Shown here piece after piece: positions 1-64,000 of a stretch of 64,000 bases of DNA. Below the pieces are notes generated by a model that was not told the DNA's origin, did not search any database, and saw only the letters and a list, made by a program, of their open reading frames with translations. The stretch comes from Nitrospira sp. (GTDB lineage: Bacteria > Nitrospirota > Nitrospiria > Nitrospirales > Nitrospiraceae). Each line of letters opens with the position of its first letter. Positions within the stretch are counted from its first letter, which is position 1. The position numbers and the translations under genes were made by a program. The stretch covers positions 1 to 64,000 of the forward strand of contig VGXC01000002.1 in assembly GCA_016873495.1 (NCBI GenBank), written 5' to 3'.

Positions 1-51
1 ACGGCTGTTGCCGGAACGTGGACGACACGCGGCGGCGGCCGGAACATAAAA

Positions 52-102
52 CCGGACATTTCTACTTTGGGAAGAAGAGGACATTTCTAAATTGGGTTGA
101 CA
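52..102. mobile_element. Possible right end of an IS21-like insertion sequence (partial)
   Basis: Two near-identical copies of a GGACATTTCTA-type motif lie at about 54-64 and 79-89, and the second continues into TTGGGTTGACA ending at 102. Repeated inner motifs next to a terminal TGTCA (read inward) are typical of IS21-family ends. The transposase genes would lie left of the window and cannot be seen, so this is a tentative call. Confidence 0.35.
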
Positions 103-118
103 CGCGTCAAGTGGTACA

Positions 119-148
119 TTGACACCCGACCTCCGCCAGTAGTATACT
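119..148 (+). promoter_or_regulatory. Sigma70-type promoter upstream of the 261 gene
   Basis: A perfect -35 TTGACA at 119-124 is followed after 18 bases by TATACT at 143-148. Transcription would start near 155, giving a leader of about 100 bases before the gene at 261. The promoter sits just inside unique sequence beside the possible insertion-sequence end. Confidence 0.6.
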
Positions 149-260
149 CGGTTTCATTCGCGCCGGTGAGTCCTCAGGTTTTATCCTGCCAGGCACTGCA
201 TCCGGTCAACTCAAATTCCACGTCAACCAAACGCTCTCCAACTGAGCGAAGGAGTGTGCC

Positions 261-767
261 ATGTCAACGTGCGTTGCCCCGCAAGCGTCCCGGAACTGGC
301 TCGGGTATCTCTGCGAATCGCAAATGTCCAACGGATCGATGCCCTCCTGGGAAGCCGCAGCTTATTTTACCGACAATCTTTTTGGAGAGGCCCCGAACCC
401 CCGGCTGCACGAATCGAAGTCCCCGTACGAGTCCATTTCCTTGTTCTTGCAGCGGGTCTACAACCCGATCGTGGAGGCCGCGACCAGGGCGGTGGACCTG
501 CCCGGCTCCTCGATGATCCACGTCTTCACCGACATCAGCCTGATCGGCAACTCCGCCGTGCTGGTGGTCTATTTCCCCGGCGAAAACCGGCCCCATCAGT
601 TGCTGCTCCTGGATGCCGCTCGGGCCTGGGATCTCGTGTTCCCCGATGCCGATGCGTTCAACGCCTGGGCCGAAGAGCGGTACGGCTGGATCGTCTTGGC
701 CCTCCAATCCGCTGTGGCCGGACGGATGGCCGAGTCCGAGATGGAAACCACGACGGCCTCCATCTAA
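261..767 (+). CDS. Hypothetical protein
   Basis: A 168-residue soluble protein with no signal peptide or membrane segment. AAGGAG lies six bases before the ATG and supports this start. The C-terminal half alternates short hydrophobic strands with acidic residues, as in a small alpha/beta fold, but I recognise no motif. It faces metH convergently with a gap of about 50 bases. A consensus promoter stands upstream at 119-148. Overlapping frames in this stretch are shadows. The gene is likely real; its function is unknown. Confidence 0.7.
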   Translation: MSTCVAPQASRNWLGYLCESQMSNGSMPSWEAAAYFTDNLFGEAPNPRLHESKSPYESISLFLQRVYNPIVEAATRAVDLPGSSMIHVFTDISLIGNSAVLVVYFPGENRPHQLLLLDAARAWDLVFPDADAFNAWAEERYGWIVLALQSAVAGRMAESEMETTTASI

Positions 768-816
768 CCGATAACCTCCTGAGCCTCTTCGGAGCGCACC
801 CCTGCCTCCGCGGGGC

Positions 817-4524
<3,708 letters not shown>

Positions 4525-4575
4525 GCACTCCTCGAGAATATCGACGTAACCCGGCACAGACACTGAAGATTTCCA

Positions 4576-4604
4576 ACTATACTGGATAACCACAGGCTGC
4601 GCAA
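4576..4604 (-). promoter_or_regulatory. Promoter for metH
   Basis: On the minus strand TTGCGC (4604-4599) is separated by 17 bases from TATAGT (4581-4576). Transcription would begin near 4569, leaving about 45 bases before the metH ATG. Confidence 0.5.
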
Positions 4605-4619
4605 GACAGGACCGCGCGA

Positions 4620-5555
4620 ATGCCCGCGGTCTTTACCCTCATAGGAGCGCTGCTCCTGCCTCCTGTCACCATCCCCTGCCTTGACTTTGAGCACACCCGT
4701 GGATACGATGCGCAGGGACTGAGGGTTTTCGTGACTGCGCATACGTTCAATGCCTCTTTCCCGTCCATTTTGCCCCTTCTACGGCTAGCCTTGCGTTCAT
4801 TTGCGGCATCGGCGCTGGGAATCTGCTGGGTGCTTCTTCCCGGTTTGAGCCAGGCCGAAGCCGCCGCCATCTTCGAAGACGGCTACCTGGGCCTCACGCA
4901 AGTTGAGCTTCGCGCCAAGCTGGGCCAGCCTCAGGCCGTCCGCGACCGGAAAGCCGCCCTGCGAGTGTTCAACTATTATTCTTTTTCGGACTGGGATAAG
5001 TTCTACAAGAAACTGGTTTCCCCCCAGAACGGCGAGGATGTCTACACGTACAAACGGGAGGGCGTGGATGTCCGCTACTCCTTCGGCTACGTTACGGATC
5101 TGAGCGACACATCGGATTCCCCGCCGCTCTATGTCTATTTGGTGGACATCGAATTCTCCCCCGCCGTGCCGATCGAGCGGATCTCCTCGCTGGTGCCTGA
5201 GTTCCACCCACCGGACGAGCCCACAGCGCCGGCATTCCGCTCCAATATTTGGGTCCTGGTGTTCAAAGGTCAGCCGTCCCCGTCAGCCCGTTTCATCGTG
5301 CGCGAGCAGGCCAAAGACCGGCTGGATTGGACCCTGGCTTTTCAACTGTTTACGCTGCAAGGCCTGCCGGAGTTCCTGACTCTGAAGGCCCCTATCGACC
5401 GCTTGGAGATCAGCGCGCAAAGCATTCAACTGGTCAAACAGCGCCAACGACTCACCCACGAGCCGATCCTGAATCCCTTTTCCCAGGAATTTGCCCGCCA
5501 GACGCCACCGCCGCCTCAGGCAAAAAAAATTCCCCTGCCCAACTACGCGGAGTAG
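4620..5555 (+). CDS. Hypothetical exported protein
   Basis: A 311-residue frame whose first 50 codons look non-coding. A signal peptide-like stretch (basic, then hydrophobic, then a small-residue cleavage site after GLSQAEA) runs from about residue 55 to 80. The true start may therefore be a TTG at 4770 or 4791; no clear ribosome-binding site separates them. The mature part includes a motif resembling SmpA/BamE-type modules ([14 protein letters not shown]), followed by a mixed alpha/beta domain and a proline-rich tail. It is divergent from metH. The export prediction is good; the function is unknown. Confidence 0.65.
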
Positions 5556-5640
5556 CGAACAGTTCGAAAGTCTATAAAGTCCATCAAGTCGTCAGGTCTG
5601 AAGTCTCACCTTGACGACTGTACGACTTTCTGACTCATCG
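5556..5640. repeat. Intergenic imperfect palindrome (AAGTC family)
   Basis: This gap between two convergent genes holds several GAAAGTC, AAGTCGTCA and GACTTTC words. They form nested inverted repeats, for example AAGTCGTCAGG pairing with CCTTGACGACT. Similar arrays recur at 30272-30368, 48120-48175, 56750-56836 and 63941-64000. It may act as a bidirectional terminator. Confidence 0.5.
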
Positions 5641-5976
5641 CCTGTAGGCCCAGACAGAGAAGCCAATCACGAGTACCGTGCCCCCCAACACCACTGGTGG
5701 GGATAGTTGCAGATAGACCAATCGTTCGGCGTAATGGGCCAGGAAGTCTCCGGTGTACGTCAGAGTCGGGTCGTGCTGCCGACGGAGCCAGACCTCCAGG
5801 TAGGTCAAGGGACAGACCCAGTGGAACAGTTGCAAACAAAGGCTGAAGCCCAGGGCGCCGACATGCAGCCATTTTGCCCAGCGGTGCCGGCGGCCGACCA
5901 CAGCCCCAAACAGGATCAAGCCAATCCAGAGAAGATGGATGAGGACGATGAAGTCAGCAGCCAACTTCCAGGCCAT
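5635..5976 (-). CDS. DUF2784 family membrane protein
   Basis: A small integral membrane protein of about 113 residues with three or four hydrophobic helices, ending in basic residues. The order of a first helix rich in Leu/Ile/His, a central CPLTYLE motif and a later HY.ER.VYL segment matches the DUF2784 family, whose function is not known. A TTG at 5988 would add four residues; I prefer the ATG at 5976, which has a G-rich tract just upstream. It lies downstream of the 5999 gene on the same strand and is probably co-transcribed with it. Confidence 0.75.
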   Translation of the reverse strand: MAWKLAADFIVLIHLLWIGLILFGAVVGRRHRWAKWLHVGALGFSLCLQLFHWVCPLTYLEVWLRRQHDPTLTYTGDFLAHYAERLVYLQLSPPVVLGGTVLVIGFSVWAYRR

Positions 5977-5998
5977 AGCCCCCCGCAACTGGCATCGT

Positions 5999-6358
5999 CT
6001 AGGTGTCTTCGAAACGCAGGTCTTTGGCGTCCGCCAGGGAGAGGTAGGGTTCGCCCCATTGATGGGGACTGAGCAGGCTCCACTCCTCCGCTAAGACAAC
6101 CGGTTTCATCCTGATGCCCCAGAGCCCCCCAAAGACCAGGTACGCGAGTCCGGCCCCGGAATCTTCGACCAGCTGAGCATAGGCGGGACAGAGAGGGAGG
6201 GCAGGATCGTCAGTCCAGCCGGTAATCCAACACCATTCTCCTTGCGAATCGCGCTCGTCGGTTCGTACTTGGACCACCCGCTTGGCCGGCCCAGCCTCTT
6301 TGAACCTGGCAAACACCGACGACTCGCAATTGGGATTGCTCTCTACCTCAACGAACAT
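5999..6358 (-). CDS. Hypothetical protein
   Basis: A 119-residue soluble protein without recognisable domain. GGAGG four bases before the ATG supports the start. It is rich in aromatic residues and Glu, and two cysteines (about residues 10 and 43) are too far apart to suggest a metal site. It probably forms a two-gene unit with the DUF2784 gene. Function unknown. Confidence 0.65.
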   Translation of the reverse strand: MFVEVESNPNCESSVFARFKEAGPAKRVVQVRTDERDSQGEWCWITGWTDDPALPLCPAYAQLVEDSGAGLAYLVFGGLWGIRMKPVVLAEEWSLLSPHQWGEPYLSLADAKDLRFEDT

Positions 6359-6520
6359 GAGTCCTCCGCATCCTTTCCTTCTTTTCCCAATGCCTGGACG
6401 GGTGGGGCCAACCTGGGCCTCAGACCGTCCGCAGCGTCAGGGCCCCACTGGGGAATGGGTGGAGCGAGGTCGGTCGGGGAGGGTGGCGACAGGACCTGCC
6501 AGGCTTCACCCTCCCCTTGC

Positions 6521-6550
6521 TTGACGGTCCTTTCGTACGGCTGTTAGACT
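6521..6550 (+). promoter_or_regulatory. Promoter giving a probably leaderless mRNA
   Basis: TTGACG at 6521-6526 and TAGACT at 6545-6550 are 18 bases apart. The expected transcription start (about 6557) is only about four bases before the ATG at 6561, and no Shine-Dalgarno sequence precedes that ATG. Confidence 0.55.
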
Positions 6551-6560
6551 GCGCCGGGTC

Positions 6561-7001
6561 ATGACACCATCGCACGGTCACATTCAGGATGCTCCACCGC
6601 CCACCGCTTTGGCGGCCTCCGGCCCGTCCGAAGCCGGGTCTCCGGTCGATCCGGTCCCGGTCGAACCCACGCCATGGATACGCCGGAAACCGGTCAGGGC
6701 CGCCATCTACACAGGCATGGCCGTCTTCTTCCTGCTCATGCTGGCCTGGCGCTACCTGCCCGGCTACTTGGACCCCACGTTCGAGAAGCACATCCAGAAC
6801 AAGCAAGTCATCATCGGCATGACCAGGCAGCAGGTCCTCAAGGCCTGGGGCTCACCCTATACGATCAACGTCAGCTATACGAAAGAGGGCGTCAGGCGCG
6901 AAGAATGGATTTTCGAGGACTGGAAGGACTCGGCTACCATCAAACACCGCTACCTTTATTTTGAAGAAGATATCCTGGTGAGTGGCTGGTACTATCAGTA
7001 G
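6561..7001 (+). CDS. Membrane-anchored protein with SmpA/BamE-like C-terminal module
   Basis: A 146-residue protein. The first 45 residues are Pro/Ala-rich and probably cytoplasmic, one transmembrane helix spans about 51-67, and the rest lies outside the membrane. The outer part starts with GMTRQQVLKAWGSP, the pattern seen in small SmpA/OmlA (BamE-like) modules, followed by strands rich in Tyr and Glu. The family resemblance is weak. There is no ribosome-binding site, and the promoter's -10 box ends 10 bases before the ATG, so translation is probably leaderless. Confidence 0.65.
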   Translation: MTPSHGHIQDAPPPTALAASGPSEAGSPVDPVPVEPTPWIRRKPVRAAIYTGMAVFFLLMLAWRYLPGYLDPTFEKHIQNKQVIIGMTRQQVLKAWGSPYTINVSYTKEGVRREEWIFEDWKDSATIKHRYLYFEEDILVSGWYYQ

Positions 7002-7004
7002 CCC

Positions 7005-7244
7005 TCATCCTGCCTCGTGCGGATCGAACCGCCGCGTCAAATTGCCCAACAACGTGTCCGCCCGCCCCAATTCCGATGCGTGCACCATCACCTCGCGCCG
7101 ATTGAAGGGTAAGGACAGCCCCGGGTACAAACTGCCGAAATGTTCGTTCTTAACGAAATATTCAATTCCATTGCCGTCCAGCAAGCTCTTGATCAGCGCC
7201 AGCTCCCCTTCGTCCTGCGGCTCGATCAGTCGAACCATATCCAT
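7005..7244 (-). CDS. DUF2007 domain protein (putative signal-transducing protein)
   Basis: A 79-residue soluble protein that fits the DUF2007 family throughout. It has the usual opening (RLIEPQDEGELALIKSLLDGNGI, shown here by its key residues only), a middle F...Y...S segment and a VMV strand near the C-terminus. The biochemical role of the family is unsettled. GAGAG six bases before the ATG supports the start. It follows the DUF1499 lipoprotein gene on the same strand with 15 bases between them, so the two are probably co-transcribed. Confidence 0.8.
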   Translation of the reverse strand: MDMVRLIEPQDEGELALIKSLLDGNGIEYFVKNEHFGSLYPGLSLPFNRREVMVHASELGRADTLLGNLTRRFDPHEAG

Positions 7245-7259
7245 GGCAGCTCTCGTTCG

Positions 7260-7691
7260 TTACCGATGTTCTGCTGGATGCAGCAGTTGAGTATCCAGCT
7301 CTTCGAAGAAGGCGCGAATATTTCTGGCATTCTGCCCGAAGTCCCCCTTCCCGACACGTGAGGCGGATCGGACCGACACCACCGTCTTGCCCCCTTCTTC
7401 CCGCACCAGGATGGTCACATCGTCCACAAACCGGAAGAGACGACTGGCAGCCTCGGCCCTGATCTCGCTCGAGTCAGGCCGATGGGCAACCAGCGACCAG
7501 CGTGGAAGACGATGGATTGCATGCAGCGCCGCGTCGAACACCAGATCGGGTTTGGCCGCATAGGTACGAGGGAGGAGATCCGGATATTCCGGCGTCTTGC
7601 CGGTCTCCACATCATTGATCACCGGCCAGCAGGCAGTCAGCGAAACGAGGAAGACTCCCAAGACTGCCAAACCGACGAGTGTCGTGATCAT
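7260..7691 (-). CDS. DUF1499 family lipoprotein
   Basis: The protein begins with a hydrophobic stretch and a lipobox (LVSLTAC), so it should be a lipoprotein. The mature part matches the DUF1499 pattern: a DLVFDAALHAI-like helix, RLFRF.DDV strands and a final region with SRVGKGDFG and N.RNI. Two starts are possible: ATG at 7691, or TTG at 7703, which has a better placed GGAG. Both keep the lipobox. Function of the family is unknown. Confidence 0.75.
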   Translation of the reverse strand: MITTLVGLAVLGVFLVSLTACWPVINDVETGKTPEYPDLLPRTYAAKPDLVFDAALHAIHRLPRWSLVAHRPDSSEIRAEAASRLFRFVDDVTILVREEGGKTVVSVRSASRVGKGDFGQNARNIRAFFEELDTQLLHPAEHR

Positions 7692-7810
7692 GCCGTTGCG
7701 CAAGACCTCTCTCCGTTCGACTGGGGCCCGATTGTCTTTTGCTTGCCAAACCCCGTACACTCGGTGCGCCACGGGAAAGACAGAAGACCGCTTACGCCTG
7801 AGGACCGCCG

Positions 7811-8095
7811 CTACGGGGTCTCGGTAATCTGGACGCGACGGTCTTTGCCGGATCCGCCCGACACGGTCAGGACCCGCTTCCACTCGCGGATTTGATACGT
7901 CGCCCAGGCGTTCGGCTGATTTTTGAAGAAGGCATCCGGGTCCTCGCCTGCGGCGTTCAGATAGATCGGCTCGGTGAACCCCTCGTCGAGGACATAATCC
8001 AGCAGACAGTCCGTCGTGAAGCCTTTGCCGCGCAGAGAGACCTCGGCCAGGAGATTGAGGATATCGTCCGGATTTTGAATCGTAATCGGGTTCAT
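7811..8095 (-). CDS. Hypothetical protein
   Basis: A 94-residue soluble protein. I chose the ATG at 8095, with GGGG eight bases upstream; an in-frame ATG at 8137 would add 14 residues. It is acidic at the N-terminus and ends with a basic, strand-rich segment. No family is recognised. It is divergent from the diiron-type gene at 8183. Confidence 0.6.
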   Translation of the reverse strand: MNPITIQNPDDILNLLAEVSLRGKGFTTDCLLDYVLDEGFTEPIYLNAAGEDPDAFFKNQPNAWATYQIREWKRVLTVSGGSGKDRRVQITETP

Positions 8096-8182
8096 GCCAA
8101 CGACCCCATTGCCATCGCGTAGGCTTCCAATGAACACCTGCTGGATTCTAGACAGAGGTCCTCACGAAAGCAAGGCTGGCGC

Positions 8183-8956
8183 ATGGTAAAGAGTCCCCTG
8201 CCTCCCGATCGGTTCCGCGAGCGACTCCTCTGGTTCCTGGACCGCAAGGACCATTGGGCCTGGCCCCATTTCAGCGAGGGCCTGGCGACCAGGGAACAGC
8301 TCAAGATTCACTTCCAGCAGGAATATGCCGTGTACGTCCGTGATTTTCCCGTGCTGCTCGCCCGCATCCACGGCCGGAACCCGCCCGCGCAGGTCCGGAG
8401 CATGCTGGCGAAAAACATCTTCGAAGAGGACACGGGCGGCCTATCGCTGGGCCGCTCCCACCCGGACCTGTTCCTGTCGATGATGGAAGGCCTGGGCTTT
8501 CCCGCCAAGGATTTTGAGCAAGTGCGCCTGCTGCCGGCCAGCCTCGCCTATCGCCACTGGCTGGATCGAGTGACCGGCAACCGTAACTGGATGGTCGGCG
8601 CCGCGGCGATGACGGTCTTCGTGGAAGGCAGCCTCAACGATCGTCAGGAACTGCTCCATCCGTCCGAGCCGAAAACGCCGGCTGAGATCGAAGCCCATAT
8701 CGCCCGACATCCGTTGGTCCGCCACTATGGGCTGTCCCCAGCTTCAATGGACCTGACTCGTGCCCATCAATTGGTCGAGGCAGGACACAGACACGACGCC
8801 TACGACATAGTGCTTGGCTGTGCGACGACGGCGGCGCAGCAACGGGCGGTGCTGGTCTGCCTGAAGACCACGCTGACGCTCTGGCTCCGCTACCGCGACG
8901 GAGTCGCCCGCGCCTGCGGCGTGAAAAAGCCCGGCGCGAAGCATCTCAGATCGTGA
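8183..8956 (+). CDS. Heme-oxygenase-like diiron protein (PqqC/TenA/CADD-like)
   Basis: A 257-residue all-helical protein of the iron-containing redox enzyme group related to PqqC, TenA and Chlamydia CADD. Likely metal ligands are spaced as in CADD-type diiron enzymes: E81 in FEED, H93, E148 in FVEGS, then H195-x3-E199-x2-H202, an Hx3(D/E)x2H motif. Members of this fold make cofactors or act as oxygen-dependent lyases; the substrate here is not evident. Its TGA stop overlaps the ATG of the next gene by one base, so the two are translationally coupled. Confidence 0.75.
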   Translation: MVKSPLPPDRFRERLLWFLDRKDHWAWPHFSEGLATREQLKIHFQQEYAVYVRDFPVLLARIHGRNPPAQVRSMLAKNIFEEDTGGLSLGRSHPDLFLSMMEGLGFPAKDFEQVRLLPASLAYRHWLDRVTGNRNWMVGAAAMTVFVEGSLNDRQELLHPSEPKTPAEIEAHIARHPLVRHYGLSPASMDLTRAHQLVEAGHRHDAYDIVLGCATTAAQQRAVLVCLKTTLTLWLRYRDGVARACGVKKPGAKHLRS

Positions 8957-9840
8957 TGCGATATTCCCTCTTGGCCGCTTCGGTCTGGTTGAGCCTGGTT
9001 GGCTGCCAATCGCTCTCCCCTGTCCTGCACGACGAACCTGACATGGTCCTCATTCCCGCCGGCCCATTTCCTATGGGCAGTCCAGAAGGAGAGGACGGGT
9101 TCTCCGACGAACGACCCCAGAAGACCGTGACCCTCCGCGCGTTCCGGATCGACCGGCTTGAAGTCACCAACGCCAAATACGAGCAGTTCGTCGTGGCCAC
9201 AGGGCACAAGCCCCCCAGTAACGTGAACCCGGATGTCACGCTCTGGTTTCATGGCAAGCCGCTCCCGGACAGCAGGCAGCATCCGGTGGTAAATGTCGCT
9301 TGGCACGATGCCTTCGCCTACTGTCAGTGGGCTGGCAAACGACTCCCGACCGAAGCGGAATGGGAAAAGGCGGCCCGGGGTCCGGACGGGCGCCGCTACC
9401 CCTGGGGAAACGAATGGGACTGGAAGCGGGCGAACAGCGCCAGTTACTGGGCTGGCCGCACCGTCGAATTCAAAGACGGAGCTGAGTGGAAAGCCTTTTG
9501 GGTGACAGGCGAAGGAGCGCGCATGTCGGAGGCGCGAGGCCTCAGAGGAGAAGTGTTGACGATGCCGGTCGGCAGTTTCCCGGAAGGAGCCAGCCCTTAT
9601 GGACTCCTCGACATGGCCGGCAACGCGTCGGAGTGGGTCCAGGACTGGTTCGAACCCTATTACTATCTCAAAGCGCCTCCCGCGGATCCCAAGGGACCGG
9701 ATGGCGTGCTCTTGAAAGTGGTGCGTGGCGGTTCCTGGTTGAAACCGGCGAAGAGTTTACGGACCGCCGACCGGGATTACGGCTTTCCGGACGACCGCCA
9801 GAGCGGGACCGGCTTCCGCTGCGCGCAAGATGCGTCGTGA
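8956..9840 (+). CDS. Formylglycine-generating-enzyme-like lipoprotein (SUMF1 domain)
   Basis: A 294-residue lipoprotein: a short signal peptide ends in the lipobox LVGC, and nearly all the rest is an FGE-sulfatase (SUMF1) domain. Visible landmarks are MVLIPAGPFPMGS, the RIDRLEVTNAKYEQF helix, AWHDAFAYCQWAGKRLPTEAEWE (key residues W, C, RLPTEAEWE), YPWGN, NASEWVQDW and a closing GTGFRCA. A GTG at 8953 lies directly before; the ATG at 8956 is preferred. Most bacterial members of this fold are not true formylglycine enzymes, so the activity is uncertain. It is co-expressed with the diiron-type protein. Confidence 0.85.
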   Translation: MRYSLLAASVWLSLVGCQSLSPVLHDEPDMVLIPAGPFPMGSPEGEDGFSDERPQKTVTLRAFRIDRLEVTNAKYEQFVVATGHKPPSNVNPDVTLWFHGKPLPDSRQHPVVNVAWHDAFAYCQWAGKRLPTEAEWEKAARGPDGRRYPWGNEWDWKRANSASYWAGRTVEFKDGAEWKAFWVTGEGARMSEARGLRGEVLTMPVGSFPEGASPYGLLDMAGNASEWVQDWFEPYYYLKAPPADPKGPDGVLLKVVRGGSWLKPAKSLRTADRDYGFPDDRQSGTGFRCAQDAS

Positions 9841-9849
9841 CCCCCCGTC

Positions 9850-10518
9850 TTAGCGGAGCATCAGACAATCAACCCGCTCGATGCGCACGACCGGCATGAT
9901 CAAGCCTCGGCCTTCCTCCTCGTGCGAGAAGTCGTAGACCAGCGACTCCTCCGGGATCAATCGGCCGGTCATGGCTATGTCGATCTCGATCCGCTGCCCC
10001 GTCTCGAACCTCCTGCGCAGGGATTCCCGCAGACTGGGGTTCGGAATCGCCCTCAGGTTGGGGGGGAGATTCTCCGCCTTGAACCTCACGACACCCCAGC
10101 CGGTTGGGTTGAACTTTGGGCCAAGCGCCACGCTGAATCCGCCGGTCTTGGGATCGTATCCGGACAATTCGCCGAACCAGAGAAACATGACCTGCCACTG
10201 GAGCGCCGGCTTCCCGACACGCTTGGCGTCACGTTCGCGATTCAAGGCGAACAGCCGGTCGTCGTGCCCCGGATCGTGATGCCCCTGTCCATAGACCAGC
10301 GGCCAGTCGGGGGGCTCCCCGTCCAGTGCGCTTAGAAACTGTTCGATCGCGGCGGTTTCGACAAGGAGATGGGTATCAGACGGGAGAAGGGACTGGAGCC
10401 TGTTTCGTTCCACCACCAGCAGGGGGCGAACGTTGGCGACCTCCTGGCCGAAGAGGAGCGACGGATCGGCCGTCGCAAGGCCGATGATCGCCAGCACCGC
10501 CAGGCCTCGCATGATCAT
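9850..10518 (-). CDS. Hypothetical exported protein
   Basis: Begins with an uncleaved-anchor or signal-peptide-like stretch (MIMRGLAVLAIIGLATA), then about 200 residues without a recognised domain. The C-terminal half, with alternating hydrophobic residues and a RFETGQRIEIDI-type segment, looks beta-rich. The ATG at 10518 lies one base after the stop of the 10520 gene, pointing to translational coupling. A longer frame to 10584 overlaps that gene and is unlikely. Function unknown. Confidence 0.65.
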   Translation of the reverse strand: MIMRGLAVLAIIGLATADPSLLFGQEVANVRPLLVVERNRLQSLLPSDTHLLVETAAIEQFLSALDGEPPDWPLVYGQGHHDPGHDDRLFALNRERDAKRVGKPALQWQVMFLWFGELSGYDPKTGGFSVALGPKFNPTGWGVVRFKAENLPPNLRAIPNPSLRESLRRRFETGQRIEIDIAMTGRLIPEESLVYDFSHEEEGRGLIMPVVRIERVDCLMLR

Positions 10519-10519
10519 G

Positions 10520-10843
10520 CTACTCAGCGCCGGCCAGCGCCTGCTCGAACGTCTTGCGGAGCGACGCCACGGCTGCATGGTCATCCGCCAACACCCCGGC
10601 TTCGATCAGCACCGCCAGGCGGGGCGAAGGGTCCAGGCGCCGCAAGGTCGTGGCATCGAACGCCAGGCCCCTCTCGATGACTTGCTGGTAGGTGCCCAAC
10701 CAGGCTTCCGTGACGGATCTGAGGCCCGCATCGGTCGGCTTCATTTTCCCCAGCTTCACCTGCTGGAGCAATTTCGGGATGGGATCGCCTTGCGAGAGGG
10801 TCGCAATGGCCTGCCGGACGGCTTGCTCGTCGGTTTCGCTCAT
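10520..10843 (-). CDS. Hypothetical protein
   Basis: A 107-residue, mainly helical soluble protein. The frame stays open for another 76 codons upstream, but that part overlaps the FmdB-like gene antiphase and is not protein-like, so the ATG at 10843 is the sensible start. It ends one base before the next gene's ATG. It sits in a run of FmdB-like, this gene and an exported protein. Function unknown. Confidence 0.6.
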   Translation of the reverse strand: MSETDEQAVRQAIATLSQGDPIPKLLQQVKLGKMKPTDAGLRSVTEAWLGTYQQVIERGLAFDATTLRRLDPSPRLAVLIEAGVLADDHAAVASLRKTFEQALAGAE

Positions 10844-10866
10844 CTGGAGGGTTGTTTCAACGGCTG

Positions 10867-11091
10867 CTAGTTCATCGAACAGGCGCCAGGGCCGCGCGGA
10901 TCGCCACAGGAGCCGCAGCCGCCGCCGGCACCGCCTGAGGAAGGCACGCCGGTCGCGCCCACGGCAAAACCGGAAATCAGCTTCTCCAGCCTCGTTGCCT
11001 TGCAGGAAGGACAGGCAGGCACGGTGGAATCCCGGACGATCATCTCGAACTTGTGCTGGCACTCTCGGCACACATATTCAAAAATCGGCAT
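10867..11091 (-). CDS. FmdB-family zinc ribbon protein
   Basis: A 74-residue protein starting MPIFEYVCRECQHKFE, with CxxC at residues 8-11 and a second CPSC at 27-30 that should bind one zinc ion, as in FmdB/putative regulatory protein family members. The C-terminal third is Gly-rich with CGSCGD and a last Cys. Such proteins are thought to be regulators or structural zinc ribbons; a direct target is not known. It is the first gene of a minus-strand run. Confidence 0.85.
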   Translation of the reverse strand: MPIFEYVCRECQHKFEMIVRDSTVPACPSCKATRLEKLISGFAVGATGVPSSGGAGGGCGSCGDPRGPGACSMN

Positions 11092-11180
11092 TGTTCCTCT
11101 CCCCTGTTAACCCATGTGGGTGCTATTATAGGACCTCGCCCCGCGCATCGCAACGGCGGCTGGCACAATTCGGCAACGCT

Positions 11181-11313
11181 CACTGTCGGCAAAGGACCTC
11201 TCCGGCCCCAGTTGATCGAAGGGGCCGGCCTAGCAAGCTCGATCATATTTCACGGGCGGCAAAAAACTTCTCCGGCCCCATCGATCGTAGGGACCGGCTC
11301 AAGCGAAGCTCGG
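11181..11313. repeat. 70-bp hairpin repeat, block 1 (two copies)
   Basis: Two copies of a 70-base unit. Each carries CCGGCCCC, an 11-base loop and GGGGCCGG (11202-11228 in copy 1; 11272-11297 in copy 2, with one mismatch), then a tail AAGCTCG. Copy 2 stops at an ATG-containing junction just before the gene at 11327. The same unit occurs three more times at 11604-11808. Confidence 0.85.
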
Positions 11314-11326
11314 CATGGGGGGTGAC

Positions 11327-11593
11327 ATGTTTCAAGAGGAGAAGACGTTTTCGTTCCGCTTCAGCCTCGAGGCTTCATTTCCCGACGACTATGAAGGCGA
11401 ATTGGACAACTATGCCTGGGTCCAGGAATGGGAACGAATGGTCAAGCCCGAACTCCTGCGGGTCCTCTTCGACTCCTTACGGCGGCATCCGTCCTGGTCG
11501 GCTCATGTGCGGAACCGCGGCCTCTCTCCGCTGGATGAAATTGAAATCGCCCTGGTGAAGGATTTCTCGAAGCCCTCGCTCGGCTTGAGTTAA
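11327..11593 (+). CDS. Small hypothetical protein
   Basis: An 88-residue acidic protein containing WERMVKPELLR and SAHVRNRGLSP. GGGGGTGAC immediately upstream supports the ATG at 11327 over the in-frame ATG at 11315. It sits between two blocks of the 70-bp hairpin repeat. No family recognised; its codon use looks like that of its neighbours. Confidence 0.65.
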   Translation: MFQEEKTFSFRFSLEASFPDDYEGELDNYAWVQEWERMVKPELLRVLFDSLRRHPSWSAHVRNRGLSPLDEIEIALVKDFSKPSLGLS

Positions 11594-11603
11594 GGCCGAA
11601 CGA

Positions 11604-11808
11604 TCACAGTCGGCAAAGGACCTTTCCGGCCCCAGTTGATCGAAGGGGCCGGCTCAAGCAAGCTCGATCATATTTCACGGGCGACAAAATACTTCTCCGG
11701 CCCCAGTTGATCGAAGGGGCCGGCCTAGCAAGCTCGATCATATTTCACGGGCGGCAAAATACTTCTCCGGCCCCAGTTGATCGAAGGGGCCGGCCTAGCA
11801 AGCTCGGT
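11604..11808. repeat. 70-bp hairpin repeat, block 2 (three copies)
   Basis: Three tandem copies with hairpin stems at 11626-11652, 11697-11723 and 11767-11793, so the period is 71 then 70 bases. Stems are perfect 8-bp CCGGCCCC/GGGGCCGG pairs. The last copy is truncated at AAGCTCGG, one base before the hemW start codon, so repeat sequence replaces the usual leader and no ribosome-binding site remains. Confidence 0.9.
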
Positions 11809-12933
11809 ATGGCGCTTGGCATCTACATTCACGTCCCCTTTTGCCGCACCCGCTGCAGCTTTTGCGCCTTTTACCTCCGCATTCACCGGGAAGACTGGGC
11901 GGAAGCCTATGTTGAAGCGCTGACTCGCGAGATCCGCCTGCATGCGGCGCAGAGCAGTTTGCGAGGTCGTCTGCCGGACACCCTCTATTTCGGCGGCGGG
12001 ACCCCGACCACGCTCCACGTCGGGCAGCTCGTCGAAATCCTCGCCCTGGTCCGGGACAGCTTCGGACTGGCCCGGCAAGCAGAAGTGACCGTGGAAGCGC
12101 ACCCGGACTCGGTCACCGAAGAAGGACTGCAAACCCTTCGCGGAGCCGGATTCAACCGGATCAGCTTCGGCCTCCAGTCGGCGGACGAGAACGAATTGCT
12201 CCAGGTCGGCCGCAAGACGGAACGGGCGTCCGTCGACCTTGCAATCGCCCATGCCCGAGCGGCCGGTTTCACCAACCTCAATCTGGATCTGATCTATGGG
12301 TTGCCGGGCCAAACCCTCGCCAGTTGGCATGAGACGCTCGCGCAGGCGCTGGCCTTGGCTCCCGATCACCTGTCCTGCTATGCCCTGACCGTTGAAGAGA
12401 AGACCCACCTCCAAGTCTCCCTGCACCGGGGCGACCTGCCTGAGCCGGACCAGGACCGGCAAAACGACATGGAAGACCAAGCCGCGCTCCGCCTGGCAGA
12501 GGCCGGGTTCGACCGGTACGAGATTTCCAACTACTCCCGTCCAGGCTTTGCCTGCCGCCATAACTTGCTCTACTGGCAAGGCGGCGAGTATCTCGGCCTT
12601 GGCCCCAGCGCCCAGTCCTATCTCAACGGCTGTCGCTTCGGAAACGTGGAGGACCTGACCGCGTATCAGGCCGAGGTATCGGCTGGCCGCCTTGCCACAG
12701 TACAGACGGAGCAATTGAGCCCCGCGCAACGTCAGCGGGAAGCGCTGGTCTTCGGGCTGCGCCTCATCGAGGGAGTGTCGCTCAACGGAACATCGGAAGG
12801 CGCCGCGGATCAGTGGGAGCAGAAGCTGCAGCGGTTGGAACGGGAGGGGTTGATCGAGTTGAAAGCGGATCGTGTCCGGCTGACTGCGTTAGGCCGACGC
12901 TTTGCCGACCAAGTGGCGGTGGAACTACTGTAA
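11809..12933 (+). CDS. hemW: HemW-like radical SAM protein (heme chaperone)
   Basis: A 374-residue HemN/HemW-type radical SAM protein. The cluster motif C12-x3-C16-x2-C19 with Phe before the last Cys, the GGGTPT loop, the GLQS segment and the ISNYSRPGF region all fit HemW, which delivers heme rather than oxidising coproporphyrinogen. The C-terminal HemN-like winged domain is complete. The frame remains open upstream through the repeat block, but the protein-like sequence begins at MALGIYIH. HemN and HemW are easily confused; HemW is preferred because the longer N-terminus of HemN is absent. Confidence 0.85.
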   Translation: MALGIYIHVPFCRTRCSFCAFYLRIHREDWAEAYVEALTREIRLHAAQSSLRGRLPDTLYFGGGTPTTLHVGQLVEILALVRDSFGLARQAEVTVEAHPDSVTEEGLQTLRGAGFNRISFGLQSADENELLQVGRKTERASVDLAIAHARAAGFTNLNLDLIYGLPGQTLASWHETLAQALALAPDHLSCYALTVEEKTHLQVSLHRGDLPEPDQDRQNDMEDQAALRLAEAGFDRYEISNYSRPGFACRHNLLYWQGGEYLGLGPSAQSYLNGCRFGNVEDLTAYQAEVSAGRLATVQTEQLSPAQRQREALVFGLRLIEGVSLNGTSEGAADQWEQKLQRLEREGLIELKADRVRLTALGRRFADQVAVELL

Positions 12934-12939
12934 AGACGT

Positions 12940-13296
12940 TTAACGAGTCAGCAAGTAATGCAGTGCCGTATCGGCCAGAATCGCCCCCCAGGCCGTCATG
13001 TTGAGCGCGGCAAGCGTCCGATCCTTCCCCCACATGTGGAACAAGGCTAGAGCCAAGACCACCTGGGTGACCAGCGAAAAAGGCCGATGCACGTGGGCGG
13101 AGATGGCGCCCCGTTCGCTGGCGACAGCGGCAGTCGCCGCCAGCAGATACCCTCCCAGGGCTCCCGCCTGGAGCCAGACCGTTGTGGAACCGCTGGAACG
13201 ACGCACCACATGGACCAGGGCCCATGTCAGGCACACGACTACGATCAGGAGCAAGAGGGGAAACAGCGGCCAGAGGACTTTGGCGCTCAAGACCAT
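12940..13296 (-). CDS. Small integral membrane protein
   Basis: A 118-residue protein with four hydrophobic helices (about 8-28, 42-60, 75-88 and 98-115), probably in the inner membrane. GGAGATACACT before the ATG supports the start. It is convergent with hemW, with only six bases between the stops. No family recognised. Confidence 0.65.
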   Translation of the reverse strand: MVLSAKVLWPLFPLLLLIVVVCLTWALVHVVRRSSGSTTVWLQAGALGGYLLAATAAVASERGAISAHVHRPFSLVTQVVLALALFHMWGKDRTLAALNMTAWGAILADTALHYLLTR

Positions 13297-13435
13297 AGTG
13301 TATCTCCGAATTCAGACCGTCCTGACGCAAGCCGGCCAAACGGCGCAACTCTAGCAGTCAGGTCGGAATGAGTCAATCACATGAGTTTGCACAGGAGCTT
13401 GCACATGGGCTTCAACATGACCCGCAGCAGGGACC

Positions 13436-13464
13436 TTGACAAAAGGCCGGCGCAGCGTTAGGAA
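13436..13464 (+). promoter_or_regulatory. Possible promoter for the 13499 gene
   Basis: TTGACA at 13436-13441 is followed after 17 bases by TAGGAA, a poor -10. The spacing and -35 are good. Confidence 0.35.
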
Positions 13465-13498
13465 GAGGTCTGGTCAATTGCAGGACGAGAGGGTTCAT

Positions 13499-13687
13499 AT
13501 GCCGGTAAACATGGATCCCAAGAAGCGCAAGAAAGCAGCGGCGCAGACCGGCGGCGAGTCTGCCTCGGGGACGAAAAAAGAAAACCTCGAAGAAGTCACC
13601 GAGCGGGACAAGGAACTCGCCGCGGCGGACGCAGAATGGAAGAACCTCTGGGACGCCACCGAGGTCATCGACATGGACCGGTGGTAG
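13499..13687 (+). CDS. Small charged hypothetical protein
   Basis: A 62-residue, highly charged protein: a Lys-rich N-terminus (DPKKRKK), a Glu/Lys-rich middle and an acidic tryptophan-containing end. GAGAGGG five bases before the ATG supports this start over an upstream in-frame ATG at 13436. It probably lacks a stable fold. Function unknown. Confidence 0.55.
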   Translation: MPVNMDPKKRKKAAAQTGGESASGTKKENLEEVTERDKELAAADAEWKNLWDATEVIDMDRW

Positions 13688-13696
13688 CAAACTCAA

Positions 13697-13767
13697 TGAT
13701 GAATGTTGAACGATAAACGATGAGCGACCGCGCGTAAGTTTTGATTTCATCAATTCAGCATTCATCA
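13697..13767. repeat. Intergenic palindrome (TTCATCA family)
   Basis: TGATGAATGTTGAA at 13697-13710 pairs with TTCAGCATTCATCA at 13754-13767 with one mismatch. It lies between convergent genes and may act as a bidirectional terminator. A relative sits at 32711-32796. Confidence 0.6.
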
Positions 13768-13796
13768 TTCAAAATTTATAATTGTGTGATACGAGA

Positions 13797-14870
13797 TCAG
13801 GCCGGGAGGAAGTAGAACGCGATCGCCAAGATGAAGTAGACCCCGATCAGCATGGCTCCCTCCATCCAGTTCGACTCGCCATCCATCGAGACAAAGCCGA
13901 CCACCAGCACCGAGATCGTGACCGCCGCCACTTCGAAGGGCGTAAAGATCAAGTCCAACGGCATCCCCACCAGATAACTGGCAAACACGAGCACCGGTGC
14001 TACGAACAGGGCGATTTGCAGGCTGGACCCGATGGCGATGCCCAAGGCCAGGTCCATTTTGTTCTTCATCGCCACCATGACCGCCGTCGAATGTTCCGCC
14101 GCGTTGCCGACCAGGGCCACGAGAATGACCCCGACGAACACCTGTGTCAGACCCAAGCCCTTGGCGGCCGGCTCGATCGCGCCGACCAGGATTTCGCTCA
14201 TCACCGCGATGGCGGCCGTGACGACGGCCAGTAGCCAGAGCGACTTGCGTAGTCCCCACGTCCCCTCCCCGGCCTCTTCGGCGCCGACCGTTTCTCCGAC
14301 GTAGAGATGCCGGTGAGTTTTCAAGGAAAAGAGCAGGCTGAGCGCGTAGATCACGAAGAGGATGACGGCAATTTCGAGACTCAATTCACGCTCAACCTTT
14401 ATCCCTTGCCCCGTTGCGGTAAAATGGAACAACGCCGGCACGACGAGTCCGACCGCGGAGAGCAACAGGAGGCTGGCCCCCACCCCAGCGGCGGTGCGGT
14501 TGAACCGCTGCTGTTCGTGACGCAGCCCTCCCGCCACCATGGAAAAGCCCAGCACCAGCAGGATATTGCCGATGATCGAGCCGGTAATGGAGGCCTTGAC
14601 GACGTCGTGCAACCCCTCCTTGAGCGCCACGAAGGCGATGATCAACTCCGCCGCGTTGCCAAGCGAGGCGTTCAGTAATCCGCCCACCCCGGCCCCCACG
14701 TGGCTGGTCAAATGCTCCGTAGCCTTGCCCAGCAGACCGGCCAATGGGACAATCGCCAATGCGGATGCAAAAAAGACCGCCATCGGATCGGCGTGGAACC
14801 ACTCCAGCGCCAAAGCCAGCGGAACGAAGAGAAGCAGCACGTTGAGCCCGAGGGTGAACCGCTTGAACAT
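13797..14870 (-). CDS. cax: Calcium/proton exchanger
   Basis: A 357-residue inner-membrane cation antiporter of the CaCA superfamily, with about eleven helices. The two signature repeats are present: GNAAEL at residues 71-76 and GNAAEH near 245, whose glutamates bind Ca2+ in Cax proteins. It exports Ca2+ in exchange for protons. The frame stays open upstream for 167 codons, but that part reads as the antisense of the next gene; the ATG at 14870 starts the hydrophobic N-terminus. Substrate specificity could include other divalent cations. Confidence 0.92.
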
Positions 14871-14927
14871 CGCGGCAGAGTAGCATAACCGGCTCGAAAC
14901 GGCATAGTCCTGAAGAGGTCCTGTACC

Positions 14928-15620
14928 ATGATGAATCAAAGCTCCCCGTCGTCCTCTCGCCAGGCCCTCTACTATCCCTTTCATCTCTGCCACGAGCTCA
15001 CGCTCACGCGCCTGCTCGATTCGTATGCATCCGTCCATTTCAGGGACTACATGGCCTTGCAACTGACGCCATTCACCGGCACCATGGCTTATGCTGACCG
15101 GATGGGGGGCTACCACGAAGCCCTGTTCAAAGCAGGCCGCATCGTCCAAGGATACAACGTCAGCGGCCCGCTCAATGAAGAGACGATCGCCGCTGTGAAC
15201 CGGGATCTGGCCGACCCGGCCTGGCGGGCGGAATTCCACCGAGCCTTGCGGGAAGACCGGCGTTTTCAACGGGGCCTCTTCGACCTGTCCCACGGGATAC
15301 GGATCGGAAACAAGCTGGTGCCCGGCCCGGCCGCCCTGCTCAGGCTCATCGAAGCCGAGCGGGCCTCTCACTTTTGGACATTCGGGGAGTTGCAGCGGTT
15401 CAGCGGATCGCTCTCGTCATTGGAGGAGAGCTATAGCTACGAGTATGGGCTGGCCCTGGTCAAAACCTCCGCCTCGCTCGCCTACACGATCCGCCTCGCC
15501 CGAAAGCATGGGCTGGAGGCGGTCACCGACTCTGAGCCTCACTTTCGCTTATTGACCAGGACTTGTGACAGAGACGGAATTGCACTATCGAATCAGTGGC
15601 TCTCCCGGGAAGGCTACTGA
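14928..15620 (+). CDS. Conserved hypothetical protein
   Basis: A 230-residue soluble, mostly helical protein. It starts [10 protein letters not shown] and has a helical C-terminus with repeated Arg/Leu. AGAGGTCC about nine bases before the ATG may be the ribosome-binding site. I see no catalytic motif. It is divergent from the antiporter gene and precedes a clpS-like gene. Function unknown. Confidence 0.7.
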
Positions 15621-15634
15621 GAGAAGGACCGGGC

Positions 15635-15663
15635 TTGGCAGGCGGCAGGCTGCTTGTTAGAAT
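15635..15663 (+). promoter_or_regulatory. Promoter giving a probably leaderless clpS-like mRNA
   Basis: TTGGCA at 15635-15640 and TAGAAT at 15658-15663 are 17 bases apart. The predicted transcript start (about 15670) is within two bases of the ATG at 15672, and there is no ribosome-binding site. Confidence 0.6.
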
Positions 15664-15671
15664 GTTCGGCA

Positions 15672-15968
15672 ATGGCTGAGTCTCCAGGCACAGTAGCCGT
15701 TCCCGAGACCATCGAAGAAGAACACACTGGCGTTGGCGATGGGCTGGAAGCCCGTGTGATCGTCTACAACTGCAACTGCCACACCTACCAGCAAGTCATT
15801 GCCCTTTTCTGCGAAGCCATTCCCGGCATGACCCCCGCCAAAGCATTTGAGCTGGCCTGGCGCATCGACCACGAAGGCAGTGCCACGGTCTATCAGGGAG
15901 AGTGGAAGACGGCCGAAGGCATCGCGAAGTACCTCGCCGGTGGCGGCTTACGCGTCGCCCTCCAATAA
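15672..15968 (+). CDS. ClpS-like protease adaptor
   Basis: A 98-residue protein whose C-terminal 70 residues match the ClpS fold, which binds N-terminal degron residues and passes substrates to ClpAP. Readable features are the VIVYNCN strand and loop, PGMTPAKAFELAWRIDHEG helix region (H retained) and a final AEGIAKYL helix with GLRVAL strand. The usual acidic residue after the binding-pocket Asn appears to be Cys, so substrate choice may differ. A strong terminator follows. The N-terminal 25 residues are a disordered extension. Confidence 0.75.
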   Translation: MAESPGTVAVPETIEEEHTGVGDGLEARVIVYNCNCHTYQQVIALFCEAIPGMTPAKAFELAWRIDHEGSATVYQGEWKTAEGIAKYLAGGGLRVALQ

Positions 15969-15973
15969 CACAA

Positions 15974-16004
15974 GAGGGGGAGGCGATGCTCTCGCCGCCC
16001 CCTC
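15974..16004 (+). terminator. Hairpin terminator after the clpS-like gene
   Basis: GAGGGGG-A-GGCG pairs with CGCC-G-CCCCCTC around a 7-base loop. The stem has 11 pairs and one A/G mismatch and is followed by a weakly T-rich stretch (TCGTTCGT). Confidence 0.6.
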
Positions 16005-16062
16005 TCGTTCGTCAATGTATGTGAGTCAGGAGGGTTGCCGGAGAACCAGGCTACACAGCCGA

Positions 16063-16380
16063 TTACCGGTGCGAAACTTTCCGGCGGGGCCGAGCTTTGC
16101 TGGTGGCAGCCCGCTGGGTGGATCGAGCCGACCGCTTGATGACCTTCTTCCGAACGGAGGCCTTCGGCTTCGCGTGGCTCTTCGCGTCCTTCTGATGCGC
16201 GGTGGGCCAGGCCGGAATCCGGCTGGGCTTGCTCAGGAGTTCGCCGCTATACACCCGAACCTGGTATAGTTCGAACAGCTTGGTGATGGCTTTCGGATCT
16301 CCCTTGCGGGCCGAGTTCAACAGTCGACGCCGTTGATTCAATTCTTCTTCTTCAGTATGGGACGCTGCTCGTCGTTCCAT
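16063..16380 (-). CDS. Small basic hypothetical protein
   Basis: A 105-residue protein with a helical N-terminal half (EEEELNQRRRLLNSARKGD shows its charge pattern; AITKLFELYQVRVY follows) and a Lys/Arg/Ser-rich tail like histone H1-type or ribosome-associated tails. The tail may bind nucleic acid. AAGG shortly before 16380 favours this ATG over 16428. No named family. Confidence 0.55.
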   Translation of the reverse strand: MERRAASHTEEEELNQRRRLLNSARKGDPKAITKLFELYQVRVYSGELLSKPSRIPAWPTAHQKDAKSHAKPKASVRKKVIKRSARSTQRAATSKARPRRKVSHR

Positions 16381-16612
16381 ATCGCCTTGACCTTTCTCCA
16401 GCCCATTCCTTTGGGTTGGACTTCGCAATTCCGAGGTAGAATGACAAAATATATACTAAGAGCCTCCGTTTTTCCATTAAATTTGGCACTTTCCATGACA
16501 CAAGACCCTAAATGAGTCCGCTTAGGCCTGTTCATAATTAATATAAAGCATTGATATGAAAACGATATTTTAGATTTGAGGATTTCTCACAACATCGAGT
16601 TCTCGACTGATA

Positions 16613-16643
16613 GGTTGTCCCAGGCGACAACCGACGATATAAT
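16613..16643 (+). promoter_or_regulatory. Promoter with overlapping palindrome upstream of the DUF3386 gene
   Basis: TTGTCC at 16615-16620 and a perfect TATAAT at 16638-16643 are 17 bases apart. A GGTTGTC/GACAACC inverted repeat (16613-16632) covers the -35 and much of the spacer, a common place for a repressor or activator site. The surrounding 16440-16680 is markedly AT-rich and otherwise empty. Confidence 0.6.
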
Positions 16644-16699
16644 CAACTGTTTTTTCATGTGCACAAGATAACCGTCCCCGACAAAAAGGAGCCTAACCC

Positions 16700-17374
16700 A
16701 TGGAAATGTATAAGCGAGAAGAAGGAAAAACCGATATTCAGGACGACCCCAAAGCCCGTGCTCTTTTGAAAAGGGCCTTTGAAAAGACCTCCCGCTGGCA
16801 GCCGGATTTCAAAGGGTTCACCGCAGACCTCACCGTCAACGTGAACGGGAAGGAAACCCGGGGCAGCGTCACCGTGAAGGGGCCGCGCGATGTGAGCGTG
16901 AGTCTCCCCGACCCGGACGTCCAGAAATGGGCGGAGGGCCAGATCGGCATGATCGCCGTCCACCGAGCCCCCCGCAAGTTCGAGGAGGCGGACGGCAAGT
17001 ATGCCCTGACCTTGGGGGAAGATCGCGACCATCCGCTCGGCCCCAAACTGACCATCCATGGGGACGGGATGCATTCATACTATCGGGTCAAGGGCGACCG
17101 GATTACCCAGATCAACCGCAAGATGCCCCACATGGCCTTCACGATCAACGTGGAGGACAGCGCCCTGACCCAGGACAACAAGTTCCTCACCACCCGCTAC
17201 ACGGTCTATTACTACAACCCGAAAGACAGCCAGCTCACCAACGTGGAGAGCTTCACCGACACCCACACCCGCATTGGGTCGTCGGACCTGCCGGCTGGCC
17301 GGCAAATCATCACCTACGACAACGGAGAAGTGGCCGTGCGATCGCTCTCATTCACCAACCATAAGATGCTGTGA
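16700..17374 (+). CDS. DUF3386 family protein
   Basis: A 224-residue soluble protein. The order of an N-terminal helical segment (KRAFEKTSRWQPDF), strands with KGFTADLTV and a long beta-rich body with DNKFLTTRYTVYY matches DUF3386, known from cyanobacteria and Nitrospira-like bacteria. Its function is unknown. AAAAGGAG about nine bases before the ATG supports the start, and the consensus TATAAT promoter with a palindrome points to strong, perhaps regulated expression. The next gene's ATG lies two bases after its stop. Confidence 0.85.
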   Translation: MEMYKREEGKTDIQDDPKARALLKRAFEKTSRWQPDFKGFTADLTVNVNGKETRGSVTVKGPRDVSVSLPDPDVQKWAEGQIGMIAVHRAPRKFEEADGKYALTLGEDRDHPLGPKLTIHGDGMHSYYRVKGDRITQINRKMPHMAFTINVEDSALTQDNKFLTTRYTVYYYNPKDSQLTNVESFTDTHTRIGSSDLPAGRQIITYDNGEVAVRSLSFTNHKML

Positions 17375-17376
17375 GC

Positions 17377-17823
17377 ATGGATCTTCGCAGGCAGTTTCCC
17401 CGCAGCCCCAAAGACAAGTTGGCCGGCTATGTCCATCTGGCCCGCATGACAGACAAGTGCCGGGCCAGTCTCGCTGGAACACTGGGCGAGTATAAATACC
17501 CCTGCCCGATGGACCAACGGCTTCTGGATTTTGCCGGCATCACGGCGGAACAGTTCACCGCCGCCGTGCGCAATGCACAGAACGACCAAGCCCTGACGGA
17601 GTGGTTCACACAGGCGGCGACGCCTCACAGCTCCGATGACATTGCACGGTGGAACCAGACATTCCTGACCTGGGCTCCAGACACGGAAGAGAAGCGGGCC
17701 TACTTCAAACAACTGCGTGATGCAGTGGATTCCAGCAGGACCGACATCACCGCCTGGGCCGACCTGTTGGACTTGGACGAACAACGACCGGTGCCGAAGC
17801 GCACGGCAAACGTAGGGAGATAA
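17377..17823 (+). CDS. DUF5069 family protein
   Basis: A 148-residue soluble protein that begins with the DUF5069 signature (LRRQFPRSPKDKLAGYVHLARM shows its key residues LRRQFPRSP and GYVHL). It continues with helices and a C-terminal acidic stretch. The function of the family is not established. A GTG at 17371 overlaps the previous stop; the ATG at 17377 is preferred. It is the second gene of the DUF3386-DUF5069-GlcG unit. Confidence 0.8.
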   Translation: MDLRRQFPRSPKDKLAGYVHLARMTDKCRASLAGTLGEYKYPCPMDQRLLDFAGITAEQFTAAVRNAQNDQALTEWFTQAATPHSSDDIARWNQTFLTWAPDTEEKRAYFKQLRDAVDSSRTDITAWADLLDLDEQRPVPKRTANVGR

Positions 17824-17825
17824 GG

Positions 17826-18344
17826 ATGGAACTCGTAAAATGGATGGGCCTGCTGACTCTGGCCGTGATGATCAACTGGAACGTCATCGCGGTCGCCGAA
17901 GACTTGCCGCGTGAAGCGGTCCTGCCCCTGGCCCTGGCCAACAAGGCAGCAGCGGCGGCGGTCGAGAAGTGCAAACAAGACGGCTACAAAGTCAGCGCCT
18001 CGGTCGTGGACAAGGCCGGAGTCCTGAGGGCCTTTCAACGAGGCGACGGAGCCGGCCCGCACACGGTGGACAGCAGCAGAAAGAAAGCCTACACAGCCGC
18101 AAGCTTGGGCCGGACGACCAGCGAGCTGGGCGAACTGCTCGTCAAGGCGCCCCACCTGCAAGCGCTGGGCAAAATGAACGAGAACATCATCATTCTGGGC
18201 GGCGGACTCCCGATTCAATTCGGCAATGAAGTGGTCGGCGGGATCGGCGTCGGCGGCGCCCCCGGCACCCAACTCGACGACGCCTGCGCCCAAGCAGGCC
18301 TGGACGCGATCGGCGCGGCTCAGAAAGCGTCAGCAGGAAAGTAG
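17826..18344 (+). CDS. GlcG/HbpS family protein with signal peptide
   Basis: A 172-residue exported protein: a signal peptide of about 24 residues ends near VAEDL, followed by a GlcG/HbpS (DUF336) domain with SASVVDKAGVLRAF, RKKAYTAASLGRT and a Gly-rich loop (GGGLPIQFG, GGIGVGGAPG). HbpS of Streptomyces binds heme outside the cell; other members are near oxidoreductases. The ligand here is unknown. GGGAG and AAGG stand immediately before the ATG. It is the last gene of the DUF3386-led unit. Confidence 0.85.
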   Translation: MELVKWMGLLTLAVMINWNVIAVAEDLPREAVLPLALANKAAAAAVEKCKQDGYKVSASVVDKAGVLRAFQRGDGAGPHTVDSSRKKAYTAASLGRTTSELGELLVKAPHLQALGKMNENIIILGGGLPIQFGNEVVGGIGVGGAPGTQLDDACAQAGLDAIGAAQKASAGK

Positions 18345-18379
18345 CCTGGCCCCGTTTCATCGGGACCTGCAGCAGCAGG

Positions 18380-18946
18380 TTAGACATCCTTTCCATCATC
18401 GACCAACAGTCCGCCAGTAGCAGCGAGCAGATGATCGGACTCGTGAAGACCAAACAATTCGCCAAGGTAGATCATTAGCAGCCTGAACCGCTCTTTCGCC
18501 TCCATTACCCATTCCCTTGTGATCTTGCTGTACCAATCAGGTTGCAAATCCTGGTTGTTCAGAAACCGATTCGCGTCACCTTGATTATTGAACACCGGGC
18601 CAACAACTCGCTCTGGCTTCCCATGAGCAAGCCTGTCTCTCAGCGCAAAGACCTCAGTTGCAAACCGGAGCGGGTCTTTACCCCAGTCGATCGATCGCTT
18701 GGCGGTCTTGTGCAAGATTGCCATCTTCTTCTTCCACGAGAGCCGCTCCAGTTCGTCCCAGATTTCGAGCTGCCTTGCACCAATGGAGTTCAGGTATGAC
18801 TCGATCGCGAACGCCAGGAAGACAACGATTGGGGTAAGTTCGATTCGTGCGGCCGAATCACGCTCCAACTGGGCATACATGGACATGAGTGCAGAGACCG
18901 TTCTACTCTGCGCAGTGAAGTTGGAAAAGGGTTGATACGTTGCCAT
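18380..18946 (-). CDS. Cassette-borne hypothetical protein with HEPN-like motif
   Basis: A 188-residue, mostly helical protein. It contains ALRDRLAHG near residue 100-108, which fits the R-x4-H motif of HEPN RNases and of related AbiV/RiboL-type proteins. Overall similarity to a named family is not clear. It lies directly after an attC-like site on the minus strand, and its stop codon overlaps GTCTAAC, which matches the left-end attC core RYYYAAC. It looks like an integron gene cassette whose own attC is truncated. A role in defence or as a toxin is only inference. Confidence 0.6.
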   Translation of the reverse strand: MATYQPFSNFTAQSRTVSALMSMYAQLERDSAARIELTPIVVFLAFAIESYLNSIGARQLEIWDELERLSWKKKMAILHKTAKRSIDWGKDPLRFATEVFALRDRLAHGKPERVVGPVFNNQGDANRFLNNQDLQPDWYSKITREWVMEAKERFRLLMIYLGELFGLHESDHLLAATGGLLVDDGKDV

Positions 18947-18959
18947 GTCGACGACTGCT

Positions 18960-19055
18960 GCCTAACGTTCCACGTGAGCCGACGCCGGAACGCAAAGCGC
19001 AGATGGAACCCAACAGCGCAGATGTTGAGCGGTAGACTCGACGTGGTTGTTAGGC
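18960..19055 (-). other. attC-like integron recombination site
   Basis: Read on the minus strand, the 96-base site starts with GCCTAAC and ends with GTTAGGC. The inner arms CCACGT/ACGTGG and GAG/CTC pair, leaving one unpaired C on the left arm. This is the asymmetric layout of attC sites and fixes the reading direction as minus, the same as both neighbouring genes. It separates the genes at 19071-19409 and 18380-18946. Confidence 0.75.
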
Positions 19056-19070
19056 GTCATTTGTTGCCCG

Positions 19071-19409
19071 CTAGTCATTGCCGTCGACTGGAGCCCAATG
19101 AGCAATTAGAAAGATTGAGATGGCAGCGACAATAATGACTATCGAACCGTAAATCATCCCTTCCGCGATCGTAAGTTTGCGCAATGACTCGTTTCGCCCA
19201 AACAAAAGCGACTCCTTCCCACGGGTGACTGCGTAAGTGACACCAACAACAAGAATCACGGCAATATAGTGAATGAACCACCAGGTAAAAAAATCCAAAA
19301 TCGAATCCCACGTATATCTGTGGTATTGGACAGCGTGCCGGACGTAGGCCACGACTAGCCCAGCAAGGGCAGCCAAGCTGGTAACTCTAGGTTCGCTGTG
19401 AAATGCCAT
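19071..19409 (-). CDS. Cassette-borne small membrane protein
   Basis: A 112-residue protein with three hydrophobic segments (about 10-25, 42-60 and 85-105), typical of the small membrane proteins found in integron cassettes. Its ATG is 22 bases after a GTTAGGC core (19432-19426), and its stop is 15 bases before the attC core, so it fits a complete cassette of about 466 bases. No ribosome-binding site is obvious. Function unknown. Confidence 0.6.
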   Translation of the reverse strand: MAFHSEPRVTSLAALAGLVVAYVRHAVQYHRYTWDSILDFFTWWFIHYIAVILVVGVTYAVTRGKESLLFGRNESLRKLTIAEGMIYGSIVIIVAAISIFLIAHWAPVDGND

Positions 19410-19425
19410 GGCACCAACCGATGAC

Positions 19426-19432
19426 GCCTAAC
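19426..19432 (-). other. Integron-type core site at the upstream cassette boundary
   Basis: GTTAGGC on the minus strand marks the left boundary of the first cassette. I find no paired RYYYAAC arm within about 130 bases upstream on that strand, and no integrase gene, so it may be a relic of an attI site or of another lost cassette. Confidence 0.45.
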
Positions 19433-19607
19433 TAGGGATTATCTGGTTCTGTACAAGAAGCTGGATGGGTCCGACAGCAATATAAGCCCTTGTCAGTTTC
19501 CTAGCAATGGACTGCATCCGCTCGCTTGAGAAAAAGAGGGAGATGCCGGGAACCATTTCTGATCTACCACGATCCCTCTCCGTCCATCCTGCCGCCGAAG
19601 CCACTGA

Positions 19608-19856
19608 CTATACTTTTTCACTGCTTCGCAGGTATTTGCGAAGGCCTCGTTCGGTGAGTATCCCTTTCTCTTTGGCTTTCTTTGCCCAATAGCCCTGCGC
19701 CGCGACAAAGCTCTGCTTGAGCCGTTCACACTTGGCCGCCCGCAATGCCTCCTGGATCACCGCGCTGACCGTCTTGCCTTCTTCACGCGCCATCTCGTCC
19801 AGTTCTTTCGAGAGCGGCGGAGAAAGCGAAATAGTTTTCTTGACCACCCTGCCCAT
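19608..19856 (-). CDS. Orphan ribbon-helix-helix antitoxin
   Basis: An 82-residue protein with an N-terminal ribbon-helix-helix DNA-binding segment (KKTISLSPPLSKELDEMAREEG by key residues: the TISL strand and the helix after it), followed by a charged C-terminal arm that would contact a toxin. AGG seven bases before 19856 supports the start. A GTATG/CATAC palindrome lies just upstream. No toxin gene follows on this strand; the cassette region starts instead, so the partner seems to be lost. Confidence 0.7.
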   Translation of the reverse strand: MGRVVKKTISLSPPLSKELDEMAREEGKTVSAVIQEALRAAKCERLKQSFVAAQGYWAKKAKEKGILTERGLRKYLRSSEKV

Positions 19857-19870
19857 GATGCAACCTCGGT

Positions 19871-19885
19871 GTATGAAAAACATAC
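19871..19885. promoter_or_regulatory. Probable operator of the orphan antitoxin gene
   Basis: GTATG-AAAAA-CATAC is a perfect 5-5-5 inverted repeat 15 bases before the antitoxin ATG. Ribbon-helix-helix antitoxins usually repress their own operons through such sites. Confidence 0.5.
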
Positions 19886-19950
19886 CAGGGACTAAGCGGG
19901 TCGCCTACTACCTTTCTACCCTTTCTCAGCCCGGCCAGCCCGGCCTCTCA

Positions 19951-20011
19951 CTTCAGCCCCTCCCCGCCCATGCCCCCGCCGAAGCCTCCTTGCCCGCTGC
20001 CCCCGTCTGCA
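19951..20011 (-). pseudogene. Relic of a TPM-domain gene 3' end
   Basis: On the minus strand this segment encodes GQGGFGGGMGGEGLK and a stop, the same tail as the intact TPM-domain gene at 20761. The two DNA copies share long matches but differ at several third positions and by a 21-base gap. The rest of the paralogue is absent; the VapC gene begins to its right at 20015. Confidence 0.6.
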
Positions 20012-20014
20012 CCG

Positions 20015-20434
20015 CTATGGAAGCAACACGAATTTGCCGATCTTGGCGGGGCGATACACGGAGAAATCCTTCCGGTCCAACGTAAACACCCTCCTAATCT
20101 TTTCCCGCTCGGCAACCCGGACCAGCGCCGCATCGGCCAAGTCCATCGGCAAGGACCGGTATTTTTTCATGAGTTCCCGCATCCGCAGGAAATCCCCATC
20201 CCCCAGCGGAGCGAGCATGACCATGCCTTCGATGAGCATCTCCCATAAGGCCTCTTGCCCTTCCCAGGAGAAATGCAGCAAGTACATGGCCTCGGTCACC
20301 GCCGGCCACACCGTCACCAACGGATCGGTCAACTCGGTCAACGCTTTGACGCACAGATGATGGGCTTGATCGTTCTTGCTGAGGAGGGCCACGAGCGGAC
20401 CGGCATCGACCAGGATTGTGGATTTCACCGGCAC
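20015..20434 (-). CDS. vapC: VapC-type PIN-domain toxin
   Basis: A 139-residue PIN-domain ribonuclease. It has the N-terminal DAGPLVALL motif (D11), a central Glu in the VTEAMYLL helix and the C-terminal DLADAALV and FTLDRKDF acidic pairs that would bind Mg2+. VapC proteins cut tRNA or rRNA when not held by their antitoxin. It overlaps the antitoxin gene by 10 bases. It is flanked by a relic and the intact copy of the TPM gene tail, so the pair seems to have been inserted there. Confidence 0.85.
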   Translation of the reverse strand: MPVKSTILVDAGPLVALLSKNDQAHHLCVKALTELTDPLVTVWPAVTEAMYLLHFSWEGQEALWEMLIEGMVMLAPLGDGDFLRMRELMKKYRSLPMDLADAALVRVAEREKIRRVFTLDRKDFSVYRPAKIGKFVLLP

Positions 20435-20685
20435 TGCCTTGCGCGCAAGAGCTTTCGGAAGGCTTCCCCTGTTTGTTGAGATAAATCGGGCGGGCCGTTC
20501 TTAACGCATCCTAACAGATGCTTCATCGCCTGGTAGGGGGTACGTTGCCGTTCAGAAGAGGCGTCGTCTCCCATCAAGGTGGCGAGGGCGCTTCGAATGA
20601 CCTCGGACTTCGACTGGCGTCGTCGTTTGGCTAGACGAGAAACAAGATGGTCAAGTTCCGGCGAAAGTCTGATACTGGTCGCCAT
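20425..20685 (-). CDS. vapB: VapB-type ribbon-helix-helix antitoxin
   Basis: An 86-residue protein beginning MATSIRLSPELDHLVSRLAKRRR (residues 1-12 form the strand, the helix follows), a ribbon-helix-helix DNA-binding domain, with a C-terminal arm that probably blocks the PIN toxin. AAGGG seven bases before the ATG supports the start. The palindrome at 20710-20726 just upstream is the likely self-repression site. Confidence 0.85.
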   Translation of the reverse strand: MATSIRLSPELDHLVSRLAKRRRQSKSEVIRSALATLMGDDASSERQRTPYQAMKHLLGCVKNGPPDLSQQTGEAFRKLLRARQCR

Positions 20686-20709
20686 CGGTCGTCCCTTTCT
20701 TGTAGGACG

Positions 20710-20726
20710 GTATTGTAATACACAAT
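20710..20726. promoter_or_regulatory. Probable operator of the vapBC-like operon
   Basis: GTATTGTAATAC (20710-20721) is a perfect palindrome, and ATTGT-AATAC-ACAAT (20712-20726) overlaps it. A -10-like TACAAT on the minus strand lies inside, so binding would block transcription. Confidence 0.5.
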
Positions 20727-20760
20727 GGCTGTTTGCGCAACGAGTGCCAACGAAGCAGGC

Positions 20761-21489
20761 TCACTTCAACCCTTCTCCGCCCATGCCTCCGCCGAAGCCG
20801 CCGAAGTTGCCGCCGAAGCCGCCTTGACCGCAGCCCCAATATTCGCCGCGCCGGAGACGGCCAAAGGGATGGCGCAAGTCAGGACGGCTGATCCACCAGA
20901 GAAAGGCTAGCGCGCCGAAGCCGGTGAAGAGGGTCAGCACGATACCCAGCCCCTTCAGATGCGAGCGGGGCGGATCGCCGACCCGAATCTCCTGCGCCGC
21001 TGAGGCCAGGGCCACGGAGGTTCGATAGAGCCCTTCTTCAAACTGTCCATGCCGGAACGATGGCTCGATGTACTGTGTGCTGACTTGCTCCAAGATTTTC
21101 GGCGTGATCACGCCCAGGAGGCTCCGCCCCATCGTGATGGCCGCCTGTCTCTCCTCCACCGCCGCCAATACCAGCACCCCATGGCCCTTCTGGGCCGTCC
21201 CGATCCCCCAGCGTTGATAGAGAGCCTCCGCATAGTCGTTCGCGGTTTTGTAGGGCTTGATCGTCTTGACTGTGACGATCACCATCTCGACGCCGGTCTT
21301 CCGTTCCAAATCCTGACAGACGGACCGGATATTCGCCTTCCACTCGACCCCAACCACCCCCGCATGGTCTGTGACATAGCCCAGCGGTTCCGGCAGCGGC
21401 GTTTTCTCCCCAGGCAGGGCGAATGCCGGAGCGGCGGAACCAGCCCATGCCAGCATGAGAAACCAAGCTGTGAAAAGCGCCTTCACCAC
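20761..21489 (-). CDS. TPM-domain exported/membrane protein
   Basis: A 242-residue protein: signal peptide (about 1-24), a TPM (YgcG-type) domain at about 40-165 with YVTDHAGVV and the YAEALYQRWGIG and GVLVLAAVEERQA segments, one transmembrane helix near 180-200, and a Gly/Phe-rich tail GFGGNFGGFGGGMGGEGLK-like. TPM proteins are linked to membrane protein turnover and photosystem repair in other bacteria. Starts GTG at 21489 or 21486. A relic of a second copy of its tail lies at 19951. Confidence 0.8.
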   Translation of the reverse strand: MVKALFTAWFLMLAWAGSAAPAFALPGEKTPLPEPLGYVTDHAGVVGVEWKANIRSVCQDLERKTGVEMVIVTVKTIKPYKTANDYAEALYQRWGIGTAQKGHGVLVLAAVEERQAAITMGRSLLGVITPKILEQVSTQYIEPSFRHGQFEEGLYRTSVALASAAQEIRVGDPPRSHLKGLGIVLTLFTGFGALAFLWWISRPDLRHPFGRLRRGEYWGCGQGGFGGNFGGFGGGMGGEGLK

Positions 21490-22253
21490 TTGCCCTCCGC
21501 CTTCAATTGCTCCACCCGCTGAATCGCTCCTTCCAGCGAGGCAACGTACCGGTCGAAGAGCCTGGGCACTTCCAGCGGCCCAGGCGTGCTCTGGCCACGC
21601 TTCAGGCTTAACACTTCTCGAAATCCAGTCGGATCTATACCCAAGTGTGATTGAAGCTGATCGAGAAGTCCGTCGCTCTGAGCCGGCACGGACAGGCCCT
21701 TGATTCGCAAGAGACCCCTCAGGCAGGGCAAGAGAGAAGTCAGCGACAGGGGCAAGAGACTCAGAATGGCCTCCTGCTTACCGCCGCCTTCGACAAACCG
21801 CTGCCGCAGCCGGAGCAGATTGCCCCGCAGCTCCTGCTCATATTGCAGGCCAAGGTTGCGCTGATCCACGTGGAGTGTGGGAAAGGGATCGCGGCCGGCG
21901 AGCAAGACATGTAGCTCTTTGATTTCCAGATATTCGAGCGGAAACAGAACCGCCGAGGCCTGTAACTCTTGCTGCGTCAAAAATAGCGGCACGACGATGC
22001 GCTCTTTGCCCCAGCGTTTATGAATCTTCGCGTACTGTTCCAGCAATGCTGTGTCCTGCTTCGCGAGTAAGATGAGGATATTTAGATTGGACCGGTCCGG
22101 CAGGAACTCGTTACCCGCGGCGCTCCCATAGAGAATCACCGCCTCCAAGGCCTGGCCAAAGAGTTTTGTCACCTCTTCAAGATAAGACCGGAGTGTTTGC
22201 CGCACGTCGGCCGGCAGGTGCTTGGGGATCCCTTCCGTTGAATCCTGTCTCAT
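21483..22253 (-). CDS. Nucleotidyltransferase-fold protein lacking catalytic aspartates
   Basis: A 256-residue protein. Residues 30-70 form a Pol-beta-type nucleotidyltransferase core: VILYGSAAGNEFLPDRS then NLN where active enzymes have DxD. Two Mg2+-binding aspartates are thus replaced by asparagine, so catalysis is doubtful. The remainder is helical and may bind a partner or nucleotide. It overlaps the TPM gene by 7 bases. It could be a pseudo-enzyme with a regulatory or binding role. Confidence 0.7.
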   Translation of the reverse strand: MRQDSTEGIPKHLPADVRQTLRSYLEEVTKLFGQALEAVILYGSAAGNEFLPDRSNLNILILLAKQDTALLEQYAKIHKRWGKERIVVPLFLTQQELQASAVLFPLEYLEIKELHVLLAGRDPFPTLHVDQRNLGLQYEQELRGNLLRLRQRFVEGGGKQEAILSLLPLSLTSLLPCLRGLLRIKGLSVPAQSDGLLDQLQSHLGIDPTGFREVLSLKRGQSTPGPLEVPRLFDRYVASLEGAIQRVEQLKAEGKW

Positions 22254-22260
22254 CTTCTAT

Positions 22261-23541
22261 CTACGCCTCCCGCGCCGCTGCGTCCGCCGGCAACCGATCC
22301 GCATGGGGATCGGGCATGAACCCGGCAATCATCAACCGGTCCAATAGTCCGAATGGCGGCTCGGATCGAAACCCGGCCGTCGTGGCCAGCACCCGATAGC
22401 TCAACCGCTTGTTGCGATCCATGCCTTTGAATACCCGGTCGCGCAGGTAGCCCAGAAAGGGATTGCCCGTATTCCAGAAGAAGACCTGCTCGTCTGCCAA
22501 TTTCTGGAGCATGTTCACTTGCGGCCGCCGGACCCGCTCGTACTCGGCCAGACTGGAGGCCGACCAGTCGTTGCGCTCCAACCACCGGGGCACCAGATCG
22601 GCCAGCGCCATGGCATCCACCATCGCTTGCATCCGGCCCTGCGAGGCATGAGGATTGATCGCGTGCGCCGCGTCGCCGATCAGCACCGCCCCATCGGCCA
22701 CCCAGGTCTTGGCTTTAACCCGGCCCGTGGGCATGTAGGCGGTCTGCTTCCAGTCTACCAGACTTTTTGCCATTGGCTCCAAAGTCGGATCGATGGCCAG
22801 CCATCGTTTACGCAGCGCCTCGATACCCGCGTCCTTAATCTGCTGCATGGAGCCGGCAGGAATCATGTAGAACAGGTAGGCCTTGTCGCCTGCCGCAGGG
22901 AAAGCCCCGAGGATCGTCTTCTTCCCCACGAAATAGCGGGCCTCTTCCATCTCCTTGGGCCGCTCCAGGATGGCAATCAGATAACCCTCCGGATACATGT
23001 GCAGTTTGGCTGCAATGCCCAAGGCATCGCGCACCTTCGACAAGGCCCCGTCGGCCCCCACGACCAGCTTGGCCGAGACGGTCATGGCCTTGCTGTCACA
23101 TTCCACCTCCACGCCGACAACCCGATTCCCTTCGCGCAGCAGCCTCTTAAACGTGGCCCCGTACCGAAGGCTGCCTGGCGCCCGAGACTCCAACGCCTTC
23201 AAGATCGCATGGTGGGCCACGTTCGGCAGAGTCACCAACGCCCGGTTGTGCGGCGGCGGCAACATTCCGTAGTCCACGGTGCAAAGCCGTTCGCCACCCA
23301 CACGGCAGAAGTGAAAGTACCGCACCGGTCTGGTGGCATCCGCCGGCAGTTTGTCGAGTAGCCCCAGGCGATGCAAAATCTGTTGCCCGTTGGGTTGGAG
23401 AATCTCCCCGCGCAGGCCTCCGGGTGGGCCGGACGCCTGCTCCAGGACCTGCGCCTTGATCCCCTTCTGCGCCAACGCCAGGCCCAGCACCGCCCCGCCC
23501 CCGCCTGCGCCGATGACGACCACATCCGTCCGTTCTGTCAT
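22261..23541 (-). CDS. FAD-dependent monooxygenase (UbiH/PHBH-like)
   Basis: A flavoprotein hydroxylase of about 426 residues. It has the FAD dinucleotide motif GAGGGGAVLGLALA near residue 11, the DG/ADGALSKVRDALGI motif in the middle, and GDAAHAINPHASQGRM near residue 290, all diagnostic of group A flavin monooxygenases. These use NAD(P)H and oxygen to hydroxylate aromatic or polyene compounds; the substrate here is unknown. The ATG at 23541 is chosen; one at 23577 would overlap the upstream gene by 17 bases. Confidence 0.85.
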   Translation of the reverse strand: MTERTDVVVIGAGGGGAVLGLALAQKGIKAQVLEQASGPPGGLRGEILQPNGQQILHRLGLLDKLPADATRPVRYFHFCRVGGERLCTVDYGMLPPPHNRALVTLPNVAHHAILKALESRAPGSLRYGATFKRLLREGNRVVGVEVECDSKAMTVSAKLVVGADGALSKVRDALGIAAKLHMYPEGYLIAILERPKEMEEARYFVGKKTILGAFPAAGDKAYLFYMIPAGSMQQIKDAGIEALRKRWLAIDPTLEPMAKSLVDWKQTAYMPTGRVKAKTWVADGAVLIGDAAHAINPHASQGRMQAMVDAMALADLVPRWLERNDWSASSLAEYERVRRPQVNMLQKLADEQVFFWNTGNPFLGYLRDRVFKGMDRNKRLSYRVLATTAGFRSEPPFGLLDRLMIAGFMPDPHADRLPADAAAREA

Positions 23542-23560
23542 CGCAGCAGACACAGGGCCC

Positions 23561-24121
23561 TCATCGCCAATCCCCATACCGAACTTGGTCTTTCCACATG
23601 GACAGGAACTTCTCCCGTGCGCGGAGGCTGGTGACTGGGTCGGTGATCACGTCCAGCCGCTCGTCGTTATAGCGGTGGCCACTCGTGGTCTGATTCATCG
23701 AGCCGGAGGTATGGATCTCGTCGTCGATGACGACTTGCTTTAGATGCATGAGCCCGTCGTGCTGGTTGACCTTGATGGGAACGCCCGCCAACCTAAGCGT
23801 CTCTAACGCCGCCCGTTGCTTAGGGTCTTTGAGCTTTTCACGGTCGGTAATCACACGCACGTCCACCCCCCGCTTATGGGCGGACACCAAGGCGTGGACC
23901 ACCGGCGGGAAGGTGATGCCATACACCGCCACATAAATGTAGCGTTTGGCCTTGCCATAGAGAGCCACGAGCTTGTCGCCGGGCAAGTCCTCCGGCGCAT
24001 AGTAGAGTTCGATCGTCGCGGCGGCGGCGGTTGGAAGCGAAAAGACCGGCAGGGCCCAGCCGATCCCCAACAGCCCCAACAGTACAACCGACGCCAAACG
24101 CCGGGCAGGTAGAGATGTCAT
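23561..24121 (-). CDS. Exported phospholipase D-like protein
   Basis: A 186-residue single-domain phospholipase D-family protein with an N-terminal signal peptide (about 1-35). The active-site HxK motif is read as LMHLKQVVIDD followed by SGSMN, giving H-x-K-x4-D-x6-G-S-x-N. Such small exported members resemble bacterial endonucleases (Nuc/PLD type), working as dimers in the periplasm or outside. Its start is next to the stop of the 24125 gene, suggesting coupling. Confidence 0.85.
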   Translation of the reverse strand: MTSLPARRLASVVLLGLLGIGWALPVFSLPTAAAATIELYYAPEDLPGDKLVALYGKAKRYIYVAVYGITFPPVVHALVSAHKRGVDVRVITDREKLKDPKQRAALETLRLAGVPIKVNQHDGLMHLKQVVIDDEIHTSGSMNQTTSGHRYNDERLDVITDPVTSLRAREKFLSMWKDQVRYGDWR

Positions 24122-24124
24122 GTG

Positions 24125-24496
24125 TCAGTCTTCGAAGAGAGCGCGGAAGTGATCCTCGGACGATTCCCAGGCCTGCGGCGACGTTTTTTGGAGCCACTCT
24201 TTGAGGAAGGCCTTCTGGCCGGGAGTCAGCATTTGCTTGATCTGATGCGAGCGCCCCTGCAGCGGTTGCAGGAAGCCGGCCCGCTTGTTGAAGTCCAAGG
24301 TAGCGGTGCGGACATAGATGTTCGTGTAGGCCTCAGGCGCCTCCTCCCCGTCTCCCTGCACCCAGACGGAGAGAAACTTTTCCAGCTTGAGACCGGCGCT
24401 GTCCAGCGCCGGATCCGTATCGTGAAACAGCTCGTTTTCGGACTCTTTCAGCGGCACCGCTTCATTGTGTCGAAACAAGAAGTTCTGCTTCCACAT
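24125..24496 (-). CDS. Hypothetical protein
   Basis: A 123-residue soluble protein, with an acidic N-terminal half and a helical C-terminus (LKEWLQKTSPQAWE). GAAGGGG 12 bases before the ATG is the only ribosome-binding candidate. It is the first gene of a minus-strand run with the phospholipase D-like gene. It is divergent from the sulfur operon. Function unknown. Confidence 0.6.
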   Translation of the reverse strand: MWKQNFLFRHNEAVPLKESENELFHDTDPALDSAGLKLEKFLSVWVQGDGEEAPEAYTNIYVRTATLDFNKRAGFLQPLQGRSHQIKQMLTPGQKAFLKEWLQKTSPQAWESSEDHFRALFED

Positions 24497-24535
24497 GCAA
24501 TCACGAATCCCCTTCGTTGAATCCTTTGCCCAATC

Positions 24536-24553
24536 CGTGTCTCGTAGGACACG
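24536..24553. other. Hairpin in the divergent gap before the sulfur operon
   Basis: CGTGTC and GACACG pair around the 6-base loop TCGTAG. It may be a regulatory hairpin in the 5' end of either divergent transcript; no protein is known to bind it. Confidence 0.3.
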
Positions 24554-24604
24554 AAAAATGGGCCATACTGTAGGGGAAACCCTTGGAAAGTCAAGGCAGT
24601 CTCC

Positions 24605-24634
24605 TTGACAAGGGCTTGCAGAGTTTGTTAGCGT
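24605..24634 (+). promoter_or_regulatory. Possible promoter of the sulfur operon
   Basis: TTGACA at 24605-24610 is followed after 18 bases by TAGCGT. The -35 is perfect and the -10 is weak. It is the best candidate before the ThiS-like gene. Confidence 0.4.
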
Positions 24635-24675
24635 TTGAAACTTCTTTTCTCTCTCACGGACTCAGGAGCCGTTGC

Positions 24676-24872
24676 ATGCAGGTGAAAATCAACGGGAAAT
24701 CGGAGGAAGTCCAGGGCGCCACGGTTTTGGACCTCCTCAAAGCCAAGAATATCGACCCGCACATGGTCGCCGTCGAGTTGAACCACACGATACTGGAACG
24801 AGACCATCTGGGGACCGCCCACGTGAAGGACGGGGACCATCTGGAGTTTCTCTTTTATATGGGAGGTGGCCG

Positions 24873-24876
<4 letters not shown>
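24676..24876 (+). CDS. thiS: ThiS-like sulfur carrier protein
   Basis: A 66-residue ubiquitin-fold carrier. It has the N-terminal VKINGK strand, a helical middle and the C-terminal FLFYMGGGR. Sulfur carriers of the ThiS/MoaD/CysO type are adenylated and thiocarboxylated on a C-terminal Gly-Gly; here one Arg follows GGG, so trimming would be needed first, as in QbsE or HcyS-type carriers. AGGAG eight bases before the ATG supports the start. Its stop overlaps the TTG start of the cysteine synthase. The name thiS reflects the family, not proof of a role in thiamine synthesis. Confidence 0.85.
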
Positions 24877-25802
<926 letters not shown>

Positions 25803-25822
25803 TGGACAGTGATGGGGAAAGA

Positions 25823-25860
25823 GTGATGAGCACCGAGCGAGCGACCAGCCGACTCATCAC
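25823..25860. repeat. Inverted repeat between cysK-like and moeB-like genes
   Basis: GTGATGAG (25823-25830) pairs with CTCATCAC (25853-25860), with more TGATCAC-like words downstream. It may be a weak terminator or processing hairpin inside the operon. Confidence 0.45.
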
Positions 25861-25889
25861 GCATCACTGATCACACATCACGAGCCGTT

Positions 25890-26705
25890 ATGAATTTCAC
25901 CGACGAACAAGTTACCCGCTACAGCCGCCATATCCTCCTGCCCGAAGTGGGCGGGAAGGGGCAGAAAAAGATCGCCCAGTCGAAGATCCTGATCGTCGGC
26001 GCCGGCGGCCTCGGCTCCCCTGCCGCCTTCTACCTGGCCGCCGCCGGCGCGGGCACCATCGGATTGATCGACAGCGACCTGGTGGACCTCTCGAACCTCC
26101 AGCGGCAGGTCATTCACCAGACCCCAGATGTCGGCCGGCCCAAAGTGCTCTCGGCCAAGGAAAAGATCGAGGCGATCAACCCGGACGTGAAAGTCCTCAC
26201 CTATGAGGACCGGCTCGTGGCCAAGAACGCGCTGGAATTGATCCGTGCCTACGATGTCGTCATCGACGGCGTGGACAACTTCCCCGCCAAGTTCCTGATC
26301 AACGATGCCTGTTTCTTCGCCGAAAAGCCGCTGGTCCACGGTGGCATCCTGCGGTTCGACGGCCGCGTCACGACGATCATCCCGAAGAAGTCCGCCTGTT
26401 ACCGGTGCGTCTTCAAGACCCCGCCCCCGCCTGGCTTGGTCGCCAGTTGCCAGGAGGCCGGCGTGATCGGCGTGCTGGCCGGGATCATCGGCACCCTCCA
26501 GGCCACGGAAGCCCTGAAGCTGGTGCTGGGCATCGGCCGGCCGCTCACCGACCGAATGCTGGACTTCGATGCCCGCCGGACGACGTTCCGGGAGATCAAG
26601 ACCAAACGGAACCCGAACTGCCCGCTCTGCGGTTCCCATCCGACGATCACGGAGCTGTTCGACCATGAGCCGGAAGTTTGTGACTTGAAGCAGGTTGAGG
26701 CTTAG
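25890..26705 (+). CDS. moeB: E1-like sulfur-carrier adenylyltransferase (first copy)
   Basis: A 271-residue ThiF/MoeB/HesA-family enzyme that adenylates the C-terminal glycine of a sulfur carrier. The nucleotide loop GAGGLGS is at 37-43. Zinc ligands are C170 and C173 (CYRC) with C244 and C247 (CPLC). C187 lies in the SCQEAG segment, in the usual cysteine position. No rhodanese domain follows, unlike MOCS3. The gene at 28543 is a close paralogue. Each may serve one of the two carriers. Gene symbol by family. Confidence 0.85.
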   Translation: MNFTDEQVTRYSRHILLPEVGGKGQKKIAQSKILIVGAGGLGSPAAFYLAAAGAGTIGLIDSDLVDLSNLQRQVIHQTPDVGRPKVLSAKEKIEAINPDVKVLTYEDRLVAKNALELIRAYDVVIDGVDNFPAKFLINDACFFAEKPLVHGGILRFDGRVTTIIPKKSACYRCVFKTPPPPGLVASCQEAGVIGVLAGIIGTLQATEALKLVLGIGRPLTDRMLDFDARRTTFREIKTKRNPNCPLCGSHPTITELFDHEPEVCDLKQVEA

Positions 26706-26768
26706 GCCGAGGCTGAGCGTACTGACACACTTAACCTGAACCTTAGCCTTTCCTGAAGTGGTGATGTC

Positions 26769-28019
26769 ATGGCCAAAATGAAAGCGCTGATCTGCCGGGA
26801 ATGCGGGAAGGAATACCCGACCAAGGCGATCCACGTCTGCGAGCTCTGCTTCGGCCCGCTGGAAGTGAAATACAACTACGAGGAGATCAAGCAGAACATT
26901 TCCCGCAAGAAGATCGAGTCCGGACCACACAGCATGTGGCGGTATATCGACCTGCTGCCGGTCGAAGGCGCGCCCTCCGTCGGGCCCCATGCCGGCTTCA
27001 CTCCCATGGTGCGGGCGAAGAATCTGGGGGCCTTTCTGGGCCTGGACGAGCTGTACATCAAGAACGACACGGTCAACCATCCGACCCTCTCGTTCAAGGA
27101 CCGGGTTGTGGCCGTAGCCCTGACCCGGGCGAGGGAGCTGGGGTTCGAGACCGTGGCCTGCGCCTCGACCGGCAACCTGGCCAACTCCGTCGCGGCCCAT
27201 GCGGCGGCCGCCGGCATGCGCTGCTACGTGTTCATTCCCGGCGACCTGGAAGCGGCCAAGGTGCTGGGCAATCTGATTTACAAGCCCAACGTGGTGGAGG
27301 TCGAGGGCAACTACGACGACGTCAACCGTCTGTGCAGCGAGATCGCTGGCGAGCACAAGTGGGCCTTCGTGAACATCAACATCCGGCCTTACTATGCCGA
27401 AGGCTCTAAGACCCTGGCCTTCGAAACCGTCGAGCAATTGGGCTGGCGGGCGCCGGATCAAGTGGTGATCCCCATGGCGTCCGGCTCCCTGCTGACCAAA
27501 ATCAAAAAGGGCCTCCAGGAAATGGAAACCTTGGGACTGATCGGCAAGGTCAAGACCAAGATCAACGGGGCCCAAGCCGAGGGCTGCTCCCCGATCTCGA
27601 CGGCCTTCAAGGAAGGACGGGACTTCTTCCGGCCGGTGAAGCCGAAAACCATCGCCAAGTCGCTGGCGATCGGCAACCCGGCCGACGGCTACTATGCGCT
27701 GAAGGCCACGGCCGAGACCGGCGGGGCCATGGACATGGTGTCCGACGAGGAAGTGGTCGAGGGGATCAAGCTGCTGGCCCAAACCGAGGGGATCTTCGCG
27801 GAGACCGCCGGCGGCGTGACCATCGGGGTCCTGCAGAAGCTGGTCAAACAGGGCATCATCAAAAAAGGCGATGTGACCGTCGCCTACATCACCGGGAACG
27901 GGCTCAAGACACAGGAAGCGGTGATTGACGCGGTCGGCCGCCCCGTTCGTATCCAGCCCAGCCTGGTGAATTTCGAAAAGACCTTTAAGATGGGCAAGAA
28001 CGGAGGAGCCGACGCATGA
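26769..28019 (+). CDS. thrC: Threonine synthase-like PLP enzyme with zinc ribbon
   Basis: A 416-residue fold-type II PLP enzyme. It starts with a zinc ribbon (C9, C12, C24, C27), then LSFKDR with the PLP lysine K110 and [14 protein letters not shown]. Closest overall is the ThrC group that converts O-phosphohomoserine to threonine. Its place among sulfur-carrier genes is odd: the related reaction with a thiocarboxylate would give homocysteine. The genomic context supports that idea but the sequence does not decide it. Its stop overlaps the next ATG by four bases. Confidence 0.88.
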
Positions 28020-28291
28020 TCAAGGTCCGCATCCCGACCCCCTTGCGCCCACTGACCAAGGGTCAGGGGGAAGTCGAGGCGAAGGGAGCCAACATCGAGG
28101 AGATGGTCGATCATTTGGAGGGTGCGCACCCGGGCATCAAGGGCCGGCTTTGCGACGAAAAGGGTGAACTGCGCCGGTTCGTAAACATTTACGTGAACGA
28201 AGAAGATATCCGGTTTCTCAAGGGCAAAGACACGACCTTAAAGGATGGGGACGAAGTGTCCATCGTGCCGGCGATCGCGGGAGGCAACTAA
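28016..28291 (+). CDS. MoaD/CysO-like sulfur carrier
   Basis: A 91-residue ubiquitin-fold carrier of the CysO/MoaD type: [16 protein letters not shown] start, [12 protein letters not shown] centre, and a C-terminal [10 protein letters not shown]. The active Gly-Gly is followed by one Asn, which must be removed for thiocarboxylation. It overlaps the threonine-synthase-like gene by four bases (ATGA) and ends immediately before the NIL-domain gene, so all three should be co-translated. CysO donates sulfur for cysteine in Mycobacterium; the acceptor here may be cysteine or homocysteine. Confidence 0.88.
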
Positions 28292-28531
28292 ATGCCCAGC
28301 TTGCGCTTCCACATCCGCTTCCCGGAACAAAAGATCAAGGAACCGATCATCTATCAGATCGGCCATGAGTACAAGGTCGTCACCAACGTCCGGCGGGCCG
28401 ACGTGCGCGAGACCACCGGCTGGATGGACGTTGAGCTGACCGGCGAGACCGGCGAAATCGAACGGGCGGTCGATGGACTCAGGAAGAAGGGGGTCCTCGT
28501 GGACCCGATCGAGCTGAACGTGGTGGAGTAA
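28292..28531 (+). CDS. NIL-domain protein
   Basis: A 79-residue stand-alone NIL domain (strand RFHIRFPEQKIKEPIIY and helix ... ELTGETGEIERAVDGLRKKGV by its key residues). NIL domains occur at the end of methionine-importer ATPases and, in anaerobes, in proteins tied to homocysteine synthesis. Its start is the base after the carrier's stop. The setting suggests methionine or homocysteine sensing or sulfur handling; the exact role is inferred. Confidence 0.85.
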   Translation: MPSLRFHIRFPEQKIKEPIIYQIGHEYKVVTNVRRADVRETTGWMDVELTGETGEIERAVDGLRKKGVLVDPIELNVVE

Positions 28532-28542
28532 GCGCCGCACCG

Positions 28543-29346
28543 ATGGAATTCACCGACGCACAGGTCCAACGCTACAGCCGGCATATCATCCTGCAGGATG
28601 TGGGCGGCAAGGGACAGAAGAAGCTGGCGCGCGCCAAGGTCCTGGTGATCGGGGCCGGCGGGCTCGGCTCCCCCGCGGCGCTCTATCTGGCGGCGGCTGG
28701 GGTCGGCACAATCGGCCTTGTGGACGGGGACGTGGTGGACCTGTCCAATCTTCAGCGGCAGATTCTCCACACGACCGCCACGCTCGGCCAGCCGAAGGTG
28801 GAATCGGGACGCAAGATGCTGGCGGCGCTGAACCCGGACATCACGATCAAGACCTATCAGGAGAACGTGTCGGCCGACAACATCATGGGGCTCCTGCACG
28901 ACTACGACGTCATCCTCGACGGGTCAGACAACTTCTCCACCCGCTTCCTCGTGAACGACGCCTGCTTCTTCGCCAAGAAGACGCTCGTCTCGGGCAGTAT
29001 CTTCCGGTTTGAGGGCCAACTCACGACCATCAAACCCCACGAGGGCCACCCCTGCTATCGCTGCCTCTATCCGGAGCCGCCCCCGGCCGGGCTCGTGCCC
29101 AACTGTCAGGAAGCCGGCGTGCTGGGCGTGCTGGCCGGCACGATCGGCGTGCTGCAGGCGTCCGAGGCCATCAAGGAAATTTTGGGCATCGGCGAGACGC
29201 TGGCCGACCGGCTGCTGCTCTATGACGCCTTGGAGATGAAGTTCCGCAAGCTGGGCCGTCCCAAGGACCCGGACTGCCGCCTCTGCGGGCCCAATCCAAC
29301 CATCACCAACCTGCTCAGCGATTATACCGTCTCCTGTAGTTTGTGA
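28543..29346 (+). CDS. E1-like sulfur-carrier adenylyltransferase (second copy)
   Basis: A 267-residue MoeB/ThiF-like enzyme, a clear paralogue of the one at 25890 (same GAGGLGS at 37-43, same CYRC/CRLC zinc ligands, same NCQEAG cysteine). The two differ in the middle helices. It follows the CysO-like and NIL genes by 11 bases. The JAMM peptidase start comes one base after its stop. Having two activating enzymes and two carriers suggests matched pairs. Confidence 0.88.
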   Translation: MEFTDAQVQRYSRHIILQDVGGKGQKKLARAKVLVIGAGGLGSPAALYLAAAGVGTIGLVDGDVVDLSNLQRQILHTTATLGQPKVESGRKMLAALNPDITIKTYQENVSADNIMGLLHDYDVILDGSDNFSTRFLVNDACFFAKKTLVSGSIFRFEGQLTTIKPHEGHPCYRCLYPEPPPAGLVPNCQEAGVLGVLAGTIGVLQASEAIKEILGIGETLADRLLLYDALEMKFRKLGRPKDPDCRLCGPNPTITNLLSDYTVSCSL

Positions 29347-29347
29347 C

Positions 29348-29827
29348 GTGTTGCCCCTGAAGATTCCCCGCCAGATCCTCGATGAAATGGTGGCCCACGC
29401 CCGCGCGCTGGATCCTTACGAGTGTTGCGGATTATTGGCCGGAAAAGAGGGGGCCGTGTCTCGGCACTATCGCATCACCAACACCGTGGCCAAAGACGCG
29501 CAGGCCGTGGAGGTGTTCGATGCGGCCAACGTCAAGCAGCTGGCGGACCTGTCGGAGGCCCAAAAAGCCGAAGTCGCCTACTTCATGGATCCCAAGGAGA
29601 TGCTCGCGGCCTTCAAAGACATGCGGGAGCGGGAGCTCGACCTAACGGTAATCTACCATTCCCACACCCATTCCCCCGCCTATCCCTCCATGACCGACAT
29701 AGGCCTGGCCCTCTATCCCGATGCGGCCTATCTCATTATCTCTCTTGAACACAAGGCTGCGCCGGACTTGCGGGCCTACTCCATCCAAGGCCACCAGGTC
29801 ACTCGGATCGAGTTTCAGGCGATCTGA
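29348..29827 (+). CDS. JAMM (Mov34/Mec-type) metalloprotease
   Basis: A 159-residue JAMM peptidase. The zinc site is complete: E25 in ECCG, H104 and H106 in HSH, then S114 and D117. Mec of Mycobacterium cuts cysteine off CysO; QbsD and HcyD trim extra residues from carrier C-termini to expose Gly-Gly. The carriers here end GGGR and GGN, so trimming is expected. It starts with GTG at 29348, one base after the previous stop. Last gene of the sulfur operon. Confidence 0.9.
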   Translation: MLPLKIPRQILDEMVAHARALDPYECCGLLAGKEGAVSRHYRITNTVAKDAQAVEVFDAANVKQLADLSEAQKAEVAYFMDPKEMLAAFKDMRERELDLTVIYHSHTHSPAYPSMTDIGLALYPDAAYLIISLEHKAAPDLRAYSIQGHQVTRIEFQAI

Positions 29828-29925
29828 GCCCGCGCGCAACGTCCGTCGCTCATCGCGCTAAAATCCAGTAGACCGTTCCCGCGAACGATGCCATAATAAT
29901 TCCAAACTTCTTCAGGGAGGGTCCC

Positions 29926-30264
29926 GTGCAGATCGCTACCCATTTTTTCAGATTCTTCCTGGCCACTACGGTACTGGCCTGCTTCTCCTGGGTCGTGCCG
30001 GCCGCCGCGGAGGACAAGAGCATTTATAGTCCGATCATATTCGTGGATAAGGAGAAGGGCTACATCGTGGTGTCCAACTCGGGAGCGGTCTTCGGCGTGG
30101 AGGTTCCCGAGGCGGCCAGGCCGCATCTGGACAAGCTACCGGTCTCCGGCATGCTGGACATCGTGGTGGAATTGAGACCCGGAAACGCGCCCCTGCTCAA
30201 GACCTGGAAGCTCGCAGCAGGCGACTCGGCCTGCAAGATATTCGACGGGAAGACCTGCAAGTAG
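29926..30264 (+). CDS. Hypothetical exported protein
   Basis: A 112-residue protein with a cleavable signal peptide (about 1-28, ending AAAED). The mature part has a small beta-rich domain and two cysteines near the C-terminus (C105 and C111), which could form a disulfide. The GTG start has GGGAGG six bases upstream. Function unknown. Confidence 0.65.
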   Translation: MQIATHFFRFFLATTVLACFSWVVPAAAEDKSIYSPIIFVDKEKGYIVVSNSGAVFGVEVPEAARPHLDKLPVSGMLDIVVELRPGNAPLLKTWKLAAGDSACKIFDGKTCK

Positions 30265-30271
30265 GCAGAAG

Positions 30272-30368
30272 GGCGGCAAGTCGAAAAGTCTGAAAGTCAT
30301 CACGTCAGAACAATCGGCGGCAACCCAATATGCTCGACTTTCTAACTTGCGGATTTTCAGACTTTCAA
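30272..30368. repeat. Intergenic imperfect palindrome (AAGTC family)
   Basis: AAGTCGAAAAGTCTGAAAGT-type words at 30280-30300 recur in reverse at 30335-30365 (CGACTTTC, TTTTCAGACTTTC). The element lies between convergent genes. Confidence 0.5.
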
Positions 30369-30578
30369 TTATTCGGAGCTACCGAGCATATCGTCGATCA
30401 GCGGACGATTGATGTCGGTGCACCCCAGGCAAATCGCGTCGAACAGCGCTTCATGGTCGGCGACGTAGTTACGATCGTCCGCCAGCTTGTCGGCTAGCAC
30501 GTGCTCATGACACGTGTCGCAGAGCATCATGAAGCCCCGCATCACGGACACCATCTTTCGCCCGGCGCTCCCCTGCAT
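30369..30578 (-). CDS. Small cysteine-rich hypothetical protein
   Basis: A 69-residue protein with CDTC at residues 20-23 and C50/C53, four cysteines that could bind zinc. GGGAG nine bases before the ATG at 30578 supports the start. It lies downstream of another small cysteine protein gene on the same strand, 31 bases after it. Function unknown. Confidence 0.55.
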   Translation of the reverse strand: MQGSAGRKMVSVMRGFMMLCDTCHEHVLADKLADDRNYVADHEALFDAICLGCTDINRPLIDDMLGSSE

Positions 30579-30609
30579 AATTGTTATCTCCCGGTCCGAT
30601 GAAACAGAG

Positions 30610-30804
30610 CTACACGGACCCCTTCATTTGCGCGTGCCAGAAATCCTCGGTCTCCAACTCGATCCCACAGCGGGGACATTCGTAGGGCTTGTCCGGCGGG
30701 GGGACCGAGAGCGACATATTCTGAACCTGCCCCCGACAGACGTGAAAAAAATGCCCTTTGGCATGCTCGCTATCCAACGGTTCGTTTTCGTACAGCAGCA
30801 CCAT
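30610..30804 (-). CDS. Small zinc-ribbon-like hypothetical protein
   Basis: A 64-residue protein with HVCRG and a later CPRC; only three cysteines plus histidines (HFFH) make a complete zinc site uncertain. AGGAG eight bases before 30804 supports the ATG rather than the longer frame to 30825. Probably co-transcribed with the 30369 gene. Function unknown. Confidence 0.55.
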   Translation of the reverse strand: MVLLYENEPLDSEHAKGHFFHVCRGQVQNMSLSVPPPDKPYECPRCGIELETEDFWHAQMKGSV

Positions 30805-30968
30805 CGTTCCGACTCCTGATTTCACTAGGTCAAAGTATACCCATCCATGGATCGTATCCGCAACCGGGTCCCTCGTGGCAAGCGCGGCTATGCGGGCCCT
30901 ACCGGGCGGCTTACACAGACGCGATAGTCGGCGGGAGGCGCTGGAGCGCCGGGGTTGGTTGGGCGGAG

Positions 30969-32693
30969 CTATACCTGGAATTGAGCCTCGTACAGGCCGG
31001 CATAAAGACCACCGCGCGCCAGCAGTGTTTCGTGGGTGCCCGCTTCAACGATCCGGCCCTGCTCGACCACCAGAATCCGGTCCACGTCGTGCAGGGTGGA
31101 CAGACGATGAGCAATGATGAACGTGGTCCGCCCCTGGGTCAGCACGGCCAGCGCTTCCCGGATCTTCACTTCGGTCTCGGTGTCGATATTGGAGGTCGCC
31201 TCGTCGAAAACTACGATCGGCGGATCCTTCAACAGCACCCGCGCAATGGACACCCGCTGTTTCTGACCGACCGACAGTTTCACGCCCCGCTCCCCGATCC
31301 AGGTGTCGTAGCCCTCCGGCAACGAGGCAATAAACTCGTGGGCGCGGGCCGCACGAGCCACATCCTCGATCCGTCCCTGGCCGGCGGCCAGGTCTCCGTA
31401 GGCAATGTTCTCCCGCACCGTGCCGTTGAAGAGGAACGGTTCCTGCTGCACCAGCCCGATCTGACTGCGCAAGAACGCCAGGGGAAGGGTTCGGATGTCA
31501 TGGCCGTCGAGCAAGACCGCCCCTCCCCGCACGTCATAGAAGCGCATGAGCAGCTTGAGCATCGTGCTCTTGCCGGCCCCGCTGGGACCGACCAAGGCAA
31601 TGCGTTCTCCCGGCTTGACGCCTAGCGAGACCTCGCGGAGGATCGGCACATCTGGCCGGTAGTGAAACGACACGCGCTCGAACCGCACCTCCCCGACCAA
31701 CCGCCGGCTTGGCGAGATAACCCCAGGCCGGTCGTCGACCTCGGGCCGTTGGTCCAGAATCTCGAAGACCCGTTCGCTGGCGGCCAAGGCATGCTGCAGC
31801 ATGTGGTTCACCGAATGGATTTGGTTGATCGGCACGTAGAACAGCCCCAGGTAGGAGAGAAACATCACCAACTCCCCGACCGTGAGGGCACCGTTCAGAA
31901 CCTCGCCGGCTCCGTACCAAAGGATCAGCAGGCTCCCGAGGCTGCCCACGAAGATCATGCCCGGTGAGTACACCGACCAGAGACACATGGCCCGCAGGTT
32001 GCTCTCGCTGTATTGACGGCTGATGGCGCCGAATCGCCCCTCTTCATAGGCCTGCCGGTTGAATCCCATCGTCTCCCGGATGCCCGAAAGGGCATCCAGA
32101 AGATAGGCGTTCAGGTCAGCTGCGTGCTTGCGGATCTGGTGGTAATACCCGTGCACGCGCTTCGTGAAGAACATGGCGGAAAAGATCAGCACGGGGATCG
32201 GGAGCATGGAGAGCAGCGCCAGCTTCCAGTTTAGCGCGAACAGCATGACCGTGATGCCGGTGAGGGTCAAGGAGGCCGTAAGCATCCCTTCGAGGCCGTC
32301 GATGAAAATCCGTTCGACGTGCTCCGTATCGTTGGTGACCCGCGACATGATCTCGCCGGTGGAACGGCTCTCGTAGTAGCTCACCGAGAGTCGCTGCAGG
32401 GCGGCAAAGACCTGCTCGCGCAGCTCGTGCACCACCCGCTGTTCCAGCGTGTTATTGAAGCGGATACGGAGGGAGGCGAACACATTTTTCAACGCATAGG
32501 CGAGCAGCAGCCCGGCGATCACCCGGGGCAACAGATCGGGGCGGCGGGCCTGGATCACGTCGTCGATGACGACCTTGATCAGCCAGGGCGGCACCAGCTC
32601 CAGCGCCGTGACCAGGCAAGCGCAGAGCAGCGTGAACAGAGCCAGCGCACGATAGGGTCTAAGATAGCGAAGGACGCGCAGGAGAGATTTCAC
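30969..32693 (-). CDS. ABC exporter half-transporter (MsbA/LmrA-like)
   Basis: A 574-residue fused ABC exporter: six membrane helices over about 1-310, then one nucleotide-binding domain with Walker A GPSGAGKS at 369-376, signature LSVGQ at 473-477 and Walker B with DEATS at 497-501. It should work as a homodimer in the inner membrane. Substrates of this group include lipids, drugs and peptides; the sequence does not settle which. It is separated from the def gene by a palindrome. Confidence 0.88.
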   Translation of the reverse strand: MKSLLRVLRYLRPYRALALFTLLCACLVTALELVPPWLIKVVIDDVIQARRPDLLPRVIAGLLLAYALKNVFASLRIRFNNTLEQRVVHELREQVFAALQRLSVSYYESRSTGEIMSRVTNDTEHVERIFIDGLEGMLTASLTLTGITVMLFALNWKLALLSMLPIPVLIFSAMFFTKRVHGYYHQIRKHAADLNAYLLDALSGIRETMGFNRQAYEEGRFGAISRQYSESNLRAMCLWSVYSPGMIFVGSLGSLLILWYGAGEVLNGALTVGELVMFLSYLGLFYVPINQIHSVNHMLQHALAASERVFEILDQRPEVDDRPGVISPSRRLVGEVRFERVSFHYRPDVPILREVSLGVKPGERIALVGPSGAGKSTMLKLLMRFYDVRGGAVLLDGHDIRTLPLAFLRSQIGLVQQEPFLFNGTVRENIAYGDLAAGQGRIEDVARAARAHEFIASLPEGYDTWIGERGVKLSVGQKQRVSIARVLLKDPPIVVFDEATSNIDTETEVKIREALAVLTQGRTTFIIAHRLSTLHDVDRILVVEQGRIVEAGTHETLLARGGLYAGLYEAQFQV

Positions 32694-32710
32694 GGGCGAG
32701 TAGAAACGGC

Positions 32711-32796
32711 GAATGATGAACGATGAGCGTGCTTCAGGGGCGGGATGTGCCGACGGAGACCGCGAATCCGAAATCTATATTCAGCCTTCATCATTC
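32711..32796. repeat. Intergenic palindrome (TTCATCA family)
   Basis: GAATGATGAA (32711-32720) pairs perfectly with TTCATCATTC (32787-32796); AACGATGAGCG and TTCAAAATT words are shared with the element at 13697-13767. Confidence 0.6.
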
Positions 32797-32814
32797 AAAA
32801 TTCACAATTCAAGC

Positions 32815-33345
32815 CTAGATGACCGTGGCATGCTCTTTCCGCCAATATTGATCAAATTCCTCGAGCTGAGTGAGCGTGGAGAGATCGGCCATCCGATCCA
32901 GGAATAGCTTCCCGATAAGGTGATCCATTTCATGTTGGATGCACACGGCGAACAGGCCGGTCGCATCGAACTCCACCGCCGCCCCTTGCCGGTCCAGCGC
33001 GCGGACCCGGACCATCGAGGGCCGCGTCACCTTCCCGCGGAGCCCGTCCACACTAAGACAGCCCTCCCACATCTCCTCCTGTTGAGGACCGTAGTAGACG
33101 ATCACCGGATTGATCAGCACGGTATCCGGGAACCCGCCTTCTCCCGGACACCCCATAACGAGGAGCTGCTCGGAACGAGACACTTGCGGCGCCGCCAACC
33201 CGATGCCTTCCTCTTCGCGCATGGTTTCGAACAGGTCCTCGATGAACTGCTGCATCGCCTTGGATCGAATCTCAGCCGGATCCACGGGGCGGGCAAGTTG
33301 CCTGAGAACTGGATTGCCGACTTTCGCTACGGGCAGGACCGCCAT
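32815..33345 (-). CDS. def: Peptide deformylase
   Basis: A 176-residue metalloenzyme that removes the formyl group from the initiator Met of new proteins. All three motifs are present: GIGLAAPQ at 47-54, EGCLS with metal ligand C96, and QHEMDH with H138, E139 and H142. AGGAG eight bases before the ATG at 33345 decides the start over an ATG six codons upstream. It does not sit with fmt in this window. Confidence 0.95.
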   Translation of the reverse strand: MAVLPVAKVGNPVLRQLARPVDPAEIRSKAMQQFIEDLFETMREEEGIGLAAPQVSRSEQLLVMGCPGEGGFPDTVLINPVIVYYGPQQEEMWEGCLSVDGLRGKVTRPSMVRVRALDRQGAAVEFDATGLFAVCIQHEMDHLIGKLFLDRMADLSTLTQLEEFDQYWRKEHATVI

Positions 33346-33473
33346 CGCTTCAACTCCTTGCACAAGCTACGTCAACGCAAGGCACCACCACCTTGCGCAC
33401 ATTTTATAACATAGGCTCCCGCGGAGCCGCAACCGAAGGCCCGGGCAAGAATCCACCTGATAAATCAGCCGAT

Positions 33474-34319
33474 TCAGCCTTGAGGCTGCTGATTTTGGGG
33501 ACGGCGCGGATCGGGCAGCTCAAAGGTATCCCGGACCGACGTCCACCAGTCCGCCCATTCCTGGGCCCATTCCTGGCGATTCTCCTTGCTCGAGGAGTCC
33601 CAGTCGTGGATCTCGCTCTCATGTCTTGTCAGCAGCCAAAGCGAGTGAATGGCCGAGATCGACACGAACCGTTCACGATCGGAGAGCAGCCCGATCAAGA
33701 CCGGCACGACGGCTTTCTGCCGGACATACCGCGCCTCGAACGCCGCCACTTTCCTGACCGAAGCATTTTGGTCCTTGGCCATCGCCTCGATCGCCGGAGG
33801 CGCCAGGGCCGGGTTGAGCCGGACGGTGGCCCGCAAGGCATGCTCGCGCACGCGCGGCATGTCGTTCGGCTCCTTGGCGGCTTCCACCAGCGCCGGCGCC
33901 GCGCTGGGATCTTTGATTATCATTAGGGTTTCGATCGCGTTGTACCGGATCCTGGGGCTCGGCATCGTCAGGGCTTTGACCAGCACCGGCACCGCGGGCG
34001 CCCCCATGTGGACGAACTCCCCCATCGCCCAAAATTCCTGTTTCCCCTCCAACAGCGGCAGGAGCGCTTCAGCGCGCTTCAGCTCCTCCGGCCCAAGCGG
34101 CTGGTTGGACGGAGGCACCGAGGTCGCCGCCCCCGATTCCATCTTGGGCGGCAGATCGTAGGGCATCTGCACGGAAAAGAGGCGGGCCTGCGCCCCCGCC
34201 TCGCTCGTTGCCCCGACAAGCCCGAGGCACAATATCGCCATGCTGCGGAAGAGAATCGTGCGCACGTCGCACTGCCCCTGCTGTTTGTGGCCGTTCCGAC
34301 AATACTTCATAAACGTCAT
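33474..34319 (-). CDS. Exported HEAT-repeat protein
   Basis: A 281-residue protein with a signal peptide within the first 45 residues (long basic n-region) and at least four HEAT-type helical repeats between about 95 and 240 (patterns such as APAVPVLVKAL, AAPALVEAAKE, VVPVLIGLL). Helical repeats suggest a binding or scaffold role in the periplasm. AAGGA nine bases before the ATG supports 34319. It follows the RND pump gene on the same strand. Confidence 0.75.
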   Translation of the reverse strand: MTFMKYCRNGHKQQGQCDVRTILFRSMAILCLGLVGATSEAGAQARLFSVQMPYDLPPKMESGAATSVPPSNQPLGPEELKRAEALLPLLEGKQEFWAMGEFVHMGAPAVPVLVKALTMPSPRIRYNAIETLMIIKDPSAAPALVEAAKEPNDMPRVREHALRATVRLNPALAPPAIEAMAKDQNASVRKVAAFEARYVRQKAVVPVLIGLLSDRERFVSISAIHSLWLLTRHESEIHDWDSSSKENRQEWAQEWADWWTSVRDTFELPDPRRPQNQQPQG

Positions 34320-34358
34320 CGCTAAAATTCCTTTCGACCATTCACCGTCATGTTCAGA

Positions 34359-37300
34359 CTATTTGCCGCTTGGCTGTGGTTCCAATGGTTCGGCAATTGC
34401 CTCTTCGCCTGCTCCAATCCGTCCGCGATAGACAAGCTGGTAGAGAACCGGCAAGACCATCAGGATCAGCACGGCTGAGGTGAGCATCCCACCGACCACC
34501 ACACGGGCCAATGGCTGCTGAGATTGCGCCCCAATCCCGGTGGCCACCGCCGCCGGGATCAGCCCGATGGCGGCCGCCAGCGTCGTCATCAGCACGGGAC
34601 GCATCCGGACCTCTGCACTCGTCAAAATCGCTGTCCGCAGGTCATGCCCCTCATCGAGCAAATCGCGAATGCGGACGATCAGGATCAGGCCGCCCTGAAT
34701 CGCCACACCGAACAGCGAGATGAACCCGACCGCAGCGGAGATGCTGAAATCGGTGCCCGTGAGCACCAGCGAAAAGACTCCTCCAATCAGTGCAAACGGC
34801 ACCGCGATGAACACCAACACCGCATCCTTGAGCGAGTTCACCGCTAGGTATACGAGGAACAGCACGATCACCAAACTGATCGGGACAATTGCGGCGAGTC
34901 GTTTCTTCTCCTCCTGCAATTGGTCGTATTCTCCGTGCCATTCGATCCGATACCGCTCGGGCAACTGCACCTGCTCGCGAATCCGCGCCTCTGCGTCCTG
35001 AACCGTGCTTTCCAGATCGCGGCCCCGGACGCTGAACTTAATCGGGATATAGCGTTCGTTGTTCTCTCGATAAATGATGAACGCCCCAGTCTGGTTGGAG
35101 ATTTCGGCTAACTGCTTCAGGGGAATGCGAGCCCCCTCCGGCGTGCTGACCTGGATGTTCCCGATCGCCTCCATATCCTGACGGAACTCCGGCAGGAACC
35201 GGACCACCAGGTCGAACCAACGATCACCCTCATAGACCTGCGTCACCGCCTGGCCCCCGATCGCGGCCTGTACGACGCTGTTCACATCCGCCACCTGCAA
35301 CCCATACCGGGCACACTCCTGCCGATCCACCTTGATGACCAGGTTCGGTTGGCCCAGCAGTCGGAAGATGCCCAGGTCTTTTACTCCCGGCACATGCCGC
35401 ATGACCTTCTCAATCTCGGCGGCCTTCTCCTCCATTAGTTTGAGGTCCGTCCCGAACAGCTTGATCGAGTTCTCGCCTTTCACCCCCGACATCGCCTCCT
35501 GGACATTGTCCTGGATGACCTGGGAAAAATTGAAGTTCACCCCGGGAATCTTCGCGAGCTCCGCTTCGATTTCCTCGATCAGCTTATCTTTCGAGCTTAC
35601 TTCCGGTCGCCATTCCTTTTTCGGCTTGAGGCTCACCAGGAATTCGGCGTTGGAAAAGCTGGTCGGGTCGGTGCCGTCGTCAGGTCGGCCGAGTTGCGAG
35701 ACCGCCCGGTCCACCTCCGGGTAGCGCCGAAAGATACCGCGAATTTCTGCCGCCAAGCGGTCCGCCTGTTCGAAGGAAATGTCCACCGGCATCGTGGCGC
35801 GGACCCACAGATTGCCTTCTTCCAACGCCGGCATAAACTCCCCGCCCAGGAAGGGCACCGCCGCCAATGCTACCAGCAGCAACGCGACCGCCACACCGAC
35901 CACGACATACTCATGGCTGAGGGCCCAATGGAGCGCGTCCAGATAAACACGCCGGATCCAACGGACCGGGGCGGTTTCCTCCTCGCTGATATGCCCCGTG
36001 AGCAACAACGAACAGAGCGCCGGGGCGAGCGTGAAGGCAATCAGCAAGGCCCCGGTCAACGCGAACCCGTAGGTCAGCGACATGGGGGCAAAGATCTTTC
36101 CCGGCACGCCGGTCATCGTGAACAGCGGAATGAATGCGACCACGATGATCGTGGTTGCGAAGAAGATCGGACGGCCGACTTCCCGCGCAGCCCGCATGAT
36201 GTGCATCGGCACCGTCAACCCGGGTCCGGCCCGATGGGACAGGTGGGCGAAGATGCTCTCCACCATGATGAGCGTGGAGTCCACAATGATGCCGAAGTCG
36301 ATCGCCCCGAGGGAGATCAAGTTGGCCGACTCTCCGACCAGCACCATCATGCTGAACGTGAACAGCAGCGCCGCCGGCACCGTCAAAGCCACGATCACCG
36401 CAGTCCGCATGTGCCCCAGGAACACGTAGAGGATGATGAAGACCAGCACGATACCGCTGATCAGGATGTCCATGACCGTCTCGACCGTGGTGTTGATCAG
36501 CACCATCCGATCGTAAAAGGTCTTCACCTGGACGCCCTTGGGCAACTTCCACGTGTTCAGTTCTTCCACCTTGGCCTTCACCTTCTCGAGCACCGAGAGC
36601 GCCTTGGACCCGCGAGCGAGCAGCACCACCCCTTCCACCACGTCGTCCCGATCGTCAATGCCGACCTTGCCCAGTCGAACCCGGTGCCCGACGCTGACCT
36701 TGCCCAAATTCCGAACATAGATCGGCGTTCCATCCTTTTCCGCCACGACGACGTTCTCGATGTCATTGAGGCTGTCGATCAGCCCGACTCCCCGCACGTT
36801 GAAATTTTGCGCGCCCGACGTGAGATAATTGCCGCCGACATTGGCGTTGCTGTTGGTCAACCCGGTCATCACTTGGGGCAAGTTCACACCGTAGCTGATC
36901 AACGCGCCCGGATTCAGATCGACATGGTATTCCTTGGTCGTCCCGCCGAACGCCGTTACGTCGATGACGCCCGGCACCCGTTTGAACTCCCGTTGCAACT
37001 TCCAATCCTGGAGGGTTTTCAGCTCGGTAAGGGAGGTCCCGTCTCCGACCAGCTCATATCGATAGATTTCGGCGATGGCCCACCAGGGCGATAGGGTCGG
37101 CTGAGCCGGGTCCGGCAGGTTGAGCATCGTCAGGCGGTTGAGCACCTCCTGCCGATCGCGGAAATATTCGGTGCGGAAATCGAAGTACACCTTGATGTCG
37201 TTGAGGCCGAAGATGGACAAGGACCGGGTGTCCGCGAGTCCCGGCATGCCGGCGAGGCTGATTTCTATAGGTATGGCGATCTGACGTTCAATCTCCTCGG

Positions 37301-37472
37301 CAGACCATCCCGGGTACTGGGTGATGATCTCGACCATTGGAGGCGACGGGTCGGGGTAGGCGACAACATCTAGGATGTGGAAGGCGTAGAGCCCCCCAAA
37401 CAGCAGTACCAGTCCCAGGGCGCAGACAAAGAATCGTTGCCGAAGAGCGAACTCAACGATACGTGGAATCAT
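34359..37472 (-). CDS. Heavy-metal efflux RND pump (CusA/CzcA-type)
   Basis: A 1037-residue inner-membrane proton-driven pump of the heavy-metal RND family, close to full length. It has twelve helices in the usual 1+6/1+4 arrangement with two large periplasmic loops. The DFG..VDS..IMVE motif in helix 4 near residues 385-398 is the HME-family signature. It exports metal ions through the adaptor and outer-membrane genes upstream. Whether Cu/Ag, Co/Zn/Cd or Ni is moved cannot be decided here. Confidence 0.92.
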   Translation of the reverse strand: MIPRIVEFALRQRFFVCALGLVLLFGGLYAFHILDVVAYPDPSPPMVEIITQYPGWSAEEIERQIAIPIEISLAGMPGLADTRSLSIFGLNDIKVYFDFRTEYFRDRQEVLNRLTMLNLPDPAQPTLSPWWAIAEIYRYELVGDGTSLTELKTLQDWKLQREFKRVPGVIDVTAFGGTTKEYHVDLNPGALISYGVNLPQVMTGLTNSNANVGGNYLTSGAQNFNVRGVGLIDSLNDIENVVVAEKDGTPIYVRNLGKVSVGHRVRLGKVGIDDRDDVVEGVVLLARGSKALSVLEKVKAKVEELNTWKLPKGVQVKTFYDRMVLINTTVETVMDILISGIVLVFIILYVFLGHMRTAVIVALTVPAALLFTFSMMVLVGESANLISLGAIDFGIIVDSTLIMVESIFAHLSHRAGPGLTVPMHIMRAAREVGRPIFFATTIIVVAFIPLFTMTGVPGKIFAPMSLTYGFALTGALLIAFTLAPALCSLLLTGHISEEETAPVRWIRRVYLDALHWALSHEYVVVGVAVALLLVALAAVPFLGGEFMPALEEGNLWVRATMPVDISFEQADRLAAEIRGIFRRYPEVDRAVSQLGRPDDGTDPTSFSNAEFLVSLKPKKEWRPEVSSKDKLIEEIEAELAKIPGVNFNFSQVIQDNVQEAMSGVKGENSIKLFGTDLKLMEEKAAEIEKVMRHVPGVKDLGIFRLLGQPNLVIKVDRQECARYGLQVADVNSVVQAAIGGQAVTQVYEGDRWFDLVVRFLPEFRQDMEAIGNIQVSTPEGARIPLKQLAEISNQTGAFIIYRENNERYIPIKFSVRGRDLESTVQDAEARIREQVQLPERYRIEWHGEYDQLQEEKKRLAAIVPISLVIVLFLVYLAVNSLKDAVLVFIAVPFALIGGVFSLVLTGTDFSISAAVGFISLFGVAIQGGLILIVRIRDLLDEGHDLRTAILTSAEVRMRPVLMTTLAAAIGLIPAAVATGIGAQSQQPLARVVVGGMLTSAVLILMVLPVLYQLVYRGRIGAGEEAIAEPLEPQPSGK

Positions 37473-37521
37473 CGGATTGTACGGATGGTTGAACCATCGG
37501 ACGGCAGACGCTCGGCAGACA

Positions 37522-38664
37522 TTATCCTTTGACCTCTTGGCCCTTGACCAAGACGGCCCCTTTGGTCACGATTCGCTCCCCCGGCTTGAGCCCGTCCACC
37601 ACCCGCACCTGGTCTCCCGAAGCCGTCGCGATTTTGACCTCGCGTTTGAGATACTTGCCTTCTCCTTGTACGATATAGACGAATTGCTTGCCGTCCGCCT
37701 CCAACACCGCCTCCTTGGGAACGGTCAGGAACGCGCTGGCATCGCCGACTTGGATGTGCAGACGGGCGAACATTTCGGGCTTGAGCTTGTGATCCACATT
37801 GGTCACCCAGGCCCGAACTTTGATGGTCCTAGTGTTGGGGTCCACGACATCGCCGATCGCCGCAATGGCGCCGGGAAAGTTGGTATGGGGATAGGCCTCC
37901 ACGGACACGACCGCCACCTGCCCGACATGGACTAGGTCCAAGTCCCGCTCGTACACATCGGCCACGACCTGGAGATTGTCCAAGTCCGCCACCGTAAACA
38001 GCACCTGGGACTGGTCGCCGCCCACGATGGAGCCGGGCGTGACGGTCCGCTCCACGACCGTGCCGGTCAGCGGGCTCTTCATCTCGAACCGGGCCGTGAT
38101 CTTTTGTTCAGCCAGCGGCTTGTCCAATTCCCCGGCCGGAACCCGCAGCGAAAGGAGGCGTTCCTTGGCCCGACGAAACTCCGCTTTCGCCTTGACCAGG
38201 TCGTTCTCCGCTTGTTTGAAATCCTTGAGGGGGATGGCTTTGTTCTCGTAGAGGTCTTTCGCCAGATCATAGGCGCGGATGGCGAAGTCCAGGTCGGAGG
38301 CTTCCTTGATGAACTCGGAATAGGCGGAGGTGATGTCCGGACTGTCGATGATCAGCAGCACGTCCCCCGCCTTCACCCGATCGCCCAGCTTGGCCCGCAC
38401 TTCCAAAACCCGCCCCTGCAGGGGCGAGGAAATGCGCGAATACCGGTCCTCCCCATAGGCGACCTTTCCGGACAGCGTGACGATGGGATTGACTTGGCTC
38501 GTTGAGACCACGGCGGTTTCAATGCGTCCTTGCCCGGCTCCGGAGGAAGGGGGCGCAAGCCGAGGCGTCGCTGCGTTCGAGGTGGTCGGCTCTTCATGCT
38601 GCCCGCAGGACGACAGCAGCAGGAACGGCGCGACCCACAAGACTGAACGAAGCCATCGTCTCAT
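37522..38664 (-). CDS. RND efflux periplasmic adaptor lipoprotein (CusB/CzcB-type)
   Basis: A 380-residue membrane fusion protein. A lipobox LLSSC places Cys20 as the lipid anchor. Then come a barrel-sandwich (lipoyl-like) half starting VRAKLGDRVKAGD, a long alpha-hairpin (about 130-205, the tip docking to TolC), the second half and a beta-barrel. It links the pump and the outer-membrane channel. ATGA overlaps the stop of the outer-membrane gene by four bases. No His-rich or CusF-like extra domain is visible. Confidence 0.9.
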   Translation of the reverse strand: MRRWLRSVLWVAPFLLLSSCGQHEEPTTSNAATPRLAPPSSGAGQGRIETAVVSTSQVNPIVTLSGKVAYGEDRYSRISSPLQGRVLEVRAKLGDRVKAGDVLLIIDSPDITSAYSEFIKEASDLDFAIRAYDLAKDLYENKAIPLKDFKQAENDLVKAKAEFRRAKERLLSLRVPAGELDKPLAEQKITARFEMKSPLTGTVVERTVTPGSIVGGDQSQVLFTVADLDNLQVVADVYERDLDLVHVGQVAVVSVEAYPHTNFPGAIAAIGDVVDPNTRTIKVRAWVTNVDHKLKPEMFARLHIQVGDASAFLTVPKEAVLEADGKQFVYIVQGEGKYLKREVKIATASGDQVRVVDGLKPGERIVTKGAVLVKGQEVKG

Positions 38665-40040
38665 GATGTAATCTCCCGCCCCACGGCGCTCTCCAACAGG
38701 AACACGTTCCGGAGATAGCTATACAGCGCCTCGATGTAGCTCTGCTGAATCGTCCGCGACGTCCGGGCCGCGTCGAGCAGATCCAGGATGGTGGCCCCGC
38801 CCCGCTCATAGGCCCGTTCCACGATGGTCAGGGTCGAGCGGGCATCCTCCAAGACGCCGGCCCGATAGGCCTCCACCAGCCGACGGCTCTGCACCAGATT
38901 GACATAGGCCACGTCCACCTGGGTCTCCACCTGAATCAACGTCTTGCGGAGATCCGCCTCGGCCTGTTGCACCGCGACTTCGGCCTGCACAATGCCGCCC
39001 TGATTGCGATTGAACAGGGGCAGCGGCACGCCCATATTGAGCACCACCTGTTGTTGGTTGTCCGGACCGCGGGGGCCCTGAACCGCGTAGCCGCCCCCGA
39101 CCGTCACATCCGGGTACTTGTAGGCCTGCGCCAGCTTCAAATCGGCCATCCGCTGGGATTGAGTCAGGCGCTTGACGCGAATATCCGGCCGGGTCTCCAA
39201 TGCGACGATCCGCAACGCATTGACATCCGGCTCGAACCGGTGGTAGTCCAGTTCCGTGGTCAGCACCAGCTCCACAACCGGTCTGAGGTTCAGGAGCACG
39301 CGCAAGTCGGCCCTGGCATTCTCCGCATCCTGGATGGCCTGGATGACTTGCGATTGGAAATCCACCACCTGGAGGCGGATCCGAATCAGGTCCACCTCCG
39401 CGATGTAGCCCTTCTTGAATCGGATCGTGTTCACCTCCAAGATGCGGGCGAACCGATCGCGGTTCTCCTCGGCCAAGGCCAGCCGCCGCTGGGCCAATTG
39501 CACCCGGTAATAGGCATCCTTGACGGTGAAGCTGAGTTGACGGATCGTGTCTTCGAAGTTAGCCTCGGCCGTTTTAGCCCCGAAGGCGGCGCTCTCGATG
39601 CGGAATCCGCGCTTGCCGGCCATTTCAAAAAGCTGCTGGACCTGAGTGGTGATTTGTCCGCTGCGGTCCATCGTTTGGCCTTGGGTATAGGCGCTCAAAG
39701 TCCCAATGGAGAGATAGGGGTTCGGAAACAAGGCGGCCGTGATCTGCTGACCCTTGGCCTGATCGATCCCGAACTTAGTGATCAGCAAGTCGAGGTTTTC
39801 GCGAAGGAAGAGCGCGACCGCTTCATCCAAACTGAGCCTTGAGACGGATGGCAAAGACGAATCGACCGGCGGCATCGCTTGTTTCGCCGCCGGCTGGGTC
39901 CCGGCCTTCATGGGAGACTCGGCTGCGTCGGACCGCCCAGGCTGAAGACAGACGGCCAACAGCACCACCGCGATCCCGAAGCTCTGTAGCGCCACCCCGC
40001 GCACAGACCGATGCCCACCGCTCACAATGTCAAGAACCAT
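38661..40040 (-). CDS. Outer-membrane efflux channel (TolC/CzcC-like)
   Basis: A 459-residue TolC-family protein, preceded by a signal peptide that ends near AAES. Two OEP domains with long helices repeat internally (LSLDEAVALFLREN start; ALETRPDIRVKR in the second half). It forms the outer part of the metal efflux system. First gene of the three, in the order channel-adaptor-pump. AAAGGGGGCT lies directly before the ATG. Confidence 0.9.
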   Translation of the reverse strand: MVLDIVSGGHRSVRGVALQSFGIAVVLLAVCLQPGRSDAAESPMKAGTQPAAKQAMPPVDSSLPSVSRLSLDEAVALFLRENLDLLITKFGIDQAKGQQITAALFPNPYLSIGTLSAYTQGQTMDRSGQITTQVQQLFEMAGKRGFRIESAAFGAKTAEANFEDTIRQLSFTVKDAYYRVQLAQRRLALAEENRDRFARILEVNTIRFKKGYIAEVDLIRIRLQVVDFQSQVIQAIQDAENARADLRVLLNLRPVVELVLTTELDYHRFEPDVNALRIVALETRPDIRVKRLTQSQRMADLKLAQAYKYPDVTVGGGYAVQGPRGPDNQQQVVLNMGVPLPLFNRNQGGIVQAEVAVQQAEADLRKTLIQVETQVDVAYVNLVQSRRLVEAYRAGVLEDARSTLTIVERAYERGGATILDLLDAARTSRTIQQSYIEALYSYLRNVFLLESAVGREITS

Positions 40041-40155
40041 AGCCCCCTTTACTCGGACCGGGCAAGAAAACCTGCCTCTGCGAGGATAGCCTACTTCAAC
40101 TAGTCATTATAGCGAGTTCTCACAGGCCGTAAAAGCTCAATTTCTCCCGATGCTT

Positions 40156-41259
40156 TCATTGCAGTTTCACCTCGGTCCAGGCCCGGTCGTACAAACGGGC
40201 GGCTTCGCCCACATCCGTCATCCATTCCAGCCGCTCGAAGACGGATTCCGGGGGATAGATGGCCGGATTGTCCCGATATTTCGCCGCCACCAACGCTTGG
40301 GCTTCTCGATTCGATGTCGCAAATAACAGACGCTCCGTGGTCCTGGCGGCCACGTCACGATCGAGTAAATAGTTGATAAAGCGCATGGCCAGATCTTTAT
40401 GCGGGGACGTCTTGAGCACGACCAGACAGTCGGCCCAGACCGTCGCGCCCTCCTTGGGAATCACATATTTGATCGAGGGCCGCTCATCCATGGCTCTGGC
40501 CACCGCCCCACCCCATCCATGCGCCAGCGTCACGTCTCCATAGGCCAAGAGTTGCTGGTAGTTCTCGCTCGTATAGGTCTTGACCAAGTGTTTCTGACTC
40601 ATGAGTTTGGCCTTGGCCCGGACAAGCACCGCAGGATCGACGGTATTGGCGGACTGCCCCAGCATCCGCAGCGCCACGCCGAACACCTCCCGCTGGTCGT
40701 TCAACATGCTGATCTTGCGCTTGTAGCGAGGATTCCAAAGCGCCTCCCAACTGTCGGGCGGCACCGGGATCACGGCCGAATCGTAGCCGATGCCCACTGT
40801 TCCCCAGAGATAGGGAATGGAGTATTGATTGTCGGGATCGAAGGGCAGATGTTGCAATCGCTCGAACACCAACCGGACGTTTGGAATCCTGTCCAGGTCC
40901 AGTTCGGCCAGCAAGCCCTGCTTGACCATGATGGCGACCATGAAATCCGACGGTACCACCACGTCGTACCCGCCCGCTCCGCTCTGCAGCTTGGCCAGGA
41001 GCTCTTCGTTGCTGCCGAAGGTGTCCACCACGACCTGGACGCCGACTTCCCGCTCGAAGGCCTGAATCACATCCTTGTCCGCATAGTCCGACCAGGTGAA
41101 GTAATGCAACGTGACCGGCGGACCTCCGGCAAGCCTGGAGGGCAACCCGCTCATGAGGCCATCGCCGGACCGTTGCTGGTAGACCACAAGGAGTCCCAGG
41201 GCGGACAACAACAAGCCTTGCACCACCTTCCAAGGCCACCGGGGTTTTGACAAACTCAT
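40156..41259 (-). CDS. potD: Polyamine-type ABC transporter substrate-binding protein (PotD/PotF-like)
   Basis: A 367-residue periplasmic binding protein with an N-terminal membrane anchor or signal (about 14-27). FTWSDYADKDVIQAFE, the QSGAGGYDVVVPSDFMV segment and YLWGTVGIGYDS fit the spermidine/putrescine-binding PotD/PotF family. It supplies substrate to the PotABC-like transporter upstream on the same strand; the small exported gene at 41371 lies between. The ligand (spermidine, putrescine or similar) is inferred from family. Confidence 0.9.
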   Translation of the reverse strand: MSLSKPRWPWKVVQGLLLSALGLLVVYQQRSGDGLMSGLPSRLAGGPPVTLHYFTWSDYADKDVIQAFEREVGVQVVVDTFGSNEELLAKLQSGAGGYDVVVPSDFMVAIMVKQGLLAELDLDRIPNVRLVFERLQHLPFDPDNQYSIPYLWGTVGIGYDSAVIPVPPDSWEALWNPRYKRKISMLNDQREVFGVALRMLGQSANTVDPAVLVRAKAKLMSQKHLVKTYTSENYQQLLAYGDVTLAHGWGGAVARAMDERPSIKYVIPKEGATVWADCLVVLKTSPHKDLAMRFINYLLDRDVAARTTERLLFATSNREAQALVAAKYRDNPAIYPPESVFERLEWMTDVGEAARLYDRAWTEVKLQ

Positions 41260-41370
41260 ACGCCCTCAACGCGAAGGGTGGTCCCTATTCACATCGGGAC
41301 AAGCGCGCCATGCCGTGCGGCAAGACCAGCGCGCTCACAATGGGTCCAGGGGGTCGAGACGGAACGGGAT

Positions 41371-41721
41371 TTAAAGGGCCGGCGGGGCGCGAGCGGGAGA
41401 AAACCTGAGCACCAGATACGAAAAGCCGCCAAGGCGCAGCGGATGGGACGTGCCTATTGCACCGGCAGGCTCCGGCAGGGACAGATAAACGCCAGCCATG
41501 TCCTGCTGGTGATCGACCAAATACAGCGTCTCCTTGCCTTCGGCCGGATCCGCTTCGTCCCAGTCCTCCAACGCCGCCTGCGCGAGCGAGACATCCGAGG
41601 CTTGACTCGAGGGAAGCCCGATCAGACACAAGAACAGCAAGAGCGCGACGAAGAAACAGCCTCTCGCCCGTAGGGCGGTGAGCATGGAGGGGTGCCGGTT
41701 CTGAGTCATCGTAAGCTTCAC
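41371..41721 (-). CDS. Small exported hypothetical protein
   Basis: A 116-residue protein with a signal peptide (hydrophobic FFVALLLFLCLIGL, cleavage after SSQA) and a small mature domain. A GTG at 41721 with GAGG seven bases upstream is the preferred start; two internal ATGs also precede the signal. It sits between the PotC- and PotD-like genes and may be co-transcribed with them. Function unknown. Confidence 0.55.
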   Translation of the reverse strand: MKLTMTQNRHPSMLTALRARGCFFVALLLFLCLIGLPSSQASDVSLAQAALEDWDEADPAEGKETLYLVDHQQDMAGVYLSLPEPAGAIGTSHPLRLGGFSYLVLRFSPARAPPAL

Positions 41722-41820
41722 GCACAAGCCTCAACATCAACGAAAACGTCCCCTTAGAAACTCCGGGGCTCATTTTCACTAACACAGGCTCGCGCCTCTG
41801 TCAACGAACCGGCCGATTGT

Positions 41821-42588
41821 TCACCGCCGCTGCAAGGCCAGCGAGGCCCCAATCAGCGCCATGGAGACCAACACCAGAATCGCCGAGAGCGCATTGATCG
41901 CCGGTGTCACACCGGACTTGACCATAGAATAGACATAGAGCGGCAAGGTCGTGGATCCGGGTCCCGCCGTAAAGAAGGTCACAATGAAATCATCCAGTGA
42001 GATCGTGAATGCCAGCAGGACCGATCCTGCAACCGCCGGCATCAGCAGCGGCAACGTGACGCCGCGAAAGGCCTGCCACGACGTCGCCCCGAGATCGCGC
42101 GCCGCCTCTTCCAACGACGGATCCAGTTTCCGCAGCCTGGCCCGGACGATGACCAGTACGATCGGCACATTAAACGCCGCATGGCCGATCGTGACCGTAA
42201 TCAGGCCGAGCGGCAGGTTCACCAGCAGGAACAACAGCATCAACGAGACACCCATCATGATTTCCGGAATCACCAGCGGCAACAACAGAGCCCCTTCCAC
42301 CACCTCTCGCCCGCGGAACGGATGCCGTTCCAGCCCCACCGCGGCACACACACCCAGCCCGGTCGCAACCACCGTCGAGACCACCGCCACCACCAGGCTA
42401 TTCTGAACGGCGAGACGCAGGGCCTCGTCCTCGAGCAACAGCCGGTACCACTGGAGCGTCAGCCCCTGCCAACCGGCCGAGAGACGCGAGGCATTGAAGG
42501 AAAAAACCATGAGGACGACGATCGGCGCGTACAGGAAGAGCAGATTCGCCACGCTGGCGCTCATCAGCCATCTGTTCCTCCGGTTCAT
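41821..42588 (-). CDS. potC: Polyamine-type ABC permease (PotC-like)
   Basis: A 255-residue inner-membrane permease with six helices. The EAA loop (EEAARDLGATSWQAFRGVTLPLL by key residues EAA and G) contacts the PotA-like ATPase. Its ATG at 42588 overlaps the PotB stop (ATGA). The longer frame to 42705 runs into the previous gene. Confidence 0.9.
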   Translation of the reverse strand: MNRRNRWLMSASVANLLFLYAPIVVLMVFSFNASRLSAGWQGLTLQWYRLLLEDEALRLAVQNSLVVAVVSTVVATGLGVCAAVGLERHPFRGREVVEGALLLPLVIPEIMMGVSLMLLFLLVNLPLGLITVTIGHAAFNVPIVLVIVRARLRKLDPSLEEAARDLGATSWQAFRGVTLPLLMPAVAGSVLLAFTISLDDFIVTFFTAGPGSTTLPLYVYSMVKSGVTPAINALSAILVLVSMALIGASLALQRR

Positions 42589-43496
42589 CGGCTCATCCAT
42601 TCCGTCGCAGGCCGCTTGCCGGCCCCCTCCACACGCAAGTAGATCGCCAGACCGAGCAGAACCAACGCCATCAACACCAGCGAAATCGCCGACCCAAAGG
42701 GCCAATCCCTGGCCACGAGAAACTCATGCTGTATCAGATTGCCGATCATCATCGTCCTCGCGCCACCCATCAAGTCCGGCGTCATAAATGCACCCAACGA
42801 CGGGATGAACACCAGGATGCAACCGGCTACCAACCCCGGCTTCGTGAGAGGCACGATCACACGCCGCAAGACGGCCCAGCGGGAGGCATAGAGGTCCCAG
42901 GCCGCCTCCACCAACGAAGGAGGCAACCGTTCCACCGCCGCGTAAAGCGGCAGGATCATAAAAGGCAGGTAACCGTAGACCAAGCCGATCACGATGGCCG
43001 TTTCGGTATAGAGGACGTCTATCGGGCTGCCGATCAGCCCCAGGCTGATCAGCACTGTATTCACGAGGCCCTCGGTGCGGAGAATGAAGATCCAGGCGTA
43101 GGTCCGGACCAGAAAGTTGGTCCAAAAGGGAATCATGACCAGGAGCAGCCAGATCCCCTGTCGACGGGCGGGGAGGCGCGCGATGTAGTAGGCGATCGGG
43201 AACCCCAATACCAGGCAGACCGCCGTTGTGACCGCCGCCAGGAGGACTGACCGAAGAAACACCTTCAGGTAAAGCGGGTCGAGGACGTTCACGTAGTTGG
43301 CCAGACTCAGGGTCCACTCCACCCCGCCGTAGGTCCCGCGCCACGCGAAGCTGATGGCCAGCATCAGCGCCAGCGGCACGAAAAAGAAGAGACCCAGCCA
43401 GACCAGCGCAGGCAGGAGAAGCAGGCCGGGGCGGCGCGGAACGAGAACCGCACGAACGGACACACGCCGGTCGGGTGAAAGCACCTCAAGGTTCAC
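42585..43496 (-). CDS. potB: Polyamine-type ABC permease (PotB-like)
   Basis: A 303-residue permease with six predicted helices after a short basic N-terminus, and an EAA-type loop (LVEAAWDLYASRWAVLRRVIVPL, key EAA..G-like). It pairs with PotC to form the channel. The ATG overlaps the ATPase stop by four bases, and its own stop overlaps PotC, so all three are translationally coupled. Confidence 0.9.
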   Translation of the reverse strand: MNLEVLSPDRRVSVRAVLVPRRPGLLLLPALVWLGLFFFVPLALMLAISFAWRGTYGGVEWTLSLANYVNVLDPLYLKVFLRSVLLAAVTTAVCLVLGFPIAYYIARLPARRQGIWLLLVMIPFWTNFLVRTYAWIFILRTEGLVNTVLISLGLIGSPIDVLYTETAIVIGLVYGYLPFMILPLYAAVERLPPSLVEAAWDLYASRWAVLRRVIVPLTKPGLVAGCILVFIPSLGAFMTPDLMGGARTMMIGNLIQHEFLVARDWPFGSAISLVLMALVLLGLAIYLRVEGAGKRPATEWMSR

Positions 43497-44590
43497 TCGG
43501 GCATCACCACCGCGTCATCGGCGCGCCAGCGGAGAAACACGGATTCCCCCGGTTGGAAACGCTTCTGCCCATTGCCGACATTGGGGACCAGAACCTGCCA
43601 GGAAAGGCGATCGGAGAGCGCCAGGAGATACTGCGTCTCGCTCCCGTTGTAGATGGCTTTGCAGACCCGAGCGGGCAACATATTGTCGTAACCGTCCACC
43701 TGCACGTCCGCCGAAAGGTGCAGCCGCTCCGGACGCAGCATCAACGTGGCCGGACTGCCGATCCCGGCGCCGGCCGGACAGGTGGCCGCCACAAGAGCCG
43801 CCGCAGGCAGATCGGCCGCCCGCAGCGTGCACCGGAGCCCGTTCACCGTTTCAATCCGCCCGGTCAGACTGTTTGAGCGGCCGATAAAATTGGCCACGAA
43901 GGCCGACTGCGGCGCCTCGTAGATGTCCCTCGGACTCCCGACTTGCAGCAACCGCCCCTGCCGCATCACCGCCACACGGTCGGACATCGTCAACGCTTCT
44001 TCCTGGTGATGGGTCACGCAAATAAAGGTCAGCCCCACCCGTTCCTGGATGGTTTTGAGCTCCACCTGCATGTCCATGCGCAACTGCTGATCCAACGCCC
44101 CCAAGGGTTCGTCGAGCAGCAGGACCGCCGGCCGATTGACTAGGGCGCGCGCCAACGCCACCCGTTGCTGCTCCCCGCCCGACAGCTGCGCAGGCAACCG
44201 GTCCTGCTTGCCCTGCAAGCGCACCATGTCCAGCGCTTCCGCCACCCGCGCGGCGATCTCCGCCGCCGGCACGCGGCGCATCTCCAAACCGAAGGCGATA
44301 TTGCCGGCGACGGTCAGATGGGGAAACAAGGCGTAGGTTTGGAAGACGAGATTGACCGACCGCCGATTGGGAGGCACCCCGCGCACCGATCGTCCGTCGA
44401 TCAAAATGTCGCCCGCGTCGGGCGACTCGAAGCCGGCCAGCATGCGCAAAATCGTCGTCTTGCCAGACCCGCTTGGGCCCAGGATGGCAAAGAACTCGCC
44501 GCGCCGGATGACGAGGGAGACCCGGTCCACGGCAAGGGTGTCGCCATGCCGCTTGCTGACGTCCCGCAATTCGACGCTGGACTCAGCCAT
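43493..44590 (-). CDS. potA: Polyamine-type ABC transporter ATPase (PotA-like)
   Basis: A 365-residue ATPase of the polyamine/spermidine importer. It has Walker A GPSGSGKTT near residue 38, signature LSGGEQQRVALARAL (about 135), Walker B LLLDEPLGALD, and a C-terminal TOBE regulatory domain from about residue 275. The ATG at 44590 begins MAESSVELRDVSK; the longer frame to 44809 is Arg/Gly/Ala-rich shadow. It starts the potABC-like cluster, 14 bases after the end of the 44605 gene. Confidence 0.92.
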   Translation of the reverse strand: MAESSVELRDVSKRHGDTLAVDRVSLVIRRGEFFAILGPSGSGKTTILRMLAGFESPDAGDILIDGRSVRGVPPNRRSVNLVFQTYALFPHLTVAGNIAFGLEMRRVPAAEIAARVAEALDMVRLQGKQDRLPAQLSGGEQQRVALARALVNRPAVLLLDEPLGALDQQLRMDMQVELKTIQERVGLTFICVTHHQEEALTMSDRVAVMRQGRLLQVGSPRDIYEAPQSAFVANFIGRSNSLTGRIETVNGLRCTLRAADLPAAALVAATCPAGAGIGSPATLMLRPERLHLSADVQVDGYDNMLPARVCKAIYNGSETQYLLALSDRLSWQVLVPNVGNGQKRFQPGESVFLRWRADDAVVMPE

Positions 44591-44604
44591 GCTCTGCACG
44601 CCCG

Positions 44605-44919
44605 CTACCGAGCCAGGCCTATCTTTGAGCGGCGTTGCCGCGTCTGCTTCCGCAAGCGCACCAGCTCCCGGTGCTCTTCCAGCAACTCCCGCCGCAGCAC
44701 CTCGTGATCCTCGCCCACAACCCGGACTAGGCGGTCGGCGTCCTCCGCGTGATCCCGCACCAGTTCCGACAGGGTCCTGACCTGACGCTCCAGGCGATCG
44801 ACCCGCCACAGCAGACTCTGAAACAACGGCTGTGCGGCGCCGTCCAAAGGCAGCTTGTCTAGCCGCTTCTTGGCTTTTTTAAGACCCGTAGTCCGCTTCG
44901 GCTTTGCTTGCCTGGGCAT
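44605..44919 (-). CDS. Coiled-coil hypothetical protein
   Basis: A 104-residue, highly charged protein with a Lys-rich N-terminus and a predicted coiled coil from about residue 40 to 95 (repeated Leu/Arg/Glu heptads). GGAGGAG six bases before the ATG at 44919 decides the start. Head gene of the polyamine-type cluster on the same strand. No named family. Confidence 0.6.
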   Translation of the reverse strand: MPRQAKPKRTTGLKKAKKRLDKLPLDGAAQPLFQSLLWRVDRLERQVRTLSELVRDHAEDADRLVRVVGEDHEVLRRELLEEHRELVRLRKQTRQRRSKIGLAR

Positions 44920-45023
44920 GCTCTTCTCCTCCTGCATCAATACATTGCCGGTACGAGAGGCTAGTATCGTCCGACCGGTGTCGGCTGTCAATCGTCCCGC
45001 GGCTTCCTATTTGAGAGCGCTCC

Positions 45024-45032
45024 TGTTACAAT
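45024..45032 (+). promoter_or_regulatory. Extended -10 promoter for glgC, probably leaderless
   Basis: TGTTACAAT (45024-45032) is an extended -10 box. It ends nine bases before the glgC ATG (45042), so the transcript would begin at or within a few bases of the start codon. A -35 match (TTCCTA at 45004) is weak. Confidence 0.5.
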
Positions 45033-45041
45033 TTCCCCCAT

Positions 45042-46280
45042 ATGCACAGCATCCTCACTATGGTCCTGGCCGGCGGCAAAGGAGAACGCCTCTTCCCTCT
45101 GACCCAGCATCGCGCCAAACCGGCGGTACCCTTCGGCGGCAAGTACCGGATCATCGACTTCACGCTCAGCAACTGCCTCAATTCCGGCCTTCGGAAGATC
45201 GCGGTGCTGATCCAATATAAATCCCACTCCCTCGATCGGCACATCCGCACCGGCTGGAACATCCTGAATCCGGAACTCGGCGAATTCATCGCCTCCATCC
45301 CGCCTCAGCAGCGGATCAGCGAAGACTGGTACCGGGGCACGGCCGATGCCGTCCATCAGAACCTCTTCCTGCTGGACAACGAGCAGCCGGCGTTCGTCCT
45401 GATCCTGGCCGGCGACCATATTTACAAGATGGATTACTCGGAAATGTTCGACTTCCTGCAGGAGAAGCAGGCGGACGTGGTGGTGGGCGCCATCGAGACT
45501 CCGCTGCACGAGGCCGGCCGGTTCGGCGTCATTGGCGTGGACGAGCAATATCGGATCCAACAGTTCGAGGAAAAGCCCGAGCACCCCACGCCCATCCCCA
45601 ATGACCCCGAGCGCGCGTTCGTCTCCATGGGCATCTATCTGTTCCGCACCGAGGCCTTGCGCGACCACTTGATGCGAGACGCCAAGGAGGACAGCCGCCA
45701 CGATTTTGGCCGGGATATTATCCCCCGCATGATCCATGAAAATCGGGTCTTTGCCTTCAAGTTCCACGACGCTAACCGCAAAGCCGTCAAGTATTGGCGC
45801 GACATCGGGACACTGGACGCCTATTGGGAAGCGAACCTGGACCTAGTCGCCGTGGACCCCCTGTTCAATCTCTACGACCAGAACTGGCCGATCCGCACCT
45901 ACCAGGGCCAGTTCCCGCCCGCCAAGTTCGTCTTTGCCCAGGACTTCCAAGGGGGACGAATGGGCGTGGCGCTGGATTCCATCGTCTGCGGCGGCTGCAT
46001 CATCTCCGGCGGCCGAGTGCAAAATTCCCTGCTCTCGCCCAATGTCATCGTGCAGGACCATGCGGACGTCCGGGAGTCCATCGTGATGGAGAACGTGATG
46101 ATCGGCGAACAGTGCCGCATCCGGCGCGCCATCATCGACAAAGATGTCGTCATCCCGCCCAAGACCGAGATCGGCTACGATTCGGACGCCGACCGAAGCC
46201 GCTTCACCGTCACCGAGTCCGGCCTGGTGGTTATTTCCAAGGGAATGAAATTGCATGCCTCCGTCGATTCATCCGGTTGA
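45042..46280 (+). CDS. glgC: Glucose-1-phosphate adenylyltransferase
   Basis: A 412-residue enzyme that makes ADP-glucose, the first committed step of glycogen synthesis. The N-terminal nucleotidyltransferase has LAGGKGERL at about 9-16, FGGKYRIIDF, and a C-terminal left-handed beta-helix for allostery (repeats such as VIVQDHADVRESIV). It uses ATP and glucose 1-phosphate. No ribosome-binding site is present; its -10 box lies nine bases upstream. Partner glgA lies on the opposite strand beyond the split helicase. Confidence 0.95.
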   Translation: MHSILTMVLAGGKGERLFPLTQHRAKPAVPFGGKYRIIDFTLSNCLNSGLRKIAVLIQYKSHSLDRHIRTGWNILNPELGEFIASIPPQQRISEDWYRGTADAVHQNLFLLDNEQPAFVLILAGDHIYKMDYSEMFDFLQEKQADVVVGAIETPLHEAGRFGVIGVDEQYRIQQFEEKPEHPTPIPNDPERAFVSMGIYLFRTEALRDHLMRDAKEDSRHDFGRDIIPRMIHENRVFAFKFHDANRKAVKYWRDIGTLDAYWEANLDLVAVDPLFNLYDQNWPIRTYQGQFPPAKFVFAQDFQGGRMGVALDSIVCGGCIISGGRVQNSLLSPNVIVQDHADVRESIVMENVMIGEQCRIRRAIIDKDVVIPPKTEIGYDSDADRSRFTVTESGLVVISKGMKLHASVDSSG

Positions 46281-48111
46281 CCTGATCAACGCGCTGCGCT
46301 CTAAGCACCTGACTCCGGCCATCGTCTTTCTGACTTCGCGCCGCGCTTGCGACGACGCCATGCAAGCCTTCGAGCGCAGCCAAGTCGCCATCCCGCCCGC
46401 GCGCCAGGATGCCATCGCGGCGGTGCTCACGGAACTGGTCGCGCAGTATCCGAGCATCGCCGAGCACCCTCTGCAATCCGTGGTGCAGCGCGTCGGCGTG
46501 GCCGCGCACCATGCGGGGCACCTGCCGTCCTGGAAAATCGCCATTGAAGAACTCATGCGGCAGGGGTGTCTGGATGCCGTCTTCGCCACCACCACCCTCG
46601 CAGCCGGGGTGGATTTTCCGGCCCGCACCGTGGTGATCACCCAATCCAGCGTGCGCAAGAGCCGAGACTTCACCGACCTCGCCATCAGCGAAGTCCAGCA
46701 ACTGGCCGGCCGGGCCGGGCGGCGCGGGAAAGATCTGGTCGGCTTCGCCGTGCTCACCCCTTCCCCCTACATTGATTTGAGCGTGATCACCAAGGGCCTG
46801 ACCGGCCAGCCGGAGGCGATCGACAGCCAGTTCGTGATCTCCTATCCGATGATCCTGAATTTGCTCAAAGCCCACCCGCTGGATCAGATCCAGGCGATCC
46901 TGGCCAAGAGCTTCGCTCAGTTCCAACTTAACAGCCGGGCGGAAATCTTGGAAAACAAGCTGGATACTCTGCACGTCCAGATGGAGCCCTACGGCCCGCG
47001 CGTCTGCACCGACTGGATCGCGCAATGGCAGGTCTTCGACCATGCCCGGAAGCAGAAAGCCCACCGCATACAGGTCAAACGGCACGAGTCGCCCGAGCTC
47101 ACCGCCAGGCTGCAATTCCTGACGCCAGGCCGGGTGGTCGGGGTACCCAAAGCCCGCGGGATCGTCCTGCGCCAGTATCGCAGCAAAGGCCAGAAGCAGC
47201 CGATGGTTACGCTCTTGCGACCGGGAGGAGCCGTCACGGAATGTCCGGCCGGCACGGTCACGCAAGTGTTCGACAAGACCTTCGAGGTGACGGAGGCCCC
47301 CGTCTACCCCTGGTGTACTCCGGGCTGTCTAGACGAACTGACGCACCAGGCAAACGACCTGCCGGTACGGATGCCGGCACTGCCAATCCTCGTACAGGAG
47401 GAGCCGGAAGAAAGCCAGATCGTACAGACGTTGAACGACGAGTTCCCCTGCCCCACCTGCCCGTCGCGGCCCGCCTGCCAGAAGGACCATGCGGGCGCGC
47501 TCAAACTCCGGCAGGAGGTGCACCGGAACCAAAAGATGATCCAGGCCCTTCACACAGGACTCTGGCATCGCTTCCAGTCACGCACCGAGATTTTGCAACA
47601 GCTCGGTTATCTGACGCCCACCTGCCAGTTGACCGAGATCGGCGAATGGGCCAGGCTGATCCGAATCGACCATTCCCTGCTGATCACCGAACTGATCCGG
47701 GCCGAGGCGTTCAGTGGAATCGAGCCGCAAGTGCTGGCCGGCATCATGTCCAGCATCGCGCACGACGACGACCGTCCCGGCGCTTTTCCACGCATCAGCC
47801 CGGGGTTGGCATCGCTATTGGGACAGGTGCGGCATTTGGCCGAATCGCTGGAGCCGCACGAAGACCCGCCCCTCCTGCGCGCCGACATCGCAGCCGTCTC
47901 GGAACGCTGGATCGGCGATCCCAATTTGACCTGGATCGGCCTCTGCCGCCTGACCACCATGGCCGAGGGCGACATCTACCGATTGCTGGCCAGAACCCTG
48001 GAATTTCTGTCGCAGATCCATACGCTGCGGGGCACCCATCCGGGCCTGGCCGACTGCGCCAGTCGGGCCATCAAGGCGCTGCGTCGTGGCGTGCTTGAGG
48101 AATTACCGTAA
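46255..48111 (+). CDS. Ski2-like helicase, RecA2 and C-terminal half (split gene)
   Basis: A 618-residue protein that begins exactly at the second RecA domain of a Ski2/HelY-type DExH helicase: AIVFLTSRRACDD (motif IV region), VGVAAHHAGHLP, TTTLAAGVDFP (motif V, about 112-122) and QLAGRAGRRG (motif VI, 149-158). Then come a winged-helix and helical-bundle region and, near residue 400, a CPTC...C cluster. It lacks Walker A and the DExH motif, which are in the next gene. It overlaps glgC by 26 bases. The split halves lie in reverse order. Confidence 0.85.
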   Translation: MPPSIHPVDLINALRSKHLTPAIVFLTSRRACDDAMQAFERSQVAIPPARQDAIAAVLTELVAQYPSIAEHPLQSVVQRVGVAAHHAGHLPSWKIAIEELMRQGCLDAVFATTTLAAGVDFPARTVVITQSSVRKSRDFTDLAISEVQQLAGRAGRRGKDLVGFAVLTPSPYIDLSVITKGLTGQPEAIDSQFVISYPMILNLLKAHPLDQIQAILAKSFAQFQLNSRAEILENKLDTLHVQMEPYGPRVCTDWIAQWQVFDHARKQKAHRIQVKRHESPELTARLQFLTPGRVVGVPKARGIVLRQYRSKGQKQPMVTLLRPGGAVTECPAGTVTQVFDKTFEVTEAPVYPWCTPGCLDELTHQANDLPVRMPALPILVQEEPEESQIVQTLNDEFPCPTCPSRPACQKDHAGALKLRQEVHRNQKMIQALHTGLWHRFQSRTEILQQLGYLTPTCQLTEIGEWARLIRIDHSLLITELIRAEAFSGIEPQVLAGIMSSIAHDDDRPGAFPRISPGLASLLGQVRHLAESLEPHEDPPLLRADIAAVSERWIGDPNLTWIGLCRLTTMAEGDIYRLLARTLEFLSQIHTLRGTHPGLADCASRAIKALRRGVLEELP

Positions 48112-48185
48112 AGACGCCGCAACGTCGGAACGTCTCAAAGTCGAGATTCCAAGAAGTTTCAACTTGATAGACTTGACGCACTGGA

Positions 48186-49253
48186 ATGCCGGCCATGACT
48201 ACTGAAGAACTTGAAAAACTCCTCGACGAACAGCCGGTCAGCCGTCTCCACAGGCTGGCGCGAGGGCGTATCCACCGACACTTCCGCCTGGGCAAACGCC
48301 GACTGGTCGAAGCGCTCCTGCGTTGCACGCCGGAGAACCGGCCAGGGCTGGAATCCGACCTGCACGCCCTAATGCAGGAGCCGCTGCCCGCGCCGCCCGT
48401 TGTCGCCAAGGAGCGGCGTCCGGCAGGCCCTCTCCCAACCAGACCCGGCAGCCAGCGCAACGCCCATCCGGGCCATGCGGAACCGACCGAGCCGGCCACC
48501 GATCTCGCGTCGTTCCTGGAGGGCATCGGCGTCCCCGCGCCGCACCCCTTCGTGCCGGATGCCTGGCAGGAAGAGGCCGTGGCCCATCTGGCCTCCGGAG
48601 ACGTGATCGTCAGCGTACCGACCGGCAGCGGCAAAACCTATGTCGCGCTGGAAGCCACCAGGAGGGCGATCGCAGCGGATCGGACGGTGATCTATACGTC
48701 GCCCCTGAAGGCCCTGTCGAACACCAAGTTTACCGAGTTCTCGAGGCTGTTCGGGCCAGATAAGGTCGGCATCCTGACCGGGGACCGGAAGGACAACGCA
48801 CAGGCCCCGCTCCTGATCATGACCACCGAAATCTTGCGGAACCTGCTCTACGATGCCGCAAGCGGCGAGATCGACGTGCGGCTGGATACCCTGGGGCTGG
48901 TCATCATGGACGAGTCCCAATACATCGCCGACCCGGAACGCGGCGTGGTCTGGGAAGAGACGATCATCTTCTGCCCGGCCCAGGCGAAGCTGCTCCTGCT
49001 CTCCGCCTCCATCGGCAACCCGCAGGACGTGGCCGACTGGCTCACCAGCATCAGGCCGAGCCCCTGCCACCTGATCCGGCACAACCGCCGCACCGTCCCC
49101 TTGCGTGCCGGCTACCTCCACCCCAACGGCAAACTCTCTCCCCTCTTCCGGTCCGTCAGCATCCCGCACGGACAGGGGGGCGCCCTCCACCCGGAAGCCA
49201 AGCGGCTCTTTGCCCAGTATGAGGAAGAGACGATCCGACCGCGCTCACACTAG
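48186..49253 (+). CDS. Ski2-like helicase, RecA1 half (split gene)
   Basis: A 355-residue protein. After a 110-residue charged, partly helical N-terminus it carries the first RecA domain of a Ski2/HelY-type helicase: Walker A PTGSGKT at 145-151 (K150), TSPLKALSNTKF, LTGD, TTEILRNLLY, the DExH box as DESQ at 242-245 in MDESQYIADPERG, and SAS at 273-275. It stops shortly after RecA1, just where the upstream 618-residue protein's RecA2 half would continue. ATP hydrolysis would need both halves. The last Arg/Ser-rich residues end convergent with glgA. Confidence 0.85.
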   Translation: MPAMTTEELEKLLDEQPVSRLHRLARGRIHRHFRLGKRRLVEALLRCTPENRPGLESDLHALMQEPLPAPPVVAKERRPAGPLPTRPGSQRNAHPGHAEPTEPATDLASFLEGIGVPAPHPFVPDAWQEEAVAHLASGDVIVSVPTGSGKTYVALEATRRAIAADRTVIYTSPLKALSNTKFTEFSRLFGPDKVGILTGDRKDNAQAPLLIMTTEILRNLLYDAASGEIDVRLDTLGLVIMDESQYIADPERGVVWEETIIFCPAQAKLLLLSASIGNPQDVADWLTSIRPSPCHLIRHNRRTVPLRAGYLHPNGKLSPLFRSVSIPHGQGGALHPEAKRLFAQYEEETIRPRSH

Positions 49254-50722
49254 GGGCGGACACGCGCAATCTGCTCGTACAGATCGGAATAGGCGCGGGC
49301 GGATTTGGCCCAGGACACATCCGTCTTCATGCCGGCCTGCATCAGCGCCGCCCAGCGTTTGGGGTGAACATAGACCGCCAGGGCCGTGCGGACAGTGGCC
49401 AGGAGCGCCCCGGCAGAAGCCTCTTTGAAAGCGAATCCGGTGGGGTCCTCACTCGCCCCATAGGCCGCCACCGTATCGGCCAGTCCGCCGGTCTGCCGGA
49501 CGATCGGCACCGTGCCATAGCGCAAACTGTACAACTGGCTCAAGCCGCAGGGCTCGTAACGCGAGGGCATCAAGAGCAAGTCTCCGCCCGCCTGAAGTCG
49601 ATGGGCCAGCCCATCATCGAAGCCAATCCGCAACCCGAACTTCTGCGGCCACTGTGCATGCAACGACCGGAACCGCGCTTCCAGATCGGGATCGCCGGAG
49701 CCCAACAGCACCAGTTGCAACTCTTCCGTCATCAAATCCGGCACGATGTCGGCCACCAAGTCCAAGCCCTTTTGGTCCGAGAGCCGTGAAATCACGACGA
49801 GGAGCGGGACGTTCCGCACCGGCAGGTGCATCTCCTGTTGCAAGGCCATCTTGCAGATGGACTTGCCGTCAATCTTGGCCAGGCTGTAGCGGCTGGTAAG
49901 GTAATGGTCCGTCTCCGGGTCCCAGACATCCGTATCGATGCCGTTCACGATCCCCACCAGCCGGTCCGCTTGCTCCCGCACCACCCCCTCCAACCCGAAT
50001 CCGAACGCGGGCGTTTGGATCTCGCGGCTATAGGTCGGGCTCACCGTCGTCAGCCGGTCGGCGAAGAGCAGGCCGCCCTTCATCAAATTCAGCTTCTTGT
50101 AGAACTCCAGACCGGCCGGCGTGAATAAGTCCATCCCCAGGCCGGTCTTGTGATAGTCGGCCGCGGAAAAGTGGCCCTGGTATCCGATATTGTGGATCGT
50201 GAAGACGGTGCCAAGATGGTTCGCCTCAGGAAGCTGCGCATAGAGGGTCCGCGGATAGACCATACAGAGGGCGCTCTGCCAGTCGTGGGCATGGAGCAGG
50301 TCGGGAGTCCAGCCGTCCTGTGCCAATCGCGGAAGCAATTCCATCACCGCACGGCAAAAAAATGTGAACCGCTCCAGGTTATCCGGATAGTCGTGCCCCC
50401 CCTCCCCATACAGGCTGGCTCGCGCAAAAAATGGATCGTGCCCCACGGCCAGGACCGGAATCCTGTCTTCCGAAAAGAAGCCGCGCTCAACCACAGCCGG
50501 GATCATCCCGGACGCGGAGGGCACCTCCATCTTGAGCCATTCCTTGAACCCATAGGCGGTTCCGTCGATCGAGCCATAGCGCGGGATGACAAGCTTCACC
50601 TGATGGCCCAGTTTAGCCAAAGCACAAGGAAGCGCGCCGGCCACATCCGCCAGACCACCGGTTTTCGCAAACGGAGCGGCTTCAGGAGAGACGAACAAAA
50701 TATTGAGGGACTTGTGGGCCAT
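49250..50722 (-). CDS. glgA: Glycogen synthase
   Basis: A 490-residue GT5 glycosyltransferase that extends alpha-1,4-glucan from ADP-glucose. The N-terminal KTGGLADV binds ADP; the catalytic domain has GGLADTVAAYG and an E-x7-E-like region (SRYEPCGLSQL). It starts MAHKSLNILFVSPEAAPF at 50722. No good ribosome-binding site is seen there; an upstream ATG adds twelve residues that do not look like protein. Its stop overlaps that of the helicase half on the other strand. Confidence 0.95.
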   Translation of the reverse strand: MAHKSLNILFVSPEAAPFAKTGGLADVAGALPCALAKLGHQVKLVIPRYGSIDGTAYGFKEWLKMEVPSASGMIPAVVERGFFSEDRIPVLAVGHDPFFARASLYGEGGHDYPDNLERFTFFCRAVMELLPRLAQDGWTPDLLHAHDWQSALCMVYPRTLYAQLPEANHLGTVFTIHNIGYQGHFSAADYHKTGLGMDLFTPAGLEFYKKLNLMKGGLLFADRLTTVSPTYSREIQTPAFGFGLEGVVREQADRLVGIVNGIDTDVWDPETDHYLTSRYSLAKIDGKSICKMALQQEMHLPVRNVPLLVVISRLSDQKGLDLVADIVPDLMTEELQLVLLGSGDPDLEARFRSLHAQWPQKFGLRIGFDDGLAHRLQAGGDLLLMPSRYEPCGLSQLYSLRYGTVPIVRQTGGLADTVAAYGASEDPTGFAFKEASAGALLATVRTALAVYVHPKRWAALMQAGMKTDVSWAKSARAYSDLYEQIARVRP

Positions 50723-50769
50723 CAGTGGGATGGAGGATGAACCAACACCGTCGAACACAGGCTCCTAAG

Positions 50770-51240
50770 TTACTTAGGCACCGTCAGGGACTTTTCCAAT
50801 CCAGTCTTATAGATGTCTTCCTGCTTCCAGACCTTGCCGATCGCGTGAAGCGATTCGGCGCCTAATTTTTCCCGGGAGACCAGCCGACGATCCAGAAATC
50901 CAAGCAACTCCCCACGCTCCACATAGATCATGAAATAGCCGTCGCCGGTTCGAATCGTGGCATCCCAGCCGGGCGGTGCCTGGCCCAGGGGAATCCGGAA
51001 GCTCGGCACCCAATTGCCGTTGTCGGAGGGGAGAAACTGGGCTTGCTCCCCATGTTCGTACGTAGGCGGACCCCAAGCCAGCACAAAGGCCTCCGACGTC
51101 AGGACCTGTCCGATCAGCTCGTTGTTCTCGATATGGGCTCTTTGCACATCCATCGGCGGCAAGGGCCGCAAGTTGATCGGCAAATACGAACAGCCCGTCA
51201 GAAGGAGAGAGGGCAGCAAGACAATGAATAGGCGCTTCAG
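50770..51240 (-). CDS. Hypothetical lipoprotein with apparent CTG start
   Basis: A lipoprotein of about 156 residues: LKRLFIVLLPSLLLTGC is a full signal peptide and lipobox. To include its basic start, translation must begin at a CTG at 51240, which overlaps the upstream TGA (CTGA) and has GGAGG five bases before it. A TTG at 51219 would give a truncated signal peptide. The mature part is a beta-rich domain with GWDATIRTGDGYFM. Function unknown. Confidence 0.65.
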   Translation of the reverse strand: MKRLFIVLLPSLLLTGCSYLPINLRPLPPMDVQRAHIENNELIGQVLTSEAFVLAWGPPTYEHGEQAQFLPSDNGNWVPSFRIPLGQAPPGWDATIRTGDGYFMIYVERGELLGFLDRRLVSREKLGAESLHAIGKVWKQEDIYKTGLEKSLTVPK

Positions 51241-51593
51241 AGGAGCCTCCGGCTCTTGGGCTCTTGTGGCTTGACCGGCACACAGGTATCACATTGGCAG
51301 TAACGACGCAAGAAGGTGTAGGAGAAGAGCCCCGTATCGTGCCCGTCGCTAAATGTAAACTTTAGGGCATACCGCCCGACCGGCTCGATATCGTTGACCG
51401 CCACGAACATCGGAATGTCGTCTGCCTTCAAGCGCAGCTCTCCGGTCCATTCGTCCGTACAAGCCGCACAGGGACAGTGCAGCCGCAAATACCGGACGGG
51501 ATAGACCCCCTTGTGCCCATCGGACCAGTCGATTCCGAGCACCCCCTTCTCCAGCCAGTTCATGTCTTTGGGTTCAAGAACGGTGGTCGTCAT
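51237..51593 (-). CDS. DUF971 (GBBH-like N-terminal) domain protein
   Basis: A 118-residue protein with the zinc/iron-type Cys motif RLHCPCAACTDE (C40, C42, C45) and a second C99-Q-C-D-T-C pair near the end, as in DUF971 proteins related to the N-terminal domain of gamma-butyrobetaine hydroxylase. Such proteins are often near iron-sulfur or molybdenum-related genes; no direct role is known. Overlaps the lipoprotein gene by a few bases. Confidence 0.8.
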   Translation of the reverse strand: MTTTVLEPKDMNWLEKGVLGIDWSDGHKGVYPVRYLRLHCPCAACTDEWTGELRLKADDIPMFVAVNDIEPVGRYALKFTFSDGHDTGLFSYTFLRRYCQCDTCVPVKPQEPKSRRLL

Positions 51594-51736
51594 GCTTGCA
51601 TGATCCTCCGCTGCTTCCGTCAGGCGCACCATACCAGAGACAGACAGATTCCGACAAGTTGGACGGGATCGAAGGGCGGGGGGCTGTCGGGAAACGGATA
51701 AGAACCCGTGAAGGACGCGGTCCCGGATGGACCAGG

Positions 51737-52999
51737 TCAAGCCTGGGGGTCTTCGGCGACCATCGAACGAAGCACTGCCTGGACCGCAGGTTGATCGATG
51801 CGAATCATTTCGGTCACAGACAAGTTGGCGATATCGGTTGATTTTGGAATACGCTCCAGATGTGGTAGGTCTACGACACGGGAATAGGTCTTGGGAATAA
51901 ACAGGTCCTGCCCCTCCATCGGCCGGCGAATCCCATACTCCACATGATCCAGTATCTGCGAGGGCAAGGCGCTCAGCAACTGCTTGCTCACCCACACACA
52001 GCCGTTCCGCCCTATGCCCGAGACTCGTGCCGTCACGTTGACCGTATCTCCCAGCGCGGTGAATTCCGGCGTGGAGGCCGAAGGAATGTAGCCGATCCAT
52101 TCGCGCCCTTCGTGAAGCCCGACGTTCAGCACCAGCTCATTGAGCCATTGTTTTTTCCGTTTCCACTCCCGGTTGATATCCACCATGCATGACCGAATGG
52201 CATCCGCGCAGAGCAGGGCATTGATGCTGTGACCGAACGTATCGCCCGGCTTGGCCAGGAAGAACTGCACCACCCCGTCGCCCATGTGCTTGCCCGAATA
52301 ACAGCCAAAGTCGCGGAACGGCTTTTCCAGCCTAGCCCACATGGCCGTAATCAGATCAAAGTATTCCTCGGGCGGCAGATCGGCCGAGATTTTCACGGAA
52401 TTCTGCAAATCAGCCACCAACACAGCCATGGCGCGCAGGGCCGGGAGCTTGTTGATGAGCAGGTCGGTGATGACGTTCCGACGTCCGGTCAACAAATCCA
52501 AGACCGGCGCCAAATTCACGGCGCTTGGGATCCAGATGATCAGGATCCCTTCCCGGAACATGGCTGCGACGCGGTGATACCCCTCGAACGGCGACTGCTT
52601 GAAGCTAAACCGCTCATCCCGATAATTGATCTGGGGCAAGACCTCGACCTCATCGGGCCAGATTCGACCCAGCCAGCTCACCGCATCGATTCCCAGAGGC
52701 ACAAGAAGCGGATTTCTGGGCGGAGCGGGGATGTCTCCCTGCACAAGCGGCAGGTGGCTCTTGATGAAACCCTCGAAGTCTGTGACGAGGTCTCGGGCTT
52801 TGCTCGTGAATGCCAACGAGAAGAAGTGCCGCTCCTCGATATTGCGGAGCGTACGGATCGGCTGTCCGAAGATCAGCTCTTCGGCCTGGGGATTGATCCA
52901 CTCGATATCCCATTGCCGATTGACCATATAAGCGGGATACGCGATCTGGGTAATCGCCTCCGGAATCGCCGCCTGAGTGTTCGCTCGAATCGCCATCAC
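51737..52999 (-). CDS. Class III adenylate/guanylate cyclase with N-terminal sensor
   Basis: A 420-residue protein. The first 190 residues resemble a PAS-like sensor (YPAYMVNRQWDIEWIN start). The C-terminal half is a class III cyclase: AVLVADLQNSV with the first metal Asp, GKHMGDGVVQFF with the second metal Asp, and GDTVNVTARVSG near the end. It would make cAMP or cGMP in response to a small-molecule or redox signal. The purine-selecting residues cannot be assigned with confidence. No membrane segment. Confidence 0.8.
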   Translation of the reverse strand: MMAIRANTQAAIPEAITQIAYPAYMVNRQWDIEWINPQAEELIFGQPIRTLRNIEERHFFSLAFTSKARDLVTDFEGFIKSHLPLVQGDIPAPPRNPLLVPLGIDAVSWLGRIWPDEVEVLPQINYRDERFSFKQSPFEGYHRVAAMFREGILIIWIPSAVNLAPVLDLLTGRRNVITDLLINKLPALRAMAVLVADLQNSVKISADLPPEEYFDLITAMWARLEKPFRDFGCYSGKHMGDGVVQFFLAKPGDTFGHSINALLCADAIRSCMVDINREWKRKKQWLNELVLNVGLHEGREWIGYIPSASTPEFTALGDTVNVTARVSGIGRNGCVWVSKQLLSALPSQILDHVEYGIRRPMEGQDLFIPKTYSRVVDLPHLERIPKSTDIANLSVTEMIRIDQPAVQAVLRSMVAEDPQA

Positions 53000-53258
53000 G
53001 TCCTCGGTTAGCTCAAACTCCTACTGAAGAAGTTTTGCTTAGAGAAACCACACCTAGCTAGATTTGTCAAACAAAAGACGATTTTTGTTTGCGGGGCCAG
53101 AGGGACAGATGACTCTGGCTAAGAGGGAGAATCATTGACAAGCAATGCAAGAGGCTCTCCTGCCTTCCCATGGAACCCTTCTTGAGTGGAGCCCGCTCCC
53201 ATGCTAAGGTCGGGTTGGAGTCCCGGTCACGCCGGGCGAGCCGGCCAAAAAACCGGCC

Positions 53259-53501
53259 GTGATGGACCAAGTCGGCTGCAGCGTGGGTGTGCCCATCTCG
53301 CCTGAAGCTGTTCCGACTCCCGCGATCCCGCTCACGCCTTCGCCAGCCCAGGGCTCCGGATCTTCATCCGTGCCTTCTTCGTCTTCTCCGCTCTTACCTG
53401 CTCCGAAGTCCGGCGGTCCTTCGACACCATCCACTTCTTCAGCGCGGCCGCAGATGAACGATCCGCCACGCCCTGACCGCTACCGGCCCGACTTGCGGTA
53501 A
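53259..53501 (+). CDS. Possible small Pro/Ser-rich protein
   Basis: An open frame of 80 residues, low complexity (Pro, Ser, Thr), between the cyclase and recO genes, starting GTG at 53259. Codon phase gives a proline-rich repeat rather than a fold, and the start lies behind a GCCGG/CCGGC hairpin. The rest of the 53000-53508 gap holds no other gene that I can support. Probably not a gene. Confidence 0.2.
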   Translation: MMDQVGCSVGVPISPEAVPTPAIPLTPSPAQGSGSSSVPSSSSPLLPAPKSGGPSTPSTSSARPQMNDPPRPDRYRPDLR

Positions 53502-53508
53502 GGCGCGC

Positions 53509-54285
53509 TCACACCATTATTTCAGGCTCTGCGGCCAGGAAATCCACCGGCGGGAGGCGCTTGCCTGCCACAATCGTGACATAAGCCTCGATGGCGAGGT
53601 CCAGCTCGCTCCGTACCTGGCCCGAAGCCTTGAGACGATTCAGCACATCCGGGTTCATGCGCAGAGCCTGTTGCAGAAAGGCGAGGCTGCCGGGTGACAG
53701 GAACAAGTACCGTTCAGAACGTCGGCTCGTACAACCGTCGCAGACGAGGCCCCCGGCCAGAGCCGAGAAGCGCCCCGCCGAACCGACCCCCAAAGCCTGC
53801 GTGTCCTTGCCGCAAGCCACGCAATGGTCGGTCTGCGGGCGAAACCCCGTCAGTCCCAACAGTTTGATTTGAAACAGCAGCGTGGTGAGGCCCGGATCAT
53901 GGCCCTCGTTGAGCGAACGGAGGCCTCGCAAGAGCGTGTCGAATATTTTCGGCGCCGGGTCCGCGTCCGGGGTGATGGCCGTGACCAGGTTGGCCATGCG
54001 GGCCGCCCCGGCCATGAGCGCCAGGTCCTCACGCAAGGCCGGGAAGGTTTCCTTGATGTCCGCTTGCGAGACTCGATGCAACGTGTCGTTGGGCTTCTCG
54101 AACAGGTTCAAGTCGCATTGGACGAACGGCTCCAACGCGCTGCCGAACCGGCTCTTGATCCGCCTGGCTCCCCGCGCCACCCCGCGCAACTTGCCGAAGC
54201 GCAACGTGTAAAAGGTGACGATCCGATCTGCCTCGCCCCATTTGCGGCTCTTGAGCGTGATGGCGGCGGTCTTCAGCAGCGGCAT
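53509..54285 (-). CDS. recO: DNA repair protein RecO
   Basis: A 258-residue RecO that loads RecA onto SSB-coated DNA with RecR. The N-terminal OB fold starts PLLKTAAITLKSRKWGEADRI; the zinc module CVAC...CDGC (about 168-197) is intact, with a helical C-terminal region. The ATG at 54285 is chosen, with GAGGGG about five bases upstream; the frame runs open to 54408 but overlaps the TonB-like gene. Last gene of the long minus-strand run. Confidence 0.92.
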   Translation of the reverse strand: MPLLKTAAITLKSRKWGEADRIVTFYTLRFGKLRGVARGARRIKSRFGSALEPFVQCDLNLFEKPNDTLHRVSQADIKETFPALREDLALMAGAARMANLVTAITPDADPAPKIFDTLLRGLRSLNEGHDPGLTTLLFQIKLLGLTGFRPQTDHCVACGKDTQALGVGSAGRFSALAGGLVCDGCTSRRSERYLFLSPGSLAFLQQALRMNPDVLNRLKASGQVRSELDLAIEAYVTIVAGKRLPPVDFLAAEPEIMV

Positions 54286-54292
54286 ACGCCCC

Positions 54293-55303
54293 TCATCGTT
54301 TCTTCCCCCTTCGCGGTGGAACTGCAGGCTTCGGGGCGGCAAACTCCACGTGCACGTCCACGTAGAGGTCGCTGATGTTGTCCGGAAAGGGCGGAAAGGG
54401 ATGGGCATCCACGACGCTGTCCATCCCCGCCAGATCCACCTGGGGGCTTCCGGAGGACCGTTCGAGCGCGATCATCCTGGCAACGCCGTCCCAATAGAGC
54501 CGGAATTGCACGCGCGGCAACCGGACCGACGTGGTCCCAGCCTTCACCCGCTGCCGGAACTGCGTCGTGACACGCTGCTCCACCGCCTGCCAATAGTCCA
54601 TGGCAACGGGGGCAACAGGAACAGGTTTGGGCAAGGGCAGGTCCGATTCGGTAATGATCCCATCCAGCACCGGAGGGACCGACTCCCGTTCGATGCCCGG
54701 CAGGGGAGCCGATTCGGTCATGACGGCAGGCGCGACCGGTTGCGGAATGTCAGGAACCGCCTCCGGCATGGCCGGTTCCGGCTTGGCCTCGACTTTTCGC
54801 TCAGGATGCGGCTCCAGGTTGATATAGATGGAGCGACGCAGAAACGACGTGAGGCCCATGCCCCGTAATCTGGCGAACGAGACGTCCACCCGATGAAACC
54901 GCTGCCGGAGATCGCGCCGCCCGGCTTGTCCGTTCGGCAAGGGTCTCTCTTCCATTCCGGTTCCCGCGGTCGGCAGGTCCAGGCTCACTTCGGCCTGCCA
55001 GGAACGGGACCCTTCGCCTGGGACCATCGAGACCATGACACGGGTCAGGAGGGTTCCTTCGACGATGGCCACCATCTCCTGTGGCCCTGCCGGCTCACCA
55101 TGCAAGCGCAAGGTCAGGGCGACCTGTGGCCCAGTCTGAAGCGTCCCTGACGCCGGTTGTTCCGCCAGCTCGAAGACCACGGACCGATCCCCGCTTTCGT
55201 GGCGCGCAGCAGGGGGCGCGGCCGCCACAAGCCCACTGAGGCCAAGGCTTGCCCAGAGACAAGCAACGCCAACAGCCCATTGGGGCCATCGGGCACCCGT
55301 CAT
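54293..55303 (-). CDS. TonB C-terminal-like exported protein
   Basis: A 336-residue protein: a signal peptide or anchor (about 8-29), a beta-rich region, a Pro-rich linker (EPHPERKVEAKPEP shows the composition) and a C-terminal domain that resembles a TonB-C or TonB-family domain (DYWQAVEQRVTTQFR, LPRVQFRLYWDG, V.AHPFPPFP). No ExbB or ExbD genes are adjacent. ATG overlaps the MgtE stop by four bases. It could instead be a TolA-type or cell-envelope protein. Confidence 0.75.
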   Translation of the reverse strand: MTGARWPQWAVGVACLWASLGLSGLVAAAPPAARHESGDRSVVFELAEQPASGTLQTGPQVALTLRLHGEPAGPQEMVAIVEGTLLTRVMVSMVPGEGSRSWQAEVSLDLPTAGTGMEERPLPNGQAGRRDLRQRFHRVDVSFARLRGMGLTSFLRRSIYINLEPHPERKVEAKPEPAMPEAVPDIPQPVAPAVMTESAPLPGIERESVPPVLDGIITESDLPLPKPVPVAPVAMDYWQAVEQRVTTQFRQRVKAGTTSVRLPRVQFRLYWDGVARMIALERSSGSPQVDLAGMDSVVDAHPFPPFPDNISDLYVDVHVEFAAPKPAVPPRRGKKR

Positions 55304-56733
55304 CGGAGATGTTCCAGCAGGAGGGTCGAGAGGGCGAGATAAATCGTGATGCCGCTGATGTCGTTGGCCGTAGTGACAAAGGGCCCGGCCGCCACCGCCG
55401 GGTCCACACCGATCCGCTTGAGCACGACCGGCATGATCGTGGCCATGCTGGTAGACACCAGAAAGGCGATCATGAGCGACGCCCCGACGACCATGCCGAG
55501 GAACCATTGGCCGTGCCAGAGCCACCCGACGACGGTGAGCAGTACTCCGCAGGTCACCCCGAGAATGAACCCGATGCGGACCTCGCGGAAGAAGACTTTC
55601 CACACGTCCGTCAGCTCGATCCGACCCGTCGCCAACCCCCGGATGATGAGCGTCGAGGACTGGAGCCCGACGTTGCCGCCCATGGCCGCGATGACCGGAA
55701 TGAACGTGACGATGGCCACGACTTCCTGAATGGTGAACCGAAAAAGCCAGAGTATCCAGCCCGAGACCAGGCTACCGACCAAGTTTGTGAACAGCCAGGG
55801 CAGACGCCGGCGCGACGAGTCCAGGCTGGAGGACTCCATAAGGGCGTCCTCTTCCGTAGCTCCGGCCATCTTCAGCATGTCTTCCGTGGCCTCTTCCCGG
55901 ATGACGTCCACCACGTCGTCCACCGTGATAATGCCGACCAGCGTGTTGTCCTTTTCGACCACGGGAATGGCCAGCAGGTTGTAGCGCGCCACCTGGCGGG
56001 CCACTTCCTCCTGGTCCACATCCACCGCGACGCTCATCACGTCGGTGGCCATGATGTTCTTGAGCGGCGTGCCCGGCGGAACGGTCAGGAGCTGGCGCAG
56101 CGACAAGACCCCGACGAGATGCTCGTCCTTGTCGGTCACGTAGATGTAGAAGACCATCTCGGCGTCAGTCGCCTGCTGCAGACGCCGGATCGCCTCCTGG
56201 GCCGTCGCGTCCTCCGGCAGCGAGAAGAACTCCGTGGTCATGATGCCGCCCGCCGTGTCCTTGGGGTACTTCAGGATCTCGGCGATCTCGGTGGAATCCT
56301 CCGTCTTCATCAACGTGAGGATCTCCTGGGCCTGCTCTTCCGGCAGCACGCCCAGGATGTCGCCCACGTCGTCCGGCCCCAGGTCCTTCAGCAACGCGGC
56401 CACTTCCGAGGGGGGCATGTCCGCCAGCACGTGCGGCACGCTTCCGTGATCCAACTCGCTGAGCACCTTGCCCCGCTCCGCTTCCCCGCGCACCAGTTCG
56501 AACACCGTGCGCTTTTCTTTCTGCGAAGACAGATGCGCGATGACCTTGGCGATGTCGGCCGGATGCATGCGGCCCATCATCTTGCCCAGATTGGTGATCG
56601 CGCCGCGACGCAGTAGGCGCTGGAAGGAGGCCAGCACCAACTCGAACTTGCCCTGGCCCTTTTCCGAAGCCTCCTTGGTGAGGTCCTTCGGAAAATCCTT
56701 CTCGGCTGGTCTGGTACGGTCGGTCGGCTGCAT
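55300..56733 (-). CDS. mgtE: Magnesium transporter MgtE
   Basis: A 477-residue MgtE. The cytoplasmic N domain (about 40-145), a pair of CBS domains (about 155-275 with DAEMVFYIYVTD) and five transmembrane helices in the C-terminal part. The membrane part has the VGLQSSTLIIRGLATG and ISGITIYL segments. Cytoplasmic Mg2+ closes the channel. Co-transcribed with the TonB-like and recO genes. Confidence 0.93.
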   Translation of the reverse strand: MQPTDRTRPAEKDFPKDLTKEASEKGQGKFELVLASFQRLLRRGAITNLGKMMGRMHPADIAKVIAHLSSQKEKRTVFELVRGEAERGKVLSELDHGSVPHVLADMPPSEVAALLKDLGPDDVGDILGVLPEEQAQEILTLMKTEDSTEIAEILKYPKDTAGGIMTTEFFSLPEDATAQEAIRRLQQATDAEMVFYIYVTDKDEHLVGVLSLRQLLTVPPGTPLKNIMATDVMSVAVDVDQEEVARQVARYNLLAIPVVEKDNTLVGIITVDDVVDVIREEATEDMLKMAGATEEDALMESSSLDSSRRRLPWLFTNLVGSLVSGWILWLFRFTIQEVVAIVTFIPVIAAMGGNVGLQSSTLIIRGLATGRIELTDVWKVFFREVRIGFILGVTCGVLLTVVGWLWHGQWFLGMVVGASLMIAFLVSTSMATIMPVVLKRIGVDPAVAAGPFVTTANDISGITIYLALSTLLLEHLR

Positions 56734-56749
56734 GTCTAGTCTCTCACGT

Positions 56750-56836
56750 CAACAAGTCGAGAAAGCTGAAAAGTCTCGTGACATGCGGTTCTTCATCTTG
56801 ACAGACGTGCAAACTTTTCGACGTTCCAACTTCTTA
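56750..56836. repeat. Intergenic imperfect palindrome (AAGTC family)
   Basis: CGTCAACAAGTCGAGAAAGC-type words at 56753-56790 face CTTGACAGACGTGC and CTTTTCGACGTTCC at 56795-56830. Same family as at 5556, 30272 and 63941. Confidence 0.5.
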
Positions 56837-57721
56837 TCAATAGCCCAGCTCGACGAGCGTCTCCTCGTCTTCGCGCCAGGCCTCCTTCACGGTCACCCAC
56901 AGCTCCAGAAACACTTTCATGCCGAACAGCTTTTCCATTTCGACCCGCGCCTCGGTCCCCACTGTCTTGAGCAGTTCCCCGTGCTTCCCAATCACGATCG
57001 CCTTCTGGGAGTCGCGCTCGACGAAGATCGAGGCCTGAATGCGGGCCAGCTTGCCTTCCTCCTTGAAGCTGGCAATCTCCACTGCTACCGCATAGGGTAC
57101 TTCGTCGCGCGTCAGGTGGAGGATCTTCTCCCGAACGATCTCGGCCGCCAGCGTGCGCATGGGTTGGTCCGTAAGCATGTCTTCCTCGTACCCCGCCTCT
57201 CCCTCCGGCAACGCGGCGACGGTCAGCTCCAGGAGCCGGTCCACGTTGATCCCGTTCTTGGCGGACAGGGGCACGATCTCCGACCAGTCCAGCATCGTCC
57301 GGTAAGCGTCGATGAGCGGCAGCACCCGGCTCTTGTTGACCGCATCCACCTTATTGATCAGCAGGAACGCCGACGGTCGGCCCTCCTTGCGCGCCTCGCG
57401 CACCTGTTCGATCGCGAACCGGTCGCCCGGCCCCGGCGCCGCCGTGGCATCCACCATGACATAAAACAGGTCCGCTTCCTTCATGCAGTCCATGGTGGTG
57501 CGGACCATGCGACGGTTCAATTGATGCTGGGGCTTATGAATGCCCGGCGTGTCCAGCAGCGCGAACTGCGCGCCGGGGAGGTGCACCACGCCCAGAATGC
57601 GGGTGCGGGTGGTCTGGGGCTTATCGGAGACGATCGCGATTTTTTCTTTGAGGAGCGCGTTCAGCAGGGTGGATTTCCCCACGTTCGGGCGCCCGATGAT
57701 CGCCACCGTTCCCGTCTTCAT
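56837..57721 (-). CDS. era: GTPase Era
   Basis: A 294-residue Era GTPase that binds 16S rRNA during 30S assembly. G1 GRPNVGKST (about 10-18), G3 DTPG, G4 NKVD (about 120-123), and a C-terminal KH domain with VIGKHGELLKTVGTEAR. MKTGTVAIIGRPN begins at 57721; an earlier ATG adds 17 residues. Followed by the MgtE gene after a palindromic gap. Confidence 0.95.
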   Translation of the reverse strand: MKTGTVAIIGRPNVGKSTLLNALLKEKIAIVSDKPQTTRTRILGVVHLPGAQFALLDTPGIHKPQHQLNRRMVRTTMDCMKEADLFYVMVDATAAPGPGDRFAIEQVREARKEGRPSAFLLINKVDAVNKSRVLPLIDAYRTMLDWSEIVPLSAKNGINVDRLLELTVAALPEGEAGYEEDMLTDQPMRTLAAEIVREKILHLTRDEVPYAVAVEIASFKEEGKLARIQASIFVERDSQKAIVIGKHGELLKTVGTEARVEMEKLFGMKVFLELWVTVKEAWREDEETLVELGY

Positions 57722-57735
57722 GCACGCCTCAAAGA

Positions 57736-57813
57736 GCCTATGGCGTATGGCATATCGCTGGGCCAAGAACAATACATTAGAAAGTCTCCGACCCTATGCC
57801 ATTGGCCATAGGC
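57736..57813. repeat. Long imperfect palindrome upstream of era
   Basis: The 19-base arm at 57736-57754 (GCCTATGGCGTATGGCATA) pairs with 57795-57813 (TATGCCATTGGCCATAGGC), with two mismatched positions. It lies between the ftsB-like and era genes and reaches the ftsB-like stop codon. Confidence 0.55.
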
Positions 57814-58145
57814 TATTTGCTCTGCTCTTCCACGACCTGATAGACCGTCTCGCCCTTGCGGACAAACCCCAGCCGCTCCCGGGCCACTTCCTCGATGCGC
57901 CCCGGATCGCTCTGGAGCCGGCTGATATCGGTCCGCAACTCCGCATTGGCCTTGGCCATGGCCTGGATGTCCAGCTCCAGCGCCTGGGCGTTCTTTCGCA
58001 TCTCCAGATATTTCGGAATGCTCATCTCCCCGAAGAAGGAGGCCGCCACGAGGGCCGCCATGATGCCGCCCACCAGCCACGGCGCCCGCCGGAGCGTGAG
58101 CCGATGCCGGTGCAAGGCGTTGTGGCTGCGGTTTCGTCTGGTCAC
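57813..58145 (-). CDS. ftsB: FtsB/DivIC-like septum formation protein
   Basis: A 110-residue bitopic membrane protein: basic N-terminus, one transmembrane helix (about 22-40), then a coiled coil (SIPKYLEMRKNAQALE on) and a C-terminal LGFVRKGETVYQVVEE motif typical of FtsB/DivIC (septum formation initiator). It joins the FtsL/FtsQ complex. GGAGGAG five bases before a GTG at 58145 is the chosen start; a longer frame to 58217 would overlap eno by 50 bases. Confidence 0.85.
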   Translation of the reverse strand: MTRRNRSHNALHRHRLTLRRAPWLVGGIMAALVAASFFGEMSIPKYLEMRKNAQALELDIQAMAKANAELRTDISRLQSDPGRIEEVARERLGFVRKGETVYQVVEEQSK

Positions 58146-58167
58146 CACACCTCCTCCGATGATCGCG

Positions 58168-60914
<2,747 letters not shown>

Positions 60915-60917
60915 GGG

Positions 60918-61238
60918 TCAGCCTTTTTTCTCCCCCGCCAGCCGATCCCGCTCGCGCCGCATGGCCTCGCGGCCGGCATCGAGGGCCTCGCTCAAAATGG
61001 ACTTCTTTTCGTGGATGGCCTCGCGCCCCTTCTCGACCACATGGTCGAACGCCTCGGTGGCTTTGCCGGCCAGATCGCGCAGGTCATCCTCCGCCTTCCG
61101 GGCATAGCCGCGCAATTGATCCCTCGTCTCCCGGCCCGATTGCGGGGCCATCAACAGGGCCACCGCGGCCCCGACCAAGGCCCCGCTCAAAAACGCCAAC
61201 CCGACTGCTCCCGGTGAAAATCCACGATCATCCGCCAT
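60918..61238 (-). CDS. YtxH-domain membrane-associated protein
   Basis: A 106-residue protein: one hydrophobic helix (about 10-27) with GAVGLAFLSGALVGAAVALL (key GAxxGA pattern), MAPQSGRETR, then a long amphipathic helix with heptad-like charge. This is the YtxH/YhaH pattern, linked to general stress in Bacillus. GGAGG eight bases before 61238 decides the start. It overlaps the DUF948 gene by 11 bases. Confidence 0.8.
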   Translation of the reverse strand: MADDRGFSPGAVGLAFLSGALVGAAVALLMAPQSGRETRDQLRGYARKAEDDLRDLAGKATEAFDHVVEKGREAIHEKKSILSEALDAGREAMRRERDRLAGEKKG

Positions 61239-61638
61239 TAGACTGTCCTCCTTCTCCATGAGACATCCGTGCTTTCACCACCGACGACGCGGCTTTGAAC
61301 CCGGCCACCAGACCGGCCACATTCCTCAGCCATGCGCCGTTTCGACCTCGGACCGTGTCATGCACGTTTTGCACGGTCTCGCCGACTTCCCCGACCGCGT
61401 GGAAGAACACCGCCGCATGCTCCACCCCATCACGCGTATACTCGGCCAATTGGTTCAGATTCTGGGTCGTCTCGCGAATCTCCTTCAACAACGACGGCAA
61501 CTCCGTATTCATTTGGGCCAGCAGCCGTCCCGACTCCGTCACGGTCTTCTTGATCTCGATCAACACAGGGACCAGGACCCCGACAAATACGGCCACGCCC
61601 AGAGCCACCACGATCGCCGCAATCTCCACGCCAGTCAT
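61228..61638 (-). CDS. DUF948 membrane protein
   Basis: A 136-residue protein: an N-terminal transmembrane helix (about 4-26) and a long helical region (ETTQNLNQLAEYTRDGV), matching DUF948, often found beside YtxH-like genes. The function is thought to be envelope-related. Overlaps the YtxH gene start. Confidence 0.8.
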   Translation of the reverse strand: MTGVEIAAIVVALGVAVFVGVLVPVLIEIKKTVTESGRLLAQMNTELPSLLKEIRETTQNLNQLAEYTRDGVEHAAVFFHAVGEVGETVQNVHDTVRGRNGAWLRNVAGLVAGFKAASSVVKARMSHGEGGQSNGG

Positions 61639-61656
61639 GTTCTTCCTCCGTGAAAC

Positions 61657-61726
61657 GTGAACGGTGAATAGTAAATTCGAGCGAGTCCCATTGCCTTCCT
61701 GATCCCTCTCACTATTTACCGCTCAC
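61657..61726. repeat. Intergenic imperfect palindrome
   Basis: GTGAACGGTGAATAGT (61657-61672) pairs with ACTATTTACCGCTCAC (61711-61726), two mismatches. It lies between the DUF948 and gatA genes. Confidence 0.55.
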
Positions 61727-61730
61727 CTTT

Positions 61731-63197
61731 TCACCTGATATTCGGCCGCTTGGTCCGCCAGTTGGTTGCCTGCTCATAGGCATGGGCGCCGCGCAGGAGC
61801 GTCTCTTCTTCAAACGGCCGCCCGATGATCTGCAACCCGATCGGGAGCCCGTCCTTGCTGAACCCGCAAGGCACCGCTATGGCCGGGTTTCCCGCAAGAT
61901 TCACGGAGATCGTGTAAATGTCCGACAGGTACATCTGTAGCGGGTCTTCGGATTTTTCACCCAGTTTGAACGCAGGCGTCGGCGTCACCGGCGTGACGAT
62001 CAGATCCACCTCGCGGAACGCCGCTTCGAAATCCTGCCGGATCAAGGTCCGCACGGCCTGGGCCTTGCCGTAGAAGGCATCGTAGTAACCGGCGCTGAGG
62101 GCGTAGGTGCCCAGCATGATCCGCCGTTTCACCTCCGGCCCGAACCCCTCCTGCCTGGTCTTCATGTACATGTCCAGCAGGTTCCCGGTTTCTTTGGACC
62201 GGAGCCCGTACTTGACCCCGTCGTACCGCGCCAGGTTGGAGCTGGCCTCCGCCGTCGCAATCAGGTAGTAGGTGGCGATGGCCGCGTCGGTCCTGGGCAG
62301 GGCGATCTCTTTGATCTCGCCCCCCAGTTGCTTGATCTCTTCGATGGCCGCCTGCACCGCTTGCTCCACCTCCGGATCCAGTCCCTCCGCGAAATATTCC
62401 CGCGGCACTCCGACTTTCAATTTCTTGAAGTCTTTCTTCTTGAGCGCCTTGGCATAGTCCGGCACCGGGAGATTGGCGCTGGTGGAATCCAAGGGATCGT
62501 GCCCCGCGATCACGCCCAACAACATCGCCGCATCCGCCACGTCCTTGGTGATCGGGCCAATCTGGTCCAACGACGAGGCGAACGCCACCAAACCGAACCG
62601 GGAGACCCGCCCGTAGGTGGGTTTCAGCCCGACCACGCCGCAGCAGGCGGCCGGCTGCCGGATGGAGCCGCCTGTATCCGATCCCAGAGCCGCCGCACAA
62701 AGATCCGCCGCTACCGCCGCCGCCGAGCCGCCGCTGGATCCGCCGGGCACCCGGCTCAGGTTCCAGGGATTGCGGCTGGGGCCGAAGGCCGAGTTCTCGG
62801 TCGAGGACCCCATGGCAAATTCATCCAGGTTGGTCTTGCCCAGCAAGAGATAGCTCTGGCCACGCAACCGCGCGATCACGGACGCATCGTACGGAGGCAC
62901 GAAGTTGCTCAGCATCCGCGAGGCGCAGGTCGTCAGCACCCCCTGCGTACAGATGTTGTCCTTGACCGCCACCGGCATGCCCATCAGCGCCATCGTGCGG
63001 CGCCAGCCCTTGAGCTTTTCGTCCAGGGCTTCCGCCTGGGCCAGGGCGGCCTCCTTCGTCAGCGTGATGTAGGCCCGGACCTTGGGCTCCAGCTGATTGA
63101 GACGCAACGTATAGGCTTGCACGATCTCGCAGGCCGTGACTTCGCCCTTGGTGAACTTCTCCTGCAGTTCTCGCAACGTCAACTTGTAGAGCGACAT
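61731..63197 (-). CDS. gatA: Aspartyl/glutamyl-tRNA amidotransferase subunit A
   Basis: A 488-residue amidase-signature enzyme that releases ammonia from glutamine for the Gat complex. The Ser-Ser-Lys triad region is visible: AVKDN with the catalytic lysine (about 77), and [16 protein letters not shown] with the catalytic serines (about 152-170). Complete. Acts with GatB and GatC. Confidence 0.96.
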
Positions 63198-63225
63198 GAA
63201 CCCTCGATACCGGACGGCTGACAGT

Positions 63226-63576
63226 TTACCTTACGATCTTGTTGCGCTCGTCCACGCGGATGATCTTGGGAACATGGCGCTTGATCTCGTCCTCCGCGTA
63301 ATACTCGTAGCAGAAGATAATGATCTGGTCGCCCACCGCCCCCTTGCGGGCCGTCGGGCCGTTCAGGATCACCTCGCCGCTGCCCCGCTTCCCGGCCATC
63401 GCATAGGTCGTGAAGCGCTCGCCGTTGTTCAGGTTGGAAATGACGATGGCCTCGTAGGGTAGAATCCCCGCCGCATCGAGCAGATCCTCGTCCACGGTCA
63501 GACTGCCCTCGTAGTCCAGACAGGCATCGGTCACCGCCGCACGATGTATTTTGGATCGCAGCATTTGTCGAAACAT
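63226..63576 (-). CDS. panD: Aspartate 1-decarboxylase (pyruvoyl)
   Basis: A 116-residue precursor that self-cleaves between G24 and S25 in YEGSLTVD to form the pyruvoyl cofactor. It makes beta-alanine for pantothenate and CoA. The [19 protein letters not shown] context and the [10 protein letters not shown] segment are complete. It lies between gatC and gatA in the same run. Confidence 0.95.
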
Positions 63577-63639
63577 AATTGTCCTCTATCTCAGGTCTGT
63601 GTATGTTGCAGGGCCGCGGCGGCTGATGTTCTCAGCAGC

Positions 63640-63927
63640 CTATTCCAGAATCCGTGGCACCCGAAAATGTCCGCTTTCACTTTCCGGCGCGTTCGCCAGG
63701 GCCTTCTCCACCGACAGGCTCGGCCGCGCCTTGTCCTCCCGAAAGACGTTGGTTTGCTCCAGCACCGTCGCGGTCGGCTCCACGCCTTCAGTGTCCAGCG
63801 TCTTCAGCTGCTCCACATAGGTCAGGATCGCGCTGAGCTGCTTGCTGAATGCATCCCGTTCCGTCTCGGTGATCTCCAGCCGCGCCAGCTTGGCCACGTG
63901 CTCGACATCGGATTTACTGATTTGCAT
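63640..63927 (-). CDS. gatC: Aspartyl/glutamyl-tRNA amidotransferase subunit C
   Basis: A 95-residue GatC that bridges GatA and GatB. It fits the family well (VEHVAKLARLEITETE start, AILTYVEQLKTLDTEGVEPTATV centre by key residues). GGAG five bases before the ATG supports the start. First gene of the gatC-panD-gatA run in this window. Confidence 0.93.
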   Translation of the reverse strand: MQISKSDVEHVAKLARLEITETERDAFSKQLSAILTYVEQLKTLDTEGVEPTATVLEQTNVFREDKARPSLSVEKALANAPESESGHFRVPRILE

Positions 63928-63940
63928 AGCGTCTCCAAGT

Positions 63941-64000
63941 TGGAAAATCTGAAAGTTGAAAAGTCAGCCGGACGTTCCACGACTTTCAGACTTTGAGACT
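63941..64000. repeat. Intergenic imperfect palindrome (AAGTC family), cut by window end
   Basis: AAATCTGAAAGTTGAAAAGTC faces GACTTTCAGACTTTGAGACT, making an imperfect palindrome upstream of gatC. It resembles the elements at 5556, 30272 and 56750. Confidence 0.5.

Follow-up and report, generated by a model that had tools for sequence, protein, structure and literature searches.

Closest in kind to the repeat described here are the REPs and the miniature elements derived from IS200/IS605. REP and REPIN sequences, studied together with RAYT (TnpA-REP), are short structured intergenic repeats with many copies, tandem clusters and stems which vary in sequence with the structure kept, and all of these properties are shared by the hairpin units found before hemW in the window, the 64,000-nucleotide stretch of Nitrospira sp. 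DNA which was analyzed. In contrast to REP/RAYT, the unit has two different hairpins in a fixed order, a long fixed loop and one fixed left end after CNCC, while the GT[AG]G foot and the linked Y1 gene are missing. As these two defining tests failed, the units were not filed as REPs. PATE is the name given to palindromic miniature elements derived from IS200/IS605, and with IS200/IS605-derived elements the unit shares hairpins, a short target resembling a tetranucleotide next to one end, and the absence of a visible target duplication as judged at diverged sites; no parent element for the unit was found, however, among the 12 Y1 loci examined. Classical MITEs are likewise small, non-autonomous and present in dozens of copies, whereas the unit is without a terminal inverted repeat, its ends ATACC and CNCCAGT not being mutual inverted repeats. 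Integrative elements of tRNA 3' ends resemble the unit in having their junction at the tRNA 3' end, but the unit has no gene, preserves only the CCA and carries no tRNA-derived identity block. Hairpin repeats which invade spacers are also known as the GC clusters of yeast mitochondrial DNA and reportedly as the repetitive hairpin-forming elements of sponge mitochondria; these differ from the unit in organism and in sequence.

A preliminary description of the locus had reported five copies of a 70-bp hairpin repeat, and five units of about 70 bp were confirmed, in a block of two (11175-11316) and a block of three (11599-11810) with a start-to-start spacing of about 70 bp within each block (Table 1). 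Their minus-strand assignment follows the orientation of the repeat family. A 29-nt core, allowing up to three mismatches, occurred four times in the window as compared with zero in 100 shuffles. Scores were obtained with a covariance model built from 16 units (R1) and with a second one (R2), for which 120 matches from 99 sources were used. The perfect 8-bp stem attributed to the repeat is present in four window copies, whereas the copy at 11272-11297 contains a single G-T wobble and differs in its loop. The last unit had been thought to end one base before the hemW ATG; instead, its conserved end GGTAT (11806-11810, plus strand) overlaps the ATG (11809-11811), whose A and T come from the unit, the first two bases of this unit on the minus strand being their complement (T, A). 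The identification of hemW itself was upheld by the curated model TIGR00539 (272.8 bits; cut-off 205.4). No Pfam or NCBIfam match was obtained for the small upstream ORF, which has a second in-frame ATG at 11315.

Table 1. Coordinates, in window positions, of the hairpin units, their large hairpins and the adjacent genes
Feature	Coordinates	Strand	Details
Unit 1, block 1; array-internal	11175..11244	-	Left end GATC, not ATACC; R1 70.2 bits, R2 61.8 bits
Unit 2, block 1; array head	11245..11316	-	Left end ATGCC, flank CCCCCC; R1 76.9 bits, R2 67.1 bits
Unit 1, block 2; array-internal	11599..11669	-	R1 77.4 bits, R2 69.9 bits
Unit 2, block 2; array-internal	11670..11739	-	R1 74.3 bits, R2 59.7 bits
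Unit 3, block 2; array head	11740..11810	-	Left end ATACC, flank GCGCC; R1 86.7 bits, R2 73.9 bits
Large hairpin, unit 11175-11244	11202..11228		8-bp stem; minus-strand loop TTCGATCAACT
Large hairpin, unit 11245-11316	11272..11297		One wobble pair
Large hairpin, unit 11599-11669	11626..11652		
Large hairpin, unit 11670-11739	11697..11723		
Large hairpin, unit 11740-11810	11767..11793		
hemW	11809..12933	+	PF04055, PF06969; TIGR00539
Small conserved ORF	11327..11593	+	88 aa from ATG 11327; upstream of hemW in relatives too

Read on the minus strand of the window, the unit consists of the left end ATACC, a small hairpin, a spacer, a G+C-rich hairpin of 8 bp and a tail. The loop of the small hairpin is TTC or TT (for example CAAGC-TTC-GCTTG), and that of the large hairpin is either the fixed TTCGATCAANT or longer and variable. 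TTC[A/G]ATCA was present in 84 of 120 units, many of the others having longer loops, and most of the longer-loop units displayed stand behind tRNAs. In the unit at hemW the large-hairpin loop is TTCGATCAACT and the tail is GGAGAAGTATTTTGCCGCCCGTGAAATAT, the start of which is formed by the last two bases of the stem. Inspection of the aligned units by eye revealed TGARCC before the large hairpin and GGAKAG after it. The tail ends near CNCC-AGT, and a right-end CNCC was found in just 68 of 120 units.

Both hairpins are maintained under compensatory change, with stems which differ in sequence between copies. In the alignment of 16 units 98.2% of 171 cells were paired, and changes on both sides of a pair were found in 24 cells as compared with 5.1 in shuffles. 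Across 114 distinct rows, in an alignment fitted to the first model and hence favouring the pairs of that model, pairing was 95.6% of 1464 cells, double-sided changes numbered 250 versus 78.8 in shuffles, and the covariation score reached 0.482, as against 0.138 for shuffled data and no more than 0.086 under sliding. Two pairs, the outermost ones of the small hairpin, lie outside that model; one was paired in 106 of 113 cells and never changed on both sides, and the other was unpaired in 25 of 113. Comparison with Rfam gave no match at the units, only the adjacent tRNA and tmRNA being recovered at gathering scores. In one relative (G018) units appear to be nested within other units (L205, L209). 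Behind several tRNAs (L018, L042, L117, L218) units come in pairs of the same order, first short-loop and then long-loop, and the two kinds could represent the two ends of one element.

When the rest of the genome was searched, a dispersed family was found of which the hemW locus is one of many sites. BLAST with the second block identified ten places in the 3.19-Mb genome, and R1 gave 48 matches at E ≤10 with 150 of 2192 candidates scored. With R2, 75 rows over 69 own-genome sources were recovered, and removal of 13 rows which repeated the same place in overlapping loci left 62 units; the locus set searched with R2 had partly been fetched around tRNAs and could therefore be enriched in tRNA-linked units, an effect of which the 48 R1 matches are free. 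The repeat family is real and dynamic and has a precise left boundary, the locus first described being one instance. No description of it was found in literature searches, which included passages of PMC12306157, PMC5767232 and PMC6006769, and going by these searches alone the family is apparently new to the literature.

With respect to relatives, R1 matched 23 of 41 genomes (the host and 40 relatives) at E ≤0.01, and R2 matched at least 70 of 295 genomes of the phylum at E ≤0.001, the phylum counts being lower bounds as 15 candidates were scored per genome. Within the phylum the repeat is nearly restricted to the taxonomic family of the host, to which 68 of the 70 matching genomes belong; one of the other two is from a sister family and one from another, distant family. 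In the latter genome, which is 77% complete, there is a single strong match of 87 bits (G072:C189:2984-3055), and this may reflect transfer or contamination. Plasmids, phages and viral contigs gave no match to a one-variant pattern or a single-unit query. Two Pseudomonas stretches had been picked up by a pattern whose gap was too long for most units, and these candidates were not supported by R1 (E 0.26 and 0.42).

The number of units changes between orthologous sites. At the hemW locus there are 2+3 units in this genome (G000), 1+2 in G003 and 0+1 in G002, so that three congeners carry five, three and one, and none was found in nine further relatives (L137-L145). The leader of the small ORF reads CGGAGGATGACATG in G002, where no unit is present, GGTATGGAGGATGACATG in G003 and GGCATGGGGGGTGACATG in the window, and the native Shine-Dalgarno-like G tract before ATG 11327 is kept despite the adjoining unit. 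Presence and absence were also observed elsewhere: tRNA-Pro is followed by two units in G000 and by none in G003, with the CCA intact in both; tRNA-Lys has a long-loop unit behind it in G000 and a short-loop unit in G003; and the own-genome unit at C31:21033 lies within a stretch which is absent from G003. Where filled and unit-free sites were compared the flanks had diverged, and no clean empty site was seen. While short tandem repeats are prone to misassembly, an assembly artefact or a chance repeat can practically be dismissed here, given the orthologous arrays at the same place in two congeners and the lack of any match in shuffles. The variation in unit number among relatives indicates that the hemW locus is neither an artefact nor static.

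The preliminary description had tied the ends of the units to gene starts. The link to gene boundaries is real, and a lack of any link to gene starts was not observed; the boundaries concerned are wider than starts, however, because in this genome the 3' CCA ends of tRNA genes together with tmRNA account for 15 of the 35 array heads outside GGTAC-like contexts and form the biggest single class. The 62 own-genome units comprised 16 array-internal units, 11 with a GGTAC- or GGTCC-like flank, 14 at a tRNA CCA, one at a tRNA 5' end and 20 others. Most of the GGTAC-/GGTCC-like class lies in a MITE of about 125 bp (see below), C6:33579 being a possible exception. The 20 others include the two heads of the window, a unit abutted by the tmRNA tail (C28:30631), an apparent tRNA-Leu 3' fragment (C19:1865) and several sites with GGAG on the opposite strand. 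At 14 of the 44 own-genome tRNAs the unit begins exactly at the A of CCA, at offset 0. The R1 set, which was not seeded from tRNAs, also had 12 of 48 matches adjoining a tRNA tail, and among the best units listed per genome such positions, all at offset 0, were found for 4/22 in G003, 4/23 in G007 and 2/39 in G022.

The left boundary of the unit is fixed at CNCC, the element starting at the following A (CNCC/A). Over 71 heads, which were obtained by removing 30 array-internal or MITE contexts by a text rule from 101 distinct left contexts of several genomes and which are partly non-independent since some were copied as parts of larger repeats in G007 and G015, C was found at -1 in 66, at -2 in 63 and at -4 in 61. 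Position -3 was free (G 23, T 23, A 21, C 4). Transfer RNAs with C72 end in C-N-C-C-A, and the complements of Shine-Dalgarno sequences contain CTCC, so both classes of site receive one simple account from the CNCC rule. At eight loci or more (L021, L036, L121, L179, L180, L183, L186, L212) GGAG was seen by eye on the opposite strand beside the unit, shortly before a start codon. Start codons stood beside 26 of 50 non-tRNA heads as compared with 528 of 1605 control CCA sites, a comparison which is noisy in G+C-rich DNA and in which the unit itself can provide the ATG. From the density in the window about 41,000 CNCCA sites would be expected genome-wide, as against 45 tails; were one tenth of these sites usable, 0.4 tRNA or tmRNA tails would be expected among the 35 heads, far below the 15 observed. 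A short CNCC target therefore does not explain the tRNA excess, and either tRNA genes are favoured as targets or copies elsewhere have been lost more often.

Such positions could also suggest that the unit functions as a 3' trailer or terminator for stable RNAs in this bacterial family, acting in the ending or processing of tRNA and tmRNA and spread elsewhere as well. The units which adjoin CCA without a gap, in the direction of transcription, at 14 of the 44 tRNAs and also at tmRNA, the conserved loop with its covarying stems, and a T run after the hairpin in some copies would all fit such a role. We consider it unlikely, as 30 of the 44 tRNAs have no unit, orthologous tRNAs have different units or none, and at genes the unit lies antisense, the end which touches the gene start being the same one. 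In addition, the columns which follow the large-hairpin stem are A and then G or T, with no direct T run, and a terminator scan called none of the five window units.

Several further observations were made at tRNA genes. The apparent tRNA-Leu 3' fragment at C19:1865 (L122), which carries a unit, is found some 1.2 kb away from an intact tRNA gene with similar ends and no unit (C19:3163-3246), an arrangement reminiscent of the capture of a tRNA 3' end by a small integrative element. The tRNA genes of L220 and L221 have at least 40 upstream bases in common and different 3' flanks, with a unit in L221 only. A second repeat (CTTGGCGCGA ... TGGCGCGCCAG) was observed behind several own-genome tRNA genes (L226, L256, L258), and the units of L031 and L040 adjoin sequence similar to it.

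At hemW, the preliminary description had proposed that the last unit replaces the leader and leaves no Shine-Dalgarno sequence. The adjacency is correct, but the implied loss is not diagnostic. In unit-free L137-L140 the stop of the small ORF is separated from the downstream hemW start by 3 to 14 nt and, as judged by eye, no clear Shine-Dalgarno sequence is seen there either, so its absence at hemW cannot be ascribed to the units alone. The close start in these relatives suggests coupled translation of the two genes. The units add about 215 bp between the small ORF and hemW and may thereby weaken such coupling, and the predicted RNA fold around the start, which places a unit hairpin upstream of the ATG, has a folding energy within the usual range for such a composition (z -0.69). 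An effect on hemW translation is possible; the hemW units are most likely passengers. That the units serve as a regulatory RNA or 5' leader controlling translation of hemW and its neighbour, a role for which their position directly before two genes and the start codon formed in part by the unit could be cited, is very unlikely. The unit also occurs at unrelated genes, at tRNA ends and inside a MITE, its number varies from five to none among relatives, and the fold at the hemW start is not unusual.

Taken as REPs proper, the units would have been spread by a RAYT/Y1 transposase since lost from the genome. Their size, hairpin, intergenic position and tandem arrays are like those of REPs and BIMEs, and a Y1 gene was present in 19 of the 41 genomes of the host and its relatives. 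We regard this origin as improbable, because neither GTAG nor GTGG is seen at the hairpin foot of the displayed units and Y1 genes showed no link to the units. A Y1 transposase (PF01797) was absent from G000, whereas the same search was positive in 5 of 14 control genomes, and it was likewise absent from G003 and G007; these three unit-rich genomes have about 50 unit matches each. Y1 genes occurred in 13 of 23 genomes with units and 6 of 18 without, showing no significant association (Fisher p 0.21), and no unit was found within about 1.5 kb of 12 Y1 loci of relatives. RAYT/Y1 was accordingly rejected as the mover across the own genome and 40 relatives. PMC6006769 describes Y1 genes of class 3 whose foot is CnGA, which the TTGA/CTGA spacer of the unit resembles; this is only a lead. 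No gene was found to recur beside the units other than repeats and orthologues.

The reading which we favour, with a probability of roughly 0.6, is that the units are dispersed, non-autonomous, REP/MITE-like mobile hairpins of about 70-75 bp, recognized by structure and with their left end placed after CNCC. An enzyme supplied in trans would move the element, probably cutting beside the short CNCC motif and reading the hairpins in the manner of single-strand (HUH) transposases. The target motif is matched by tRNA and tmRNA tails (C72-N73-C-C/A) and by Shine-Dalgarno complements (CTCC). Insertion there would leave the gene intact, so that the copies which survive would be those with an end precisely at a tRNA 3' end or immediately ahead of a gene. 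The hemW copies would have multiplied in tandem and would separate hemW from the gene which it follows in relatives. If correct, the sharing of one target motif between tRNA tails and ribosome-binding sites is enough for a short repeat to colonize the safest places in a compact genome, some start codons and tRNA tails are partly mobile DNA, and there should be a mobilizing enzyme which can be traced by correlation.

A more specific and rather doubtful version would make the units a structure-recognized 'safe harbour' family of one bacterial family, with CNCC/A as a target which every tRNA with C72 and the complements of Shine-Dalgarno sequences provide. The element would enter at the borders of essential genes and leave them unbroken, since its initial bases would restore the final A of the CCA or contribute to a start codon. 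The mover would then lie outside the known transposases, and from the tRNA-tail excess it would follow that targeting involves the tRNA gene or its transcript.

In this genus some of the units are carried by another repeat, a palindromic MITE of about 125 bp with ends like CAGGATGTTCAAAAAGGCC ... GGCCTTTTTCAACATCCTG (in the own genome, for example, L074, L079 and L084). Matching pieces numbered 47 in G000, 53 in G003, 28 in G001 and 47 in G002, and in some copies of the MITE a hairpin unit occupies the centre. Independent insertion of units into these copies was considered and rejected, since in the own genome the unit-bearing copies have GAGGAGGTAC-like flanks in common and show the centre of the plain MITE replaced; one capture followed by later copying fits these features better.
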